From positions 1,922,001 to 1,986,000 of the forward strand of contig NZ_CP032683.1 in NCBI RefSeq assembly GCF_001304615.2: a stretch of DNA of 64,000 nt, written 5' to 3'. Shown here piece after piece: positions 1-64,000 of the stretch. Made by a program: the position numbers and the translations under genes. The notes below the pieces were generated by a model. The model saw only the letters and a program-made list of their open reading frames with translations. It searched no databases and had not been told where the DNA came from. This DNA comes from Methanosarcina flavescens. GTDB taxonomy: Archaea; Halobacteriota; Methanosarcinia; Methanosarcinales; Methanosarcinaceae. The first letter of the stretch is position 1. Each line of letters begins with the position of its first letter.

Positions 1-731
1 AAGCCTACATGGCTCTGTCTGGCAAGGTCGTAAAGAGACATTGCAAGACCGTCACTTGTATCAATCATGGATGTGACTGCCCCGGACTCGGCCATTTGTC
101 TGGCTTCCTTAATGCGCGGAATTGGCTCAAAAAGTGCCTTCAGGACAGTTTCAGTTACTGATTTTTTCAATTGTAGGGCTTCCAGAGCTGCCCCCGCTGA
201 GCCTGTATATCCGGTGACGCAGACAAGATCACCTGGTCTTGCTCCGCGCCGAAGAAGGAGCTGGCTTTTCTTTACCTTGCCCAGCGCCGTCCCTGTAATC
301 GTCAGTTCTGCATGGGTGTCAAGATCGCCTCCGATAATCGCAGTTCCACAGAATTCAGCACACGCCTGCATACCTTTTGCAAGTGCTTCAACAAAAGTAA
401 TTTCGGTATCTAACGGCATCCCGATTGCCATAATAAGCCCTGTGGGTTCTGCGCCCATGGCTGCAATATCACTGAAGTTTACCGCTGCTGACATCCAGCC
501 CATTTGCCAGGGTGTCATCTCCTTCGGAAAATCCGTGGTTCTATGCAACATATCGGTAGTAACAACCAGGCAGTCTTCGCCTTTCAGGTCAAGGACGGCG
601 CAGTCATCCGAACCTGCACCAATAAGGATTCCTTCCTGCCCTTTTTCCTTGCCATCAGGGGCTTTAAAAATCTCGGATAAGATGGAGATTAGAGCGCGTT
701 CTCCAATTGAAGATACTCTTGTGTCTTTCAT
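1..731 (-). CDS. thiL: Thiamine-monophosphate kinase (ThiL), C-terminus outside window
   Basis: Partial gene entering from the left edge; about 243 N-terminal codons are visible. ThiL phosphorylates thiamine monophosphate to the pyrophosphate cofactor with ATP. The N-terminal half shows the PurM/ThiL-type fold: GAGSDDCAV near residue 38 supplies metal-binding acidic residues, and an NFSDIAAMGA segment follows near residue 88, as in ThiL. The ATG at 729-731 is chosen because a TATA-like box lies about 35 bp upstream, which implies a very short leader. No neighbour shares its transcription unit inside the window. The assignment is by family motifs and is firm; the missing end cannot be judged. 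Confidence 0.9.
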   Translation of the reverse strand, partial: MKDTRVSSIGERALISILSEIFKAPDGKEKGQEGILIGAGSDDCAVLDLKGEDCLVVTTDMLHRTTDFPKEMTPWQMGWMSAAVNFSDIAAMGAEPTGLIMAIGMPLDTEITFVEALAKGMQACAEFCGTAIIGGDLDTHAELTITGTALGKVKKSQLLLRRGARPGDLVCVTGYTGSAGAALEALQLKKSVTETVLKALFEPIPRIKEARQMAESGAVTSMIDTSDGLAMSLYDLARQSHVG

Positions 732-765
732 GGTCTTTTTTGAAAAAGGTAACCTTTGCTTTTAC

Positions 766-774
766 TTTTATAAA
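766..774 (-). promoter_or_regulatory. Probable TATA box of thiL
   Basis: On the minus strand this reads TTTATAAAA. The distance to the thiL ATG (about 35 bp) predicts a leader of only about 10-15 nt. Confidence 0.5.
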
Positions 775-824
775 CACATGCCCTCTGTGAGCCAAAATGC
801 ACTGAGTTTCTCTCCTTTATTTAA

Positions 825-851
825 TTTGTGTAACGCGCAAAGTTACACAAA
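825..851. promoter_or_regulatory. Perfect 10-bp inverted repeat upstream of thiL (operator candidate)
   Basis: TTTGTGTAAC at 825-834 and GTTACACAAA at 842-851 are exact reverse complements separated by 7 bp. The site lies about 50 bp upstream of the thiL TATA box. Its size and symmetry suit a dimeric helix-turn-helix regulator, or a cruciform/RNA hairpin. Which protein binds is unknown. Confidence 0.45.
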
Positions 852-870
852 AAGTTAGTAATATTAACAT

Positions 871-930
871 AGAGATTTTTCCATATTCAGAGAGATTTTT
901 CTATATCTAATGAGATTCTTTATTACATGA
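871..930. repeat. 20-bp tandem repeat, about 2.5 copies
   Basis: Units start at 871, 891 and 911 and share AGAGATTTTTC followed by an AT-rich half; the third copy is degenerate. The array lies between the inverted repeat and the long A-rich intergenic stretch that runs to 1332. In the remainder (931-1332) I see only A/T-rich, purine-biased DNA with no supported gene. Confidence 0.5.
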
Positions 931-1332
931 GACGTTATGCCCGAGTTCTCATATATCCTACAAGCATCGAGACGATAACTTTCTCAAATTGGGTCAATTT
1001 CATGGGTTTAGGGTTACAATCTTTTGAATAATTATTTCGAATAAAATTCTTAAGTGCTCAATTTGCCTTTTATCTTTTGAAATCCATAAAACTTTTGTAA
1101 ACTTCAAATTCACTCGAACCTAAATTATGGTTTTTATAAGGAATCTGAAAAAAGCTTAAAAAAGATGTTTCAGAACTGGAAAAAATAACTGATGAAAAAG
1201 TCAAAAAAATTAAGAAAAAGAAGCTAAGAAAAAACTAAGAAAAAAACTGAAGATAAAGACTAAAAAGCAATAATTAAAGATAAAAACAGAGTCAAAATTA
1301 AAGATAAGAAATGAAGAACAAGAAAAACTGGA

Positions 1333-2115
1333 TTACATTGAATCAAATATAATTTCTTCTCCGTTTTCTTTTGTTCTTATTCTCACATCATTCAGGTAGT
1401 TTTTTGCTACTCTCCCCAGTTCGTACAGTTCTTCTCTTTCAAGCACCTGTGTCTCCCTCAGACTTTCACGCAAGCTGTACTCCGGGATGCCCTGCTGCAA
1501 CACGTACGTAACTTCCTTGTTCTTAATATTTTCCGAGATCCAGGCAGCTATGCTGGCAATTTCTTCCCTACTTCCGATAAAGTCCCTGATTAGTGTCGTC
1601 CTGAGTTCCAGTTCCATGCCGCAGGAATCTACAATTTCGAGAGTATCTATTAAAGACGCAGTGATCTGTTCAGGTGTTTTTTTTACAGCTTCATATTCTC
1701 CATAGCCCGTAACTTTCCCGTAAAGCTTAGGATTATCTGGTGGAGCTTTTATATCGATAAAAAATTTATCAACCAGCTTTCGTTTAACCAGTTCATTTGC
1801 CATCCCAGGGTAGCAGCCGTTTGTGTGAATTCCTATTGCAAGCCCCACTTCTCTTACAAACTCTGCAAGAGGCACAATTGCGTCCTGCATCAGAGGCTCT
1901 CCTCCTGAAAATACAACTGCACTCACAAAGGGCTTTGATTTTTTAATTTGATCTTTTACAAAGTCCAGATCTACAGGGTTCAACCCGTGGAGATAGGGAT
2001 GGTTCTGGCAGTAGGTACAGCGAAGAGGGCATCCTCGAAAAAAAATAGTAGTTGCGGCTTTTCCTCTCCAATCCACGGTCGATAGCGGGACTATACCAGC
2101 ATAGTTTAATCTCAT
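1333..2115 (-). CDS. nrdG: Anaerobic ribonucleoside-triphosphate reductase activating protein (NrdG)
   Basis: 260-residue radical-SAM activase. It uses a [4Fe-4S] cluster and S-adenosylmethionine to place the glycyl radical on NrdD. The CxxxCxxC cluster motif is C29, C33, C36, and a SAM-binding SGGEP sits at 70-74. It is longer than the roughly 155-residue bacterial NrdG and resembles the pyruvate-formate-lyase-activase-like archaeal form. It is last in the nrdH-nrdD-nrdG order, 48 bp after the nrdD stop, so co-transcription is likely. Confidence is high because of the cluster motif and the adjacent substrate gene. Confidence 0.92.
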   Translation of the reverse strand: MRLNYAGIVPLSTVDWRGKAATTIFFRGCPLRCTYCQNHPYLHGLNPVDLDFVKDQIKKSKPFVSAVVFSGGEPLMQDAIVPLAEFVREVGLAIGIHTNGCYPGMANELVKRKLVDKFFIDIKAPPDNPKLYGKVTGYGEYEAVKKTPEQITASLIDTLEIVDSCGMELELRTTLIRDFIGSREEIASIAAWISENIKNKEVTYVLQQGIPEYSLRESLRETQVLEREELYELGRVAKNYLNDVRIRTKENGEEIIFDSM

Positions 2116-2163
2116 AGTCCACCGTTTCTTACAGTTGTACGCATAAAAGGGGTTAAGGAACTC

Positions 2164-4548
2164 TTACCTGAGTTCCTGTGTGCTGTATCTTTTTCTGTCC
2201 AGGAGCTCCTGGCGCTTGCCTTTGTTCCATCCTTCTACGGATTGAAGGTATCCTGTGATCCTTGAGAGATGCTGCACGTTTTCAGACTTGCACTTCGGAC
2301 ATCTGTCCAGCAGACCGTCGGCTACATATCCCTCATCAATGCACACAGTCATATCCCGAGTAAAGGCAAAGTAACCGGTCTGGGTATTCTTTGCAATATA
2401 CATGGCAAGTTCCTGCAGACCGTCAGGGTCCGGCTTTCCTTCTCCTAGCCAGATATGCATGATATTTCCACCGTCCACAATTGGGAAGAAAGTATGTTCG
2501 TACCTTATCCTTTCGGGCAGAGATACATCTGCATCAGGCGGAAGATGAGTCCCATTGGTATAGTAAATCGGCAGGTCATGCGTCTGATTCAAATCCCGTT
2601 TTGCAGCCTGCACATTTCCTTTGATTGTACTCTCTGCTTTGCCAGCATACTCCTTATGCAAGAGGTCCGAGACTGCAAAACGCTGGGCTGTCGTTTCAGC
2701 AGGCGTCCTTGCAAGAGCAATTTCCATTCCGGTTTCCCTTGAGAGCTTCTGAGCATGCATCTTCATCTCAAACATAGCCCTGATTGCAAGCTTATAAGCA
2801 TCTGGAGACTGATGGATCTGATAGCCTGTATGGTACTGGACCATCTCATTAATCCCTACTACTCCTATGGTATATACCAGGCTTTCAAAATCCACAGCCA
2901 TTGCTCCTTTTTCCCCGGTATTTGGGTCTTTAGGACGCTGGGCTGCAAATGGAATTCTGTTTTTCTTGATCAGGTTGTTCATCCATTTCCGTTTGATTTT
3001 GAAGACTTCCACTCCCTTGTTCATCAGGGATTTGAGCTCATTAAAGAGTTTCTCATCATCATGTTCAGCTCTGTATGCAGCTCTTGGGCAGTTCAAAGAC
3101 AGAACCATCCATGACCCCATTGAGAAGTGCTTTCCGTCCTTAAAATGAAGTTTGTCATTGAATTCGACGTCATCTGTAGGATTTGCAGAAAATTGATAGG
3201 CGCAACATTGATAGCATGAGATTCCCTTTCCTGCACCCCTGTACTCCGGAAGCTGGTTATCAAAATAAGGAGTCCCGAATTTGGCAGCCAGCTCGAAGGT
3301 CATCCTGTACAACTCTTTATAAGTCGGAAGATCGGGGTGAGTCCTGTTGAATTCCTTGTCTTCTTCCATAAAGTCAGGCTCAATGGAAATTTCGGGTTTG
3401 GGGAAACTGAAAGGCTTGCCCCAGGCATCTCCTTCAAGCATGACATCCATCAGAGCCTTAAATCCAAGACGAACCTCTTTTTCAAACTCCCCGTAGGTTC
3501 TCAGAGGAGCCTGTTTACCATCCCAGATCTTACCCATAGCGACAATCGGAATATTTCTCCAGAGCTTCGGAACCCCGGGGGAGAGCTGTACGGATGAAAA
3601 AACCGTCTGTCCGCCTCTTGCGCACATCATCTGCATCATTTCATAGACGAACATCTGCATAAGCTGTTTTATCTCGGTTTCAGACTTACCTTCCAGATAG
3701 GGAGCCATAAATGTCAGGAAATTGTAGAATCCCTGCCCGCCTGCGAAATTTGTCTGAGCCGAGCCCATAGCTTTAACTGCATGAAGAAAAGCTACTTCAG
3801 CATTTTTTGCAGGCTTTGCTACACTGGACTGCGTTCCTACTCCATCAGGCATAAGCCCATAGTAAAAAAAGTAACGAAGATCCCAGTCCTGGCAAAAAGG
3901 CCTTGTGCCCATATATTCAAGATCATGGATATGGAAATCCCCATTCAGGTGTAAGTCTGCAAGCTCTTTTGGCATCAGGAGGAGATTCTGCTCCTTGGAC
4001 ATCTTATCAGCTTTTCTTTTATGTGAGGTTTCGGCATTGTTCAGCTGGTTTGCATTATCATTTGCTTCAAAGCCGTATCCAGTATCGATTTCGTAGGCAT
4101 CGTAGACCGAAGCTCCAACCCTAGTCATGATATTTCTCCACTCGACATGTCCCCTGTCAAGCAGGATATTGTTGACGATTTCCCGTATAAGAGGGCCTGA
4201 GAGAAACTTTATGTTCATCTTTTTGATGATCTTTTCCGCTTCCTTTGCAATATCAACGGCTTCTTCTTTTGTTATTGAGGGTTTACTGTAGAAGATCTCG
4301 CTTAATTTTGTTTCTTTCAGGAGCCGGTTTACAATGATATTCCTGTCCCAGTTAAGAATGAAGCCATCTGTTGTCCTTACCTTGGGGAGGGGGGAGATGG
4401 ACAACCCGTCAAGGGTCTTTTGCACTGGCTGGTTGTCAGATAACTCGTCATCATCGTGGAGTGGAGAGACGGATAACTCTTCAAGCGGCGTTTGCGTTGA
4501 TTGGTTGTCAGATAACTGGTCATCGTGTAAGAGAGTCTCGCCTGTCAT
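2164..4548 (-). CDS. nrdD: Anaerobic (class III) ribonucleoside-triphosphate reductase (NrdD)
   Basis: 794 residues. Reduces ribonucleoside triphosphates to deoxynucleotides without oxygen. An ATP-cone allosteric domain spans roughly residues 55-140, followed by the ten-stranded reductase barrel. The C-terminal glycyl-radical loop RITGY places the radical on about G766. The zinc-site region shows only C736, C750 and C753 where many homologues have four cysteines. The first ~50 residues are an imperfect duplication of a 23-24-residue acidic segment (LSDNQ twice), absent from the catalytic fold. A later start is possible, but the first in-frame ATG after the repeat is not near the ATP cone. Middle gene of the operon. 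Confidence 0.95.
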   Translation of the reverse strand: MTGETLLHDDQLSDNQSTQTPLEELSVSPLHDDDELSDNQPVQKTLDGLSISPLPKVRTTDGFILNWDRNIIVNRLLKETKLSEIFYSKPSITKEEAVDIAKEAEKIIKKMNIKFLSGPLIREIVNNILLDRGHVEWRNIMTRVGASVYDAYEIDTGYGFEANDNANQLNNAETSHKRKADKMSKEQNLLLMPKELADLHLNGDFHIHDLEYMGTRPFCQDWDLRYFFYYGLMPDGVGTQSSVAKPAKNAEVAFLHAVKAMGSAQTNFAGGQGFYNFLTFMAPYLEGKSETEIKQLMQMFVYEMMQMMCARGGQTVFSSVQLSPGVPKLWRNIPIVAMGKIWDGKQAPLRTYGEFEKEVRLGFKALMDVMLEGDAWGKPFSFPKPEISIEPDFMEEDKEFNRTHPDLPTYKELYRMTFELAAKFGTPYFDNQLPEYRGAGKGISCYQCCAYQFSANPTDDVEFNDKLHFKDGKHFSMGSWMVLSLNCPRAAYRAEHDDEKLFNELKSLMNKGVEVFKIKRKWMNNLIKKNRIPFAAQRPKDPNTGEKGAMAVDFESLVYTIGVVGINEMVQYHTGYQIHQSPDAYKLAIRAMFEMKMHAQKLSRETGMEIALARTPAETTAQRFAVSDLLHKEYAGKAESTIKGNVQAAKRDLNQTHDLPIYYTNGTHLPPDADVSLPERIRYEHTFFPIVDGGNIMHIWLGEGKPDPDGLQELAMYIAKNTQTGYFAFTRDMTVCIDEGYVADGLLDRCPKCKSENVQHLSRITGYLQSVEGWNKGKRQELLDRKRYSTQELR

Positions 4549-4626
4549 TTTCTCATCTTCACTATCTGTTTTAGAATGGAATTTGCAGGATTATTCAAAT
4601 TATTCTGATTTTCAAGATCGCTTTCA

Positions 4627-4878
4627 TCACATGATTCCCTGGATTTTCTCAGGGTTTACTTCTTCCCCACGGAAGAGTTCCTCGTGTGTAAGAAAAGTAT
4701 CATTGATCTGTAAAACAGGCGCTGTCACTGTGAAGACCCCGTTGAAGCGCAGTTCTGTTAGAGCTTCTGGAGTAGACATATCTGCTACCTCGAAAGCAAT
4801 TGAATGTGTTTCCAGGAAATTTTTTAATTTATTACATTTCGGACAGCGGTCCGTTGTGTATATTATTATTTTTGCCAT
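4627..4878 (-). CDS. nrdH: Glutaredoxin-like NrdH-type redoxin
   Basis: 83-residue thioredoxin-fold protein with the redox pair C12-P-K-C15 after a short beta strand, and the TxxTxP-like cis-proline region (VTAPVL) typical of NrdH/glutaredoxins. In Methanosarcina an NrdH-type redoxin, fed by ferredoxin-disulfide reductase, is the known electron donor of the class III reductase, and here it lies directly upstream of nrdD. A good Shine-Dalgarno (GAGGGA) precedes the ATG by about 8 nt, so this start is solid. Family membership is certain; the NrdD partnership is inferred from context and known biology. Confidence 0.85.
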   Translation of the reverse strand: MAKIIIYTTDRCPKCNKLKNFLETHSIAFEVADMSTPEALTELRFNGVFTVTAPVLQINDTFLTHEELFRGEEVNPEKIQGIM

Positions 4879-5070
4879 GCTTTACGTCCCTCTGATTTTT
4901 ACTCTAATTCTTAATCTGATTTTTAGTTACCGTTTTTGTACGGGTTTTGTTCCCGCTCTACATATTGTTTTTATTTACATTGTTTGCGGGGTGAGCGTGC
5001 AGATGCAGAGTGCATTATAGCAATAAAACAAAACCCATGCGGGTCATTCCTCAACTAACCCTTGTAAACC

Positions 5071-5155
5071 TTATAAATGTGTATTTTTAATTATAAGTAA
5101 GCAATATCGGAAAAAGGTGCAGTTTCCAGGAAGCACCCCTCTGATATCCTTTTTC
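5071..5155 (+). ncRNA. Candidate small structured RNA with its own promoter and U-tract
   Basis: A TATA box TTATAAAT (5071-5078) lies about 26 bp before the start of a compact fold: ATATC 5104-5108 pairs with GATAT 5143-5147, GGTGC 5116-5120 with GCACC 5133-5137, and an inner TTC/GAA. A run of five T follows at 5150-5154. The promoter, stem and U-run have the spacing of an independent archaeal sRNA. No known family was recognised, and expression is not shown by sequence alone. Confidence 0.35.
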
Positions 5156-5284
5156 CCACTCTAATAAGTGGAAATGACCTTTATTTTCAGGTAAATATTC
5201 TAAATGCCATATCACTTAATAATGGTTTTTCACTCAGGTCTGGATACAATAACACCTTTGTTTTGTATTCAAAGATTCTCTATT

Positions 5285-5304
5285 TGTTATCAGATCTGAT
5301 AACA
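5285..5304. promoter_or_regulatory. Perfect 20-bp palindrome in the nrdH-radB intergenic region
   Basis: The 20 bases from TGTTAT to ATAACA are fully self-complementary around a central AGATCT. The site sits in the 750-bp divergent gap between nrdH and radB, 325-345 bp upstream of radB. An operator role is possible, but no TATA box is close enough to assign a target gene. The rest of the gap (4879-5628) holds the sRNA candidate and AT-rich DNA. Confidence 0.4.
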
Positions 5305-5628
5305 GATTTAAGGATTCCTGTTTTTGAAAGGCTGCATTATATAAGGAAACAATTTCAATCACGGAGGGCTTTAACAGATATCTGCAACCTATTTGGCGGG
5401 TACAGGTATGGTTAAGATGTATAAGGCATTATTCCTTGGAACTCTTTAAAATACAACTAAAAAATTTTATCTGTTTTCAGCGTACTATTGTGAAATCTTT
5501 TTTTCTTCTGCTCAGTATTGGGAATCTATACCTGGGCATTTACTTTATATTCACTTTATCTTTTTTATTCCTTTTAGAAAATCTTTAATCTTCCTGAAAG
5601 ATTGGAAATTACAAAAAAGCGTTATATC

Positions 5629-6342
5629 ATGGTTCAGTTATATCTCATCAAGCAGAAAAAGAGGTGTCACTTCATAGAGAAATTATTATCTTCCGGCTGC
5701 AAGCCCCTTGATGAACTCCTGGGAGGAGGTTTTGAGAAAGGCATTGTAACTCAAATCTTCGGACCTGCAGGAACCGGGAAAACAAATATCTGTATCCAGC
5801 TTTCGGTGGAATGCGTAAACCAAGGGCAAAGAGTCATTTTCATAGATACTGAAGGACTTTCTCCTTCACGTTTCAGGCAGATTGCAGGGGAAAACGCAAA
5901 AGAAATAGCAAGGAGCATCATTATCTATGAACCCATGAATTTTGAAGAGCAGTATGCAGCCGTAAGAGAGGTGGAAAGAATAGCTGGCGAGAATATCGGT
6001 CTCGTGATCCTGGATTCTGCAACCTCATTTTACAGGTTCGAGCTTGAAGACGATGAAACAAGCATGAGAAGCCGCAGAGAACTTGCCAGCCAGATAGGAT
6101 TTTTACATGCCCTAGCCCGCAAACATGGTTTTGCCGCAGTCATAACCAACCAGGTATATTCAGATATTACCTCAGGAGGGGTGCGCCCTCTTGGTGGCAG
6201 TTCCTTGGAGCATATCTCAAAGACGATTATTAGACTGGAAAAAACAGGTGAAGGAACCAGGCGCGCCATCCTGTACAAACATCGTTCCCGTCCTGAAGGC
6301 TCGAGTGCTGAATTTACAATTACAGCTGAAGGAATTCGCTAA
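5629..6342 (+). CDS. radB: DNA repair and recombination protein RadB
   Basis: RecA/Rad51-family paralogue of euryarchaea, a recombination mediator with weak ATPase. Walker A GPAGTGKT is at residues 45-52 from this start, and the Walker B-like IGLVILDSAT follows near residue 130. No N-terminal HhH domain is present, as expected for RadB. The conserved protein normally starts only a few residues before LLSSGCKPLD, so the 15-18 residues from this ATG may be untranslated. An upstream TTG at 5602 is also open. A strong ribosome site GAGGTG (5661-5666) stands 7 nt before an in-frame ATA at 5674. Function is secure; the start is not. Confidence 0.9.
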   Translation: MVQLYLIKQKKRCHFIEKLLSSGCKPLDELLGGGFEKGIVTQIFGPAGTGKTNICIQLSVECVNQGQRVIFIDTEGLSPSRFRQIAGENAKEIARSIIIYEPMNFEEQYAAVREVERIAGENIGLVILDSATSFYRFELEDDETSMRSRRELASQIGFLHALARKHGFAAVITNQVYSDITSGGVRPLGGSSLEHISKTIIRLEKTGEGTRRAILYKHRSRPEGSSAEFTITAEGIR

Positions 6343-6368
6343 GTAGGCCAATTACTAAACAATTGCTA

Positions 6369-6388
6369 AGCAGAGCAATTGCTGAGAA
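6369..6388. repeat. Inverted repeat between convergent radB and ino1
   Basis: AATTGCT and AGCAATT frame a 6-nt loop just after the radB stop. It could act as a 3-prime-end hairpin; the stem is short and AT-rich. Confidence 0.25.
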
Positions 6389-6559
6389 GAACAGGAGATC
6401 AGAAAAGTTCTTCAAAAAGCCTTTTAATAGTTATTGTAGACAGAGAAAAAGTTAAATTCTGGCTGAAAACAAACTTAAGTCTGAATAGGAAACATATAAG
6501 ATGCCCGGATATCCAGGACTTCTCGAGGTTTGCTTTTGCAAGAATCTTTTCTCTGAATT

Positions 6560-7660
6560 TTAACGTTCCCGGGTTCCGGCTATAAATTCTTCAGTCCGCC
6601 TGTAAGCCTCATCGTCAGGGTACTGAATAGCAGGATGTTTCATGAAGTAGGAAGCCGGAGAATATAGCACTCCTCCTATCCCGCGGTCAAGAGCCAGCTT
6701 GCAGCAGCGAATAGCATCGATTACCACACCTCCAGAGTTAGGGGAGTCCTCAACCGAAAGCCTGAGCTCAAGGTTCATGGGCACATCCCCGAAGAGTTTT
6801 CCTTCCATTCTCAGGAAGCATACCTTATTGTCTTTCTGCCAGGCTACGTAGTCACTGGGCCCTATGTGAATATTATCGTTCTCAAGCTTCCTGGAAAGTA
6901 CGGACTGGACGGCTTCGGTCTTCGATTCTCTCTTGGAGGCAAGCCTATCCCTGTTAAGCATGTTAAGAAAATCGGTGTTTCCTCCGGTATTGAGCTGGTA
7001 TGTTCTTTCGAGCTTTACGCCTCGCTTTTCGAAAAGATCCGCAAGAACTCTGTGTGTAATAGTAGCTCCAAGCTGGGCTTTGATATCATCGCCAATAATC
7101 GGAATATTTTTCTCCTCAAATTTTTTAGCCCATTCAGGATCGCTTGCAATAAAAACGGGCATGTTGTTTATGAAAGCTACCCCTGCTTCAAGAGCACACT
7201 CAGCGTAAAAACGAGCTGCTTCTTCAGAACCTACAGGCAGGTAATTGAGAAGCATTTCGGCACCTGAATTTTTAAGCTCGTTTATGATATCCGCTTTTGT
7301 AGCTTCCTGTTCTTTGCTGGCAACAAAGGTATAATTTTCATCATAATTTTTCATATGTTCAGAGACCCCATCAAGGACTCTACCCATCTTGACCTTCACA
7401 CCTGTGGATGGAATATCGGGACAAAAAACCGCTGTGCAGTTCGGGGGAGCAAAAATAGCCTCGGAAACATCTTTTCCTACCTTCCTAGCATCGATGTCAA
7501 AGGCGGCAGCAACTTCTATATCGCCCGGCTTATATCCTCCAATCTCCCTGTGCATCAATCCTATGGGCTCTTTATCCTCGGCCTTATAATACTCAATGCC
7601 CTGTATCAAAGAGCTTGCACAGTTTCCGATTCCTGCAATTGCTATTTTTATTTTTGTCAT
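6560..7660 (-). CDS. myo-Inositol-1-phosphate synthase family protein
   Basis: 366 residues, Rossmann NAD-binding start [12 protein letters not shown], and the family signature around [12 protein letters not shown] near residue 235. It converts glucose 6-phosphate to inositol 1-phosphate, the precursor of archaetidylinositol lipids in methanogens. The length suits the archaeal/actinobacterial Ino1 type. It is convergent with radB and has no operon partner. The ATG at 7660 fits the Rossmann start without extra residues. Other Ino1-like enzymes of unknown substrate share this fold, so substrate is inferred from family. Confidence 0.88.
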
Positions 7661-7910
7661 AAGCGCTTACTCTCCGATGAATGCCCAGATTCTCATAAAC
7701 CGCATTAATGGAATGACAGATCTTTTACGATTTCTGAAATCTACAGATTCAAGGATTTAAGGATTTAAGTTCACTGAGTTCAGGAGTTATATTCCTGAAA
7801 TTACGACTTCCTGTATCTTAACTATGGATTTTAAACCTTGTCTTATTTGTTCTGTTACTCTATAAATCTATTATATGTAAGTTTTCCTTTCTAGGGAAAA
7901 ATATTACATT

Positions 7911-8005
7911 TATTTATATACTACATATACCTTGTTCATTTTTTAGACAAATTTCTATTCTGATGATTGGATGCAGGGAACTTAACCTGCCACAATTTTT
8001 TCAGT
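7911..8005 (+). promoter_or_regulatory. Promoter-like box and hairpin with T-run upstream of mtnA
   Basis: A TATA-like stretch (about 7911-7922) is followed by a hairpin GCAGG 7973-7977 / CCTGC 7986-7990 and then a run of six T (about 7995-8000). It could be an attenuator of the downstream gene or a short separate RNA. The rest of 7661-8184 is AT-rich with no gene seen. Confidence 0.25.
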
Positions 8006-8184
8006 TATTCTGGAGTTTAAGGACAATTTCTTTAACATAATTCTGCTTTAATTGATATAGCTGTATTTTAGTTAATATATTCTCGTTTTAATTAACATAA
8101 TTTATTTTTAAATTTCTCAAGTTGCACTAATAATGCAAAAAAAAGAGATTAACGAACTCTGCTAGTTGAATAGGTTTTTATCTT

Positions 8185-8250
8185 ATGGGAAGCTTGAAAG
8201 GAAAACCGGAAATTTCACCGGCAGAACCTGACGCTTACACTGGAAAGTGA
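8185..8250 (+). CDS. Possible 21-codon leader ORF ahead of mtnA
   Basis: ATG at 8185 opens 21 codons ending in TGA at 8248-8250, four bases before the mtnA ATG. The tight stop-start spacing would allow translational coupling. No similarity recognised and no strong ribosome site; it may be chance. Confidence 0.2.
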   Translation: MGSLKGKPEISPAEPDAYTGK

Positions 8251-8254
8251 TCTA

Positions 8255-9274
8255 ATGAGGACAATTGATTGGAAGGATGAATCGAGTTCCGTGGTGCTGG
8301 TAGACCAGACCCTGCTCCCAAAAGAGTACAGGATAATAGAATGCAAAACCCTGAGTTCTCTCTGCGAGGCTATAAAATCTCTCAGGATAAGAGGCGCGCC
8401 TGCCCTCGGTGCAGCAGGAGGTTTCGGAATCGCCCTTGCAGCCTTCCTGAGCGAAGCCAGAGATATCGAAACAATCACAAGAGATCTCGAGGTTGCAGGA
8501 AAAACCCTTAAGTCAACTCGCCCGACTGCAGTAAACCTTAGCTGGGGCGTGGACAGAGTCCTGAGAGCTATATTGGATGCCTTTGATGTACAGGGAGTCC
8601 GGGATATTGCCCTTCAGGAAGCTAAAGACATTGCGGAAGAAGATGTAGCCACCAATAAGTTGATAGGCAAGTTCGGGGCAAAACTTCTGAAAGATGGGGA
8701 TACCGTACTCACACACTGCAATGCAGGCAGGCTCGCTTGTGTGGATTGGGGCACGGCTCTTGGAGTTGTGCGCTCGGCAATTGCTGAAGGCAAAGAAATC
8801 AAGGTTATTGCCTGTGAGACCAGACCTCTGAACCAGGGAAGCAGGATTACCACATGGGAGCTGATGCAGGATAAGATTCCGGTAACCCTTATTTCGGATT
8901 CCATGGCTGGATGGGTAATGCAGCAGGGACTCGTAGACAGCGTGCTTGTAGGAGCTGACAGAATTACCCAGGACGTCGTTTTCAATAAAATAGGCACATA
9001 TTCCCTTTCTATTCTTGCAAAAGAGCATGAAATTCCCTTTTATGTAGCAGCCCCTATCTCAACCTTCGACTTCAATGGCTGGGAGGGCAGTGTAAAAATT
9101 GAAATGCGAAGCCCGGATGAACTTCGCTTTTTCGGCTCTGAGCAGCTTGCCCCGAAAGATGTGGAAGTTTACAATCCTGCTTTTGACGCAACTCCTATGG
9201 AAAACATAACTGCAGTAATTACTGAGAAAGGAATATTTTATCCGCCCTTCCTGCTGGACGAAGTACTTGTTTGA
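8255..9274 (+). CDS. mtnA: Methylthioribose-1-phosphate isomerase / aIF2B-like (MtnA family)
   Basis: 339 residues. Converts 5-methylthioribose 1-phosphate to the ribulose form in methionine salvage; archaeal relatives also act on ribose 1,5-bisphosphate. Substrate-binding RGAPA is at 46-50, catalytic Cys C155 lies in THCNAG and catalytic Asp D235 in GADRI, matching the MtnA pair. This separates it from the regulatory eIF2B subunits, which lack the cysteine. The ATG at 8255 gives the usual N-terminus (RTIDW). Monocistronic by spacing. The exact sugar phosphate in this organism is inferred. Confidence 0.88.
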   Translation: MRTIDWKDESSSVVLVDQTLLPKEYRIIECKTLSSLCEAIKSLRIRGAPALGAAGGFGIALAAFLSEARDIETITRDLEVAGKTLKSTRPTAVNLSWGVDRVLRAILDAFDVQGVRDIALQEAKDIAEEDVATNKLIGKFGAKLLKDGDTVLTHCNAGRLACVDWGTALGVVRSAIAEGKEIKVIACETRPLNQGSRITTWELMQDKIPVTLISDSMAGWVMQQGLVDSVLVGADRITQDVVFNKIGTYSLSILAKEHEIPFYVAAPISTFDFNGWEGSVKIEMRSPDELRFFGSEQLAPKDVEVYNPAFDATPMENITAVITEKGIFYPPFLLDEVLV

Positions 9275-9566
9275 GATTGCCTGCCTAAATAGCACGATGT
9301 ATGCTTTTCAACCCTTCCGAGTCCTGGCTGTCAAGATGTTTCTCTGCTGGATTTATATATCAGAAATGTAAATTATGTGATGATTACTAAAGTTAACAGG
9401 AGATTTAACAGTTATGTTAAATTTTCCAAATTTCGATTGCGAATTTCCAGATAATTGTTTTATCATGCACTAGGGCAATCTTTTACAGGCAGATATATAG
9501 CAATGCAATTCATATTCTAATTAAAGAAACTTATATTCTAATAAATGCTTTCACAGGTGTTAACAT

Positions 9567-9734
9567 ATGGCTAAAAAATCAGGTACCGGGCTTCAGTCCT
9601 CTGCAGGGCTCATGCGCTATTATGAAGCAGATAAAAATGCAATTCAAATACAGCCCAAAACAGTGCTGATTGTCGGCGCCATTACCGGTATAGCAGTATT
9701 ATTCTTGAGTGCTGCAAACGGCTTCTGGCCGTAA
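9567..9734 (+). CDS. Preprotein translocase subunit SecG/Sec61-beta
   Basis: 55-residue tail-anchored membrane protein. The N-terminal half is polar with the Sec61-beta motif GLQSSAGLMRYYE, and one membrane helix (about residues 32-50) ends in NGFWP. It is the small non-essential subunit of the SecYE channel. A ribosome site AGGTG stands 7 nt before the ATG, and a TATA-like AGATATATAG lies about 70 bp upstream. It is followed 25 bp later by a membrane-anchored hydrolase. Length and motif match archaeal SecG closely. Confidence 0.92.
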   Translation: MAKKSGTGLQSSAGLMRYYEADKNAIQIQPKTVLIVGAITGIAVLFLSAANGFWP

Positions 9735-9759
9735 CTGTAATTTCTTCGGCAGGGTTCCC

Positions 9760-10731
9760 TTGAGCAGGCAGAATTCAGGGAAAAAGGCAAGCAAATACAA
9801 GGCTTCTTCAGGGATCAAAGCCTCTAAACCCACAGTTCTTCTTCTGGGTTTTCTTCTTATACTTGTGGGTGTTTTTGGAATTCTGTATAACCCGTCAGGC
9901 TCAGCAGGCGCTGAAGCTTCCTGGGAGGTCTCGGAAGCAGGCACCTTAACTTTTCCGGATCGAGAGGAGCCAGTTTTTTCAGTTCAGGAAATCGAAGATA
10001 CGTACGCCCCTGAAAATTCGGATACTTTAAAACTGCTGTCTTTTGAAAGCCGTGGGCAAAAAACCCAGGCTCTCTTAAGAATTCCTGCAAATTCCTCCTC
10101 TTCTCCGGGCCTTGTCCTGCTGCCTGGAGCAGGGATTAGCAAAGAAGTCGAGCAGGGTCTGGCTGTGGAACTCTCTAAAATGGGGTATGCGACTCTCACT
10201 CCCGACCAGCGTAACCTCGGCAGCATAAACATAGACAGAGATTTTGAATTTTTCAAAGCCGGTCTTGAGCCTCTCGAATACACCATGGTTTACGATGCCC
10301 TTAAAGCCTCAGACGTGCTTGCATTCCAGCCTGAAGTTGATCCTGAAAGGCTTGCAATTCTCGGGGAAAGTAACGGCGGAAGACTTGCAGTTCTTGCCTG
10401 TGCCCTTAACCCTTCCCTTAAAGGAGTTATCGTGATCAGCACCGCCGGCTACGGCACTGAAAATTCCGATTCTGCACTTGCAAACGATTCCGAAGCTTAC
10501 CGTTTTTCTCGCTCAATCGATCCGAACACCTATTTTGAAACCCTGCCGCCTGCAAAATTCGTGCAGATTCATTCTTTTAATGATACCGTAATCTCTCACG
10601 ATCAGGCACTCCGAACCTTTGCCCTTGCAAGAGAGCCAAAAGCGATGTATAACGTTACTGAGGAAACACATGGATATACGGCGTCAATGCGCCCCTATCT
10701 TGAAAAAGAACTTGCTCTTATTTTGAAGTAA
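9760..10731 (+). CDS. Membrane-anchored alpha/beta hydrolase, probably exported
   Basis: About 323 residues. A basic N-terminus is followed by one hydrophobic segment (about residues 25-45), then an alpha/beta-hydrolase domain predicted outside the cell. The nucleophile elbow is GESNGG (about residue 205); an Asp in HSFNDT and a His in ETHGYT near the C-terminus complete a plausible triad. It resembles dienelactone-hydrolase/prolyl-oligopeptidase-like esterases, but the substrate cannot be told. TTG at 9760, with AGGG 5 nt upstream, is chosen over a GTG at 9709 that would overlap secG. The start is uncertain. Confidence 0.65.
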   Translation: MSRQNSGKKASKYKASSGIKASKPTVLLLGFLLILVGVFGILYNPSGSAGAEASWEVSEAGTLTFPDREEPVFSVQEIEDTYAPENSDTLKLLSFESRGQKTQALLRIPANSSSSPGLVLLPGAGISKEVEQGLAVELSKMGYATLTPDQRNLGSINIDRDFEFFKAGLEPLEYTMVYDALKASDVLAFQPEVDPERLAILGESNGGRLAVLACALNPSLKGVIVISTAGYGTENSDSALANDSEAYRFSRSIDPNTYFETLPPAKFVQIHSFNDTVISHDQALRTFALAREPKAMYNVTEETHGYTASMRPYLEKELALILK

Positions 10732-10783
10732 AGGACATGGGCTTAATATCCAGCCGAAATTAGTGAAATAAAGTGTCTTGTAT

Positions 10784-12943
10784 ATGAAAAGTGTTTTGAG
10801 TACGAAAACTTCTCAGCCGCTCTCAAGCTTGCGGGAAATTCATGGAATTGGTGAACGGGTAGCTGACAGGCTGATTAAGCATTTTGGAACAGAAGAGGCA
10901 GCTCTTCAGGCTATTTGCGAGGGAGATGTAGCTTCACTTTCCGAAATCAATGGGATTAGCCATAATTTTGCCCTTTCCCTTGCCAGAGAAGCCAGATCCA
11001 AGACAGAGGGCTGTTCGATTTCTGATTTTCTCAAAACAAAAGAAGCTCTGGAACTTTATTCACGCCTGCTTGAGCTGATAAAGAGTTTTGCCCATACCAC
11101 ACATGCCAGGGACAGGTTGAACCTTTTTTACCCTTTACCTGCTTCTCGCATGGATCTGATACAGGAAAGACAGACTTTCATAGGAGAGTATCTTGAACTG
11201 GGAGAGGCTTTTTCTGAAAACTCCGAATTTCTGAACTTGCTTTCCAGGGTCAGGAAACTTAAACCCGTGCCGGCAAACCTGAAGATCAGAGACCGGATAA
11301 TCCTTTGCGGAGATCCAAAAATCCTGGAAGCAGCCAAAGAAAAGTTCCAGGCTTTTTTGCCTGTGCAGGGCGTAGAAGACCTCTCGGAATTTGTGGATCT
11401 CGCAAGGGGTTATTCAAGTGTTATTGTTTTTGATGATACCTATCTTGGCTTTGACCTGCCTGAAGGTATTGAGCCTGAGTATTTCCAGGACCTCTCTAGA
11501 GCTGAATTCTGGCAAGTTTTGCCTGAAAAAGAACTGGCATTTTTTGCGAGGAATCTTGATTGCGTCCGCGCCTGTTTGAATATAGTCTCGGCTCTGCGAT
11601 CCCGGGAGTTCGGATTCTTTGAGGGGTTCTCGGAAGAGAAGCTTGACATACTCAATGCAGCTCTTTCAAAGCTCGGAGAAGATGGAAAGCCTGTTGAAGG
11701 TTTTGATCCTGAACTTGATAGGCTTGGGGCAGCTCTGCAAAACCTTGACTCTGTATTGACCTCGGCTCTGAATGAAGCTAACCAGCGCATGAACCGAACT
11801 CTTGAGGCAAGTTCGCTTACCCTGAGCGGGCAGGAACTCATCAAGCTTGTAAGCGGGGGAATAGAGATTAAAGACCTGCTTGCAAAAGAACTTAACAGGA
11901 TTTATAAAACTGAGATTGAAGCTGTAAAAGAAGAGATCGCTGACAAGCTTGGGCTTCAGAAGCAGGAAAAGCTAATGCTTGAGAGTCTTTTTCCTGATGA
12001 GATTTCCTATCCTCTGAGTGTGGACCAGTCACAACTCCAGCTTCTCAGGCAAAAGTTGAACAATAGCCTTGAAAAAACAAGGCTTGCCCGAAAAAGAGAG
12101 CTTGCAAAAACGCTCTCAGCCTTTCACCAGCCTGTAGAAAAACTTGTCAGAGAAATTCTAGATTTCGATCTGGGGTTCTCAATAGCCTGTTTTTCGGCAA
12201 AATTTCAATTGAAGCTGCCGAGACTGATTCGTGAAACAGGAATAGGTTTTGAAGCTGGGGAAAACCTCTTTTTAAAAGCCCGCCATGGAGAAATCGATCC
12301 TGTGAGTTATTCCATCGGAAAAACCGGTTTCTCTCCCGCTGGCCTTGAAAACAGGGTTGTGCTTCTGAGCGGAGTGAATTCCGGGGGCAAGACTTCCTTG
12401 CTTGAGCTCCTTGCCCAGTGCGTAATCCTTGGGTATATGGGTTTTCCGGTTCCTGCAAAAGAACTTGAACTTGGACCTGTTGAGGAATTTTACTACTTCG
12501 GAAAATCAAAAGGAACCCTGGATGCAGGAGCTTTTGAGACTACCCTTAAACAGTTCTCGGTACTTTCCGAAGCTTCAGGAAAACTGGTGCTTGCGGATGA
12601 ACTGGAATCAATTACTGAGCCTGGAGCTTCTGCACGGATTATAGCAGGAATCCTGGAATATCTTACCAGAAATGAACAGAGTTTGGGAATTTTTGTTTCC
12701 CACCTGTCAGAGCTTATCCTTGAAAACACCGGGGCAGAGGTAAGAATAGATGGAATCGAAGCCGATGGTCTGGATTCCAATCTGGAACTTATCGTTAACC
12801 GTAACCCTGTATACAATCGCATTGCCCGAAGCACTCCCGAGTTGATTGTGGAACGGTTGCTCAGAAAAACCACCGGAAAAGAACAGGAATTTTATTCCCA
12901 TTTAAAGGATAAATTTAAAACTGGCATAAAAACGGACTCCTAA
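10784..12943 (+). CDS. HhH-containing MutS-family ATPase (archaeal MutS2-like)
   Basis: 719 residues. N-terminal helix-hairpin-helix (REIHGIGERVADRLIKHFG and a second copy) is followed by a helical MutS core/lever region (about 90-500) and the ABC-type MutS ATPase. Walker A GVNSGGKTS is near residue 530 and Walker B LVLADE near 600. The mismatch-recognition domain of MutS1 and the Smr nuclease of bacterial MutS2 are absent, so this is the archaeal HhH-MutS group, likely acting on recombination or branched DNA. A TTG at 10778 two codons upstream is an alternative start. Stands alone between the hydrolase and the long ppk leader. Confidence 0.82.
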   Translation: MKSVLSTKTSQPLSSLREIHGIGERVADRLIKHFGTEEAALQAICEGDVASLSEINGISHNFALSLAREARSKTEGCSISDFLKTKEALELYSRLLELIKSFAHTTHARDRLNLFYPLPASRMDLIQERQTFIGEYLELGEAFSENSEFLNLLSRVRKLKPVPANLKIRDRIILCGDPKILEAAKEKFQAFLPVQGVEDLSEFVDLARGYSSVIVFDDTYLGFDLPEGIEPEYFQDLSRAEFWQVLPEKELAFFARNLDCVRACLNIVSALRSREFGFFEGFSEEKLDILNAALSKLGEDGKPVEGFDPELDRLGAALQNLDSVLTSALNEANQRMNRTLEASSLTLSGQELIKLVSGGIEIKDLLAKELNRIYKTEIEAVKEEIADKLGLQKQEKLMLESLFPDEISYPLSVDQSQLQLLRQKLNNSLEKTRLARKRELAKTLSAFHQPVEKLVREILDFDLGFSIACFSAKFQLKLPRLIRETGIGFEAGENLFLKARHGEIDPVSYSIGKTGFSPAGLENRVVLLSGVNSGGKTSLLELLAQCVILGYMGFPVPAKELELGPVEEFYYFGKSKGTLDAGAFETTLKQFSVLSEASGKLVLADELESITEPGASARIIAGILEYLTRNEQSLGIFVSHLSELILENTGAEVRIDGIEADGLDSNLELIVNRNPVYNRIARSTPELIVERLLRKTTGKEQEFYSHLKDKFKTGIKTDS

Positions 12944-13084
12944 AGTAAATTTGAAAAATATTCTAAAATATATTAAAAGAGACCTTCTATGGGAGTTTCC
13001 AGTTCTCTCTGATAATCTTCCAGTAATTTTTTCCTTTTAACACAGAGTCTTTTTTGCCTTTGTCTAATCGATCTTAAGAGATAA

Positions 13085-13372
13085 TGTTATAAATCTTTAG
13101 TACTATATATTAATAAATAGTAGTGAGTTGGCGGAGATTCCGTAGAGTTCTGAAAATTCGGTCGATATAAAAATTTGTATAGGCGTTGGTGTCAATGCAT
13201 CTCCGATAACTTAATATGGAGATTGCCTTCCCACTATGCAGAGAATTCAAAACTCTAATCGGTTAAAAGGTTGAATGATTAAGGAAAAATTTGTTTGAGG
13301 CTACTATCTCAAGTTATTTAAGTGCACCCGGGGGCTATCTCCTTTTCAACCCAGTAAATCCGGGTGACAATA
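13085..13372 (+). ncRNA. Candidate long structured leader or ncRNA upstream of ppk1
   Basis: Two TATA-like boxes (about 13085-13095 and 13101-13112) are followed by about 240 nt without a gene but with several stems: ATCTCC/GGAGAT around 13199-13224, an AGAG/CTCT pair near 13240-13257, and CACCCGG 13325-13331 with CCGGGTG 13360-13366. It ends about 100 nt before ppk1. It could be a regulated 5-prime leader or a separate RNA. No known riboswitch class was recognised. The remainder of 12944-13479 is AT-rich. Confidence 0.3.
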
Positions 13373-13479
13373 AGATAATGAAATCAAATTATTAAATGCA
13401 GAGATTCTATCTTCAGGTCTTCCATGGTTTTTAAAGACAGATTTGAAGAAGTGCAGAACCCAGGCCACGCGTGATAGTA

Positions 13480-15666
13480 ATGGAGCGGAACTTCCCCATT
13501 CAGTGTTCAGATTTTGATAGGCTGGTTATGGATAACGTTGAAGGAGCTCGGGCAGAAGTTTCCGGTATGCCTGACCTCAGTGACCCGTGCTTATATACGG
13601 ACCGGGAATACAGCTGGCTCCAATTCAATAACAGGGTACTTGAAGAAGCTTTTGACGAGCGCAATCCCCTGCTTGAAAGAGTCAAGTTTCTTTCGATTTT
13701 TGGAAGTAATCTTGATGAGTTTTTCATGGTCAGGGTTTCAGGCGTCCTGAAAAGAATAGCTGAAGCTCTAAAAGATGACAGGACAGACGAGCTGGCGCAG
13801 GAACAGCTTCGTATTATCAGGCTAGAGCTTCTCAGGCAGCTTCCTCTCACTGATAAATGCTGGAATGAGATCCTTGAACCTGCTCTCAGGGAAAAAGGAA
13901 TTAAAGTTCTTAATTACTTTGAGCTTTCAGGGAAGGAAAGAGAAAAGCTTAGAGACTATTTCGAGAGAAATATTTTCCCTCTACTCACTCCTCTAGGTTT
14001 TGATTCAGGACGTCCTTTCCCTCATATTTCCAACCTCAGCCTTAACCTTGCAGTACTGATTGATGACCCTGATTATGGGGAACGCTTTGCAAGGGTCAAG
14101 ATCCCTCCAATGTTCACGAGACTTGTAGTCGTTCCTGAGGATGACCAGGAGAGAATAACCTCCAGTCTGGAGGAACTGAAAACAGGACGTTTTGTCTGGC
14201 TTGAACAGCTTATAGCTGCAAATCTTGACCTCCTGTTTCCCGGACAGCATATTCTCGGAGCCTACCCATTCAGGATCACACGCGATGCGGACCTCGGTTT
14301 TGATGAAGATGGGGACAAAGATCTTATGACAGCTGTAAAACAAAGAGTCGGCAGGAACTACTTTGGGTCGGCTGTCAGACTTGAGACCGATTATACGATG
14401 CCTCCGAGAGTTTCGGATATTCTTCTTAAGAATCTGGACCTTACTGCTTCCCTTATGTTCAGGTCTGCAGCTCCTCTGGGGCTTTCAAGTCTCATTAAAC
14501 TTGCACAGATTAACCGCCCTGAGCTTAAATACGAGCCCTTCGAGCCGAAAAAACACTCTCAACTGACGAAAAAGAAGGAAATTTTCTCAGTTCTCAAAAA
14601 GCGAGACATTCTGCTTCACCATCCTTATGATAGTTTCGAATCGGTAATTGACTTTGTGGAGGAGGCTGCCGACGATCCTGATGTTCTGGCGATCAAAATG
14701 ACCCTTTACAGGGTGGATGACAATTCCAGAATTGTCCAGGCTCTTATGAAAGCAGCCGACCGGAGGAAGCAGGTAGCGGTTCTGGTTGAGCTTAAAGCCC
14801 GCTTTGATGAGGAAAACAATATAGGTTGGGCAAAAGAACTCGAACGCAAAGGGGTTCATGTAGCTTACGGTTTTCCGGGACGCAAGACTCATGCCAAGAT
14901 GTGCCTTGTGGTGAGAGCCGAAGAGGAAGGCATCAGGTATTACGTGCATATGAGCACAGGAAACTATAACGCTGTCACAGGAAAGCTCTATACGGATATT
15001 GGTTACTTGACAAGTGATTCATTCATAGGCAAGGATATCTCTGACCTTTTCAATGCCCTTACAGGATATTCGAGAAAAGACCATTATATCAAACTCCTTG
15101 TAGCCCCCCAGACTCTAAGGCATCAGATCCTGGAACGTATCAGGCGTGAAATTGACCTGCATGAGAAATGTGGAAACGGACACCTGATCTTCAAGATGAA
15201 TTCCCTTGTGGACTACCAGTGCATCCGGGAGCTCTACAGGGCTTCCAGAGCCGGAGTAAAGGTAGACCTTATTATCCGGGGAATCTGCTGCCTCAGACCA
15301 GGTATTTACGGGCTCAGTGAAAATATCAGGGTTACCTCGATAGTTGGCCGCTTCCTTGAACACTCCAGGATTTACTATTTCAGAAACGGCGGAAAAGAAG
15401 AGGTCTTTATGGGAAGTGCCGACCTTATGCCGCGCAACCTGGACAACAGGGTAGAAGTGCTCTTTCCGGCATCTCCAGAATACATCCCCATCCTGAGAGA
15501 TGTGATTCTTGGCATCCACCTCAAAGATAATGTAAAAGCCCGCCTTCTGCTTCCGAACGGCAGGACTGAGAGAATTTACCCGCAGCCCCAGGAAGAAGAA
15601 CTGGATTCTCAATTGTGGATGCTTGAGAACAGCAGAAGCTGGGATTTAGGCTCTCAGAAAGGCTGA
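13480..15666 (+). CDS. ppk: Polyphosphate kinase Ppk1
   Basis: About 728 residues. Reversibly polymerises the gamma-phosphate of ATP into polyphosphate through a phosphohistidine. The N-domain begins at YTDREYSWLQFNNRVLEEA; the middle and two phospholipase-D-like C-domains follow. The catalytic His lies in THAKMCLV (about residue 470), with HMSTGNYN just after it. Length is typical for PPK1. GTG at 13471 and ATG at 13528 are alternative starts, none with a clear ribosome site. Ppx and a CYTH-CHAD protein follow within 6 kb, so this forms a polyphosphate district, although a 1.7-kb gap argues against one operon. Confidence 0.95.
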   Translation: MERNFPIQCSDFDRLVMDNVEGARAEVSGMPDLSDPCLYTDREYSWLQFNNRVLEEAFDERNPLLERVKFLSIFGSNLDEFFMVRVSGVLKRIAEALKDDRTDELAQEQLRIIRLELLRQLPLTDKCWNEILEPALREKGIKVLNYFELSGKEREKLRDYFERNIFPLLTPLGFDSGRPFPHISNLSLNLAVLIDDPDYGERFARVKIPPMFTRLVVVPEDDQERITSSLEELKTGRFVWLEQLIAANLDLLFPGQHILGAYPFRITRDADLGFDEDGDKDLMTAVKQRVGRNYFGSAVRLETDYTMPPRVSDILLKNLDLTASLMFRSAAPLGLSSLIKLAQINRPELKYEPFEPKKHSQLTKKKEIFSVLKKRDILLHHPYDSFESVIDFVEEAADDPDVLAIKMTLYRVDDNSRIVQALMKAADRRKQVAVLVELKARFDEENNIGWAKELERKGVHVAYGFPGRKTHAKMCLVVRAEEEGIRYYVHMSTGNYNAVTGKLYTDIGYLTSDSFIGKDISDLFNALTGYSRKDHYIKLLVAPQTLRHQILERIRREIDLHEKCGNGHLIFKMNSLVDYQCIRELYRASRAGVKVDLIIRGICCLRPGIYGLSENIRVTSIVGRFLEHSRIYYFRNGGKEEVFMGSADLMPRNLDNRVEVLFPASPEYIPILRDVILGIHLKDNVKARLLLPNGRTERIYPQPQEEELDSQLWMLENSRSWDLGSQKG

Positions 15667-15862
15667 AGAGGGAGATTCCTATTCCTTTCATTTCTTTTTA
15701 AAAATTTTTAATGAAAAAAGATTAATTTTTCTGTGGGATGAATCCTTAAAATATATTTGTTGTAGAAAAGTTATCAAAAAACTAAGCACTAATGTCTTTT
15801 TATTTTTTTTTAAACATTGAATGTGCTTATTTTCTTATTTATCAAAGACTCATCCCAATCGC

Positions 15863-15924
15863 AAATAAGAGCTTATTTACTTCAAATAAGAGCTTATTTA
15901 CTTCAAATAAGAGCTTATTTACTT
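15863..15924. repeat. 21-bp tandem repeat, three copies, each a small hairpin
   Basis: Copies start at 15863, 15884 and 15905 and are essentially identical. Each holds AAATAAG-AG-CTTATTT, an inverted repeat with a 2-bp centre. The array overlaps the stop codon and 3-prime flank of the small minus-strand ORF at 15919-16041. Confidence 0.85.
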
Positions 15925-16041
15925 GCAGGTGTCAAGAAGACCTCTCTTTTTACCTCCCCTGCTTTCAGAGGGGTGTATTGGTTCAACTTTAGCTTCTTCT
16001 TCTTTTGATTCTGCCTTCTTTTCTTCATTATGGTGGGTCAT
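15919..16041 (-). CDS. Small highly charged protein, 40 residues
   Basis: ATG at 16039-16041 opens 40 codons ending in TAA. The product is very hydrophilic (Glu/Lys-rich N-half, GGKKRG near residues 29-34, single Cys at 39) with no membrane segment. AGGAG lies 8 nt before the ATG, and the same 13-bp ribosome-site block (TCAACTCCTAAAT on the plus strand) is duplicated 18 bp further upstream (16046-16058 and 16064-16076). A TATA-like TTTAAAAATATA lies upstream. The translation signals, more than the length, argue that it is real. Function unknown. Confidence 0.45.
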   Translation of the reverse strand: MTHHNEEKKAESKEEEAKVEPIHPSESRGGKKRGLLDTCK

Positions 16042-16155
16042 AAACTCAACTCCTAAATTAATTTCAACTCCTAAATCAATTATATTTTTAAACAATTTTC
16101 TTGGATTTTTTGTTCAAATATCCTATTAACCTTCAAAGGATTTCTAATTTTTACG

Positions 16156-16380
16156 TCATATCCAGATTACTTCTGCCAACATTTTTTTTACTGGAACTAA
16201 AGAAGGATTTATGTCCTTAGCAGTTAGCAAATAGTATTCTGTCTGGTTCTCATTTTGCAATAATAAATCTTTGAGCCCAAAGATTCTATTCTTAGATAGA
16301 TTGATAGTTTTTTCATCCCCCCATTTTATTAATAAGAAACCAACTGGACTAAATTTGAAATATACACAACTATCAAAAGA
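16156..16380 (-). pseudogene. Open fragment of a decayed gene, no start codon
   Basis: 75 codons read without a stop on the minus strand and end in TGA, but a TAA closes the frame upstream and there is no start with a ribosome site. The composition (FSPVGFLLIKWGDEKTI, then an LLTAKDINPSLVPV stretch) looks like real protein rather than random AT-rich DNA. No family recognised. Probably the 3-prime remnant of a lost gene. Confidence 0.3.
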
Positions 16381-16492
16381 TTAGAGAAAGCCTGGAAGAT
16401 TTGCTGTTTTTATTACTTATTTTCGATAAACTAACCCAAAAAAATAATCCTCAATATATTTTTTTAGATTAGAACCTCTTCCAGGCAACTCT

Positions 16493-16636
16493 TTATTCAC
16501 ATATCCAACCTGTCACTTTCCCATTTGTGTTGATCCATCCTTTTTTCCTTAGCGGTCTGTGCATCCGCTTTGGTTCTTTCGTTTGGGTCTCCTCTCTTAT
16601 TTTCGTGGGGTTGCAATCTATAATAATTCCCAAACT
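16493..16636 (-). pseudogene. Short basic ORF remnant
   Basis: A 48-codon open stretch on the minus strand ends in TAA at 16493-16495 and carries a basic segment (MHRPLRKKGWINTNGKV). The only ATG is at 16562-16564, which would give 23 residues. No family recognised; likely a remnant. The rest of 15667-17362 holds the ppx promoter (TATA at 17188-17195) and AT-rich DNA. Confidence 0.2.
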
Positions 16637-17187
16637 TATTTAAAATAAATTATATGAAAAATTGGCTGTGAACAAATAATATTCAGATTTAAAATGTTAT
16701 TTTATCAAACAATATTTTAAATATTAGCTTAATTCAGATTCTCTTAAATATTTGATTTCACTTCAGATCTTAATTCCGATCTTAACGCCTACACATCTGG
16801 CTTTCTCTGAAAAACATCTCGAAAAGTAATCTCAGCAGAACTTCCGTGATTAAAAATAATGAGTCTCTAAGATGGTTACATCTTTTCTTTCAAGAAATTT
16901 CTGTAAAAACTTCCTGCGCAATAGTGTGCACAATAGTAATGTAAGCTGATAGCCGGACAAGGTTACCATTCTAAATTTCGAACTCGGGGATTTATTTCTC
17001 AAATTTTGCTATTCCATATGATACATGAGTACAGGGTACGTGACCGATAACCGCGGCATGAAAAACAAAAATATTTCAGATGCAAACAGGTACACTTTTT
17101 TCCATCACAAGAGCTTAGTTTCTTTATAAAGGACTACAGAAAAAAGTCTGAAAATTAGCTTTCTTAATGCCCTTTCTTTATTAAGTG

Positions 17188-17195
17188 TATAAATA
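17188..17195 (+). promoter_or_regulatory. TATA-like box upstream of ppx
   Basis: TATAAATA, about 170 bp before the ppx start, is the best promoter candidate in the gap and would give a leader of about 145 nt. Confidence 0.3.
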
Positions 17196-17362
17196 AGCAA
17201 TCTATCCAATACATAGAATTATCTGTGCAGAAATAACAACAATTACAAACTTCCAATACACTACCAAATAATCTAAAATAGAATAAAAATATGAACTAGT
17301 AATGTGAAGCTTATTTTGAGTTTCTCGATTCCTTCGAGAAAAACAAAAAACAGGGCTTTCAG

Positions 17363-19021
17363 GTGGTAATAACGGAACCCGAGAAAATTTCCGAAGGCAG
17401 AGTTGTTGCGTTTATCGATATAGGTACTAATTCAATACGGCTTCTTCTGGTACGTATCAATCCCAATGGGTCTTACTTTCCCCTAACCAAGCAGAAGGAA
17501 ACAGTCAGGCTTGGGGATCAAGGATTCATAGACCGGATTCTGCAGCCTAAAGCGATAGAACGCGCAGTTGTTGTCTGTAAAAAGTTCATGGAACTTGCCA
17601 GGGCTTACAGGGCAGAGGAAATTATAGCTGTGGCAACCTCAGCAACGCGGGATGCAAGCAATAAAGTTCAGCTTCTTGAAATGCTGAAAAGGGAGGCAAA
17701 CCTGGAAGTCTGTCCAATTTCCGGAACAGAAGAAGCTCGCCTCATTTACCTCGGGGTTTCAAGCGGGCTCAGACTTGGGAGCTCAAAAGCTCTGTTCATA
17801 GATATCGGAGGTGGGAGCACTGAATTATCAATAGGGGATCAGACCCGATGTTATTCTCTTTACTCCCTTAACCTTGGATCCATCAGGTTGACAAATATGT
17901 TTTTACCGGATGAAACGGGGCCTGTTTCCGAGGAACAATATGAGCGGATTAAAGAATACGTCCGTCATAAGCTTGTAGATGTAACAAAAGATCTTTCCAG
18001 GCACAGCGTAAACTGTTCTATTGGAAGCTCGGGAACAATTGAAAACCTTGCTAGGATCGCTTTTGTCTACCTGCACAAAACATCCCATGAAAACTTTGAG
18101 AAACTCGAATATGAAGACCTTAGGAAAATAGTCAGGGCAATGTGTGCTATACCTCTTGAAGAGCGGCGCAAATTCCCAGGAATTAATGCACAAAGAGCTG
18201 ATATTATAATTGCGGGGGCTGCAATTATTGAAACTTTCATGGAAGAGTTTGGGCTTTCAGAAATTAGAGTAAGCAAACGCGGGCTTCGGGAAGGGCTGCT
18301 TGTAGATTATATATCAAAGAGCGAATTCTCCTATATGATTACGCAGATGTCGGTAAGAAAACGCAGCATCATGCAGCTTGGACTTACCTGCAACTTCGAT
18401 GATGAACATGCCCATACAGTAACCAGGCTTGCCCTTGAACTTTTTGACAGCATTCAAGCGCTTGGGATTTACGAGTTCAGGGCAGGGGAAAGAGAACTTC
18501 TTGAGTATGGCTCAACCCTGCATGACATAGGAACTTTCCTATCATATGATACCCATCAAGCACATGCTTATCACCTCATACGGGCGAGCAATCTTCCGGG
18601 TTTCCAGCCTGAAGAAATCGAAATAATAGCGAACCTTGCCTACTTCCACAGGAAAAGCACTCCTAAGAAGAAACACCCCAATCTCATCGGGCTTAACAAA
18701 GAAGTAATAAAAAGCATCAGGATTCTGAGTGCCCTGCTCCGCATTGCCGAAGGTCTGGATCGCTCGCATAATGGAATTATTTCCCACGTTCGGTTTTATC
18801 TTGCTTCTACAGACAGCCTGGTGCTTGAGATGCACGCTCAAAGGGAGTGTCAGTTAGAGATCTGGGAGGTAGAGAAACAGAAAAAGTACTTCAAAAAAAT
18901 ATTCGGGTATAATCTTCAATCTAAAGTTATTATAAAACGGGATGAAAGCGTTCCCTTAGTCCTTGAAGGAAGTGCTGAACTTGAGGAAACCTCGGGAGTT
19001 GAGGTATCTTCAAAAAGTTAA
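17363..19021 (+). CDS. ppx: Exopolyphosphatase, Ppx/GppA family with C-terminal HD domain
   Basis: 552 residues. Removes terminal phosphate from polyphosphate (or from pppGpp in GppA relatives). The ASKHA phosphate-binding loops are AFIDIGTNS at 16-24 and FIDIGGGSTELS near 147. The C-terminal half is an HD-type domain with LHDIG near residue 387 and a conserved HRK later. The GTG start is supported by AGGG 7 nt upstream. It converges on the CYTH-CHAD gene, whose middle domain resembles this HD domain. Absence of a (p)ppGpp system in archaea favours the polyphosphate role. Confidence 0.92.
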   Translation: MVITEPEKISEGRVVAFIDIGTNSIRLLLVRINPNGSYFPLTKQKETVRLGDQGFIDRILQPKAIERAVVVCKKFMELARAYRAEEIIAVATSATRDASNKVQLLEMLKREANLEVCPISGTEEARLIYLGVSSGLRLGSSKALFIDIGGGSTELSIGDQTRCYSLYSLNLGSIRLTNMFLPDETGPVSEEQYERIKEYVRHKLVDVTKDLSRHSVNCSIGSSGTIENLARIAFVYLHKTSHENFEKLEYEDLRKIVRAMCAIPLEERRKFPGINAQRADIIIAGAAIIETFMEEFGLSEIRVSKRGLREGLLVDYISKSEFSYMITQMSVRKRSIMQLGLTCNFDDEHAHTVTRLALELFDSIQALGIYEFRAGERELLEYGSTLHDIGTFLSYDTHQAHAYHLIRASNLPGFQPEEIEIIANLAYFHRKSTPKKKHPNLIGLNKEVIKSIRILSALLRIAEGLDRSHNGIISHVRFYLASTDSLVLEMHAQRECQLEIWEVEKQKKYFKKIFGYNLQSKVIIKRDESVPLVLEGSAELEETSGVEVSSKS

Positions 19022-19077
19022 TCAACAGGTTTTCAACTAAAATAAATGAGTTATCGAATTAATATACATCTATCGCG

Positions 19078-21771
19078 TTAATAGAGATTTTTTATTGCAC
19101 TTTCAATCCGTTCCCTGAAGTTTCCATTTCTTACCCTTTTCCAGGCTTCGGGAAAGGTGTTAAGTAATGTTTGGAGTTCTTCCTCCCTGTACGCTAGATA
19201 GGCTTCTATTCCTTCTGCGCCTGCAGGGAACTTCTTTTTTCCTGAATTTTTCTCATTTTCGGCAGAGCCCCATTCCCCGGTTCTCAGGTAAGAACTCAGC
19301 AGATCAACTGCAATCACCGCATCGTGAAGATTTCCAAGGTGATCCTGAAAGGTTTTAAGCTCCCTAATCAGGTTTTTTATATCCTCCCCAAGTACACTCT
19401 CAAAAAATTCGAGGGTATAACGCATTTCCTTAGCTGCAATCCTGAGCCTGTGCAGGCGTTCAACAGGAAGATAAGGCCCTTCTACCCATTCGGAGTAAGC
19501 ACTGATATCTGCTAAACGTGCATAAAGGATAGACGGAAGAACATCTTTTACCCTGTGTGGCAAAGCGTCATGTTTTTCGTTAGTTACAGGACGGATCAAG
19601 CTTTCTGGAGAGGCAAGTGCATCCGAAAACTCCTTCTTGAAAGTCCGGTATTTTTCGCTTTCAAGATAATCAAGCATATTTTTCCTGGCTTTTTTTCGCT
19701 CGTCGGCAAGCACTGCAAAAAGCGGGTCCAGATCATGCTCATGTCTAGGAGGAAGGGTTTTCAGGTATTCTTCGGTTTTTTCGCGGAAAACGTCGAGATC
19801 CCTGACTTTTCCAAGTGAACTAAGGGTCCTTCTGAGTCCTTTGAGGTGAGGTTCAAGCTGTCTGGAATCAAGATAAGTCTCAAAAACCTTTGCTGCCGCT
19901 CTCATCCTGCGGACTGCGACCCTCATGTTGTGTAGTTTTTCAATATCTTTTCCTTTTACAGTTCCTCCCTCATAGGAGAGCATGCTGGAAAATTGATAAG
20001 AAAGTATCCTGCAGGCAAGCCCTGCCATAGAGTCAGCAGGTTTGACAGTTATCTCTGCAGGTGGTCTGCACTTTCTCTTTTCTTGTTTCTTTTCCTTTTC
20101 ATCTTGTTTTCCTTCTGTTTTTCTCTCTTCTAGCTTTTTCTCTTCTCTGGATTGCTTCTTTTCTGTCTTTTTCTTTTCTCTGGATTGACTTTTCTCTGTT
20201 TTTTTCTCCTTTCCAGCTGGTTTCTTTGTTCCTATTTCCTTTGTTTCGGATTTACTTCCGTCCAGGGGTTCTTCTTCCTCAGTAATCTGAGAAAATATAA
20301 TTTTGCTTCCATAGAGAAATTTCCAGAATTTACTTTTCGCCTCAAACTTTTTTGCAGCTTTTTCAGTTATAGTTCCTGTTATTTCTATTTCCAGAGCGTC
20401 TTTAAGCTGCCTTGTCTTTATAGGTCGGGCATCGGAAGCTTCGAGAAGGGTTGCAATTGACATAATGGCTGCAAGCACCAGGGCTTTACTTTGGAAATCG
20501 GGGGGCAGCTTCGTATGGAAACCTTTAAAGACTGAGTTTAGATCTTTTTCGTTTAAACATGAATCCTGAATCTCAGCGATCAGGGCGAGCATTAAATTCT
20601 CGTGGAGCCTGAGTCCTTTTATGGAGTGAGTCATGAAGATTTCCCTGTTTATACGGGCGCTCTCTTCGGGAAAGCTTGAGTTACCCGCATCCTTCAGGAG
20701 AGCTGCAAGCCCGAGGAGCTTTCTCTCATCCTGTCCAAGTCCGTGGTATAAAAGCAGCTCATCAAAAAGTGTAAGAGCATATTCCCTGGTTTTTTCTGCC
20801 CTGATTTTATTTATCCCATAATACTCAAGCAGGCTTTCAGTGTCCCATTGCTTAAACTCTATTGCTTTCTTTTCATCTCTCAAAACAAAGTTTTCTCCGG
20901 ATTGGAGATGGAACTCACGGTCTTTTTCTTTATATGTGGCAAAAGGAAAAATAGAAAGCCTCTTTTCTTTAAATTTTGAGTGCAGGGCTTTGATTTCACC
21001 TTGAGAGACATTTAGAAGCCTGCTGAGCTCTTCGCAGTTCTGTCCCCTGTCGAGCCCTGTTAAAATTTGAGCCTGCTTTCCATATACGTTTTTCTGGCCT
21101 GCAAGCTGTGAGCAAAAAGCCTTTTCTCTCAAACTAAGCAAGGTTTTCTCAGGAAGATTTTCCATGAAAAGAAAGGCTCTCTCGAACTTGGAAAAAGGGC
21201 TTTCTGTCAGGTTATAGTGCTTGAGCAGGAAATTCCGTATACTCTCAAGATCTTCAGAGTTTCCTTCGCTTTTAAGTTCAACTTCAAATTCATTATAGTG
21301 TTTTTCTCTGCCTCCACTTCTCAGGTTTACCCTGTCCAGGTAAGCTTCTGCTACAAACCTATTCCCTATTTTTATCTGGCGTATCATCCTTTTCTGTTTG
21401 AGGGACAGAAGTGGAAAAAATTCAAGTCCTGCCGTAAGTTCCAGAACCATATTTCTGATACGGAAATCAGGACATTCGATCACGGATTTCCCCTCAGGTA
21501 GGAAACTTACATACTCCTCTCGCCTGTGAGTCCCACTTTCAAAACCTCCCAGGCTTTTAATGGTTACCCAGCTTCCCTCTTCCCCAAACGCTTTTCTTAC
21601 TCGCAGATAATAACCTGAAGCCATAATAGCCCGATTCTCAGTATCAAAGAAAACATCCTCGTTTAACTGGACTTTCGGCTCAGAAAGGGTGTATGAAGCA
21701 AGCTCAGAGAGGTTTTCTAGAGCCTGAAAATCCGCTTCTTCAATTACCAGAAACTTCGACTCTATCTCCAT
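19078..21771 (-). CDS. CYTH - degenerate HD - CHAD fusion protein, polyphosphate-related
   Basis: 897 residues. An N-terminal CYTH triphosphate-tunnel domain (about 1-195) carries the ExExK signature at E2/E4/K6. A helix-turn-helix-like segment (CEELSRLLNVSQGEIKAL, near 245) follows, then a region (about 320-490) similar in layout to the neighbouring Ppx HD domain but with LLKDAG where Ppx has LHDIG, so the metal His is lost. A Lys/Glu linker (about 505-580) joins it to a C-terminal CHAD domain (about 590-890) with basic helices such as MRVAVRRMRAAAKVF. CHAD domains bind polyphosphate; CYTH domains hydrolyse or bind triphosphates. A sensor, carrier or processing enzyme of polyphosphate is inferred. 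Confidence 0.85.
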   Translation of the reverse strand: MEIESKFLVIEEADFQALENLSELASYTLSEPKVQLNEDVFFDTENRAIMASGYYLRVRKAFGEEGSWVTIKSLGGFESGTHRREEYVSFLPEGKSVIECPDFRIRNMVLELTAGLEFFPLLSLKQKRMIRQIKIGNRFVAEAYLDRVNLRSGGREKHYNEFEVELKSEGNSEDLESIRNFLLKHYNLTESPFSKFERAFLFMENLPEKTLLSLREKAFCSQLAGQKNVYGKQAQILTGLDRGQNCEELSRLLNVSQGEIKALHSKFKEKRLSIFPFATYKEKDREFHLQSGENFVLRDEKKAIEFKQWDTESLLEYYGINKIRAEKTREYALTLFDELLLYHGLGQDERKLLGLAALLKDAGNSSFPEESARINREIFMTHSIKGLRLHENLMLALIAEIQDSCLNEKDLNSVFKGFHTKLPPDFQSKALVLAAIMSIATLLEASDARPIKTRQLKDALEIEITGTITEKAAKKFEAKSKFWKFLYGSKIIFSQITEEEEPLDGSKSETKEIGTKKPAGKEKKTEKSQSREKKKTEKKQSREEKKLEERKTEGKQDEKEKKQEKRKCRPPAEITVKPADSMAGLACRILSYQFSSMLSYEGGTVKGKDIEKLHNMRVAVRRMRAAAKVFETYLDSRQLEPHLKGLRRTLSSLGKVRDLDVFREKTEEYLKTLPPRHEHDLDPLFAVLADERKKARKNMLDYLESEKYRTFKKEFSDALASPESLIRPVTNEKHDALPHRVKDVLPSILYARLADISAYSEWVEGPYLPVERLHRLRIAAKEMRYTLEFFESVLGEDIKNLIRELKTFQDHLGNLHDAVIAVDLLSSYLRTGEWGSAENEKNSGKKKFPAGAEGIEAYLAYREEELQTLLNTFPEAWKRVRNGNFRERIESAIKNLY

Positions 21772-22397
21772 AATTATTCTCTTCCGCCCGAGATGCCGCC
21801 CGGGTTAAGATTAAGTTAATACATAGACGTATGTTTAAAACTGCGGTAGGTTGGTTAAGATATTATAGATCTCAGGGCTTCTACATAGCTATTTTAAGTT
21901 ATTTTTTGATTCTTTGAATTATTTTTTCAGTTATTCCCTGTAATAACTGCTCAAATCCTTATAAACAAATCTAGTGTTATTCTTTCTATCTGTTGGAAGC
22001 AATTAATTCACGGCATTTCCTGTTGAACCTTTAGTTGATTCTACGGCTCAATAGCTATAATGAATGAAAATTCAAAAAAGCTAAACGTAGTAAAGCATAT
22101 CTATTAAAAATTTAAAAAAGGCTATATATTTATCAATCCTTAAGCTTCTAAAGAGTAAATTCGCTCATAATTAACTTATTATCTTGATTAAATAAAGTCA
22201 AAATATATTAAGTCAAATTAGAATATTTTAAGCCCTTGCTAGATATTATTACGTTTAAAATTAGTAGGGATTCATCAATCCATAATGGAGAATTATCTTA
22301 TTAAGATCTATAAAATATCCATGTGAAGCGCAGCCAGTGGAACTTGTTGAGTAGTGGAATTTGTTGAGAGATAACCATTACTGAAGAAAAAGAAATT
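21772..22397. other. AT-rich gap with a 17-bp tandem duplication
   Basis: No gene is supported here. A 17-bp unit (CAGTGGAACTTGTTGAG) at 22335-22351 is repeated directly at 22352-22368 with two changes. A TATA-like GCTATATATTTATC lies near 22119. The region precedes an AT-rich insert and may mark its left boundary. Confidence 0.4.
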
Positions 22398-22583
22398 TTG
22401 GATTTGTATGCTGGTGTAATTGATGATAAACCGGATTTAAAAACAGTAGATCTAAATGGAAATGAATATTCGAAAAACTATACGTTCCCAGACTGGGGGT
22501 CGATAAAAATAGGTGGGTTGGTAAAAACTGAACTAAATCCACACGGTATCTGGTATGATAGCAAAATGAGGCAGATAATATGA
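22398..22583 (+). CDS. Short ORF coupled to the methyltransferase, possibly a 3-prime gene remnant
   Basis: 61 codons from a TTG; the frame is open 10 codons further upstream without a better start. It ends in TGA overlapping the next ATG (ATGA), the signature of translational coupling. The acidic sequence (DLYAGVIDDKPDLKTV, then FPDWGSIKIGG) was not recognised. The lack of a convincing start and ribosome site suggests the C-terminal stub of a larger lost gene. Confidence 0.4.
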   Translation: MDLYAGVIDDKPDLKTVDLNGNEYSKNYTFPDWGSIKIGGLVKTELNPHGIWYDSKMRQII

Positions 22584-23314
22584 TAAGCAAGGAGTGCGCA
22601 AAAATATATGCAAATGTATATAGTGCATACATGTATGCAAAATTAAAAACCCTTGGCCCTATAGTGGTCGCGAGTACAAAGCTAGGGATCTCAAATCACG
22701 GATTTGATTGCCCTGTGTGCGGGTACAGCGGTCCCTTTTTAAATATCCGAAGGAAAAACGCATCCTGCCCACAATGTGGTTCTGCTGAAAGACATCGCCT
22801 TCAATTTCTTGTGGTTCAAAAGTTGCAGAAAAGATATGATTTTTCAAAGATGGCTATGCTGCATGTGGCTCCTGAACAATGTTTCTATAAATTGTTTAAA
22901 AAACAGTTTGCAAAATATACAACAATTGATATAGAAAAAAAGGAAAATATAGATTATCAAGCAGATCTTTGCGACCTTCCATTTGAAAACAGTTCTTATG
23001 ATTGCGTTTTTGCATCTCATGTACTTGAACATATCAAAGAAGATAGAAAAGCCATTTCTGAGATAAGGAGGGTATTGAAGCCTGGTGGTTTTGCTATTCT
23101 CCCTGTCCCAGTAACAGTACAAAAAACAATTGAATATCCAGAGCCAAATCCATATGAAGCGTATCATGTAAGGGCGCCAGGGTTTGATTACTTAGATAGA
23201 TATTTAGAATATTTTTCGCGTTTGAAAACGTGGAGTTCTGAAGACTTCTCAAAGAGATATCAATTATATGCTGGAGAAAAAATTGTTGAGTATACCCCTG
23301 TTTGTTTCGTTTAA
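22580..23314 (+). CDS. Zinc-ribbon class I SAM-dependent methyltransferase
   Basis: 244 residues. An N-terminal rubredoxin-like zinc ribbon (CPVCG near 45, CPQCG near 62) precedes a methyltransferase-11-type domain: the acidic end of strand 2 is in TTIDIEKK, then DLCDLPF, and HVLEHIKEDRKA with an RRVLKPGG segment, the standard motif after the active-site strand. Such proteins are common in cell-surface polysaccharide and lipid-modification loci; the acceptor is unknown. Local DNA is more AT-rich than the flanking housekeeping genes, and the gene stands between an intergenic repeat and a folded element, which suggests lateral acquisition. Confidence 0.75.
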   Translation: MISKECAKIYANVYSAYMYAKLKTLGPIVVASTKLGISNHGFDCPVCGYSGPFLNIRRKNASCPQCGSAERHRLQFLVVQKLQKRYDFSKMAMLHVAPEQCFYKLFKKQFAKYTTIDIEKKENIDYQADLCDLPFENSSYDCVFASHVLEHIKEDRKAISEIRRVLKPGGFAILPVPVTVQKTIEYPEPNPYEAYHVRAPGFDYLDRYLEYFSRLKTWSSEDFSKRYQLYAGEKIVEYTPVCFV

Positions 23315-23327
23315 TGTGATTGAGTTT

Positions 23328-23398
23328 ATACGACAAAAGAATGGAGGAGGGTATACTCCCTTCTTAAACGGCCTGTGCAGGCCAGTAATCAGTCGTAT
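23328..23398. repeat. Three-way-junction-like inverted-repeat element before cdc6
   Basis: Outer arms ATACGAC 23328-23334 and GTCGTAT 23392-23398 close a stem. Inside are two hairpins: AAGAA.GGAG / CTCC.TTCTT (23337-23365) and GGCCT / AGGCC (23370-23383). The fold is compact and the only GC-rich patch in the gap between the methyltransferase and cdc6. Possible roles: terminator, mobile-element end, or a replication-linked site. Confidence 0.5.
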
Positions 23399-23583
23399 CA
23401 GATGTTGGAGCGATTCACAAGTTTTTATTTCCTGCCCCTTTGATTCATTAAGCTTTGTTCCAGCTAAAAACACTTTCAAAACCCTGCGCATTTAACGTTA
23501 CTGAGCTCTATTGCCAAACTTTCAATATAACTAAGCTTTTCAACTATTAATAACAGATTAACTAAACTATGGAGTAACTTCCC

Positions 23584-24702
23584 TTGACAGGTAATGATAT
23601 ACTACTTTGGGATGAGACCCTATTTAAGGACCCCTCCGTGCTTGAGCCTGATTATCTTCCTGATTATTTTCCTCATAGGGAATCCCAGTTGAATGCGCTC
23701 AAATTCGCGCTCAAGCCAGCCCTGCGCGGTATGCGACCTTTGAATTGTTTGCTTGTAGGTCCTCCCGGAACAGGAAAAACCAGTGCGGTTATGAAGATAT
23801 TCAGGGAAGTTGAAGCCCATGCACCTGGTGTCGTTACCGTTAAAGTTAACTGCCAGATTGATTCCACACGTTTTGCGGTAATATCCAGAATTTACAGGAA
23901 GCTTTTTGGAATTTCTCCTCCCAACTCGGGAGTTGCATTCAGAAAGATCTTTGAAACTGTTGTTAATTTCCTTGTTTCTTCAGAAAAAGTTCTGATTGTT
24001 GCTCTGGACGACCTCAACTATCTCTGCTACGAAGGGCATGCCAATGAAGTGATGTACTCACTTTTAAGGGCACATGAACAGTACCCTGGAGCAAAGATAG
24101 GAGTAATCGGGATTGTAAATGATGCCTCAGATCTTTACTGCCTGGATTCCAGGGTTAATTCGGTTTTCCTGCCTGAAGACATTCCTTTTCCGAGATATGG
24201 AAGTGCTGAGATTCTTGACATTCTAAAAGATCGCACAAAGTACGGCTTTTATCCCAAGGTAATTTCTGATGAACTGCTGGAGCTTATCGTCTCGTATGTA
24301 GAAAGGACTGGAGACCTCAGGGTTGGAATTGACCTCCTCAAACGTTCTGGTTTTAATGCTGAGCGCAGGGGAAGTCGCACAATCTCTTCTGAAGATGTGG
24401 AAAAAGCTTACGAAGCATCCAAGCTGCTTCATCTCTGCAGGAGTATAAGCCTCCTGTCTGATCCCGAAAAGCGCCTGCTCGAATTAATAGCAAGAAAAGG
24501 AGAAATCCAGGCGGGTGAGCTTTACAAAGCTTTCCGTGAATTAACGCAGCTAGGATACACACGTTTTTATGGAATTGTCAACAGACTTCAGGTGCTTAAT
24601 TACATAGATGCGGATTTTACAGGCAAGGGACAGAGAGGCAGGACAAGAATTATAAAAACAAAATTTGAGGCTGAGGATGTTCTTAACTGCCTTGAAAAAT
24701 AG
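23584..24702 (+). CDS. cdc6: ORC1-type replication initiator Cdc6/Orc1
   Basis: 372 residues. AAA+ ATPase that marks origins and loads MCM. Walker A GPPGTGKT is near residue 60, Walker B-type LIVALDD near 141, and the C-terminal winged helix spans about 290-365 (FYGIVNRLQVL). TTG start with GGAG 9 nt upstream. The TAG stop is followed directly by TAA, a backup against amber readthrough. The divergence in sensor regions fits the second Cdc6 paralogue of Methanosarcina rather than the canonical Cdc6-1, but I cannot rank them without alignment. No clear origin-recognition-box array is seen next to it. Confidence 0.88.
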   Translation: MTGNDILLWDETLFKDPSVLEPDYLPDYFPHRESQLNALKFALKPALRGMRPLNCLLVGPPGTGKTSAVMKIFREVEAHAPGVVTVKVNCQIDSTRFAVISRIYRKLFGISPPNSGVAFRKIFETVVNFLVSSEKVLIVALDDLNYLCYEGHANEVMYSLLRAHEQYPGAKIGVIGIVNDASDLYCLDSRVNSVFLPEDIPFPRYGSAEILDILKDRTKYGFYPKVISDELLELIVSYVERTGDLRVGIDLLKRSGFNAERRGSRTISSEDVEKAYEASKLLHLCRSISLLSDPEKRLLELIARKGEIQAGELYKAFRELTQLGYTRFYGIVNRLQVLNYIDADFTGKGQRGRTRIIKTKFEAEDVLNCLEK

Positions 24703-24828
24703 TAAGTGCAGAATTTGAATAGGAATCTCTGGATCTCAGAAAATTAAAAAGCCTGAAAAAAGGAGAGATTCACACGGATTCTGATGAGAAGCCAGAAAAG
24801 AGTTTTCAGACTTTAATTTCTGAGGGTT

Positions 24829-24862
24829 AAAAGGAGGACACGGCTTGAAAACCGTGCCTTTT
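24829..24862. terminator. Bidirectional hairpin terminator between cdc6 and the thermosome gene
   Basis: CACGG 24839-24843 pairs with CCGTG 24852-24856, extended by AAAAGG 24829-24834 with CCTTTT 24857-24862. It lies in the gap between two convergent genes, with T-rich DNA on the exit side for cdc6 transcripts. Confidence 0.6.
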
Positions 24863-24902
24863 CCTGTTTATCCCAAATTGTTTTGTGATTTATTTTTCAG
24901 GA

Positions 24903-26552
24903 TTACATCATTGGAGGCATTCCGCCGCCCATTCCACCTTGCATTCCGCCTGGCATACCACCCATTTCTTCTGGGCCTGGGGCTGCACGGGTGGAAGCTA
25001 TGACATCATCGATCCTGAGGATCATGGTTGCTGCCTCAGTAGCTGCATTGATAACCTGGGTCTTGACTCTGAGAGGTTCAACTACAAAGTCTTTCCACAT
25101 GTCAACGACTTTTCCTTCAAAAACGTTGAGTCCTGCAGTTTTTACGCCTTTCTCGTGCTGAGAGCGAAGCTCCATAAGCATATCAATGGGGTCAAGTCCT
25201 GCATTCTCTGCAAGGGTTCTTGGAATGATTTCAAGAGCTTCGGCATAGGCTTTGACTGCAAGCTGCTCTCTACCTTCGAGGGTAGCTGCATATTCCTGGA
25301 GCCTGAGTGCAACCTCAACTTCTGGGGAACCGCCGCCTGCGACGAGCTTTTCGTCCTCGATTGCAACGCCGACAACACGCAGGGCATCCTCAAGAGCGCT
25401 GTCAATGCTGTCAACTACATGCTCTGTGCCGCCACGCAGCAGGATGGTTACAGCTTTCGGGTTGTCACAACCTGTGACAAAGGTCATATTGTCGCCGCCA
25501 ATCTTCCTCTCTTCAACAAGTTCTGCATATCCGAGGTCTTCGGGAGTGATCTCGTCCATGTTGGTAATCAGTTTGCCGCCTGTTGCTCTGGCAAGCTTTT
25601 CCATGTCGCTCTTCTTAACTCTGCGTACAGCAAAGATACCTGCTTTTGCAAGGTAGTGCTGGGCAAGCTCTTCAATTCCCTTCTGGCAGAAGACAACATT
25701 TGCCCCGCTGTCGATAACCTTCTGGACGATCTTCTTGAGCATCTGCTCTTCCTGATCAAGGAAGGACTGGAGCTGGTCAGGAGAGGTTATGGAGATTTCT
25801 GCATCTACTTCGGTGTCCTTGAGTTCGATTGCGGAATTGAGAAGAAGGATTTTTGCATCCTTGATTTTTTCAGGCATGTTGGGGTGAATTCTCTCCTTAT
25901 CAATAATCATGCCCCGGATAAGCTCGGAATCCTCTACCCTGCCGCCGACCTTCTTCACAACATTGATGTTGTCTTTGTCAACGCTTGCCTTTCCGTTTGT
26001 GTCCACAACGCTTGTAACGGCATCTACGGAAATCTCGGAGAGGAGCCTTTTGGAGGATTCTGCACCTTTTCCAGTCATTGCGGTTTCAGCGATGCTGATT
26101 AAAAGGTCCCGGTTAGACATCTCTACTGTCATTGCCAGGGAATTCAGGACTTCTACGGCTTTATCTGCTGCAAGCCTGTACCCTGACGCGATGATTGTCG
26201 GGTGGATTTCCTGCTCGATTAAATCTTCAGCTTTGGTTAAGAGCTGGCCTGAGACCACAGCTGCACTGGTAGTGCCGTCTCCTACTTCTTCATCCTGGGT
26301 CTTGGCTACTTCAACTACCATCTTTGCTGCAGGGTGTTCAATGTCCATCTCTTTGAGGATGGCTGCCCCATCGTTTGTAATAATCACATCACCCATGGAG
26401 TCCACGAGCATCTTATCCATGCCTTTAGGTCCAAGGGTTGTTCTAACGGCTTCGGCTACTGCCTTTGCAGCCATAATATTGTTACTCTGGGCATCCCTGC
26501 CTCTGGTTCGCTTACTTCCTTCTTTTAAAATGAATATTGGCTGACCTGCCAT
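24903..26552 (-). CDS. Thermosome subunit (group II chaperonin)
   Basis: 549 residues. ATP-driven folding chamber subunit. The N-terminus [34 protein letters not shown], the ATP-site [10 protein letters not shown] and the C-terminal Gly/Met-rich [11 protein letters not shown] tail are all diagnostic. The start ATG has GGAGG 8 nt upstream. Methanosarcina has several thermosome paralogues; which one this is cannot be told here. A strong TATA box at 26621-26630 fits high or heat-induced expression. Confidence 0.96.
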
Positions 26553-26620
26553 GATTTAATCCTCCATTAGTGTGAGTTTGGAATAGCTCTGATTAAAATC
26601 GCATTTTACATGTTTGTACT

Positions 26621-26630
26621 TCTATATAAA
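26621..26630 (-). promoter_or_regulatory. Thermosome promoter TATA box
   Basis: Minus-strand TTTATATAGA, about 70 bp upstream of the ATG, giving a leader of roughly 45 nt that contains the GGAGG ribosome site. Confidence 0.6.
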
Positions 26631-26787
26631 CTCATCCCATTGAAGGCTCTGAATAATATGGATTTTATTTACAGCTCCTCTCAAACAAATGTCAGGATAA
26701 AACAATCTCATATTCGGGTTTTTACAGGAAAACCATATGCATCACAAAATCTTGATTTTAAGGGTAATAGAATAATTCCATCGTTCT

Positions 26788-27543
26788 CTACTTTCTTGTT
26801 TCGGGAAGTTTAGAAAGAGCGTCTTCTATTTCGATCGCTTTCTCAAAAGAAAGCCCAAGTGGAACTTCAAAGTCTTCATATCCACTATGCTTTCTTGAGC
26901 CCTTGCACCCGAATGATAGGCCCATGCCCTGCCTGTAGGCAAGTACGGTACAGTCCCCGCAAATTGAGGCTGCACCCATCGTATCCAGTACTGCCCTCTT
27001 TCCTTCCGAATAGGCACCCGCCTGAACAATGCGCATAGCTTTTTCAGGCTTCAGAAAAAGAATCATCACATCAAAATTACCTTTATTCAGGGACAGGGGT
27101 TCTACTTTTATAAAGCAGAACCTTTTTTCCAATCTCGGAAGTGATAAAGCTGCATTTTCCGCAGCCTTCGAGTTCTTATATCTTCCGGAGTTCAGGTAGT
27201 AAGCAGCAGGACTCTTCTCTGAGAAACCCAGTACATAATTTCCTGGGGAGCATCTCTGCCCTGAGACAAGGAACTCTTCTCCCATACGGGCTTTCTGCAC
27301 AAGTTCGCAAAAAAGAAAGCGGGATTTTTCAGGAGAATTTTCATCTCCTACGTCGGACACTCTCTCCAAGGCTTTCCCGTTGACATCTCTTTTAGTTTCA
27401 TGCCCTATTTCATTCTCTAACTCACTCTCGATTTCATTTCCGACTTCGTGCCCTATTTCAAAAGTTACACACACAGGCTCGCCGGTCTACATCAGCCGGC
27501 TGAGCTCAGGATATCTCGAGAAAGGGCTTTTTCTGGTTTGCAT
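26788..27543 (-). CDS. DUF169 family protein with an in-frame TAG codon (pyrrolysine candidate)
   Basis: Reading from ATG 27541-27543 gives 251 codons with one internal TAG at 27487-27489 (codon 19) and a final TAG at 26788. AGGAG stands 7 nt before this ATG, 26 bp after the sepS stop. Codons on both sides of the amber continue the family N-terminus: ELSRLM, amber, TGEPVCVTFE corresponds to the usual LLGLKGEPVAVKF-type motif of DUF169. Beginning after the amber (GTG 27474) would cut into that motif and has no good ribosome site. The C-terminal half carries GDCTVLAYRQGMGLSFGCKGSR, the conserved cysteine-containing core. An acidic insert (about residues 32-55) is repetitive. Function unknown; probably co-transcribed with sepS. 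Confidence 0.75.
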
Positions 27544-27569
27544 GCGCCTGCTCCTGTTTTTTCTGACCT

Positions 27570-29189
27570 TCAGAGGAATTCCGCTTTTACAGACGTGAAA
27601 ACCGGGCCCCTCATATCTATTTTTTTCTTTTTGCCCGTGATATAGCGCTGAGCAACAGGATCTATTCTCAGATTGATTTCTGAAGGAACTTTGGCGATTC
27701 TTACCCTGACTATGTGCTCGGTCGCTCCCGACATTGCAGCTTCTTCAATCTCCTTGGCAGCCTGGGCTGCAAATGCTTCTATGAAACGGATTCCTGCTCT
27801 TGCAGAGTGGTTTTCAAAAGCTTTTTGCCACTTTTTAGTGTTTGGAATTCCTATGAGGTCTCCCTGATAGGCTACAACCTCATTGAAAGCCGCAGGTCCG
27901 CAAAGCTTTGTATTTTCTTCAGGCTCGATCACGGAAACTTTTACTTTTCTGCCGCAGACTTCTCCTTCCCAGGCAGGGAATTCACAGGGACTGGGTTCTT
28001 CTCCATGCAGCTCGCACTGGGAAACGATTGCAGTTGCAATTGCATTACCTTCTTGAGTTTCAGGCACTTTATCTACGAAAACCTGTTTTGCAAGTTCACC
28101 ATCTGACATCTCCCATTCTGTATACTGTGGAATCTGAGGATAAGTAAGGGAACGTACATCAGGAGCATCATGCAGAATCATTGCCAGCCTTTCCACTCCA
28201 AGCCCGAGATTCATGACAGGATACGGAATATCATATTCTGCAAGAGCTGTTGGGGAATATATTCCGAAAGTTGCAACCTCAATCCAGCCGTCCGAGTATT
28301 TTGAATTAGAGCCTACAAGTTTCGGATGGAAGGCAAATACCTCGGTTTGAGTGTCTGGAATATAGTACTTACTGCGCTTTTCATCGGGCCTGAAAAGGAA
28401 TTTTTCAAATCCAAACTGGGAAAGCAGTCCTTCTGCAACAGCTTTTCCGTGATCAACAGTCACATCCTCATCCATTATTACGCAGGAAGCCGAGTAGTAG
28501 GTCATGAGCCTTGAGGCATCCTCCTGCTGTTCTCGCCTGAAGCAGCGATCTATGGAGAAAAAATGGAAAGGAGGCTCCTGCCTCTCGAGGAGGGCGCCAA
28601 GGGAAATGAACCAGCCGCTAGTCATGTGGCTGCGGAGTGTCTTTGTGCTTGCTTGCGGCACAAGTTCTTTAAACTCAGGAAAAACCCTGTCAATCATATC
28701 GGCAACAAGGGCGTCGGATACTCCAAGCATCGCTGAAATCTCAGGTACAAGATCGTCTCCTTCAATCTTTCCTTTTTTATATGAATGGAGAACCTGCCTG
28801 ATCTTATTTATCCCTTCATCGCCTATATCTCCGAGAATTTCTTTTATCTGCGCGATGCGCTCATCGGAAATTCCAACATTAGGCCTTGGCAAGCCTGCAA
28901 GATAGAAACAGCGATCCAGAACTGCAAGAGCTTCGCTTCCAAACTGTTTGCGTACCTCTTTATCATCTACAATCAGAGGATTCATCATCTCTTCAAAACC
29001 CATTCTCAGATAGGCTTCTCTGAGTTTTTGGATTGTATCGTAAACCGGATGTGCTTTTCCATATCTCAGAGTGATTCTGGGGTAACGTTCGTTCAGAGTA
29101 GGTGTCCTGACCAGTTTTTTACCTTCGTTCCAGGTAAGGTCGAAGTTCTCCCTTGCATCCTTTTTAATTTTTTCCGGATCAAATTTCAT
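27570..29189 (-). CDS. sepS: O-phosphoseryl-tRNA(Cys) synthetase (SepRS)
   Basis: 539 residues, the family length. Charges tRNA-Cys with O-phosphoserine, which SepCysS then converts to Cys-tRNA; this is the methanogen route to cysteine. Class II motifs: the start MKFDPEKIKKDARENFDLTW and LNERYPRITL, motif 2 around FSIDRCFRREQQEDASRLM, and motif 3 in LGLGVERLAMI. A ribosome site AGAGG lies 6 nt before the ATG. A DUF169 gene follows 26 bp downstream. Its N-terminus and length separate it from PheS, to which it is distantly related. Confidence 0.96.
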   Translation of the reverse strand: MKFDPEKIKKDARENFDLTWNEGKKLVRTPTLNERYPRITLRYGKAHPVYDTIQKLREAYLRMGFEEMMNPLIVDDKEVRKQFGSEALAVLDRCFYLAGLPRPNVGISDERIAQIKEILGDIGDEGINKIRQVLHSYKKGKIEGDDLVPEISAMLGVSDALVADMIDRVFPEFKELVPQASTKTLRSHMTSGWFISLGALLERQEPPFHFFSIDRCFRREQQEDASRLMTYYSASCVIMDEDVTVDHGKAVAEGLLSQFGFEKFLFRPDEKRSKYYIPDTQTEVFAFHPKLVGSNSKYSDGWIEVATFGIYSPTALAEYDIPYPVMNLGLGVERLAMILHDAPDVRSLTYPQIPQYTEWEMSDGELAKQVFVDKVPETQEGNAIATAIVSQCELHGEEPSPCEFPAWEGEVCGRKVKVSVIEPEENTKLCGPAAFNEVVAYQGDLIGIPNTKKWQKAFENHSARAGIRFIEAFAAQAAKEIEEAAMSGATEHIVRVRIAKVPSEINLRIDPVAQRYITGKKKKIDMRGPVFTSVKAEFL

Positions 29190-29582
29190 GTATATCCTCT
29201 TATAACAGATTATTGGAATTTATATCTTATAACAGACTAATGAAATTTATATCTTAACTGAAATTCTGAATCGATATACTGGAAGTTTAAACAGATCTGC
29301 TGAAACTTTAAATCTGTGAAACTGGAGTCTAAACAGGTTTAGAGAAATTCTAAATTAGTCAATTTGGAGAAATCTCGCGCATAAAACTTAAATTAAACAG
29401 TTAAACTGCTAAACGGCTGAGTAATTGTTAAAACAATAAATGGTTTAATAGTTATCGGGTAAGCTTTATATTAACGGGTTGCGATTTAATCCTCTATTCT
29501 AACTCTCAAAGCTCAAAAAATGCTGGACTATTCAATGTTTTACATTCTTCTATCTAAACTTTTCTAAAGTCTATATATGTCT
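29190..29582. other. AT-rich gap with short direct repeats
   Basis: No gene seen. An approximately 30-bp segment with ATATCTTATAACAGA is repeated just upstream of sepS (about 29193-29240). TCTAAAGTCT occurs at the translin stop and again 13-14 bp beyond it. Confidence 0.3.
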
Positions 29583-30206
29583 CTAAAGTCTGGATTCCAG
29601 ATTCTGCATTGCGCTTTCAAGCCTTTTCTGACCGATTGCATTGACAACATCGCCGCGTGTCTTTTCTAAAAGGGAGCGGGACACATCGGTTTTTCTTCTC
29701 AGTCCCCTGGTTATAGCATCAGGATAGTCAAAGTCCATAATCATTGCATGGATGTTTTCCATGATGCCTAAAAACGCTTCGGCTTTCTCAAAGGATTCAT
29801 CTCTTATAAGATCAAGGACATGTCTCCTGAGCTCACCTACAACGTCCCCAAGACCGTTAAGATAGGCTGCATATTCAACTCTTAAGTCATCAGGAGAGGG
29901 AATATTTTTGTCTTCCTTCAACAGGCTGCTGAGGACTGAGACTTCCGTATATTCCTGCTGGGCATGTTCTACAAAGCCTGCATGATAAATGTCGGCATGC
30001 CCCTTGAAAAGAACCTCAAGTCTCTCAAGCGCTTTCCCAGCAGTTTTAATACTTTTGTCCGCCTTCTCGAAGTCCTGACTGTGAAGAGCAAATGAGGCTG
30101 TCCTGCATTCCCTGACAACTTCGCGGGATATCTTCAATCCTTCTTCCCTTATACTATCTTTAGCCTCAAAATTTTCCCTTATTCGGGCAGAAATCTCTTC
30201 AAACAT
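29583..30206 (-). CDS. Translin family protein
   Basis: 207 residues, all-helical, with the translin core features SREVVRECRTASFALH and the C-terminal GLRRKTDVSRSLLEKTRGDV that ends the fold. Eukaryotic translin/TRAX bind and cut RNA; archaeal members can act as RNases, with acidic residues from the family in EYAAYLNGLGDVVGELRRH. It stops at TAG; two more TAG codons follow in frame before a TGA about 15 codons later. A G-rich ribosome site (GGGGGG) lies upstream of the ATG, and a TATA box is at 30276-30285. Confidence 0.85.
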   Translation of the reverse strand: MFEEISARIRENFEAKDSIREEGLKISREVVRECRTASFALHSQDFEKADKSIKTAGKALERLEVLFKGHADIYHAGFVEHAQQEYTEVSVLSSLLKEDKNIPSPDDLRVEYAAYLNGLGDVVGELRRHVLDLIRDESFEKAEAFLGIMENIHAMIMDFDYPDAITRGLRRKTDVSRSLLEKTRGDVVNAIGQKRLESAMQNLESRL

Positions 30207-30275
30207 AATTTTAATACCCCCCTTTAATGTTTCTCAGTCTCTTCATAGTTTACTTCTCTACTAAAACTGAGTGCT

Positions 30276-30285
30276 CTTATATATT
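30276..30285 (-). promoter_or_regulatory. Translin promoter TATA box
   Basis: Minus-strand AATATATAAG, about 70 bp before the translin ATG. The rest of 30207-30810 is AT-rich. A minus-strand stretch near 30590-30720 looks weakly protein-like (EMILLKNPKLQLILKKEPKG) but is broken by stops and has no start. Confidence 0.45.
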
Positions 30286-30810
30286 CTGTCTGTTTTGTAT
30301 TTCACTTATTTTGTATAATTCACATATTTTCATGTATTTTATATTTTTTAATCTCTTTTTTGAGATTCCAGAAACTCTCCTCTGAAAATTTTTTCTAATT
30401 GTATTATGTCTATGATAATGTATCAACGGTAGATAATTTCACTGTGCTAACCGAATCAGAAATTGTCTATTCTCTTTCGAATATTAAACTCAATCTAGCC
30501 ATAAAAAGATTTAAAAAATATTTAAAAAGATTTAAAAAAAGGAGGAAAAAAGTTTTTCCTTGTCGATATCCTCTAACCCTCCGGAGTAATTCCAGAATCA
30601 GCTCGAAATAGCCAGTAGAACAGTAAGGTTTTTTCCTTTCGGCTCTTTTTTTAGAATTAGCTGGAGTTTGGGATTTTTTAACAGGATCATCTCAAGAGAC
30701 GCACCTGAGCTTGCTTATTTTCTGGAGCTCATCTGTTCTCAGATCGCGCCCCGAGTGAATTCCGCTTTTATTTTTTAAAGAATCTATCTTTACAGATTAT
30801 TCATTACAGG

Positions 30811-31083
30811 TTATTCATCTACAGGAATGGTCTCAAGCTGACTTGAAAGATTCCATATCAAAGTTCTTGTGTGCAGAGGAAGGTTAGGATCATTGCTTAT
30901 ATCTTCGAGAATGGAAATGCTTGATGCTGCTCTAAGAAAGAGAGGTTCGGATTCGTTGTTCAGTATGTCCATAATTTCATTCACGGAACGCCTGATATTT
31001 CTTGGAACTGAAGAGTCGCTGTTTATACTTTCTAAGACCTGAAGACATTGTCTGATAACTTCTGCTGAATCATTTGATGACAC
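30811..31083 (-). CDS. UPF0147 family protein
   Basis: About 90 residues, fully helical, with the family segments [21 protein letters not shown] and [20 protein letters not shown]. It is conserved across euryarchaea and has no known function. GTG at 31081-31083 is preferred because GAAGGT lies about 7 nt upstream and family members start at this point; a TTG at 31104 would add seven residues. Monocistronic. Confidence 0.82.
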
Positions 31084-31344
31084 TCGAATCACCTTCGCAG
31101 TCAATTATTATTGTAAAAATTAGAGCTAATAGATTAGTCTAAGACAGGCTTGGTATATAAAATATTATCGGTGATTTTCAAGGTTACCTGCTTTAGAGTC
31201 TGCCCTTTGTGGTTCTGAGTTTGTTGCTTTTTTCAGGCTGCGTAGGGTGATATTAACCTCATACCCAGCGAGTTACAGGAAAAATTTTATAAAATAAATG
31301 AGAAGCAAATGAATTAGAAGTTGTGAATAAGGAAGGTCAGGTAA

Positions 31345-31980
31345 ATGGATTCCGAAAAAGATAAAAAAGTAAAGCGAATAGCACGTTTCCTTGAAATCGG
31401 AGGAACAATGCTTGCTGAGCATTGTAAAGTTTGCGGGGCCCCAAAATTCCGTTATCAAGGTAAAGTAATTTGTCCTGTATGTGATGTCCAGGAAGAGGAA
31501 GAAGCTCAAGAACCAGCCTTAGATGCCCAGGTTCCTGAGTCCAGATCGTACACAGAAAAAGGCAGATCTTCTTTTGAGACCAAAAAAAGAACCCAGGCTC
31601 ACAGGCAAAAACCTCGTTTTGGGCTGAGAACCTCTGAAGCTGCTGTAGAAGAGGAAAAAGCTATTGAGCCGCTAGAAGAGGAGATTTCCAGGGTACCCCA
31701 AGATAAAGAAGAAACAGGAAATACAATGCCTGTAACTCCAGTGGCTCCTGCAACAGCTGCAACCAAGGCAGCACCCACAGGAAGAGTGGAAAAACTGGCT
31801 GCCTCATCGAAGGTATCCGGAACTTACGGAGACCGGAAAATACTGGAAGACCTTCTCTTTAAAAAGATGATCGATATTGCAGATTCCCTCCAAGATGAAA
31901 CCGATCCGCACAGTATTGCCGAGGATTTAGGGCTAATTGAAAAAGGACTTGGGCTTATAGAGCGCCTGAGACAGTTATAA
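31345..31980 (+). CDS. Zinc-ribbon protein of the SSSCA1/ZNRD2 (autoantigen p27) family
   Basis: 211 residues. The N-terminus (about 10-50) has the family pattern: ARFLEIGGTMLAEHC, then CKVCGAP and CPVC cysteine pairs forming a zinc ribbon. The rest is a low-complexity acidic/Ala linker ending in a short conserved helix (LLFKKMIDIADSLQDETD). Function in archaea unknown. The stop TAA is followed by TAG and TAA. A 30-bp minisatellite starts 22 bp later. Confidence 0.8.
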   Translation: MDSEKDKKVKRIARFLEIGGTMLAEHCKVCGAPKFRYQGKVICPVCDVQEEEEAQEPALDAQVPESRSYTEKGRSSFETKKRTQAHRQKPRFGLRTSEAAVEEEKAIEPLEEEISRVPQDKEETGNTMPVTPVAPATAATKAAPTGRVEKLAASSKVSGTYGDRKILEDLLFKKMIDIADSLQDETDPHSIAEDLGLIEKGLGLIERLRQL

Positions 31981-32002
31981 TAGTAAAAAGAAAGGAAAAT
32001 AC

Positions 32003-32242
32003 ATGAAAGTAAAGTAGAAACAAATAGAAGATATAAAAGTAAAGTAGAAACAAAGAAAATACATGAAAGTAAATTAGAAATAAAGAGAAGACAGGAAAGT
32101 AAATTAGGGACAAAGAAAAGACATGAAAGTAAATTAAAAACAAAGAGAAGACAGAAAAGTAAAGTAAAAACAAAGAAAAGACAGGAAAGTAAAGTAAAAA
32201 CAAAGAAAAGACAGGAAAGTAAAGTAAAAACGAAGAATAGAA
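32003..32242. repeat. 30-bp minisatellite, eight units
   Basis: Units start at 32003 and recur every 30 bp to 32242. The consensus is roughly AGGAAAGTAAAGTAAAAACA followed by AAGAAAAGAC, purine-rich on the plus strand. Divergence rises toward the left end. Stops fall in all plus frames, so it is not coding on that strand. It separates the convergent zinc-ribbon and hef genes. Confidence 0.9.
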
Positions 32243-32295
32243 GAAAACAGGGTAGGGAAGAAGAGAAAATATCTAAGGAAACCTGGCTCCTCAAC

Positions 32296-35073
32296 TTATC
32301 CGTTATAAGGGGTTTCAAGGATCTCCCTGATTTTGGCTGCTCTCTTTGGACCTATTAATTTTACTTTCTTGAGTTCCTTGGCATCAGCCTTCATAATAGC
32401 CTCCACAGACCCAAAATGTAAAAGAAGGTTTCTTGCAGCTTTCGGCCCTATGTCTGCTATCGCGGAGACAAGATACTCCTGCTGCTCAGTAAGGGTATGG
32501 GTTGACTTTTTCCCGTGGGGGTTTACTTCACGCTTATTATCCGTCTGCTCACGCTTTGCAAGCATTTTTAATATTGCAGCACTCTCTTCCTCATCTCTTG
32601 AATATAACAGTGAAACTCCAAAATCAATGGCAATGGATATCAGGGAGCCGTAAATGGCATTTGGATTGATTTGTCGTGAAGTGAAAAGTTCCGTTCCTTC
32701 AATAATAAGAACGGGTTTTTGATACGCTCTTGTAAGGTCCGATAACTGCGCAAAGAGATTACGCTTTCCGGCAATAAGAGAATTTACAAAGTCATCCGTG
32801 CGCTTTCTTTCCACTGCAAGTCGATCGCTTACAACGTAATCCCCAATTTCAAGTGCTGCAAAACTGACTTCTACTCCAAGCCTGTCAAGAACATTTGCAA
32901 CCCCGCTTTTTGCTTCCCTGTAATCGACCACTATTTTAAGAGTTTCGGGTGTGGTCTCTATCCCGGGCACTTCTACGGCTGGTTCAGGTTCATATTCCTC
33001 TTCAGGTTCTTTTGAAGCTTCAGATCCAGATTCAACTTTAATTTCAGATTTCTTTCCAGAAATAGTTTCGAAATCTACTAGGGTCTTTTGCTTTTCTTTT
33101 ACAATTTCCTCTTTAGTTTTCTCCCCATCCTTTTGTTCTTTCCCTTTTTCGCTTTTTTCCCATATCCTGTTTTCTTTTCCTTCTCTGTTCCCGGCTTCGA
33201 AGCTATTTTCTTTTATTTCTTCGTTCTCCCTGCCGTAATCTGAGTCTTCATCCGTGTTCCTATTACCTAAAGTTATATCTATAGTTAGATCATTGCTGTC
33301 TGTAGTTTTATCCTTACAGTTTACAGCTAAATCGCTGGTCTCCCGTTTTAGATTGAGATTTTTCTGCACTAAATCTCCGATTCCCTGTTTTAAACGTGTA
33401 ATTTCCGGCTCTTTGGCTTTATTATGTATGATTACCGTTTTATCAGTTTTATTATTTGAAATTAGAGCTCCGGATTCAAAATCAGAAATTTTAGAGCTCT
33501 GCTTTGTGTCATTAGGAACCAGCAGGGCTTCAAGCCCCTGTATGCTATTAAGCATCCTTTTTTCCTTGTTCTTGCTGCTCCAGTAATAAGCTTCATCACG
33601 TGTACCTTTTGTCACAAGTACAATCACTCTGCCTTTATGCTGTCTCCCTGTCCTGCCTTTGCGCTGGATGCTCCGGATTTCCGAAGGAATGGGTTCGTAA
33701 AAGAGTACCAGGTCTGTAGAAGGAATATCAAGTCCCTCTTCGGCAACTGAGGTAGCTACAAGTACATTATATTCTCCTGCCCTAAACTTATTGAGGATCT
33801 CTACCTGTTGCTTTTGCGTAAGCCCTTTGTCCTTGCGGCGCGAAGCCTGTCCCACAAAGCGGGTAGGTACAACTCCCGGAACTTCGGATAGGGCATTTGT
33901 CACTAACTCTGCTGTGTCCCTGTAATTCGTAAAAACAATTACTCTGGACTCAGGGCTTCCTTTCAGTTGCTCGGACACGATCTTTCGCGCAAGTTCGAGT
34001 TTAGGATGTTCGATCTCGCATTCCTTTACCCTGTGGAGGGTTTTTCTCATAAAGAGATCATCCATTAATCTTTTTGCAGCTTTGCTTGCACTATTTGAAG
34101 AGGCATCTGCATCCAGTTTCTCCAGATACTTCCTGAGGGTTTCAAGTCCCTGAGTCTCAACCATCTCCACAGCATGGTTTACCTTTACCATTTCAGCAAG
34201 CACTGATAGGGCAGTAAAAACTGCAGGATCGCCCCCCATTCGGATCTCACCCTGAAGTTTCTTCTGGAGAAGCAGGAGGTCTTTTTTGGAGACATATTTC
34301 CCGCTGCCTGCCGAAAAACCCAAGCCTCTTATTATTCCGAGCCGGTCATCAAAGATTTTTTCAAGATAGCCCCGGATCTCAGCCATCTCGGAAGGGAGCT
34401 GTACCTGAAGCCATTCTATCTCCTTTTCCTGCACATAAGGGCGGACATCTCTGTCTTTCTCAGTCTTCACCGACACATTCTCAACATGCAAATTCTGACA
34501 GACCTCCGAGATTTTCTCATCCGAACTGCCAGGGCTTGCAGTAATTCCGAGCACATGAGGATTTTTTGCGCTCTCGAAATATTTTTCCGCAATAAAGGTA
34601 TAAGCATAATTCCCAACTGCCCTGTGAGCTTCATCAAAGGTTATATGGCTTACATTCTCAAGGCTGATTCTTTTTGTAAGAAGGTCATTTTCAATTACCT
34701 GAGGGGTGGACACTATCAATTTTCCCTGCGCCCAGAGCTTTTCCCGTTCTGCAGGGGGAATACTGCCAGTAAAAGCCAGAATCTCTTCTTCGGGAAGAGT
34801 CATAACCTTTTTTAAAAAAATCGCATGTTGCTCCACAAGCGGTTTCGTTGGAGAGAGAATCAGGGCTTTACCCCCATAACGCTGAAGTCTGGAAGCAATC
34901 ACAAAAAGAGCTATAATAGTCTTTCCTAACCCTGTAGGAAGCACAACAAGGCTTGATCTTTCGAGTGCCTTCCCTGCAAGGCTCAACTGATAGAGCCTCT
35001 GCTCAACAGTATCAGGCTTTATCAGCGGGTGCTTCATGAAGGCTGGCTTCTCAGAAAAAAAACTCTTATTCAT
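32296..35073 (-). CDS. hef: Hef: helicase-nuclease for branched DNA (XPF/FANCM-like)
   Basis: 925 residues. An SF2 helicase domain (Walker A PTGLGKT at 46-52, DEAH near 145, motif VI IQRKGRTGR near 475) is joined by a 150-residue charged low-complexity linker to an XPF nuclease domain with ERKRTDD near residue 753, then tandem HhH at 865-920. Hef unwinds and cuts stalled or broken forks in euryarchaea. Both halves retain catalytic motifs, so it is the full-length fusion. The linker here is longer and more repetitive than usual. glyS ends 121 bp upstream on the same strand. Confidence 0.94.
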   Translation of the reverse strand: MNKSFFSEKPAFMKHPLIKPDTVEQRLYQLSLAGKALERSSLVVLPTGLGKTIIALFVIASRLQRYGGKALILSPTKPLVEQHAIFLKKVMTLPEEEILAFTGSIPPAEREKLWAQGKLIVSTPQVIENDLLTKRISLENVSHITFDEAHRAVGNYAYTFIAEKYFESAKNPHVLGITASPGSSDEKISEVCQNLHVENVSVKTEKDRDVRPYVQEKEIEWLQVQLPSEMAEIRGYLEKIFDDRLGIIRGLGFSAGSGKYVSKKDLLLLQKKLQGEIRMGGDPAVFTALSVLAEMVKVNHAVEMVETQGLETLRKYLEKLDADASSNSASKAAKRLMDDLFMRKTLHRVKECEIEHPKLELARKIVSEQLKGSPESRVIVFTNYRDTAELVTNALSEVPGVVPTRFVGQASRRKDKGLTQKQQVEILNKFRAGEYNVLVATSVAEEGLDIPSTDLVLFYEPIPSEIRSIQRKGRTGRQHKGRVIVLVTKGTRDEAYYWSSKNKEKRMLNSIQGLEALLVPNDTKQSSKISDFESGALISNNKTDKTVIIHNKAKEPEITRLKQGIGDLVQKNLNLKRETSDLAVNCKDKTTDSNDLTIDITLGNRNTDEDSDYGRENEEIKENSFEAGNREGKENRIWEKSEKGKEQKDGEKTKEEIVKEKQKTLVDFETISGKKSEIKVESGSEASKEPEEEYEPEPAVEVPGIETTPETLKIVVDYREAKSGVANVLDRLGVEVSFAALEIGDYVVSDRLAVERKRTDDFVNSLIAGKRNLFAQLSDLTRAYQKPVLIIEGTELFTSRQINPNAIYGSLISIAIDFGVSLLYSRDEEESAAILKMLAKREQTDNKREVNPHGKKSTHTLTEQQEYLVSAIADIGPKAARNLLLHFGSVEAIMKADAKELKKVKLIGPKRAAKIREILETPYNG

Positions 35074-35194
35074 TCTGCTTCAGGATCATTTAGTTTGTTT
35101 CAGAGTCTTAATTCAATCATAAAAATATAAACAAATTAAAAGTTTTGCTGCAAGCTTTTCAGCCCACAGCACAGAAACTGCTAATTTTCTGGTT

Positions 35195-36997
35195 TTAGAA
35201 GTTAAAGGGCTTGCCTGCGGACTCGAAAGCTCTGTCTTTGTAAATGAGCTCATATAGGACGTTTTCTATCCCTGTGATCGGAGCCCGGATCTGGCGCATG
35301 GAATCCCTGTCCCTGATAGTTACAGTTCCATCTCCGAGGGTATCGTAATCTACAGTAACGCAGTAAGGTGTACCAATCTCGTCATTTCTCCTGTAACGGC
35401 GCCCGATAGTTCCTGAGTCATCATAATTGACAAGCAGATTCTTTTCCCTGAGTCTTGCAATGATATCTTTTGCGGGATCTGCAAGCTCTTCACGGGTCAG
35501 GAGCGGGAGAACTGCAACCTGTATCGGGGCAACTCCACTTGCGAAATGCATTACAAGGCGGGTTTCTTCTTCTCCCTCGGCTTCGGACTCTTTTCCAGCT
35601 TCTTCCGTGCCTTTAAGTCCGGATTCGGCAGCCTTCTGAGCCACGTTTTCGTCATCATAGGCATGCTCCATGATGCCGTAGAAGATCCTGTCGATCCCGT
35701 AGGAGGGCTCGATTACGTGAGGAATGACATTCTCTCCGCTGACTTTTACAGTCTCTTCTGCAAAATCTACAGCGTCCGAGCTGACTGTTAATTCTTCCCC
35801 ATCCACAGTAACTTTTATCTCATCTTTTGAAAGCTCCTCTTCGGAGAGCTGTCTTAAGGCGTCTGCAACGGCTTTCGCCTTTCCTTTAAAAACAGGACCG
35901 AGCTTGCCCATGTTTGGCTTCACAGTAAAGCGAGTCACCATTTTCGGCTCCTCATATTCTACATATACATAAAGTTCGGTCTTGCTCACTCTTGCATGGG
36001 CTTTAAGGTCGTAATCTGCCCTGTCGGCAATTCCTACAATCTCGACCCAGCCGAACCTGTCGGTCTCAATTTCGGCATCCCAACAGTCGACTGCATAGTG
36101 TGCCATCTCGTCGGTCAGGTGCTGCCTGAATCTGAGTTTTGCAGGATCAATTCCCACCTTTGTCAGGAATTCATTGGTAAGTGCGATATTGTAGCCCAGA
36201 ACCTCGTGTGCTATAACTCCAGTTTTTACAGCATCCCTGACCGTCATCCTGAATGATTCGCCTTTTACCTGTCCCTTCTGTGAATAGAGTACAAGTTCTT
36301 TATCCGCAAAGCGCTCAAAGTTGGGATGCTTCTTGTTCCGCGGGTCAACAAAAATCTCGCATTCGGCTTGCGTGAATTCCCTGAGCCTGATTACACCCTG
36401 CCTGGGCGCAATTTCGTTTCTATATGACTTCCCTATCTGCACTGCTCCGAAAGGCAGTTTATCCCTGTAAAAGCGGGACAGCCTCTGGAAATCGACAAAC
36501 ATTCCCTGCGCCGTTTCTGGCCTGAGAAACCCCTGCCGTCCTGTACCGGGTCCGATGGTGGTTTTGAACATCAGATTGAATTCGTAAGCTTCCCCAAACT
36601 CGCCGCCGCATTCCGGACAGGTGATTCCTTTCTCCCTTATAACCTTTGTAAGATCCTCTGCACTCAGGGTCCCTGCCGCATCCGTCACATCTTCTACAAG
36701 GTGGTCAGCCCGGAATGCCTCTTTACAGTTCATGCACTCGCACAGGGGGTCAGAAAAGCCTCCAACGTGTCCGGAAGCAATGAATACTTCTTCAATCCCA
36801 ATTGTCGGGCACTCAATCTCCATAAACCCTTCCTGGATAACGTAAAACTCTCTCCAGATCTGCTCTATCCGCCTCTTCAGCGCACTCCCAAGAGGCCCAT
36901 AATCATAAAATCCCCGGCTTCCGCCATAAAGCTCAAAGGAGTTCCACAAAAACCCCCGGCGTTTAGCCAGCTCGAATACCTTCTCGTACTTGTCCAT
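35195..36997 (-). CDS. glyS: Glycyl-tRNA synthetase
   Basis: 600 residues, the dimeric archaeal/eukaryotic class II enzyme. Motif regions: FYDYGPLGSALKRRIEQIWRE at the N-terminus, GKSYRNEIAPRQGVIRLREFTQ (motif 2), and a motif 3 around VIEPSYGIDRIFYG. A C4-type zinc site is suggested by CMNC near 88 and CPECGGE near 120. The C-terminal anticodon-binding domain begins with the VAVLPL segment. An acidic linker (KGTEEAGKESEAEGEEE) interrupts the catalytic domain before it. ATG at 36997 yields the canonical start. Confidence 0.95.
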   Translation of the reverse strand: MDKYEKVFELAKRRGFLWNSFELYGGSRGFYDYGPLGSALKRRIEQIWREFYVIQEGFMEIECPTIGIEEVFIASGHVGGFSDPLCECMNCKEAFRADHLVEDVTDAAGTLSAEDLTKVIREKGITCPECGGEFGEAYEFNLMFKTTIGPGTGRQGFLRPETAQGMFVDFQRLSRFYRDKLPFGAVQIGKSYRNEIAPRQGVIRLREFTQAECEIFVDPRNKKHPNFERFADKELVLYSQKGQVKGESFRMTVRDAVKTGVIAHEVLGYNIALTNEFLTKVGIDPAKLRFRQHLTDEMAHYAVDCWDAEIETDRFGWVEIVGIADRADYDLKAHARVSKTELYVYVEYEEPKMVTRFTVKPNMGKLGPVFKGKAKAVADALRQLSEEELSKDEIKVTVDGEELTVSSDAVDFAEETVKVSGENVIPHVIEPSYGIDRIFYGIMEHAYDDENVAQKAAESGLKGTEEAGKESEAEGEEETRLVMHFASGVAPIQVAVLPLLTREELADPAKDIIARLREKNLLVNYDDSGTIGRRYRRNDEIGTPYCVTVDYDTLGDGTVTIRDRDSMRQIRAPITGIENVLYELIYKDRAFESAGKPFNF

Positions 36998-37223
36998 TTT
37001 ATAAATCCTCGTGAAATTGATCGGAGATATTGGATAACTGTAATATTAATTTATAGGAAATACTAGATGGATAACGGCATCATTATATTAAATTTACACT
37101 GCTCTTCATCTATAGAAGATTTATCTGCAAGTCTCAAAATTTCGGATTTACTACCTTCTCTTCCTGATAACTTTGACCGGAAAAACTGGTTCTCTTAAAA
37201 GAAGAATTAAGAATTTTGATAGA

Positions 37224-38024
37224 TCATAACGAATATTCAGCTGTTTTTTTCCATTTGGCTTTCCATAATAGTGCAATTCCTAAAATAGTAAGGATTAGCA
37301 TTTGCCAGTTTTGTGAAAGCGGACCTAAACCGACTGATCCTTCGAGGGTATCACGAACCTCATCAAATGCGGCATGATATACGGTCGATACGGCTAAACT
37401 TTGAGTGCTTGACCATATGTAGGCAAATACAATTGCATGCATAATTGTCGGTATTAAGCTTATAAGTATAACAAGCAGCACTGAAACAAAAGGGTTAGCC
37501 TCCATTCGCGTTCCCATTACAACCAGAACTGGTAAGTGCCAGACCCAGGTGATAAAGCCGTGTAAAAGTAGTGCCAGGCGGGTACTGTATCGCGCAAATA
37601 AATGAGGCAATAAATATCCACGCCAGCCGAACTCTTCCCCAAATGCTGGAATGAGTGTGATTGTAAAGCTAAATAAAAACTCAACCAAGATGGTTGCGGT
37701 GCTTACATCTTGAGGACTTTCATAAATTCCTAGCAGTTGTTCAACAGCTCTCGGGAAAGCCCACAAAAGTAATGCAAGTCCAAAAGCGTATACATAATGC
37801 CTGGGTTTGCCCCATCGCCAACCTGCGTTCTCAAACCCATCCTTGAACACAAACCTGCCGGCAATGTAAGTGCCAACAGCGACCATGATCATTGATAATA
37901 AAAGGATGGGTTTGAAGGCTTCCCCTAGAAACGGGTAGGCAATCTGAAAGGGCCATGAAAGTATGATGATAATTAGCAAATAGACTTTCAGTGAAAAGGG
38001 GCGATCAATAATCTCGTTTTTCAT
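37224..38024 (-). CDS. CPBP-family intramembrane metalloprotease (CAAX/Abi)
   Basis: 266 residues, about seven to eight hydrophobic segments. The active-site motif EExxxR is E130/E131...R135 within GEEFGWRGYLLPHL; HGFITWVWHLP and a later NxxxA-type helix (TIMHAIVFAYIW) supply the second and third family motifs. Such proteins range from prenyl-protein proteases to bacteriocin immunity proteins; the substrate here is unknown. It stands alone beside a decayed patch. Sequence style is closer to bacterial CPBP proteins, so lateral transfer is possible. Confidence 0.8.
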   Translation of the reverse strand: MKNEIIDRPFSLKVYLLIIIILSWPFQIAYPFLGEAFKPILLLSMIMVAVGTYIAGRFVFKDGFENAGWRWGKPRHYVYAFGLALLLWAFPRAVEQLLGIYESPQDVSTATILVEFLFSFTITLIPAFGEEFGWRGYLLPHLFARYSTRLALLLHGFITWVWHLPVLVVMGTRMEANPFVSVLLVILISLIPTIMHAIVFAYIWSSTQSLAVSTVYHAAFDEVRDTLEGSVGLGPLSQNWQMLILTILGIALLWKAKWKKTAEYSL

Positions 38025-38042
38025 AAAGATAAATAGTTTAAA

Positions 38043-38174
38043 TTACAATAAATATTTTTTTAAATTTATCTCTGCGCCAGGTGATATTGTCGGTATGGAG
38101 TGCTTCGATCCAGTGGGATACTTCTCTGCATCGCCTTCAAAGTCGGTCTTGCCGAAAAGGCACTCAAGCCACAA
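38043..38174 (-). pseudogene. C-terminal gene remnant beside the CPBP gene
   Basis: 44 codons on the minus strand (GKTDFEGDAEKYPTGSK in the middle) end in TAA at 38043. A TAA closes the frame upstream. Codon use looks coding, but only a TTG could start it and no ribosome site is present. Not recognised. Confidence 0.25.
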
Positions 38175-38489
38175 TTAAAAGATATCATTATGAAGGATGT
38201 TGTTTATGCCTGAGGGAGTTTTCTGCTCTATCCTGTTTTGCAGGGCACAGGAATTAACTGAAGAATACTTTTTGTTGCCTCTTGTTTTCGATTTGTGGCT
38301 TATATCTCGATTCTGAACTTATGGTTTATACTCTTTTACCATCAATGTTCAGGTTCTTTCCCATGTTCGTTAACGAAAACTTTGATCGGATCACTCGAAT
38401 ATTATTTATGTGATCATATAAAATTCTCTTATACAGGGTCAACAACTTTTAATATAACAAGCTTGTAATGCTAGAGACGGTGGGGTAAA

Positions 38490-38635
38490 TAATGCACTTT
38501 CGATATGAAGGTGCCTTTTTGAGATTACGTCGGATAGTGTATGCTATGCAGGGCATTTTCGAACATAAAGTGCCTTTTTGAGATACCGTTGGATTTTATA
38601 GGGTACATATTCGGAGCACTTTCTAACAGGGAATG
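38490..38635. repeat. About 59-bp tandem repeat, three degenerate copies
   Basis: The clearest match is 38508-38535 against 38567-38594 (GTGCCTTTTTGAGAT common core, 59 bp apart). A third weaker copy starts near 38612 (GAGCACTTTCTAACAGG). The array runs into the small ORF that follows. Confidence 0.55.
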
Positions 38636-38694
38636 CTTTGAGACAATACTATATAGAATACCATGTAGAATACATTATGGGTGAGGTTTTGAAA

Positions 38695-38877
38695 ATGCTG
38701 TTAAAGACTTTAAAAGAAACTGTGAGAACCGTAAAAGAAAAAGAGATTTTACATTCTGAAAAACTTATAGAAACGACACACTGGCTCCATAGCCTGGAGT
38801 TTCTGGTCGTAAGAATGATGATGTTTGCAATAGGTGTTCACCACCTTTATGTATACACCATAAAAACTGTATTCTGA
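38695..38877 (+). CDS. Possible small protein of about 60 residues
   Basis: ATG at 38695 with GAGG 8 nt upstream opens a frame starting MLLKTLKETVRTVKEKE and ending in a hydrophobic C-half (FLVVRMMMFAIGVHHLYVY) that could lie at the membrane. An ATG at 38677 and a TTG at 38638 are earlier starts. No family recognised. It lies in a region of decayed DNA, so it may itself be a remnant. Confidence 0.35.
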   Translation: MLLKTLKETVRTVKEKEILHSEKLIETTHWLHSLEFLVVRMMMFAIGVHHLYVYTIKTVF

Positions 38878-39046
38878 GCTTAAATCTGAACTCAGCCTAC
38901 CGTGCAGGCAAATCCGTCTCCTTTCCGATAAAAAACCTTTGCTACCAGAAATCGGGGCCAAAATGTGGGGGGAGCCCGATGTGGAGGTGGTAAGGATCGG
39001 TTTATAATTTGGAGAAAATCGCTAGCGTGTAGCGCTATGAGGATTT

Positions 39047-39178
39047 ATGCAGCTTTTATGTAACCTGATCCAGAATTGCAAACCCGAGCTTCTAGATTGT
39101 AAAGGCATAGAGCTTTCCCGGAGCTTGGAAAACCTGGATTATCCGATCTGGCTTCTTAGCTGCATAACCCTATCGTGA
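39047..39178 (+). CDS. Possible 43-residue cysteine-containing small ORF
   Basis: ATG at 39047 follows a TATA-like TTTATAATT (39001-39009) by about 40 bp. The product (LLCNLIQNCKPELLDCKG near the start) has four cysteines. Ribosome site is weak. It overlaps the end of the minus-strand remnant at 39170. Unrecognised. Confidence 0.25.
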   Translation: MQLLCNLIQNCKPELLDCKGIELSRSLENLDYPIWLLSCITLS

Positions 39179-39382
39179 AAGAAGAGGAATTTGTTCCATA
39201 GATCCCTCAAGTTCCATCAAATACATGATGACTTCTTCAGTGCCCTTATTTAATACCCCATCGGTAGACGTCATTCGGGTTAAAACAATTGGTCTTAGAC
39301 CATAGAGGAGACCTTTAATAATATCATCTGCAGACAAAACACGCTAGTCGGGATCCTTTTCAAATTAAAAAGTAGGGCTCGG
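39170..39382 (-). pseudogene. Gene remnant with an in-frame TAG
   Basis: 58 codons to a final TAG at 39170 read like true protein (SADDIIKGLLYGLRPIVL, then a TSTDGVLNKGTEEVIMYL stretch). The frame continues upstream through a TAG at 39344-39346 (context EKDPD, amber, RVLSADD) to a TAA about a dozen codons further. No start codon. Probably the 3-prime end of a lost gene; family not recognised. Confidence 0.35.
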
Positions 39383-39416
39383 AACTGTTAGAAAACAGCC
39401 CTTAAACTTACTTTTT
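39367..39416. terminator. Bulged hairpin upstream of surE
   Basis: AAAAAGTA 39367-39374 pairs with TACTTTTT 39409-39416, and GGGCT 39375-39379 with AGCCC 39397-39401. It could end transcripts entering from either side. The remaining DNA to surE (39417-39619) is AT-rich with repeated TATTAATATTTGAAT. Confidence 0.35.
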
Positions 39417-39631
39417 GTGGCTTTTTATTTATCCCTGCCACTTATTTTTTACAACTTGATATTTCTGGCTTGATATTTCTGTGTACTTATCATATCTGTA
39501 CATTTATTATCCCTGTTGGTATATTAATATTTGAATATATTAATATTTGAATTAAATTGATTTCTCTGAACTTTCACTCCATGCAGCCATTCCATTAATT
39601 TTAAATTATCCGACAACTTATGGGGAAGCTG

Positions 39632-40423
39632 ATGGTCCCAAAAATTCTTGTTACTAACGATGATGGTATTTACTCCACAGGTTTGAAAGCTGCATTTGAC
39701 AGTGTCTCGGACCTTGGGGAGATTACGATATCGGCTCCTGCTGTCCAGCAGAGCGGTGTTGGGCGCTCGATTTCTATCTTTGAGCCTCTTCGAATCACGA
39801 AAACAAACGCAGGAGGCATACCTGCTTATTCTGTGGGAGGAACTCCTACCGATGCCGTAATTCTGAGCATCTTCGCAATCCTAAAGGAAATGCCTGACCT
39901 GGTGCTTTCCGGTTTCAATATTGGGGAGAATATAAGCACCGATACCATTACTACCTCAGGAACCATCGGAGGAGCCCTTGAAGCTGCGAGCTATGGCGTG
40001 CCTGCGATTGCCGCCTCCATACAGGTACTTGACGAAGGTCAAAAATTCGATGATCCCAGGGACTACCATAGAGAACGTTTTGAAGTCGGGATAAAAGTAG
40101 TAAACAGGATTGCTCGAAATGTCCTCAGGCACGGCATGCCAGAGAACGTGGACCTCCTGAACATAAATATTCCTTATCACGCTGAAGAGGATACGCCTGT
40201 AGAGATAACTCGCCTTGCACGAAAAGTCTTTAAAACGGATGTCGAGGAAAGGCGTGACCCCAGGGGCAGGCCCTATTACTGGATTGCAGGGGATCTGATC
40301 CGGGAAGAAGAAGAAGGGACCGATGTGCACGCTATCATGCAGAAAGGGTATATCTCAATAACTCCGATCTCCCTGGATTCAACTGCCAGGATAGACTTTT
40401 CTGAGATCGAAAAGTATCTCTAA
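39632..40423 (+). CDS. surE: 5-prime-nucleotidase SurE
   Basis: About 263 residues. Metal-dependent nucleoside 5-prime-monophosphatase. The N-terminal KILVTNDDG metal motif, SGVGRSIS and SGFNIGENISTD are family signatures. ATG at 39632 (MVPKILVTNDDG) gives the usual start and has GGGGA upstream; an in-frame ATG at 39620 would add four residues. Monocistronic; a long AT-rich region precedes it. Confidence 0.93.
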   Translation: MVPKILVTNDDGIYSTGLKAAFDSVSDLGEITISAPAVQQSGVGRSISIFEPLRITKTNAGGIPAYSVGGTPTDAVILSIFAILKEMPDLVLSGFNIGENISTDTITTSGTIGGALEAASYGVPAIAASIQVLDEGQKFDDPRDYHRERFEVGIKVVNRIARNVLRHGMPENVDLLNINIPYHAEEDTPVEITRLARKVFKTDVEERRDPRGRPYYWIAGDLIREEEEGTDVHAIMQKGYISITPISLDSTARIDFSEIEKYL

Positions 40424-40588
40424 AAGCTCCGTTATCTCTGGGTTGCAAAATTTTAAGTGCTCAAAGTCCAGGAAAATCTAAAATTACTGAAAATCCTGAA
40501 ACTATAGCGACCTCTAAATATCTAGATGAAAAGGTTTAGTACTAAGAAGCCCTGATCTTCTACTTTATCCGAAAAAGCCCTTCTCACT

Positions 40589-40753
40589 TTATTCCTTAAT
40601 TTCATCTCTTTCAATATGAATGGAGATTTCCTTCCATCCGCTGTCGACCGTATGTAACGTTTCTACCATTGCCTTAATAACGCTTATCACTATTTTCTGG
40701 ACAAATTCGTTCATAGGGATTCTTCTCCCGTCTACTGAAAGCTCAATCCTCAT
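40589..40753 (-). CDS. Small conserved protein downstream of moaA
   Basis: 54 residues from ATG 40753, which has AGGAGG 6 nt upstream. An ATG at 40798, one base after the moaA stop, would give 69 residues without a comparable ribosome site. One beta-alpha-beta-like unit (RIELSVDGRRIPMNEFVQ, then a helix and a C-terminal strand). No function recognised; position suggests a link with molybdopterin synthesis or simple co-transcription. Confidence 0.6.
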   Translation of the reverse strand: MRIELSVDGRRIPMNEFVQKIVISVIKAMVETLHTVDSGWKEISIHIERDEIKE

Positions 40754-40799
40754 TTTTTCCCTCCTCATTTGCATATTGATCTCTGCATTGTTCTTCATA

Positions 40800-41798
40800 T
40801 CATATTTTCTTTTTCTTCTCAGGAACCCTAACAGGAACGTAGTATGGCTTCCTTCGGCTTACTGCAAGCTCGAGCAATTTCTCAATCTCTTCGGGACTTT
40901 TTGCATCACTGACATCTACTAAATTGTCGTTTACAAGCAGGCAGGGCTTGAATTTTCCGTCGGCTGTAACCCTTAGCCTGCTGCAGTGGGCGCAAAATTC
41001 CGAGTTATCCATAGGTCGAACAAATTCTACTTCCGCCCCGTCGATAATATATTTTTTTCGATGGTGAAGGTTTCGTACCTTGATTTCGCTTGCCTTCTCA
41101 GCCAGGCTTCGTTCAAGGTCTTTTGAGTCAATAATGTATTTTGAAAGCCTGGGATCAATATCCATAAGCTCTATAAGTTGCAAAATTACCTTCCCTTTAT
41201 ACTGTCGGATAAAATCCATCATTGAATCGATTTCGTTATCGTTTACACCTTTGAGGAGAACCATATTCAGCTTCACAGGAGTCAGTCCAGCTTCAACTGC
41301 ACTGTCAATACCCCTGATAACCTTCTCAAGTGAGCCTGAGGGCGCTCCGGTAATTGCTTCATACTTCTCAGGCACAAGAGAATCCAGGCTTATGTTTACC
41401 CTATCAAGACCTGCCGCCTTCAGGGCTTTTGCACGTTTTTCAAGCAGAATACCGTTTGTGGTGGCAGAAACCTCTTTTAATGGAGGAAGGCAGGCAAGGA
41501 TCTCCTCAAAGTCTTTTCGGAATAGAGGTTCGCCTCCTGAGAATTTCACTTTGTTGATCCCGAATTTTACTGCTTCCCTGACAATCCCGCAAATTAACTC
41601 CGGCTTCATTTCCCTTCCTACCGGGCCGCAGGTAGAGCAGTCTGCACCTTCATTATGGCAGTAAATACATGAAAGATTACACCTGTCAGTTACCGATATT
41701 CGAAGCCCTGTAACCTTTCGTCCATAAGGATCCTTAAGAATTTTCTTTGAGTCTTCTTCCGCAACTTCAGGAGCTTTTTCTGGATTTTTCTGCTTCAT
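40800..41798 (-). CDS. moaA: GTP 3-prime,8-cyclase MoaA
   Basis: 332 residues. Radical-SAM enzyme that starts molybdopterin/tungstopterin synthesis from GTP. The SAM cluster is C40-x3-C44-x2-C47 (DRCNLSCIYC), with SGGEPLFRKD next. The second C-terminal cluster uses FCAHC and the later KPCL cysteine, typical of MoaA rather than other radical-SAM enzymes. In methanogens the cofactor serves formylmethanofuran dehydrogenase. A small gene follows at once. Confidence 0.93.
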   Translation of the reverse strand: MKQKNPEKAPEVAEEDSKKILKDPYGRKVTGLRISVTDRCNLSCIYCHNEGADCSTCGPVGREMKPELICGIVREAVKFGINKVKFSGGEPLFRKDFEEILACLPPLKEVSATTNGILLEKRAKALKAAGLDRVNISLDSLVPEKYEAITGAPSGSLEKVIRGIDSAVEAGLTPVKLNMVLLKGVNDNEIDSMMDFIRQYKGKVILQLIELMDIDPRLSKYIIDSKDLERSLAEKASEIKVRNLHHRKKYIIDGAEVEFVRPMDNSEFCAHCSRLRVTADGKFKPCLLVNDNLVDVSDAKSPEEIEKLLELAVSRRKPYYVPVRVPEKKKKI

Positions 41799-42529
41799 GG
41801 CTGATTAAAATCTCCTATTAAACATTTGACATGCAGCTCTTTGTTAAGTTATATTTAAGGTTCACTGATATTCAGGAGTTTATCCTTGTTATATGCGGAC
41901 AAACACTTTATATCTGAGACGATTTGCCCATAATATCCTGATATCAAATTTAATTGGCACCTTTGAGAAAAAGCCCAGAACAGGAAATAAATTAAATTGA
42001 ATTAGCAAAAGAGTTACTTCAGCTTATGGAGTAGAAGCCTCTTTTCTCAATCCTTTCCTGAGACTCTAGCTGCTCTACTTTAGAGTAGGTATAACCTTTT
42101 ACTTAAGGTTAATGTGCACAGGCGAAGGAATATAAAACATTCGGATTTCTCAAAAAAGACTATCAGTCATAAAAATGATCATTCGGCATAGAGATAATCT
42201 GTTTGGCATATAATTTCATTTTCAAACTAAACTGCCGTGTTAAAGTTAGGAGTTCAGAGTAAAAGAATATTGATAGGCAAAACCATGTGCACGGAAATTT
42301 AATTATATAAACTCAACAAGATTAAATCTTCTGTGACCTTTCCTCTTAGTAAATTCATAAAACTCCTGAAAAATGAGCAGCTTATAAAGTTTGGGCAAAA
42401 ACTGAATTTAAATATGTATAGCCTGAGAAGGCTCATTTGAAAGCTAATTGTATTCGATTGTTAAATGTCAACATTTTGTGTGGAGAGTTAGTTATACTCT
42501 CCAACACATATGCTATTTTCCTTACTTAT
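41799..42529. other. AT-rich gap, no gene seen
   Basis: Only an AACCTT-TTACTT-AAGGTT inverted repeat near 42090-42107 stands out. I see no supported coding region or RNA gene. Confidence 0.4.
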
Positions 42530-43855
42530 TTATTTACACTCTACCGGAGCTTCTTCTACTTCCTCTGTGTCCTCACATACTGGAGTTTCTTCACATACTG
42601 GGGCTTCTTCTACCTCTTCAGTGTCTTCACATACTGGGGCTTCTTCTACCTCTTCAGTGTATTCACACAATGGAGCTTCTTCACAGACTTCTTCTTCTGG
42701 AACTTCGCATACTGGAGCTTCTTCACAGACTTCTTCTTCTGGAGCTTCACATACTGGAGCTTCTTCACAGACTTCTTCTTCTGGAGCTTCACATACTGGA
42801 GCTTCTTCACATACATCTTCTGGAACGTCTACAACCTCTTCTTCACATTCTTCTACTGGAACCTCTTCTACTTCTTCTGGAGCTTCTTCTACTTCCTCAG
42901 TGTCTTCACATACTGGAGCTTCTTCTACTTCCTCAGTGTCTTCACATACTGGGGTTTCTTCTACCTCTTCAGTGTCTTCACACACTGGAGCTTCTTCACA
43001 GACTTCTTCTTCTGGAGCTTCACACACTGGAGCTTCTTCTACTTCCTCAGTGTCTTCACATACTGGGGTTTCTTCTACCTCTTCAGTGTCTTCACACACT
43101 GGAGCTTCTTCACAGACTTCTTCTTCTGGAGCTTCACACACTGGAGCTTCTTCTACTTCCTCAGTGTCTTCACATACTGGGGTTTCTTCTACCTCTTCAG
43201 TGTCTTCACACACTGGAGCTTCTTCACAGACTTCTTCTTCTGGAGCTTCACATACTGGAGCTTCTTCACATACATCTTTTGAGGCTTCATTACAATCTAC
43301 TGGAGCCTCTTCAACATCATCAAGCTTAACTGGGGATTTCAGTAACTCCTTCTCGCAGACACTTGCTGGAATCTCTACAATGTCTTCACATTTTATGATG
43401 TCTTCACAGTTTTCTGGAGCTTCTTCAATTACCTCGGAGTCGTCTTCTTCACATTCTATAATGGATTCACAGTCACAGGATTCACAGTCACATTTTGACT
43501 GGTCACATTCCAGAACAGATTCGCAGTCGCAAGAATCACAATTTCCCTCGTTGCAGTCTGCGTGGTCTTGAGAATCCTCCTCTTCAGAGTCGTCCTGTTC
43601 GCTGTCTATAATGGAATTGCAGTCGCATAGTTCGCAGTCACAGTTTATTTGCTTACAGTCTGCAGCAGATTCACAGTCACATGAGGTACATTCTTTGTCA
43701 CAGTCGGCAAGAGAGTCACAGGAAGTTGCAGAATCATCTGCAGATTTTGTAAGAGTATCACAGGAAACTGCTCCTGCAGTAATTAAACTTGAGATCATTA
43801 ATATAGAAAAAATAGATCCCAGAATTTTTGCAATTGATTTTCCATTTGAATTCAT
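42530..43855 (-). CDS. Exported acidic, cysteine-rich repeat protein
   Basis: 441 residues. ATG at 43853-43855 has GGAGG 7 nt upstream and opens a signal peptide (basic KSIAK, hydrophobic ILGSIFSILMISSLITAGAV). The mature part is almost wholly Asp/Glu/Ser/Cys. A first half has CDCESCDC-type clusters; a second half is a nested repeat of CEDTEEVEEAP/CEAPEEEVCEEAP blocks. Cysteine falls every few residues in the first part and about every ten in the second. A 38-residue (114-bp) unit is tandemly repeated three times with near-identical DNA. No membrane anchor or PGF-type sorting signal at the C-terminus. Extracellular metal or cation binding is a guess. Confidence 0.75.
   Translation of the reverse strand: MNSNGKSIAKILGSIFSILMISSLITAGAVSCDTLTKSADDSATSCDSLADCDKECTSCDCESAADCKQINCDCELCDCNSIIDSEQDDSEEEDSQDHADCNEGNCDSCDCESVLECDQSKCDCESCDCESIIECEEDDSEVIEEAPENCEDIIKCEDIVEIPASVCEKELLKSPVKLDDVEEAPVDCNEASKDVCEEAPVCEAPEEEVCEEAPVCEDTEEVEETPVCEDTEEVEEAPVCEAPEEEVCEEAPVCEDTEEVEETPVCEDTEEVEEAPVCEAPEEEVCEEAPVCEDTEEVEETPVCEDTEEVEEAPVCEDTEEVEEAPEEVEEVPVEECEEEVVDVPEDVCEEAPVCEAPEEEVCEEAPVCEAPEEEVCEEAPVCEVPEEEVCEEAPLCEYTEEVEEAPVCEDTEEVEEAPVCEETPVCEDTEEVEEAPVECK
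42907..43255. repeat. 114-bp tandem repeats, three near-identical copies
   Basis: The same landmark (GGGGTTTCTTCTACC) recurs at 42951, 43065 and 43179, exactly 114 bp apart. The DNA identity is higher than protein constraint needs, so the expansion is recent or kept homogeneous by recombination. Confidence 0.9.
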
Positions 43856-44128
43856 TTTTATTCCTCCGATTAGTTCCTCTGATTTCATCTGATCTTGCTC
43901 ATCTGACTTGAGAAGACCTGGAACTAAAAGCCATCCATTCAATTATATATATAAGAATACTTACATTAAGAGCATTATATAAAAATTTATAAAATTTGTT
44001 TAACACTTTATAAACCCAAAAAAAGGAGTAAAAACGCATTTAAAGCTTTATAATGCTTTATTCATTTTTACAATTATTTTATATGTTTTGAGGTAGAAAT
44101 CGGCTGACTTTAGTAAGATCGATAGATG

Positions 44129-44148
44129 CCCTTCACTTTAGTGAAGGG
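44129..44148. repeat. Perfect 8-bp stem hairpin between divergent genes
   Basis: CCCTTCAC-TTTA-GTGAAGGG. It lies about 270 bp upstream of the repeat-protein start and about 225 bp upstream of the cbiA-type gene. May be a regulatory hairpin or a terminator for antisense transcripts. The rest of 43856-44372 is AT-rich. Confidence 0.45.
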
Positions 44149-44372
44149 AGTAGTCACTAAATGCTGACAATAGGTTTTTGTTAATAATTGTTGCTACTCT
44201 TCAAGCTGCTTTAATAATATCTTTCCTCATAAATCTAAACATATTAAATAATTTGCTTAGATATCGGTAGACTTCCTTGGTGAGATTCTTTCTTCTGAAA
44301 ATAATTATAGGGTGCTTTAAAGCAGCAGCATTAATAGCTTTAATATATTTTAATGGCAACAATATTCAGCAG

Positions 44373-45692
44373 ATGACAAAAGGAATACTTATTGCAGGGA
44401 CCCACAGTGGGGCCGGAAAAACGACAGTCTCCATGGGTATTATGGCTGCTCTAAAACACAGGCAGCTAAAGGTCCAGCCTTATAAGGTAGGGCCTGATTA
44501 TATCGATCCTTCTCATCACACTGCAATTTGCGGGCGTCCCTCACGAAACCTGGATACATACATGATGGGTACCGACGGAGTTGGACAGACGGTAGCCCGG
44601 ACGGCTGCAGATGCGGATATTGTGGTAGTAGAAGGAGTTATGGGACTCTTTGACGGAATCGACTCTACCGAGGTCGCAAGTTCCGCACATGTTGCAAAAA
44701 CACTTGATCTACCTGTAATTCTGGTGATTAACGTGCATGGCATGTCCAGAAGCGCCGCAGCCCTCCTGAAAGGATATTCTGAGTTCGATCCTGAAGTCAG
44801 GGTTGCAGGCATTATTCTGAATCAAGTAGGCAGCACAAGGCATGCGGAACTTGTAAAAAATTCGCTTCCTAGGAATATACCTGTTGTAGGAACGATCCCG
44901 AGAAGAAAAGATATCGAGGTTCCTTCCAGACATCTTGGGTTGTATATGGCCCATGAAAAGGATTATAATACTGAGGAGATGGCAGCTTTCATCGAGGAGA
45001 ATGTTGATCTTGATGCCGTGCTTGAACTTGCTGAACCCTGTTCTGTGCCGGAGATCAGGAAAATACAAAGACCAGAGGCAGATCTCAGGATAGGAATTGC
45101 TAGGGATCCGGCTTTCTGTTTCTACTACCATGATATGTTTGACGCTTTCAAGGATCACGGAGCTGAAATTGAATTTTTTAGCCCGATGGCAGGAGAGGTT
45201 CCGGATGTCGATGGAATTTACTTCGGAGGAGGGTATCCCGAACTTTATGCAGAAAACCTTGAGAGATCCGAAACTACCCGGAAACTTAAAGGCCTTGCAG
45301 CCGACGGCTTGCCCATTTATGCCGAATGTGGCGGTCTGCTTTACCTTTGCGGGAGATATGAGGTAGAGAACAGGATCTATAAGCTTGCAGATATTGTGCC
45401 TGCAAACACACGCATGACAGACCGGCTCAAAGCCCTCGGATATACCGAAGCTCGCTCTCTGGATAAAAACTTCTCTTCTCATAATATCAGAGGTCACGAA
45501 TTTCATTACTCTCTTACAGAATGCGACCACGATGCAAAGTTTGCATATGAAATGCTGCGAGGAAAAGGCATACAAGACGGTTTTGACGGTCTTATCGAGC
45601 ACAACACCCTGGCAGGTTATATGCATTCCCATCCTGCTACCTTTCCGGTGGAAAAATTCGTTGAGAAATGCAGGGAATACAAAAGAAGGTAA
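44373..45692 (+). CDS. Cobyrinate / Ni-sirohydrochlorin a,c-diamide synthase (CbiA/CfbB family)
   Basis: 439 residues. Uses ATP and glutamine to amidate the a and c acetates of a tetrapyrrole, either cobyrinate (B12 route) or Ni-sirohydrochlorin (coenzyme F430 route). The P-loop GTHSGAGKT is at 9-17; VGPDYIDPSHH and the GLFDG segment follow. The C-terminal glutamine-amidotransferase domain has the nucleophile in YAECGGLLYL and a His in GHEFHYS. ATG at 44373 sits about 30 bp after a TATA-like TTTAATATATTT, so the mRNA may be nearly leaderless; a GTG at 44277 is less likely. The two subfamilies cannot be separated from one window. Confidence 0.85.
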   Translation: MTKGILIAGTHSGAGKTTVSMGIMAALKHRQLKVQPYKVGPDYIDPSHHTAICGRPSRNLDTYMMGTDGVGQTVARTAADADIVVVEGVMGLFDGIDSTEVASSAHVAKTLDLPVILVINVHGMSRSAAALLKGYSEFDPEVRVAGIILNQVGSTRHAELVKNSLPRNIPVVGTIPRRKDIEVPSRHLGLYMAHEKDYNTEEMAAFIEENVDLDAVLELAEPCSVPEIRKIQRPEADLRIGIARDPAFCFYYHDMFDAFKDHGAEIEFFSPMAGEVPDVDGIYFGGGYPELYAENLERSETTRKLKGLAADGLPIYAECGGLLYLCGRYEVENRIYKLADIVPANTRMTDRLKALGYTEARSLDKNFSSHNIRGHEFHYSLTECDHDAKFAYEMLRGKGIQDGFDGLIEHNTLAGYMHSHPATFPVEKFVEKCREYKRR

Positions 45693-45803
45693 ATAGAGAT
45701 AAAATAAAGGTTAAATGTAAGAAAAAAGACTCAGCACCAGTTAAAGATAAAAGTTCAATATAAGGCAAAGACTCAAACCGGTTAAAGATACGGGGTAAGT
45801 GCA

Positions 45804-45836
45804 GTTGCTTGCTTTGCAAGCAACTTTTTAATTTTT
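45804..45836 (+). terminator. Strong intrinsic-type terminator after the CbiA/CfbB gene
   Basis: GTTGCTTGC-TTT-GCAAGCAAC, a perfect 9-bp stem, followed by TTTTTAATTTTT. It lies 110 bp after the stop. Between them is A-rich DNA; between it and the VOC gene (45837-46238) I see only AT-rich DNA. Confidence 0.75.
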
Positions 45837-46238
45837 AGAACCTATATTCACTTATTTTTCTAGAGATTTTTAAAGTTTGCCCAGAATTTTTAACGAGTTT
45901 CTGCAAGTTTCTATAAAATTCTCTGTGGAAATTTTCAGTCTCAATAGCATGGTCGCTGAAACTATTATCCGGAATTTACAAAAAATACTTTCATTCTGTC
46001 AGGCTAAGATTAATAAAGAAGAATAGATGAAGAATAGGTAACTTTATGAATATTAGAGCAATTTTACAGAGTAGCTTTTTTGGAGTAAAGATAAACACGC
46101 AGGAAGAATAAGCTGAATCAGAATAAATCTATAGAGATACTCAGATGAATTATTGAGCCTGTCTGAAACTTTTACATGAACAGCTCGGGATAACAGCTTG
46201 TACTCAACGCTTTGTTTACTTACAAAGGAGGGAATAAA

Positions 46239-46703
46239 ATGAGGTTCTTATGTCCACTCATTGTCGTTAACAATATAGAGGCTTCCAGAAATTTTTACGA
46301 AAAAGTCCTTAATCAGAAGGTACAATGTGATTTCGGTGAGAACGTATCATTTGAGAGCGGCTTTGCAATACACTTGAAATCCCATTTTTCGGATTTAATA
46401 GGTATAAACAAAGATGACATAGCTCAAAAATCAAATAATTTTGAACTATATTTTGAGGAAGACGATTTGGATAGTTTCCTTCAAAAGTTGAAAGGCATGG
46501 ACTCCATGGAATATGTGCACGAACTAAAAGAACAGCCATGGGGACAGCGGGTTATCAGGTTCTATGATCCTGACATGCACATCATTGAGGTTGGTGAGCC
46601 CATGGAAAGCGTGGTAAAAAGATTTTTAAATAAAGGTATGTCAATTGAAGAAACCGTAAAGCGAACTTTAATGCCAGAAGAGTTTGTCAGACAATATCTG
46701 TAA
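46239..46703 (+). CDS. VOC (glyoxalase/bleomycin-resistance fold) family protein
   Basis: 154 residues. The beta-alpha-beta3 repeats are visible: PLIVVNNIEASRNFYEKVLN opens the first half, and FYDPDMHIIEVGEP closes the second, including the usual C-terminal metal Glu. Some metal positions of true glyoxalase I are not evident, so the reaction is unknown. A model ribosome site AAAGGAGG lies 7 nt before this ATG, which rules out an upstream in-frame start. Stands alone; a C-terminal extension (SVVKRFLNKGMSIEETVKRT) looks like an added helix. Confidence 0.75.
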   Translation: MRFLCPLIVVNNIEASRNFYEKVLNQKVQCDFGENVSFESGFAIHLKSHFSDLIGINKDDIAQKSNNFELYFEEDDLDSFLQKLKGMDSMEYVHELKEQPWGQRVIRFYDPDMHIIEVGEPMESVVKRFLNKGMSIEETVKRTLMPEEFVRQYL

Positions 46704-46780
46704 ACGATGCAAGGTATTCTGAATTATAAAGCCCCTTTTCATTCTCATTTCTTTTTTCTTTTATCTTTTCTTTTACCATT

Positions 46781-47974
46781 TTATTTTCTGTCTCTTTTCC
46801 TTCTCCCTTTCCAGTTTTTCTCTCCTTTTTTCTCCTTTACGCTTTCCTGCGCCTTTGATTCTTCTGCTCCTGCTTTTCTTTCCTTCTTTTGTTCCTCTAC
46901 GCTTTCTTGCATCTTTCCTTCTTCTTTTCCGCTTTCCTTTTCTTGCTCTTTTCCCTTTTCCCTTTCTTTATTTTTCAGATATATCTTCTTCTCATAATAC
47001 GCGAGAGGATGATTGATTTTTTCACATAACCTATCTTTTCCTACGCAGTTGCCATAGGTTCTCATGGTATCACATGCAGGAGGCTTGTATACATTCCCTG
47101 TTGCACCTGCAATGTGCTCTATCTGGTAAAGGGTCTTTTCTGCGTCAAAATCAGGGGAGATATTAAAGAGATTAAGTATCTCATCCACGGACATGCCTAC
47201 GCTGAGCAGGAATGAAGTCATGGCAAACCGCATAGAATGGGCAAGATTCACTCCGCCCTGTACGTTTGCAAGGGCATGTGATATGCAGGGGGGAAAAAGT
47301 TCAGGTTTCACTGTCCCAAAGTCCGTTACTCCAAATTTTTTCTTCTGGATCTCAAACTGGTCCTTTATTTCGGCAACATAAGGGGCACAGAAACGTGAAA
47401 TCTCGGCAGGAATTTCAGGAATTGGAAATGACTGTTCAATACGTTCCCTTATAGCTTCTTCAAGAAGCCTTGCAAATTCTTCTTTTGTAATTCTTACCTC
47501 TCCAGCCCTGAGCTGGCGATTTGTCAGTTTCCAGGCAGGATCTTTCAGGGAATTTGAAAAGCGGATATAGTCCGTAAAATGCATACTGAAATAGGAATCT
47601 CTGAAGCCGGCTGAAATTTCAAAATCTTCCCCGAATTTAAGCAAGAAAGCCGGAGTTTCATTTCTCAAAAATGTATAGGCAGCTTTGGCTTCTGCCAGAG
47701 CATAGCGCCTGGTAAAGAGCTGATCGTCCACACAGGCAACCAGTATTCTTGCAAAAGGATAGGAGAGAAGTTCCGAGAGAATCTGGGCTTCTCTGGAAAC
47801 AGGTGGCTTTTTAATTTCCCCTTCCAGAGCTTCTTTTACCCTTCTTACCCCTCTAGCTCTTGCAGCCCGGTAGGCCCAGGAATTAAGCAGACTATCCAGG
47901 GAAATCCCCAAATTCTCAACATGGATAGATGCTTTTGAGATAAAAGGGTAATATGCGAGTTTGTCAACCTGCAT
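46781..47974 (-). CDS. priL: DNA primase large subunit PriL
   Basis: 397 residues. Regulatory iron-sulfur subunit of archaeal primase, partner of PriS. Cysteines of the C-terminal cluster are seen in FPPCISHAL, ACDTMRTYGNC and RLCEKINHPLAYYE. After this conserved end (about residue 330) comes a 64-residue Lys/Glu/Gln tail (EKGKEQEKESGKEEGK and AQESV-type repeats) that family members usually lack; it is encoded by purine-rich repetitive DNA. The start is 3 bp after the pcn stop, so the two are co-transcribed. Confidence 0.93.
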   Translation of the reverse strand: MQVDKLAYYPFISKASIHVENLGISLDSLLNSWAYRAARARGVRRVKEALEGEIKKPPVSREAQILSELLSYPFARILVACVDDQLFTRRYALAEAKAAYTFLRNETPAFLLKFGEDFEISAGFRDSYFSMHFTDYIRFSNSLKDPAWKLTNRQLRAGEVRITKEEFARLLEEAIRERIEQSFPIPEIPAEISRFCAPYVAEIKDQFEIQKKKFGVTDFGTVKPELFPPCISHALANVQGGVNLAHSMRFAMTSFLLSVGMSVDEILNLFNISPDFDAEKTLYQIEHIAGATGNVYKPPACDTMRTYGNCVGKDRLCEKINHPLAYYEKKIYLKNKEREKGKEQEKESGKEEGKMQESVEEQKKERKAGAEESKAQESVKEKKGEKNWKGRRKRDRK

Positions 47975-47977
47975 GGA

Positions 47978-48715
47978 TTATTCCGACTCGATTCTCGGAG
48001 CCAGGAGATAAGAAATCCTACCTGCACCATTTGCAATTTCGAAATCTATGACTATCGGGAAATCTTTTCCAAGGGAAAGAGTTACCTCATTGACTTTATT
48101 CGTAGGCTTGACTATATCGGTCAGATAATCCAGAGAGAAAAGTGAACAGGCTTCACCTGCCTTCAGGTCGATCAGCTGATCCCTGCCCATCTCCAGGCGA
48201 ACCTGGTCTGTATCACCTTTTGCTTCCATATAGAAGGTATCATCAGAAACCCCCATTAGCAGATGGTCACTTATTTTTTCTGCAGCTTTCACAGCACGCC
48301 TGAGGTCAGCTCCATTCAGGACAACTTTTGCAGGCAACTCTAGCTGGGGAACTCTTGGTTCTGCCCGAATTGTAGAAGGATCGAGAAGAGAAAGTGTATA
48401 AGACAGCCCTCCGACATCAATCAGGAGTTTATGATTCCCTTCTTCAAGTTCCATCCGGACTATGTCGTTCTTCTCCGCAATTCCCAGCAGGTCCATAATC
48501 TTGTTCAGGTCTATTCCTATTTCAGATTCATCAGCACTATATTCATCGAAAGCGGATGATCCAAGCTCAAAAATTCCCATTGCGACATTGGCAGGATCAA
48601 CGGCTTTTACCGAAATACCTTCCGGCTTTATTTTAAGTCTGACCTCATCTATAATTACAGCCAGTGCGGCAATCGCGTCTCTCAGAAGCTCTGCATTAAT
48701 TGCTGCCTTGAACAT
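47978..48715 (-). CDS. pcn: Sliding clamp PCNA
   Basis: 245 residues, the standard length. Homotrimeric ring that tethers polymerases, Fen1 and ligase. FKAAINAELLRDAI at the start, VKAVDPANVAMG, and a C-terminal YLLAPRIE segment are typical. A strong promoter (TATA 48767-48776) and ribosome site (GGAGAA) lie upstream. It is followed directly by priL, linking clamp and primase expression. Confidence 0.96.
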   Translation of the reverse strand: MFKAAINAELLRDAIAALAVIIDEVRLKIKPEGISVKAVDPANVAMGIFELGSSAFDEYSADESEIGIDLNKIMDLLGIAEKNDIVRMELEEGNHKLLIDVGGLSYTLSLLDPSTIRAEPRVPQLELPAKVVLNGADLRRAVKAAEKISDHLLMGVSDDTFYMEAKGDTDQVRLEMGRDQLIDLKAGEACSLFSLDYLTDIVKPTNKVNEVTLSLGKDFPIVIDFEIANGAGRISYLLAPRIESE

Positions 48716-48766
48716 AATTCTTCTCCAATAAATAAATCTAATCTTAAGCTCTTTATTACCTTTGGG

Positions 48767-48776
48767 ATATATAAAT
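48767..48776 (-). promoter_or_regulatory. pcn-priL promoter TATA box
   Basis: Minus-strand ATTTATATAT preceded by an A/G-rich BRE-like stretch, about 50 bp before the pcn ATG. The remaining gap to tfs (about 48780-49021) shows no gene. Confidence 0.6.
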
Positions 48777-49021
48777 TTCTTTACAGATTCGGATGTCCTC
48801 GCTCTATTTGAGGACCAATTTTCCGGCTAAAATCAAATGGGTTTCTGAAATCGGAAAATTACTAGATTCAAACTCCCGGCAACTATATAAATCTTGGTCA
48901 GAAAACAGGGCGGCTTCAGGCTCTGTTTGAAGCAGAAAGGAAGCTGTAGCCTGATAAATCTATAAATCTATTTTTTCCGGGAAACATATTTTTCAAGGGT
49001 GGATAGAAGAACAATTAAACT

Positions 49022-49336
49022 TCAGTCGTATTCTCTCCAGGTAAATCCACATTTCGTGCATTTGAAGAATCGGGTTTCGGATTCATCAGCAGACCTGAGC
49101 TGTCTGAGCCACCAGAATGCAGTGTTATTTCCACACTCCGGACATCTTGCATTTGTTGTTGGCAGACCTGAAGTCTGTTCACCTTCCAGAACCACTACTT
49201 CGCGGTCATCGATCTTGGCTTTGGAAACAAAATTTTTTTTATTGCCTTTTATAGGTATTATGTTCCCGCATTTCCTACACTCAAAATTGCCGTTTTTAGG
49301 AAACATCATACTTTTGCATTTTGTACAGAATTGCAT
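49022..49336 (-). CDS. Transcription elongation/cleavage factor TFS
   Basis: 104 residues, the family length. Rescues backtracked RNA polymerase by stimulating transcript cleavage. N-terminal zinc ribbon: CTKCK and CRKCG; C-terminal TFIIS ribbon: CPECG and CTKCGFTWR, with the catalytic acidic pair in RSADESET. ATG at 49336 has a GTGA ribosome site; a start at 49357 would add seven residues. It overlaps the end of the nudix gene by 41 bp, so they are co-transcribed. Confidence 0.92.
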   Translation of the reverse strand: MQFCTKCKSMMFPKNGNFECRKCGNIIPIKGNKKNFVSKAKIDDREVVVLEGEQTSGLPTTNARCPECGNNTAFWWLRQLRSADESETRFFKCTKCGFTWREYD

Positions 49337-49730
49337 TAATATCACTTTTAGCGTCATTTATAATTTTGTTGTGATCAAAAGCTAATTCAGGAATGGAATC
49401 AAGCTCAAAAAGATCGACGGAATCTGCATCAGAACCTGATTTTAGCTCTCCTGATCCTTTTGCGAGGTAACATACCGAAACCGTATGCCCTCTGGGGTCG
49501 CGGTGTGGGTCGGAATAGACACCTAAGAGTTTGATGATCTTTACTGAGAGGCCTGTTTCTTCAAAAGCTTCCCTAGCTGCTGCGTTTTCTGTGCTTTCCC
49601 CAATTTCTACGAAGCCGCCGGGAAGGGCAAATTTTCCCTGATAGGGGGGATTTTTTCTCTTCACGAGCACAAGCCTGTTTTTAAAGAGGATTACTGTATC
49701 AACGGTTAAACTAGGAGTTTGAGGTTTCAT
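49296..49730 (-). CDS. Nudix hydrolase, ADP-ribose/nucleotide pyrophosphatase type
   Basis: 144 residues from ATG 49730. The Nudix box GGFVEIGESTENAAAREAFE plus ETGL matches Gx5Ex7REUxEExGU completely, so metal-dependent pyrophosphatase activity is expected. The PGG before the box and the later YSDPHRDPRGH resemble ADP-ribose pyrophosphatases; substrate is not proven. First gene of the nudix-tfs run. A start at 49778 is possible but lacks a ribosome site. Confidence 0.88.
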   Translation of the reverse strand: MKPQTPSLTVDTVILFKNRLVLVKRKNPPYQGKFALPGGFVEIGESTENAAAREAFEETGLSVKIIKLLGVYSDPHRDPRGHTVSVCYLAKGSGELKSGSDADSVDLFELDSIPELAFDHNKIINDAKSDINAILYKMQKYDVS

Positions 49731-49949
49731 AAAACGCCTTCGTATTATTTTCAGGGAGATCTCTTTTTCCGCCATCAATCCCTTTCTGAATTAGCTTTTC
49801 CAGCAGGAGTGCCAGAATAAAATAATATTATTATTGTGCATAACGTAGAAACTCGTCATCGTATTTCAATATTGACATTGTAAGTCAAGTTTCTGTCAAG
49901 CAGAAAAATTCCTTATGCAGTAGCTTCTCTTAAATGTTTCTCTTTTATC

Positions 49950-50008
49950 GAAACAATAAGTTTCTATCTTATTCTTGAAACTTTTTGATTTTTACGCTTT
50001 TATATAAA
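49950..50008 (+). promoter_or_regulatory. Inverted GAAAC/GTTTC motifs and TATA box upstream of artA
   Basis: GAAAC 49950-49954 and GTTTC 49960-49964, then AGTTTC 49959-49964 and GAAACT 49977-49982, form two overlapping hairpin options. A TATA box TTTATATAAAT follows at about 49998-50008. That leaves a leader of about 300 nt before artA, containing a short ORF (ATG 50081, 22 codons) and an unused GGAGGT at 50096-50101. Confidence 0.35.
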
Positions 50009-50336
50009 TGAGAACATGTTTGTAACGTTATTCTTCTATAATAGGAATCTATTATCTTATTTGCAGGCTCAATCACTCTTTATGAGTATCCTAACGGAGG
50101 TAATAATTCTACAGCTTATAGGTAAAGAAAGTAAAATCCATAACCTTTGAATTCCTTACTATTAATAACTATGAACTATTCAACTTATTAGAAACTTATA
50201 TGGAAATCTATTAATTATTTTAAATGATTTTACATGCCACTTTCCGAAAGTTTCATAATTTGCCTGAGGCTTTTCTGAGCCTTCAGAAACAAAACCTAGA
50301 ATTAAGCTTTACCTCTGGCAAAAAGGTGCGTGAAAA

Positions 50337-51212
50337 ATGATTGAAAGTATACTCTGGCTCGCAGTCGGGTTAATGGTTGCGTCATCCGTCATCCCCAGAA
50401 CCCTCAGGGTTCGTAAACTGGTAGGAGGGATTGGATGGGGTGCATTTTCCATCCATTGGAGTTATCAGCCTCTCCATTATCTCGAGATCCAGGACTATGC
50501 CAATGTGCTCCTCACAATAGTGGTAACGCTGTTTTGTCTACTTGTAGCGTATATCATGTGTCGGGAGTATAGAAATGGCCCTTTTTATATAAGAAATAAT
50601 AGAGAAGTGCTGCATTCGAAGTTTTCAGTTCAAGGTGAAGCGGATTCCCTTGATATAACCTCAATGCTTACCAGTGCCAGTGCACTTGGAGCTCTAGTTT
50701 ATTTCCCATTTGCGAATTTCACCTCTCTAAATACCTGGATTATAGGAAGAGTCACCTCCCAGATTCTCTGGGTTCTTCAGTACTTTGATATTCCTGCATA
50801 TATGAAAGACTGGAATATGATAACACTTAATGGATACACTGTTGAGATAATACTGGCCTGTACTGCAATTGAAAGCATTGCCCTTTTTATGGGGCTCATA
50901 GGTGCAGTGAGAGCTCCCTTTAGCCGCCTGGCTATGGCTTTTATCGCGTCCGTGCCAGTTATCTACATACTTAATCTTATCAGGGATATTTTCGTGGTAG
51001 TTGCTTATGGGGAGCAATGGTTTGGAGCTGACAGTTTCATAATAGCACATAATTATATTGCAAAGGCGGGCTCAGGCATTGCCCTTTTTGCAATTTCGTA
51101 TGTGGTGCTTCGTATTCTGCCCGAACTATTCGGAATGATTGATGGTCTTTGGGTCATATTTTCTCAAGAATTGAGATCCCTTCTGCACAGATCCGGGGGG
51201 GATTTAAGCTAA
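50337..51212 (+). CDS. artA: Archaeosortase A (exosortase family)
   Basis: 291 residues, about eight membrane helices. Recognises the PGF-type C-terminal sorting signal of surface proteins and processes it for lipid attachment. The catalytic triad is visible: C175 in ACTAIES, R216 in LNLIRDIF and H238 in AHNYIAK. The stop overlaps the next start (TAATG). The downstream archaetidylserine decarboxylase and synthase fit: in haloarchaea the orthologues of those enzymes are needed for ArtA substrate processing. Confidence 0.92.
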   Translation: MIESILWLAVGLMVASSVIPRTLRVRKLVGGIGWGAFSIHWSYQPLHYLEIQDYANVLLTIVVTLFCLLVAYIMCREYRNGPFYIRNNREVLHSKFSVQGEADSLDITSMLTSASALGALVYFPFANFTSLNTWIIGRVTSQILWVLQYFDIPAYMKDWNMITLNGYTVEIILACTAIESIALFMGLIGAVRAPFSRLAMAFIASVPVIYILNLIRDIFVVVAYGEQWFGADSFIIAHNYIAKAGSGIALFAISYVVLRILPELFGMIDGLWVIFSQELRSLLHRSGGDLS

Positions 51213-51835
51213 TGCTTGCAAAGGGCTCAGAACCCTGGCTTTTTACTGCTGCACTTGTAACCATAGTGTTTGCAGTCCTCTCCAGGGCAATGAACAGCTC
51301 CCATCTAACTCACGCTGCTTACATAGCAATGGCACTGACTTTCTTTATGGTTCTTTTCTTCAGAGATCCCGAAAGAAAGGTGGAAGTTTCGGACACTTAT
51401 ATGGTTTCCCCGGCCGACGGCACTGTCATAGACATTCGAGGCCGGAAAGTCTGTATCTTCATGTTTCTCCAGAATGTACATGTAAATAGAGCTCCAATTT
51501 CGGGAAAGATCAGGGAAATTACTTACAGGAAAGGAGGATATCTTCCTGCTTTCTGTAAAGACTCTGAAAGAAACGAAAGAAACGAGTTTATTATTCACAG
51601 CAAGTATGGGGATGTCAGTGTCACGCAGATTGCAGGCACTATTGCCAGACGAATTGTTTCCTATCCTCGAGTAAATGACATTATCGAGCAGGGACAGCGC
51701 ATTGGAATGATTCGTTTTGGGTCAAGAGTTGACGTAACGATTCCTCATGACTTTGAAATCATAGTACGGAAAGGAGAGCGGGTACTTGCAGGCAAGACCA
51801 TTATAGCAACAATAAAAAATGACAGGGATTTTTGA
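51212..51835 (+). CDS. asd: Archaetidylserine decarboxylase (PSD family)
   Basis: 207 residues. Pyruvoyl enzyme making archaetidylethanolamine. Self-cleavage at the conserved G170-S171 (IRFGSRVD) creates the pyruvoyl group. SPADG near 66 and VHVNRAPISG near 89 are family motifs. Two N-terminal hydrophobic segments place it at the membrane. ATG overlaps the artA stop by one base, and its own stop overlaps the region just before the synthase start; a tight three-gene operon. Confidence 0.9.
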   Translation: MLAKGSEPWLFTAALVTIVFAVLSRAMNSSHLTHAAYIAMALTFFMVLFFRDPERKVEVSDTYMVSPADGTVIDIRGRKVCIFMFLQNVHVNRAPISGKIREITYRKGGYLPAFCKDSERNERNEFIIHSKYGDVSVTQIAGTIARRIVSYPRVNDIIEQGQRIGMIRFGSRVDVTIPHDFEIIVRKGERVLAGKTIIATIKNDRDF

Positions 51836-51837
51836 AC

Positions 51838-52629
51838 ATGAACGTATTTCAAATGTTAAGGCTCCCGGACCTGGTCTCTCTCTTGAACCTTATCTGCGGA
51901 ATTAGCTCAATTGCGGTAGCTGCCCAGGCTACAGTCCAGGTTGCCACATCTCAAACTGCGGCGGCCCAGAATGGATTTTCCCTGGCTTTGATCTTACTTC
52001 TTGTTGCAGCAATTGCAGATGGAGCGGATGGATACATTGCCAGGCGATTTAAAGGAGGAAATCTTGGGGAACAACTTGACTCCCTGGCAGATGCAGTTTC
52101 TTTCGGGGTCGCTCCTGCTCTTCTCATATATCTACAGTTCGGGCAAGTAAACCCTGTAGTCGGAGAACCGGATCCTCTTATCGCGATATTTCCGGCTTTT
52201 TATGCCGTTTGCGGTGTGCTCAGGCTTGCTCGTTTCAATTCTGTAGCTTCCTGTAAAACAAGCTTTGAGGGCCTTCCCATAACTGCAGGCTGCATCATGC
52301 TTGTTACATACATGCTGCTGAACGAAAATCTTGTCAGAATAGACTTTCTTTTAGCGCTCACCCTTGGTCTCTCTATTCTTATGGTAAGCTCGGTAAACTA
52401 CCCCAAGATCAGGAATGTCAGGGTTCTTGCATTTATATCTTCTATTTTCGGGATAACTATATTTCTCTACCTGTATAATGTCGAATATATGCGAATTTTC
52501 TCAATCCTGCCTTTTATCCTTATGTTGATATACATTTTTTCTCCATTTTTCAAGATCCCTCTATTAAATAATCTGGGTAGCAAGGAGTATAGGAACAAAG
52601 GATTGAGCGCCAGGAAGGAAAAAAATTAA
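51838..52629 (+). CDS. pssA: Archaetidylserine synthase (CDP-alcohol phosphatidyltransferase)
   Basis: 263 residues, multi-spanning. Transfers serine to CDP-archaeol. The CDP-alcohol motif is DGYIAR...G(EQL)D(SLA)D near residues 62-85, with seven rather than eight residues between AR and G as I count them. ATG at 51838 has AGGGA upstream; a TTG two codons earlier overlaps the decarboxylase stop. Product feeds Asd, the preceding gene. Confidence 0.9.
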   Translation: MNVFQMLRLPDLVSLLNLICGISSIAVAAQATVQVATSQTAAAQNGFSLALILLLVAAIADGADGYIARRFKGGNLGEQLDSLADAVSFGVAPALLIYLQFGQVNPVVGEPDPLIAIFPAFYAVCGVLRLARFNSVASCKTSFEGLPITAGCIMLVTYMLLNENLVRIDFLLALTLGLSILMVSSVNYPKIRNVRVLAFISSIFGITIFLYLYNVEYMRIFSILPFILMLIYIFSPFFKIPLLNNLGSKEYRNKGLSARKEKN

Positions 52630-52686
52630 AATCGGTTCACTTTAGTAAGACACTGACTAACGAATTCCAGGAAGGGAGAGATTTAT

Positions 52687-53055
52687 TTGGTCCAGGAAAA
52701 AATAACTGACAGAGATAATGCACTCTTTGAAGCAGGAATTAAACTCGGAGCTCTTTACCATCAATTCACGGGCTCTCCTGTAAACTTGAACACGGTCTCA
52801 AGCCTTGAAATGGCTATCCAGGAAAGCATTTCAGTTCAGCCCTATGTAGAAGAAATCTCAGTAAAAATTGATAGGGACATGCTGAGAAGTAGGCTGAATA
52901 ATGAATTTGGTTATTCCGAACTTCAGGGTACCATGCTTAAGGTAAAGATAACCGTAAGGTACGGTTCTTCAAAGATAAAAGTTGGAATGGAGTATGACCC
53001 TGAACTTAATTACCCGTTGATGAAAATTCTAGAAATTAAAGAGACAAATGTTTGA
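52687..53055 (+). CDS. mptD: Archaeal dihydroneopterin aldolase (MptD family)
   Basis: 122 residues, former DUF381. Cleaves 7,8-dihydroneopterin during tetrahydromethanopterin/sarcinapterin synthesis. The pattern DNALFEAGIKLGALYHQFTG and the C-terminal MEYDPELNYPLMKI match the family. TTG start with AAGGGAGAG upstream. 57 bp after pssA, so it may ride on the artA operon, though no functional link is known. Confidence 0.88.
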   Translation: MVQEKITDRDNALFEAGIKLGALYHQFTGSPVNLNTVSSLEMAIQESISVQPYVEEISVKIDRDMLRSRLNNEFGYSELQGTMLKVKITVRYGSSKIKVGMEYDPELNYPLMKILEIKETNV

Positions 53056-53136
53056 AACAGCTAATACTGGAAATTGAGAAGACAAACGTTTGAGACAGAC
53101 AATTCTGTAAAAAATAAGCCGTAAAGAAAGAGGCTT

Positions 53137-54240
53137 TTAAACTTCATTCTTTACAGTCTCAAAAGCCCTGATAACTTTTTCGTTCTGCTCCGGAGTCCCG
53201 ACTGTTACCCTGATAAAAGTGTCTCCTGCCCCCCTGAAGGAGTCACAGGAACGTACAATAATTCCTTTTTTCAGGAGGCTCTGTGTAACAGCTTTTGCTT
53301 TTAAAGGAGCAACGTCTACAAGTACAAAGTTTGCCTGAGAAGGATAAGCCGTAAAAGGAATCTTTTCTTTCAGATATTCTCTGCCCACTCTTGTGATTTC
53401 TATGCTCTTTCTCAGGTGGTCAACATCCGAAAGGGCAGCTATTCCTGCTTTTAACGCCGGAAGGCTTACTGAGAACGGAGTTGCTGCCTTTATATACTCT
53501 TTTGCCAACCACTCGGGCATGATTCCGTAACCTAGCCGTAGACCTGCAAGCCCGAATGCCTTGGAAAAGGTTCTGCCCACAACAAGATTATCGTATTCCC
53601 TTACAAGTTCAGCAAGGTTCCTGTCCGCAAACTCGACATATGCTTCGTCAACGAACACAAGAGCTCTTGTATTTTCAAGGATTATCCTCAAATCGTTTTC
53701 AGGAAGGAGATTCCCAGAAGGATTATTGGGAGAGCAGAGGAAGATTATTTTTGTCCTTTCTGACTGAGCTTCCAGAACTTTTTCAAGATCAAGTGAAAAA
53801 TCCTGTTTTCTCCTGACAAAAACCGGTTTTCCTCCGCATGCCCTTGCTGGCAGCTCGTAATAGGCAAAAGTCGGAGTAGGAACTATGACCTCATCTCCTT
53901 TTTCAATGATCAGCCTGCAAAGCCCATCAAGAAGCCCATCCATTCCCGGTCCTGAGGCTATGAGGTTTGAAACCGGAAAACCTGTGTATTTCGAGAGAGC
54001 TTCCCTGAGTTCTATAGCATCCGCTGAGGGGTAAATATTTGCGCAGGGAGCTGCATCCACCATCGCCTGAACAGCTTTCGAAGAGGGTCCAAGCGGGTTT
54101 TCATTTGAGCCAAGTTTGATGATCGAAGCTGGATCAAGCCCGTAAGCAGAAGCTATTTCTTCAATGGATTTTCCTGGAACGTACTCTGCAATATCAAAGA
54201 TCTCTTTTTTTATAAGTTCAGGCTTGCTCAAGAACATCAA
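53137..54240 (-). CDS. hisC: Histidinol-phosphate aminotransferase
   Basis: 367 residues. PLP aminotransferase of histidine synthesis (archaeal forms may also act on aromatic amino acids). The start SNENPLGPS, the core [11 protein letters not shown], and the PLP lysine in [17 protein letters not shown] are typical. It starts 23 bp inside argD, so the two are translationally linked. Two adjacent ATGs make the start ambiguous by one residue. Confidence 0.93.
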
Positions 54241-55450
54241 CTACCATATCGATCTGTTCTTTCGTAATCACAAGTGGAGGAACCAGACGGAGCACAGAAT
54301 CCGAAGTACAATTTAATAGCACGCCACATTTCCTTGCAAACTCTACAAATTTGCTGCACGGATATTTTATCTCGACTCCTATCATAAGGCCTTTACCACG
54401 GACTTCTACAACGTCCTCCCTGTCCATGTTCCTGAGTTTCCCCATGAAGTAAGCCCCGTTTTCTTTCGAGCGCTTAAGGAGCTCTTCTTCGCGAATTGCT
54501 TCGACCGAGGCAAGTGCGGCTGCACAGGCAAGTGGCCCGCCTCCGAAGGTAGAAGCATGCTGTCCGCGCCCAAAGCTGAGTCCCTCCCTAGCTGCGATAG
54601 CACCCATTGGGAAGCCTCCTCCTATTGCTTTTGCCATGCTCATGATATCAGGTTCCACGCCGAATTGCTCTTTACAGAACCATGTGCCTGTCCTTCCAAA
54701 GCCTGTCTGCACTTCGTCAAAGATAAGGAGGGTTCCGGTTTCGTCACAGATTTCCCTGACCTCTTTGAGGTAATAGGGATCCGGGATATTTACTCCGCCT
54801 TCGCCCTGAATGGGCTCAAGAATAACGGCTGCCGTATTTTCCGAAATAGCCTGCCTGATAGCCTCAGCATTGGAGTACGGGACGAAAGTGGTCTCGGAAC
54901 TTACGGGAGGCATGAAAGGGTCCCTGTACATGCTCTTGTGGGTTACGCTGAGTGCTCCTATAGTCCTGCCGTGGAAGGAATGTTCAGCTGCGATGAAGGC
55001 GCTTTTTCCCGAAGCCACGCGGGCAAGTTTCATTGCAGATTCAACAGCTTCAGCGCCTGAGTTACAGAAAAAAACACGCTCCATACCTGTTATTGAGACC
55101 AAGGTTTCTGCAAGCTCGGCCTGAATTTCAGTATAATAAAGGTTGGAGACGTGCATCAGTTTCTCAGCCTGAGCCTGGATTGCTCTGACAACCCTCGGGT
55201 GGCAGTGCCCAACATTGTTTACTGCAATCCCTGCTACGCAGTCAATATATTCTTTTCCATAAATATCCCTGACAATTGCTCCCTTCCCTTCTGAGAGTAC
55301 AAGGGGCTGGCGCCCATAGGTCTGCATGACGCATTTTGAATCTTTTTCTATGATTGAATCATATTTTGCCTGTAGATCCTCAGGCTCTGAGACAATCTCA
55401 GATTTTATAATATTCTCTGTCAACTGAATTCCTTCCTGAAATTTGTTCAT
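54218..55450 (-). CDS. argD: Acetylornithine aminotransferase (class III)
   Basis: 410 residues. PLP enzyme that converts N-acetylglutamate semialdehyde to acetylornithine. [32 protein letters not shown] and the PLP lysine in [11 protein letters not shown] are the class III set. The 30-residue lead before [10 protein letters not shown] is longer than in most bacterial ArgD. Overlaps hisC. The 500 bp upstream are mostly AT-rich. Confidence 0.92.
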
Positions 55451-55806
55451 TTTAACTGATCGAAAAATCTGGCGAATAAAGTTTGGATTATCTTGAATAT
55501 GTCAATCAAGAAATTCTAATAACTTGAATTAGATATGCTATTGAAATCCTGGGAAATATTCTCTCTGAGTATTTAAGAGATTTGCAATTAATCTCACGTT
55601 TGAGTTTCAAAATCGAATTTCACAATCTAATTCCGTGGTTGAATATTATAATTAAAATTCAAAGCCCGACTCCACATTTAATCATTTTTTTATTTTATTC
55701 AGAGTTCGGTTTTCTCCAGAATCCAGATAATTCCCTGATTCCCTAAGAATGTTACTGCTCCTTCTCAAAAAAAAGATGTTTTCCCACAATTTTTTGTCCC
55801 TGGGGT

Positions 55807-55932
55807 ATGAGCTTACATTCTGCAGAGGCAGAATTTGACGCATTTGGAATTGAAATTAAGAAAAAGGCTATGATTAAAGAAAATTCCAGATTTTTCAGGG
55901 TATCAAAAACTCGATACTGCTGGTCGAACTGA
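55807..55932 (+). CDS. Possible 41-residue small ORF
   Basis: ATG at 55807 opens a frame (SLHSAEAEFDAFGIEIKKK near the start, RYCWSN at the end) with coding-like composition. The frame is open further upstream to a TAA about 20 codons earlier, so it may be a gene remnant. No strong ribosome site. The rest of 55451-55952 holds nothing I can support. Confidence 0.25.
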   Translation: MSLHSAEAEFDAFGIEIKKKAMIKENSRFFRVSKTRYCWSN

Positions 55933-55952
55933 TGTCTCAGGTTAATTCCTGA

Positions 55953-57092
55953 TTATTCTCCGGATTTTTGCTCCTTTCTGTAAGCCCTGGCTCCTGTGAA
56001 GCGTCTGCTTCTTTCCAGTGCTCGGGCTCTGGCAGTTTTTCGTTTTCTACCAGGCACAAAAATACTTCCGGGATTCGCGCTTGATTTAATAGGTGAGTTC
56101 TCTTCTACCTGATCTGCTACTTTGATGGGTTCTGCCGGAGGTAAGTTTTCAGGCAACTCACGCTTTTCTCTCATGAATACTTTCCCTAAAGCGTTGACCT
56201 CTGCAAGAGCGGGCTTTTCTGCGGCGTCCCGTAAGAAAGACACTCCTGAAGGCGCTTTTATTGTGCCGTCTACCCTTGCATTTTCATGCAGTATTACTGA
56301 GTCGGCTTTTATTCCGCCAAAAATCCGGCTATTCCGACCGATCTGTACAGATCCTTTTGAATAAAGATTGCCATAGATAGTGCTGTTTTCCCCTATGTTG
56401 ACCTTGCCTTCTGAGTAAATGCTCCCTTTGAGGGTAAGATTTTCCCCTGTGTCAACGGCATGTGCCCTGATATTTCCTGTTAAATGGCAGTTGTTCCCGA
56501 TTATAGTTTCCCCACCAACATTAATAGTTTCAGGGGAAAGCTTTGCATCGGCAGGTATAATCAATATATTTTCACCAAGCTCCCTTATTTCAAAGTCCTC
56601 ATCGTCTTCGGAATCTTCAAAGAGCTCTTCTACAGCCTTTTCGATTTCTTCGCCTTTACCAAGGCGCATCATTTCCTTTATGTAAAGGAATAAAAATATG
56701 ATTACAGGGACTGGATTCCTTACCACTATCCATCCTTTGGCTTCGAACCCTCCTCGAATTTTAACTTCTTTTCCTACGTCAAGATCCCCTTCTACGAACA
56801 GCTTCCCATCAATTGTTACAAATTCTCCCAGATAGGCGTTTCTGCCGACCTCCACCTTGCTTCCCAGCTTTGACCACATGTCAACTCTGATGTCAGAACT
56901 AGCCGCGATATCCCCGGTAACGGTCACTCCTTCTCCCATTATAACTGTATCGCCGAATATGCTGTATCCAATATTAGAGTGATTGCCGACAATAACGTCT
57001 CCCTTGACTGTAATCCTGTTTGCTTCGACTCTGGTGTTATCTGGAACCAGGAAGTACTTTAGAATTTGTTCTGGCTCTGGAATAGTGCTCAC
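55953..57092 (-). CDS. Bactofilin-like / left-handed beta-helix scaffold protein
   Basis: 379 residues. Two blocks of short beta-strand repeats (VKGDVIVGNHSNIGYSIFGD onward, about 28-115; IGNNCHLTGNIRAHAV onward, about 190-280) with the hexapeptide-like spacing of polymer-forming bactofilins. Between them a hydrophobic segment PVPVIIFLFLYIKEM (about 128-142) and an acidic stretch; the C-terminus is basic (RKRKTARARALERSRRF). It could assemble at the membrane; no catalytic motif. GTG start. The double-helix layout with a central hydrophobic hinge is unusual for classical bactofilins. Confidence 0.7.
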   Translation of the reverse strand: MSTIPEPEQILKYFLVPDNTRVEANRITVKGDVIVGNHSNIGYSIFGDTVIMGEGVTVTGDIAASSDIRVDMWSKLGSKVEVGRNAYLGEFVTIDGKLFVEGDLDVGKEVKIRGGFEAKGWIVVRNPVPVIIFLFLYIKEMMRLGKGEEIEKAVEELFEDSEDDEDFEIRELGENILIIPADAKLSPETINVGGETIIGNNCHLTGNIRAHAVDTGENLTLKGSIYSEGKVNIGENSTIYGNLYSKGSVQIGRNSRIFGGIKADSVILHENARVDGTIKAPSGVSFLRDAAEKPALAEVNALGKVFMREKRELPENLPPAEPIKVADQVEENSPIKSSANPGSIFVPGRKRKTARARALERSRRFTGARAYRKEQKSGE

Positions 57093-57389
57093 TCTCCGGG
57101 AAACTGCTATCTCTTTAATCTCTGGATTTCAGGGTTGAAACTGCTCTTTTAAAGGGCTTTTTTATGAGTAGTATTCATTCAAAAGTTACTATCTAACATA
57201 TATTCTTATTCATTTTATTCTTTCATAGGATATTTCATCAATATAAATAGCGTTTTATATACTGTATTTAACTATATGTAAATTTGTGTAAAACTTAAAG
57301 AATTCAATCCTCAGCATAAAGTTTTATATTTATTTTCCTTTTTCTGCGTCTATTTTATATCTTGAAAGATTCTTTTTGAAATTTCGGGT

Positions 57390-57872
57390 TCATTTTTCTT
57401 TTTTCGAAGCAACTCCTGCTCTTACATCTACAGCTGCCCCGCTGTCAAAAGCCATAATTTCTGCAGGAGATAGAAGCAATTGCCCTGTTGCGAGCAGTCT
57501 GTCAGCTTCATCTATAACGAGTACCTCTTCGCCTGCCCTCAGTTCAGGATCAATTTCAACTACATGTTTTATAAAAGCGGTTTTACCTTTCTCTACAAAA
57601 GGAGCAGCTTCCTCCGAGACTACGACCCTGAGCCTTTTTCCCGGCAAAAGCTTATGGACAACGGAAGCACCTTCAATACTGAGGGTAAAAAAGCCATCCT
57701 TTGCTCTTGCCGTAGCTATACGCTTTCCTGAATGAAGGACCTGGCGTATTCTTTTTGTCCTTGATAACTGGAATGTTGAGCCGTCAGGAAAGAGTTCTTT
57801 TCCTATGCCTTTTCCGAACTGATAATCCGCAATCATGCGGACTCTGGTAAGTCTTTCGGTGTTACTATTCAT
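57390..57872 (-). CDS. PUA-domain RNA-binding protein
   Basis: 160 residues. An N-terminal alpha/beta segment (RVRMIADYQFGKGIGKELFP) is followed by a PUA domain with GKRIATARAKDGFFTLS and GEEVLVIDEADRLLATGQLLLS, where the terminal hydrophobic strand pair is typical. Similar stand-alone proteins are archaeal and resemble the C-terminal part of archaeosine tRNA-guanine transglycosylase. Target RNA unknown. No nearby partner. Confidence 0.8.
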   Translation of the reverse strand: MNSNTERLTRVRMIADYQFGKGIGKELFPDGSTFQLSRTKRIRQVLHSGKRIATARAKDGFFTLSIEGASVVHKLLPGKRLRVVVSEEAAPFVEKGKTAFIKHVVEIDPELRAGEEVLVIDEADRLLATGQLLLSPAEIMAFDSGAAVDVRAGVASKKEK

Positions 57873-58269
57873 GGGACTAGGTAATATGTGCAGACCTTAA
57901 AGCAATTCCGGTTATTCCAATCTTCCGGATTTGTACTGAAGGTAATACGCGCTTCAGGCTGCTCAAAATTCTCCTATAAATTTTTGCCTCAAATTTTTCC
58001 AACATGATGTATATTTTTAGTACATTATCCCCCGCTCGAGAATACTAAGTTTCCTTCTTTAATCTCGCTCTTTATCCTGCTGACATCGTTTGTTCTTTTA
58101 ACCTTCCTTCTTTATTATCTTTTATCATGAATTTTTTGTTTTCATGACTAGCAAAAATATTAAGAAGTAGGAGCACCAATCTATTAACTGGTTTATGAAA
58201 ATTAGAATGTGCATATGCTAGGAAATTTAAACTGCTTGTGGTCTCAAGAAGGCAAAAGAGGGAATTCCC
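57873..58269. other. Intergenic, nothing supported
   Basis: AT-rich divergent gap between the PUA and ribbon-helix-helix genes. A GAGGGA ribosome site for the next gene lies at its right end. No RNA or promoter stands out. Confidence 0.4.
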
Positions 58270-59379
58270 TTGATAGTTCGAAAAAATATCTCTATTGACC
58301 AGTCCTACGTGGATAAATTAAAACCCTTTCTGGAGAAAAATAATGGAAATTTAAGTGCGGCAATAAGGGATGCTATCGAAACTGCTTCTCTCTCTCTGGC
58401 TGGAAGCACCGTTGAAAGTGGGGAAAAGGACTCAGGTAAGGTTTCACAGAATGCTGAATTCCGTAACAAGTTGATTGAGGACGATGAATTCCTTCTTGTT
58501 CATCATACGCTGCTTGAATGGCTTATAAAGAAGACTTCAGGGTTATTAATTGATGAATCCATTGTATATGAAATAATCAATCCTTATAAAATAAAACGGA
58601 TCTCTGACATTGTCAGTTACATAAACTCGCTCAACGAAAAAATGGGCTGGAAAATTAAGGTTGATGCAGAATATAGTCAGGATTCGGAACCGGAATCTGC
58701 AAGTCTTACTCTCTCTAACGGGAACCCCTACTTCAGGGAAATTATGGCTCACAACCTGGCTCTTTATCTGGCAAAACAAATGAAACTGGATGTTCAGGGT
58801 CTTTTCTGCAAATCAAATGTGACAAAGATTTATTTTAAAAGATTTGAGTTTCTTGATTATCAAAAAGTCCCTAAAGGACTTGATAAATATTTTGGGCAAA
58901 TGGAGATTGTCTTCCGGGAAATCCAGAAAAAACCGGAGTTCTGGAAAAACCTTATCAAAATCTATAAGCAGCAGAATTATCAGAGGCTCAGCATAAACAG
59001 AAAAACTTTCGAGGCTTTTGTCTCAGGGGATCTCCCATCCTTGGCTGAAATAACAAGGGATTTTGAACTGGATACAGGCAAGCCTCCTGAAGCTTTCACT
59101 CTTGCTGAGCATATTATGATTTTCAAAGAAGTTTACCTGACAGACAGCATAGGTAGTGATATTGAAATTTGTACGGTAAAAGGCAGAGAATATGTGAAAC
59201 TCATTCATGACTATTCTGATAAAAAAGTCTGTGAGATTATTACAAAGTATTATTCAAACATCCTCAAGTCTACTGGCTACCCTTTTACAGTTACTACCAA
59301 CCCCCATATGATCCTGTTCGTGTTCGGGAAAATGCCAGGTTCCACTTGTTTTTCTGAATTGAATACTCTGGAATCCTGA
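58270..59379 (+). CDS. Ribbon-helix-helix protein of unknown function
   Basis: 369 residues. The first 45 (VRKNISIDQSYVDKLKPFLE, then NLSAAIRDAIETA) form a ribbon-helix-helix DNA-binding motif like CopG/NikR. The remaining 320 residues are an unrecognised mixed alpha/beta region, with a middle part (RFEFLDYQKVPKGLDKYFG) and a C-terminal strand-helix pattern that may be a ligand-sensing domain. TTG start with GAGGGA about 8 nt upstream. Probably a transcription regulator; ligand and targets unknown. The next gene begins 67 bp later on the same strand. Confidence 0.65.
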   Translation: MIVRKNISIDQSYVDKLKPFLEKNNGNLSAAIRDAIETASLSLAGSTVESGEKDSGKVSQNAEFRNKLIEDDEFLLVHHTLLEWLIKKTSGLLIDESIVYEIINPYKIKRISDIVSYINSLNEKMGWKIKVDAEYSQDSEPESASLTLSNGNPYFREIMAHNLALYLAKQMKLDVQGLFCKSNVTKIYFKRFEFLDYQKVPKGLDKYFGQMEIVFREIQKKPEFWKNLIKIYKQQNYQRLSINRKTFEAFVSGDLPSLAEITRDFELDTGKPPEAFTLAEHIMIFKEVYLTDSIGSDIEICTVKGREYVKLIHDYSDKKVCEIITKYYSNILKSTGYPFTVTTNPHMILFVFGKMPGSTCFSELNTLES

Positions 59380-59446
59380 CTTTATCGATTCTCTAATATT
59401 CATTAAGATAGATAAATTCATATGTAGGAGTTCCCTATCCTTTTTC

Positions 59447-60013
59447 ATGAGTGATGTAATTTTGCTCTGGGACTGCCCTCTTCTCTTTGAGAAACTATTT
59501 GTGGAGTATGGGCTTGAATGCAGTCGTGCGCTCTCAACGTCCCTTGGTACTCCTTACTTTCCTGCCTGCAAGGTTCTGATCCTGCCGACAGGTTTTGCAA
59601 ATAAACAATATACAAAAACAGGCACAGGACTCGCACGCGGCAAGCAATCCCTCGAAAAATTCGTGAAAAAAGGGGGAACTCTTCTTGTTTTCAGTCCCCT
59701 GGTACCGGAATACGAATATGAATGGCTTCCTTTTTCTCTGAAGTATATAATGGAAGAGAACCCATGCACACCTCAGCCTGTAGGTAGTCACGATGCCCAG
59801 AAGCTAGTGGAAAACCTTGTCCTTCCTGCAGGATGCGACGGTTACTTTTCAGAGACCGATGCCGATGTCGTGCTCAAGGATGACAAGGGAAGGCCAATAA
59901 TGGTCGTAAAAGGGATTGGAGAGGGCTTGATTGTTGCAACTACTATACATGAATTCCCTGCAGCCGGATTCTTTAAGTGCAGGGTTGAATGTACAAAAAA
60001 AGTGAAAGCCTGA
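59447..60013 (+). CDS. Conserved protein of GATase-like fold, function unknown
   Basis: 188 residues. Pattern resembles a class I glutamine-amidotransferase-like fold: CPLLFEKLFVEYGLECSR, then PACKVLILPTGFAN, and GKQSLEKFVKKGGTLLVFSP, a typical strand-turn after the nucleophile region, but the Cys-His-Glu triad is not evident. No signal peptide. May be co-transcribed with the ribbon-helix-helix gene. Downstream DNA (60014-60120) is A-rich like several other 3-prime flanks here. Confidence 0.55.
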   Translation: MSDVILLWDCPLLFEKLFVEYGLECSRALSTSLGTPYFPACKVLILPTGFANKQYTKTGTGLARGKQSLEKFVKKGGTLLVFSPLVPEYEYEWLPFSLKYIMEENPCTPQPVGSHDAQKLVENLVLPAGCDGYFSETDADVVLKDDKGRPIMVVKGIGEGLIVATTIHEFPAAGFFKCRVECTKKVKA

Positions 60014-60176
60014 AATAAAAAACAGGATAAAAACTAGAAAAGGTCATAGATTTAGGCAAAAACCAAAAAATGTCATAAACTTAAACAAATACCAGAAATA
60101 AACATAAGTTAACTCTCAATAAAATAGACATTTACACGCAATAAACAGCCACAGCCGGCAGTCGGTTTATTAACTC

Positions 60177-60477
60177 TCACTTTATTTTTTTTACATTTTT
60201 GTCCTTTTTATACTGATTCCCGAGTTTTTGTATTTCCTCAACTTCGTTCTCCAGTTTAATTACGAAGAATCCGAAGCAGGGCTTTATAAACTGGAATATA
60301 ATATCAGTTCTTGAGAAGCCAACAGGGGATGTCATACCAAGCAAGGTAATACCTTTACCTTATACCCACCAGGCACAAGGTATACGTCCTCAGAATGCTC
60401 TTTAATGTAATTTTCGCATTTTTTGGAGTTGCATTTTTCAGGAGAATTTCATATCTGTATTCTCTTAAGCACGCCAT
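60177..60477 (-). pseudogene. DUF1894 paralogue with two single-base deletions
   Basis: Read with two +1 corrections the 301 bp give 100 codons: start ATG 60475-60477 (AGGGTG ribosome site 6 nt upstream), stop TGA 60177-60179. The product aligns with the intact DUF1894 gene at 61596: YRYEILLKNATPK against MKYEILLQRISFK, YIKEHSEDVYLVPGGYK against YIEKNSDEVYYVSPGYK, KPCFGFFVIKLEN against KPCHGSFVLSIEN. Frame breaks lie in A-runs at about 60411-60414 and 60354-60356. Either a decaying gene or homopolymer sequencing errors. A minus-strand TATA-like TATATTATT lies upstream. Confidence 0.7.
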
Positions 60478-60772
60478 TCTGCACCCTTTATGTCCTTATA
60501 TCAGCTCCAATGCTCTAACAGCCATTAATCCCTTAATTAACTGCTATTATTTTCATAAATTAAAATATAAAAAAATAATATATTAGGCATTTCATTCTGA
60601 AAAAGGGTTATAAGATTCTGTAAAGATTCTGCAAACCGTTACCTGATCCAGGTTATTCTATCCACTCTTCCTATATCGTCTCAGACACCAGATGATAGAA
60701 AATGGGAATAAATATCACCTGGAAGAGTAAGAGGTTTAAACCTGATGTCAACAATTTAATATATAAATTATT

Positions 60773-60908
60773 GATAAATGGGCTCTGTAGAAAACCTACT
60801 TAATCGTCATTAATAGACTTAAAGTTCTCAGCAAAATTGAATCAGGCAATTCAGTTTTAATTTGTTAAGATTGGTTATTTCAGAGGATTTCTACAGAGCC
60901 GATAAATG
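60773..60908. mobile_element. 120-bp MITE with 17-bp terminal inverted repeats and 8-bp target duplication
   Basis: The element is 60781-60900. Ends GGCTCTGTAGAAAACCT (60781-60797) and, reversed, GGCTCTGTAGAAATCCT (60884-60900) match at 16 of 17. GATAAATG flanks both sides (60773-60780 and 60901-60908), an exact 8-bp target site duplication. There is no ORF inside. The 8-bp duplication and GGCTCTGT-type ends are those of the IS6 family, so an IS6-like transposase probably moved it. Confidence 0.88.
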
Positions 60909-61140
60909 GGAGCGGCTAAAATTATATTCTGGAAAAATTGAGATAAGACTTGCTATGGAATTTTAAAACTGAAATAATATTAAAATTAGATTTTAAGAGA
61001 ATGAAACCTGGAAACATAAACTGGCTGAATTAAAGTATTATCCTACTTTTAAGAATTTATACCAAAGCTTTAATTGCAAAGGTTGAAATTAGGATTAACC
61101 CTACATTCTTAAAGATAAAACCTGTTAGAGATGAAATTTA

Positions 61141-61599
61141 ATGACTGGCGCAAAAGTGCTTCTTATGATGGGATGTCCTGAGGTCCCAATTCAAACAAGT
61201 ATTGCCCTGTATCTTTCCCACAAGCTCAATAAGTCAGGATTTGATGTGACTGTTGCTGGGAATAATGCCGTAATCAAGCTTGTAAAAGTTTCGGATTTCG
61301 ATGGCTATTATGTAAAAAAGATGGTAAATCTCGACAAAACCCTGGAGGATATTATTGAGAAAAGATTGGATTTCGATATCTGCTTTGCCTTTATGCACAA
61401 CGACTCTGGATTGACTTTTGCAGCGACAATGAGCGCCATTTCTAAGGCCAGAATGTACTCTGTAATTTTTGGCAAGAATGCGGAGGCTCTCGAAAGAGCC
61501 ATTGAGTTCGACTGTGTGAAAATAGTCGCAAGCGATGTTCATAATCCTATCCGGCTCAAGAATAAGCTGGATAAGGTAATTGAGGAGATAGTTAAATGA
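61141..61599 (+). CDS. DUF1890 methanogen-specific protein
   Basis: 152 residues. A Rossmann-like protein (VLLMMGCPEVPIQTSIALYL, DVTVAGNNAVIKLVKVSD, CFAFMHNDSGLTFAATMSA) found in methanogens and thought to be tied to methanogenesis; no reaction known. ATG start with GAGATG ribosome site. Its TGA overlaps the next ATG (ATGA), so it is translationally coupled to the DUF1894 gene, its usual partner. Flanking DNA has the MITE 230 bp upstream. Confidence 0.85.
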   Translation: MTGAKVLLMMGCPEVPIQTSIALYLSHKLNKSGFDVTVAGNNAVIKLVKVSDFDGYYVKKMVNLDKTLEDIIEKRLDFDICFAFMHNDSGLTFAATMSAISKARMYSVIFGKNAEALERAIEFDCVKIVASDVHNPIRLKNKLDKVIEEIVK

Positions 61600-61970
61600 G
61601 CTGTATTGAGCAGATGAAGTATGAAATCCTTCTGCAAAGGATAAGCTTTAAGGAAGCTAGAGAGTACATTGAGAAAAACTCTGATGAGGTTTACTATGTA
61701 TCCCCTGGCTACAAAATCTTTAAAGATTACTACATAATAGGAGTGCCGCCCATTGCAGTGGGCGCAAAGGGCAATGCTCTGATTTTCCCCTATACAAAGC
61801 CCTGTCACGGAAGCTTCGTCCTGAGCATCGAAAATGAGGACAGTGTAAAGGAGATCAACAGGCTCAGGGAGACCGAGAAGGAGATGGGAGCACTCTCACC
61901 GAAGAAAGGCAAACCTCCTAAACGCCCCAGAACACCTGCAACCAGTTATCAGGATATGTGGAAAGAATGA
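61596..61970 (+). CDS. DUF1894 methanogen-specific protein
   Basis: 124 residues. Conserved core KYEILLQRISFKEAREYIE, VSPGYKIFKDYYIIGVPP and TKPCHGSFVLSIEN; a basic Pro/Lys tail (KKGKPPKRPRTPA) follows. Starts within the DUF1890 stop. Function unknown, confined to methanogens. A decayed paralogue lies on the opposite strand at 60177-60477, across the MITE. Confidence 0.85.
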   Translation: MSCIEQMKYEILLQRISFKEAREYIEKNSDEVYYVSPGYKIFKDYYIIGVPPIAVGAKGNALIFPYTKPCHGSFVLSIENEDSVKEINRLRETEKEMGALSPKKGKPPKRPRTPATSYQDMWKE

Positions 61971-62060
61971 AATCCAGGAAACTGCATGTAATCAAGATGA
62001 CAGAATAATGGGAAAAGTTTCCAAAAATAGAGAAGAGTTGAGATCTCAACATAAGAAAGA

Positions 62061-62234
62061 ATAGGAAATTTAAGTACGGAAGGGAAAAATAGAGAATTTA
62101 AGCACGGAAGGGAAAAGGATAGAAAATTTAAGTTTGGAGTGAAAAGGATAGAAAACTTAAGTTTGGAGTGAAAAGGATAGAAAATTTAAGTTTGGAGGGA
62201 AAAGGATAGAAAATGTGAGTATGGAAGAAAAATG
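62061..62234. repeat. 29-bp minisatellite, six units
   Basis: Units start at 62061, 62089, 62119, 62148, 62177 and 62206. The consensus is ATAGAAAATTTAAGTTTGGA plus GTGAAAAGG; outer copies are degenerate. It lies between the convergent DUF1894 and purM genes and is purine-rich on the plus strand. Nothing else is seen in 61971-62291. Confidence 0.85.
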
Positions 62235-62291
62235 TCTGGGAAAAAATTCCTCTTATTTTCCTTGAGGTTTTGATAATTATATCTTGTGTTT

Positions 62292-63293
62292 TCATTCTAT
62301 TACCAGGTCTTTGACCCTGATTCCGCTTTCTACAATTTTCCCTACGATTTTTCCACCGGTAATTTCTACAGCTTTTGCAGCGTCTTTTTCCGGCAGGATG
62401 ATAAGGAAGCCCATGCCCATGTTGAAGGTTCTGTACATCTCAAGATCTTCTACCCCGCCTTCCTTCTGAAGGAATTTGAAGATCTCCTGAGGCTCCAGGG
62501 GATCGTAGAAATTAAACCCGAGTTTTGTCACTCTTCTCAGTTTCAAAAGTCCGCTGCCTGTTATGTGGGCAAGCCCGTGGACTTCGCATGCCTTGAGGAC
62601 GTCAAGAATCTCAATGTAAATTCTTGTTGGAGTCAGGAGCTCGTCTCCTATTGTTTTTGAACTGTCATACGGACATGGATCATGGTAAGAGTAGCCGGAT
62701 TCCTCAATGATCTTCCTTACCAGAGTGTATCCATTGCTGTGAATGCCTGAACTCGGGATACCTACAATCACATCACCTACGCTGACTTTTCCTCCCTCGA
62801 CAATCTGGTCTTTCCTGACAATTCCCAGGCATGTACCTGCAAGGTCGAAACCTTTAATTATTCCGGGAAGGGTTGCGGTTTCTCCTCCTACAATGGACAT
62901 TCTGGAGATTTCTGCGCCTTTTACCAGCCCTTCTCCTATCTGGGCGGCAAAGCCTTCTTCATGCTTTTCCACGGCAAGATAATCTACAAAAGCTACAGGT
63001 TCGGCTCCTATGGCCAGAAGGTCATTAACATTCATTGCGATACAGTCTATGCCTACTGTGTTCCAGCGCTGCATTTCGTTTGCAATAAGAACTTTTGAGC
63101 CTACTCCATCCGTTGTCAGGGCAAGGGCATATTCTCCGAAGTCAAGAAGCCCTGCATAATGCCCTATTCCTGTAAGGGGGGCTCCTATGCCTTTTCGAAC
63201 GTAGCTGAGCTTTTCAATAAGTGTTTTGACCGTTTTTTCTTCTTTGGCAATATCTACGCCTGAATCTGCGTATGTTAAGTGCTTTTCGCTCAT
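62292..63293 (-). CDS. purM: Phosphoribosylformylglycinamidine cyclo-ligase (AIR synthetase)
   Basis: 333 residues. Closes the imidazole ring in purine synthesis with ATP. The glycine-rich IGAPLTGIGHYAG, LTTDGVGSK, CIAMNVNDLLAIGAEP and HSNGYTLVRKI are PurM motifs; relation to ThiL (first gene of this window) is by fold. It starts 21 bp after the aspartate kinase stop on the same strand, an unusual pairing of purine and aspartate-family genes. Confidence 0.95.
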   Translation of the reverse strand: MSEKHLTYADSGVDIAKEEKTVKTLIEKLSYVRKGIGAPLTGIGHYAGLLDFGEYALALTTDGVGSKVLIANEMQRWNTVGIDCIAMNVNDLLAIGAEPVAFVDYLAVEKHEEGFAAQIGEGLVKGAEISRMSIVGGETATLPGIIKGFDLAGTCLGIVRKDQIVEGGKVSVGDVIVGIPSSGIHSNGYTLVRKIIEESGYSYHDPCPYDSSKTIGDELLTPTRIYIEILDVLKACEVHGLAHITGSGLLKLRRVTKLGFNFYDPLEPQEIFKFLQKEGGVEDLEMYRTFNMGMGFLIILPEKDAAKAVEITGGKIVGKIVESGIRVKDLVIE

Positions 63294-63314
63294 TTCTACC
63301 CCTCCCTGCCTATT

Positions 63315-64000
63315 TTAAAGCTGTTTTTCAATTCCATTTCCGTTATATAATTCGAATTCATCGTGTAGGGTCTTGACTGCGGCAAATGCATCATCTTCCC
63401 GCACAACAAAAGAGATATTGTACTGAGAAGATCCCTGGCTGATCATGATAATATTAATCATAGAATTTCCAAGCGCTCCGAAGACCCGCTTTGCTACGCC
63501 TGGAGTCCCTGCCATACCTGCGCCTACGACTGCAACCACGCAAACGTTTCTGTCCGAAGTGATCTCTTTTACGATTTCCCGGTTGAATTCTTCATGGAGA
63601 GCTTTTAAAGCGGGCTCTAAATGTGTCTCACTGACCACGAAAGAAATATTGGATTCGGAAGATCCCTGGCTGATCATAACTACATTAACGCCTGCCCTCG
63701 CAAGTGCTGTAAAGAGCCTGGCTACAGTTCCGACTGCTCCTGCCATCTCTGCGCCTGCAATATTGATGAGAGCTACGTTTTTGATCAGGCTTACAGCTTT
63801 CACAACGTGCCGACACTGAAACTTTTCCGCAACCACGAGTGTGCCAGGTAACTCAGGTTCAAAAGTATTCTTAACCCGCACAGGAATATGTTCACGCATA
63901 GCGGGTTCAATCGTGCGCGGGTGCAGTACGTTTGCTCCAAAATAAGAAAGTTCCATGGCTTCGGCGTAAGAAATTTGAGGGATAGTCCTTGCTTCTGGTA
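63315..64000 (-). CDS. lysC: Aspartate kinase, C-terminal part
   Basis: Partial gene leaving through the right edge. Visible: TIPQISYAEAMELSYFGANV (end of the kinase domain) and two ACT domains with VVMISQGSSESNISFVV and IIMISQGSSQYNISFVV, the allosteric amino-acid sites. First step of lysine, threonine and methionine synthesis. The paired ACT motif is complete, so feedback control by an end product is expected. Co-transcribed with purM by spacing. Confidence 0.93.
   Translation of the reverse strand, partial: PEARTIPQISYAEAMELSYFGANVLHPRTIEPAMREHIPVRVKNTFEPELPGTLVVAEKFQCRHVVKAVSLIKNVALINIAGAEMAGAVGTVARLFTALARAGVNVVMISQGSSESNISFVVSETHLEPALKALHEEFNREIVKEITSDRNVCVVAVVGAGMAGTPGVAKRVFGALGNSMINIIMISQGSSQYNISFVVREDDAFAAVKTLHDEFELYNGNGIEKQL

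Follow-up and report, generated by a model that had tools for sequence, protein, structure and literature searches.

Within the window, the whole 64,000-nucleotide stretch of Methanosarcina flavescens DNA analysed here, from a host genome of 3.28 Mb on a single contig, gene calls place ppk1, ppx and the gene of a CYTH-X-CHAD protein side by side, forming a polyphosphate (polyP) gene district (Table 1). The earlier note on this DNA had described the same grouping, and its coordinates held apart from the start of Ppk1 (GTG at 13471 instead of ATG at 13480). Ppk1 matched the Pfam PP_kinase domains at 1e-33 to 5e-74 and NCBIfam polyphosphate kinase families at up to 1e-285. The 1.7 kb gap between ppk1 and ppx was searched for a hidden gene and contained just short overlapping open reading frames; no Rfam match indicated a functional RNA in the district, this gap included. 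Conservation of the gap (81%) across nearly its full length was seen with L052 only, and the ~100 bp upstream of ppx are conserved more widely than the remainder. Domain III of Ppx is of the HD type with six of six ligands present (H349, H387, D388, H398, H429 and D466); an HD motif in the C-terminal domain of M. acetivorans Ppx has been noted earlier (PMC6821655). E. coli Ppx lacks the full HD ligand set while the Methanosarcina domain III has all six, and a second metal site in the latter is possible.

Table 1. Features of the polyP gene district (coordinates in the window).
Feature	Coordinates	Strand	Basis or remark
ppk1, polyphosphate kinase 1, 731 aa	13471..15666	+	GTG start 13471; ATG alternative start 13480
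ppk1-ppx intergenic stretch, AT-rich, 30.5% GC	15667..17362	.	without convincing gene
ppx, long exopolyphosphatase, 552 aa	17363..19021	+	Pfam Ppx-GppA 4.7e-64; closest solved Ppx 1.3e-60
Ppx domain III, residues 331-505	18353..18877	+	Ppx-GppA_III 2.8e-27; ligand table
CYTH - HTH-like - pseudo-HD - K/E linker - CHAD protein, 897 aa	19078..21771	-	convergent to ppx
CHAD domain, polyP-binding fold, residues 586-897	19081..20016	-	Pfam 5e-55; PDB CtCHAD 9e-24; Foldseek
K/E-rich linker, disordered, fast-changing, residues 499-580	20032..20277	-	pLDDT, dN/dS
pseudo-HD, dead Ppx/GppA domain III homologue, residues 305-496	20284..20859	-	profile, fold, ligand table
HTH-like segment, three-helix, residues 212-278	20938..21138	-	model helices; orthologue Pfam matches
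CYTH / triphosphate tunnel domain, residues 1-205	21157..21771	-	Pfam 8e-25; conserved residues

The 897-aa protein, hereafter the tri-domain protein, has its named orthologues in Methanosarcina. Its CYTH domain matched Pfam PF01928 over residues 2-199 (88 bits against a cut-off of 23.2), and E2, E4, K6, R57, R59, K72, R84, E86, R128, E161, E163, E165 and K195 show little or no variation, with both the ExExK motif and the acidic patch present (E2, E4, K6, E163 and E165 conserved). The CYTH profile matched E. coli ygiF at 6e-11. In ygiF the metals are coordinated by Glu4, Glu6, Glu160 and Glu162 (PMC4641920), and the last two belong to an E-x-E-x-E run with which E161/E163/E165 align. The catalytic residues of the CYTH domain are intact, which makes the 'sensor or scaffold' of the earlier note too weak a reading. 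The HTH-like segment that follows was absent from the earlier description; the full-length model places its helices at 214-223, 229-241, 246-253 and 257-274. In the orthologue L061 this segment matched HTH_23 (8.9e-5) and HTH_29 (3.6e-4), both under the Pfam cut-offs, as is the window protein's own segment. It also matched the inter-domain segment of CYTH-CHAD proteins from Anaerolineae (1.4e-9) and Actinomycetota (1e-6); the recognition helix is basic (RRVRYW-type) in the bacterial homologues and this character is lost in the archaeal proteins.

At the C-terminal end, the CHAD domain matched Pfam PF05235 over residues 589-825 (187 bits, cut-off 25.6). Its best Foldseek match was 6qva, a CHAD domain with polyphosphate (TM 0.85), and the basic residues H614, R617, H774, R775, R777, K781 and R784 are invariant among 19 sequences. 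CHAD domains bind long-chain polyP and possibly make fused enzymes processive (PMC6537752). The linker preceding CHAD has pLDDT values below 50 at residues 499-570 of the full-length model, a dN/dS of 0.26-0.47 and identities of 47-79%. Weak Pfam and NCBIfam matches to phage-tail, YidC and fibronectin-binding families fell on this linker, not on the middle domain, and were set aside. No Pfam match to the ASKHA phosphatase domains I/II of Ppx-GppA (PF02541) was found in the tri-domain protein.

The middle region, residues ~305-496, is genuinely homologous to Ppx/GppA domain III, since profile matches, intermediate proteins and predicted fold agree. Pfam run on the single window sequence gave no match there at E<=1, PF21447 included, and neither did NCBIfam. 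Pairwise BLASTP between the tri-domain protein and the neighbouring Ppx gave just one faint local match (LFDEL..KDAGN, E 0.78), which does not suffice to decide on homology. A profile built from 19 tri-domain middle regions, with live HD sequences left out, retrieved Ppx chains from the PDB at E 1.3e-7 and 5.5e-7; 10 of its 11 matches at E<=1 were Ppx/GppA. The same kind of profile, run on 2,403 open reading frames, retrieved HD-family proteins and Ppx down to 1e-5, the best match in the reversed-sequence control being 0.17. The middle region also found free-standing HD proteins of ~215 aa (SOLO) and CYTH-HD proteins of 415-417 aa, which themselves exceed the Pfam Ppx-GppA_III cut-off (1.7e-12 and 2.4e-13, respectively). 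Structure was judged on model confidence and fold matches. An AlphaFold2 model of residues 226-505 (mean pLDDT 78) had Ppx/GppA structures as all 28 of its 28 best PDB matches in Foldseek, with E values down to 1e-6, and superposed on the free-standing Yersinia Ppx domain (3rf0) with a TM of 0.73. The full-length AlphaFold2 model, made from tri-domain sequences alone (pLDDT 82.8, pTM 0.79), matched CHAD-polyP, ygiF/TTM3 and Ppx/GppA structures. The resemblance to the Ppx C-terminal HD domain proposed in the earlier note, and the fold comparison it called for, are thus borne out by the profile and by both models. Of its motif pairing the homology stood, but LLEASDARP had been set wrongly against LLRIAEGLD, for which the true register is IMSIATLLE; the last Ppx ligand, Asp466, aligns with Glu444 of the tri-domain protein.

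At the positions of Ppx H349/H387/D388/H398/H429/D466 the window protein carries R324, K360, D361, S371, Q402 and E444. The earlier note was right that metal-binding His is missing, but the loss extends beyond one residue: none of the four His is left and the last Asp is gone too, with D361 the sole remaining ligand. Among the 69 live relatives sampled the full ligand set H-HD-H-H-D is kept: HHDHHD was read in every Ppx (38), CYTH-HD (8) and calcineurin-HD (6) row and in 16 of the 17 SOLO rows, the 17th being truncated after five ligands, all of which are kept. None of 27 tri-domain rows has the full set, and at most three of six ligands remain. Judged from these residues, the domain is catalytically dead across the whole tri-domain lineage, and we refer to it as pseudo-HD. 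It is nevertheless under purifying selection, though usually looser than that on CYTH and CHAD (pairwise dN/dS of 0.19-0.44 for pseudo-HD versus 0.12-0.25 for CYTH and 0.13-0.20 for CHAD), and 21 of its about 190 columns are invariant in 19 sequences. Every intact member of the tri-domain family sampled contains it, in a shorter and more eroded form in Methanimicrococcus. A net positive charge that might point to polyP binding was looked for and not found: the mean net charge of pseudo-HD is -1.1, like that of its live relatives.

The three-domain order recurs across a whole lineage. The tri-domain gene and ppx also keep together in relatives: counted from gene coordinates in Methanosarcina-type genomes with both genes, the tri-domain gene lies beside ppx, within about 5 kb, in 27 of 32. 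The exceptions include G007, G175, G140 and G152; G140 and G152 have an intact tri-domain gene elsewhere, and G140 retains a decayed remnant beside ppx. Across 200 genomes of the sampled class, Ppx and CHAD occurred together in 70, Ppx only in 1 and CHAD only in 6 (Fisher 1e-45, not corrected for kinship). Four Methanosarcina loci (L062, L142, L145 and L148) hold a tri-domain gene away from ppk1-ppx, or a second copy. L062 and L142 cluster with Methanimicrococcus in the CHAD tree, which suggests that these two are an old second paralogue. Methanosarcina UBA402 has its tri-domain gene broken into three frames (L144:6835-8862; L182 is from the same record), which encode CYTH-HTH, pseudo-HD and a CHAD fragment, an effect of either decay or an assembly error. 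The M. flavescens genome itself has a free-standing live HD gene (L032:5625-6287, minus strand; C1:3218615-3219217) whose reading frame is open except for a single in-frame TAG. This genome encodes a pyrrolysyl-tRNA synthetase, so the TAG may be decoded as pyrrolysine, or the gene may be broken.

We propose, giving the idea about an even chance, that the tri-domain protein is a CHAD-tethered polyphosphatase in which the dead Ppx-III domain holds or feeds the chain, as the polyP-binding domain (PPBD) of E. coli Ppx would. The protein combines an intact CYTH tunnel, an HTH-like connector, a dead Ppx domain III and CHAD; CHAD would be the polyP anchor and CYTH the phosphatase tunnel. By analogy with E. 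coli Ppx, pseudo-HD would act as a non-catalytic chain-binding module between anchor and tunnel and would steer chain ends into the latter. A short-chain (tri)polyphosphatase might thereby gain access to long chains or to granules, working alongside Ppk1 and Ppx. In favour of the proposal stand the profile and fold homologies, the ligand loss confined to the tri-domain rows, the continuing constraint on pseudo-HD, the intact CYTH residues, the CHAD match to a polyP-bound structure, the polyP binding of the ligand-poor E. coli domain III and the co-occurrence of Ppx with CHAD. Several observations weigh against parts of this proposal. Pseudo-HD is not basic and has lost the His kept by E. coli Ppx, and its surface may be unable to bind polyP. 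The erosion in Methanimicrococcus also fits a dispensable spacer, and CYTH enzymes of this class may be limited to tripolyphosphate.

A regulatory scaffold, in which the dead domain III copy pairs, as a pseudoenzyme subunit, with the live domain III of the neighbouring Ppx or with the free-standing HD protein and tunes the partner or holds it on the granule, CYTH being secondary, is an unlikely alternative. It would agree with the adjacency of long Ppx and the tri-domain gene in the 27 of 32 genomes and with the presence of live HD copies in every sampled Methanosarcina-type genome having the tri-domain protein; published structures show Ppx as a dimer, which also speaks for such pairing. Yet some Methanimicrococcus genomes encode the tri-domain protein with a short Ppx (294-299 aa, no room for domain III) or with none detected, and no free-standing HD was found in them; nor was pseudo-HD recently copied from its presumed partner. 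We also consider it rather improbable that pseudo-HD is just a structural spacer, a folded remnant between CYTH/HTH and CHAD without its own ligand or partner. Looser selection than on the flanking domains in most comparisons, the absence of net basic charge, bacterial homologues of the cassette that manage without the domain and its partial loss in Methanimicrococcus all favour a spacer, but the invariant columns mark the domain as clearly constrained and no intact family member sampled lacks it. It is doubtful, too, that the metal site was remodelled, with Lys/Arg at former His positions creating a metal-free phosphate or nucleotide pocket, an arrangement that would be compatible with chain binding as its possible chemistry. 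K/R replaces the former first His in 20 of 27 tri-domain sequences and the former third in 17 of 27, as compared with a K+R background of ~14.5% in the domain; kinship among these sequences makes the counts non-independent, and Q and E occupy other former ligand positions.

Pseudo-HD derives from the SOLO/CYTH-HD branch and not from the neighbouring Ppx. In a 47-row tree it formed one group (support 99/95), and together with the SOLO proteins of the same genomes and the CYTH-HD proteins of sister genera it was split from all Ppx and calcineurin-HD (branch support 100/99.9). Forcing pseudo-HD into a clade with the neighbour's Ppx changed the fit by -40 log-likelihood units (AU test, p 0.0002), and forcing it with all Ppx cost 21 units (p 0.012). 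A recent origin of pseudo-HD by duplication of the neighbour's Ppx C-terminus, the borrowing envisaged in the earlier note and one that adjacency and the common fold might favour, is accordingly very improbable and, by tree and AU test, refuted under the tree model used. Grouping with CYTH-HD alone (p 0.15) or with SOLO alone (p 0.17) was not rejected, and both are possible donors. The cassette of Chloroflexi and Actinobacteria lacks pseudo-HD, which indicates that the Methanosarcina/Methanimicrococcus lineage gained it, most simply by insertion between HTH and CHAD. In sister genera the parts are separate: one gene encodes CYTH-HD and another, a few kb away, CHAD, accompanied by ppk1 and by a Ppx without domain III. 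The Ppx of these genera (L044-L051, L070 and L071) is short, 295-297 aa, and their Ppk1 belongs to a distant clade; the Methanosarcina ppk1/ppx thus have a different history.

Other families of the order (L131-L134, L139) and Acetomicrobium (L195) encode a live HD domain of the Ppx-III type in fusion with a calcineurin-like phosphatase. The calcineurin part was identified by Pfam in L131 and L139 and by HD match plus length in L195 and the rest. These genes lie beside CHAD and, in most cases, ppk1 or long ppx.

Each module of the tri-domain protein is already known. No description of the order CYTH-HTH-pseudo-HD-CHAD turned up in the literature searched, where CYTH and CHAD together with HD led to one unrelated survey, a search outside which lay the founding CYTH/CHAD paper; both domains were reportedly defined by Iyer and Aravind in 2002. 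The Methanosarcina polyP papers searched made no mention of a CHAD protein. Tentatively, and with somewhat less than even confidence, we view the protein as an undescribed four-module polyphosphatase with a dead Ppx-III as processivity or pseudoenzyme module, and Ppx-III as a mobile polyP-handling module that was joined separately to ASKHA (in Ppx), CYTH, calcineurin and CHAD, mostly within one gene district. Archaeal polyP metabolism past Ppk and Ppx is poorly known. CHAD and Ppx domain III are the best-known polyP-binding folds, and the tri-domain protein unites both with a phosphatase in one chain; the idea that extra binding modules confer processivity, proposed for CHAD and for Ppx, becomes testable with it. 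It also exemplifies gain of a pseudoenzyme domain by fusion inside a gene district rather than by copying of a neighbour.

Among known systems, the E. coli Ppx domain III or PPBD (residues 306-534) has its fold in common with pseudo-HD, and the sequences are recognisably related. This 'enzymatically inactive C-terminal domain' is used as a specific polyP probe (PMC9079103; PMC2096623). Its own HD ligand set is incomplete (EQA, LHEVG and NN), and it binds polyP; ligand loss in pseudo-HD is deeper and includes the His kept in E. coli Ppx. Domain III stands behind the ASKHA phosphatase in Ppx, and between CYTH and CHAD here. CtCHAD and the phosins share the CHAD fold and conserved basic residues, which here belong to a multi-domain protein with CYTH and pseudo-HD. 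The bacterial CYTH-CHAD protein ygiF (PDB 5a60) likewise has an N-terminal CYTH, a C-terminal CHAD and conserved CYTH active-site residues, but it has no Ppx-III domain, a ~20-residue linker taking the place of HTH, pseudo-HD and linker. CYTH is joined to the nearest relatives of pseudo-HD in the CYTH-HD proteins of other Methanosarcinaceae genera (L045-L051, 415-417 aa), whose genes lie near CHAD, ppk1 and short ppx; unlike the tri-domain protein, these have intact HD ligands, no HTH and an unfused CHAD. The cassette of Chloroflexi and Actinobacteria (L176-L183, L192 and L193) has the three genes in common with the district, in the order ppk1 > CYTH-(HTH)-CHAD > < ppx, with an HTH in several. 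Its CYTH-CHAD protein measures 541-652 aa, without pseudo-HD, and ppk1 lies upstream on the same strand, unlike here; as in Methanosarcina, the CYTH-CHAD gene is convergent to a long ppx.

Follow-up and report, generated by a model that had tools for sequence, protein, structure and literature searches.

The DUF1894 family (PF08979) is represented among solved proteins by MTH0776 (PDB 1Z9V), to which the intact DUF1894 protein of the locus studied here is related at a phmmer E-value of 5e-13, and DUF1890, whose gene precedes that of DUF1894 in some lineages, by its solved relative MTH0777 (PDB 1KJN). Searching the literature for DUF1894 and DUF1890 yielded nothing, and searching it for MTH776 and MTH777, also with zero-padded numbers, yielded only papers on protein structure prediction methods. 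Two arrangements of the gene offer the closest comparison. In ten other genera of the Methanosarcinaceae, DUF1894 is the sole and intact copy, in genomes without DUF1890 over the cut-off; purM is adjacent to it in 20 of 20 loci, up188 flanks its other side in 16 of these, and DUF1890 stands beside it in none. In the Methanotrichaceae, by contrast with those single-copy loci, DUF1894 can be found as the second gene of a DUF1890-DUF1894 operon. A third point of reference is the general process by which a xenologue displaces a native gene; a literature search for displacement together with Methanosarcina found nothing.

The window, i.e., the whole stretch of 64,000 nucleotides from Methanosarcina flavescens that was analysed (positions 1922001-1986000 within a single 3,283,688-base contig), holds both kinds of gene next to each other (Table 1). 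Its intact operon matches that of the Methanotrichaceae in partner order and tree position, the latter differing in that it is not the source of the second, broken gene. This broken gene falls into one clade (100/99) with the single copies of the other genera and shares with them a location between up188 and purM. We consider it quite probable that the locus contains an inactivated, and probably recently dead, vertically inherited native gene beside a DUF1890-DUF1894 operon of another lineage.

Table 1. Features of the DUF1894 locus, in coordinates of the window.
Feature	Position	Strand	Details
up188, conserved 188-aa neighbour, convergent with the broken gene	59447..60013	+	
Broken native DUF1894 gene	60177..60477	-	301 bases; ATG at 60477, stop at 60179-60177; tblastn and Pfam in three frames; intact 100-residue orthologues at the same locus
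First in-frame part, about codons 1-19	60421..60477	-	stop reached in this frame after 40 codons
Break 1, run of six A at codon 20	60419..60424	-	one base short compared with G061
Second part, about codons 21-40, in a different frame	60357..60418	-	
Break 2, run of three A at codon 41	60354..60356	-	four A in G061
Third part, about codons 42-100, in yet another frame and including the natural protein end	60177..60353	-	38.1 bits
MITE-like element, separating the broken gene from the operon	60781..60903		120 bases
DUF1890 gene, 152 aa, in one operon with the intact DUF1894	61141..61599	+	Pfam, 188.4 bits
Intact operon DUF1894 gene, 124 aa, of different ancestry	61596..61970	+	Pfam, 127.2 bits; trees
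purM-like gene, the operon lying between it and the broken gene	62292..63293	-	

The gene next to the operon is one that we take to be purM-like. The MITE-like element has inverted ends (GGCTCTGTAGAAA...) with GATAAATGG repeated on both flanks; the genome carries 16 near-full copies of it at 93% or more, and G061 is without it at the same place. Beyond up188 lies up369 (58270-59379), which is solitary here and in G061; in many genomes of the genus, one or two extra up369 copies (identity approximately 26-40%) precede it in a row.

A sequence-only reading of this stretch had proposed a second full-length DUF1894 on the minus strand, hidden from any single frame. Our analysis confirms that this segment is a real, full DUF1894 gene spread over three frames. 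Searched by tblastn over the whole window, its pieces stand in order in three frames and reach a joined E-value of 3.6e-8 for DUF1894; three separate DUF1894 pieces are likewise recovered at this site when the whole genome is searched, and the 3' part of the gene exceeds the Pfam gathering score of 25 on its own, with 38.1 bits. Read across the three frames and aligned with the family (25 members), the gene retains the invariant C3, G38, K66, C68 and G70 together with others. It is thus like other DUF1894 members in its whole-length similarity, in C3, in the KPC cysteine and in its glycine positions, and unlike them in that its frame is interrupted twice; it also ends without the C-terminal tail seen in the operon type. 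No single open frame spans the DUF1894 domain in the broken gene, the first frame ending after 40 codons, and the gene is accordingly predicted to make no full protein, since translation in the frame of its start codon yields 40 residues at most.

In G061, the nearest relative, identity over the region amounts to 92%, and the orthologue is uninterrupted, encoding 100 residues in 303 bases with the stop included. Aligned with this orthologue, the broken gene shows exactly two one-base gaps and no others, which bears out the earlier description of two one-base deletions in a gene two bases short of a multiple of three (301 = 303 - 2); the other genes of the locus that were checked are open in both genomes, with equal or near-equal length. 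The positions and nature of the breaks were only half correct in that description. It had placed them at 60354-60356, where break 2 does lie, and at 60411-60414, whereas break 1 falls in the run of six at 60419-60424. Both had been described as contractions of A-runs, which is true of break 2; at break 1, a G is conserved in 31 of 31 intact orthologues, and it is the absence of this G that creates the run of six A. Judging from the alignment, the run would have arisen by loss of the G, or by its change and loss.

Together with the next base, break 1 reads A-AAA-AAT in frame. An identical heptamer occurs in fucA1 of S. solfataricus, described in PMC8211752 as the sole reported instance of -1 frameshifting in archaea, and its presence at break 1 raises the idea that the breaks are bypassed by programmed -1 frameshifting and the gene read through. 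An in-frame slippery heptamer was looked for at each shift, however, and while one is found at break 1, break 2 (GTA-AAG-GTA) has none, so that two shifts would be needed, one of them at an unsuited site. The arrangement is also absent from the orthologues, all 31 of which have open frames. We give almost no credence to a bypass of the breaks, and a full product obtained via double frameshifting appears very unlikely.

Within the genus, 25 of 30 genomes have an intact orthologue at the same place, for which the sequence-only reading had suggested looking in M. mazei, M. acetivorans and M. barkeri; G083, which we take to be M. acetivorans, is among them. In the sister genera g2 and g11, six of six genomes have it as well. 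Compared over 100 residues, these 31 orthologues share 28 invariant columns, the mark of a gene under selection; the copy of G015b has a frame that extends to 107 residues. In this regard, the draft genome G105 was scored as intact on the strength of its complete native copy, and the copies G089b, G099 and G015b, whose fragments carry no operon copy, are native and were counted as such. Two genomes were left unscored: G101, whose contig stops about 410 bases past up188, and G106, which is 60% complete and has no DUF1894 at all. We also observed that G105 carries two copies of native-type DUF1894 (L147:6259-8466), which face opposite ways, and that stretches of undetermined sequence interrupt one of them.

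The breaks could also belong to the consensus and not to the organism. Homopolymer errors in a live gene had been suggested from the sequence, and an intact and working native gene, with the consensus wrong at one or both breaks, would agree with the A-run contraction at break 2, with the lack of decay in the substitutions of the broken gene and with the retention of the native gene in those 25 genomes. Against this, break 1 is a lost G and not a homopolymer step, and frame breaks are not abundant in the assembly: in the 400 kb around the locus, net frame-breaking indels affect 16 of 276 genes of our genome (G000) that are intact in G061, versus 20 of 272 in the reverse comparison, a count into which a tandem-repeat gene (G061 2323742) and a few short ORFs, possibly not genes, have also entered. 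An excess of assembly frame breaks was therefore not found over these 400 kb relative to G061. It is also improbable that two random errors would fall within a single gene of 303 bases. From eight one-base deletions in 273,594 bases outside the broken gene, a hand calculation gives approximately 0.009 expected errors per such gene, and the chance that any of the 276 genes carries two is approximately 1% if errors are independent. The suggestion of a live gene is thereby weakened: sequencing error is not favoured as the cause of the breaks, and we hold a working native gene to be unlikely.

Taking the native gene as dead, its age can be approached in two ways. Compared with G061, the dN/dS of the broken copy is 0.29, that of the operon DUF1894 (op94) 0.31, and those of op90, up188, up369 and purM 0.17, 0.21, 0.25 and 0.14, respectively; being no higher than that of the operon copy, the value for the broken gene gives no clear sign of relaxed selection. 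Noncoding sequence of this genome has 228 gaps over 37,776 aligned bases, or about 1.8 in every 300, and the two indels in the 301 bases of the broken gene, versus a neutral expectation of about 1.8, are consistent with neutral drift over a good part of the branch. The substitutions would thus suggest a shorter time since death than the gaps do, with per-branch substitution counts that vary with the outgroup (G021 or G047). Residues 57, 58 and 87 of the broken gene are found in none of the 31 orthologues, a weak sign given that G061 has two such residues (2 and 93).

With respect to ancestry, the broken gene has the orientation and the up188 neighbour of the single-copy loci, the operon intervening before purM. 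We designate the orthologues of the broken gene as PAR, the single copies of the other genera as NAT and the operon copies as OP. In a DUF1894 tree of 99 rows, which holds 15 of the 31 native copies found in g1, g2 and g11, along with 21 of the 39 operon copies, the window's own included, PAR and NAT form one side of a branch (100/99) and the OP copies group among DUF1890-linked copies of other lineages. Resident and newcomer copies are thus in different clades, with the newcomer akin to a distant lineage. A companion tree contains all 31 native and 39 operon copies; the broken gene, which is in neither of these two trees, takes its position from its orthologues. The trees of this analysis are based on 95 to 152 columns.

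These trees bear directly on the origin first proposed for the gene pair, namely that the operon gene was duplicated inside the genus and the duplicate then lost. That both are DUF1894 genes no more than 1.5 kb apart is what such a duplication would predict. Nevertheless, a clade of PAR and OP is rejected (AU test, p 0.0064), PAR joins the single copies of the other genera (100/99), and the broken gene occupies the ancestral place near purM and up188. The loss stands, and a duplication of the operon gene within the genus can hardly be entertained. A possible alternative is an old duplication within the family followed by many losses of the operon, in line with the finding that PAR, OP and NAT forced into one clade are tolerated (p 0.195). 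Trees and gene order together nonetheless mark the broken gene as the older, vertically inherited native copy, and the intact operon copy as one of different ancestry.

DUF1890 exceeds the cut-off in 29 of 100 genomes of the family, all of them in g1, g2 and g11. In its tree, the operon copies form one clade (100/99) that joins some Methanotrichaceae (99/95), whereas the DUF1894 trees place those Methanotrichaceae inside the operon copies, a conflict under which the transfer may have run in either direction. We also noted two DUF1894 types in the Methanotrichaceae, one operon-like with a C-terminal tail and one short, on comparing the loci L056, L060, L063, L066 and L073 with L108 and G115.

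These findings allow us to propose a sequence of events. The Methanosarcinaceae would have had one DUF1894 gene beside purM, inherited vertically, until a DUF1890-DUF1894 operon, nearest to that of the Methanotrichaceae, arrived between this native gene and purM in the common ancestor of the genus and the two sister genera. The distribution of the operon, its place and the trees are observed, and it is from these that we infer an arrival by transfer. Both copies persist in most genomes; in the present genome, the native copy has probably lost two single bases, a loss presumably tolerated with the operon copy probably covering enough of the shared role.

The loss is not confined to this genome. 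Native DUF1894 is lost in three lineages, i.e., in this genome, in G007, where the gene is also broken (frameshift and split), and in G097, which has no native gene at its place, up188 being present and 4.6 kb beyond it having been examined in a draft that is 92% complete. Operon DUF1894 is found in 28 of the 29 genomes of the genus that have any DUF1894, the exception being G099, whose contig ends inside DUF1890; the asymmetry between operon and native copies is small in number. As in xenologue displacement, the native copy has disappeared more than once next to a copy of different origin; in contrast to it, most species here keep both copies, so that displacement is incomplete. A second DUF1890-DUF1894 operon was observed elsewhere in G047, G069, G081, G105 and G102 (L144, L145, L146, L148 and L153).

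Regarding the protein itself, the family had been called methanogen-specific, in agreement with its presence in two of 14 genomes of a control set, both methanogens; in the phylum it is patchy (94 of 196 genomes). C3 and C68 are invariant in 25 aligned sequences and suggest a putative thiol or metal site. The AlphaFold model of the intact orthologue L033 has a mean pLDDT of 91.7. Foldseek found no match to it under E 0.001, and VIA-align gave a best Z of 4.2; assigning a function from the fold was dropped, the structure searches with this model being too weak.

By itself, the broken gene is an ordinary, tidy gene loss, of slight added interest in that the copy lost is the resident one. The dead copy is of the type that other genera of the family use as their only one, and the surviving copy differs in its history and comes with a partner gene. 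This narrows the requirements of the DUF1894 protein, its native version being seemingly dispensable in this lineage, G007 and G097. It also carries a warning for annotation, since a lone DUF1894 annotated here would pass, wrongly, for the family orthologue. More tentatively, and with a likelihood that we place somewhat short of even, a methanogen-wide protein may be in the course of displacement, separately in several Methanosarcina lineages, by an operon version of other ancestry that brings DUF1890 along as its partner. In that case, the two DUF1894 types would be exchangeable, and the newcomer together with DUF1890 would have made the resident dispensable, thus offering a natural test of the contribution of DUF1890.
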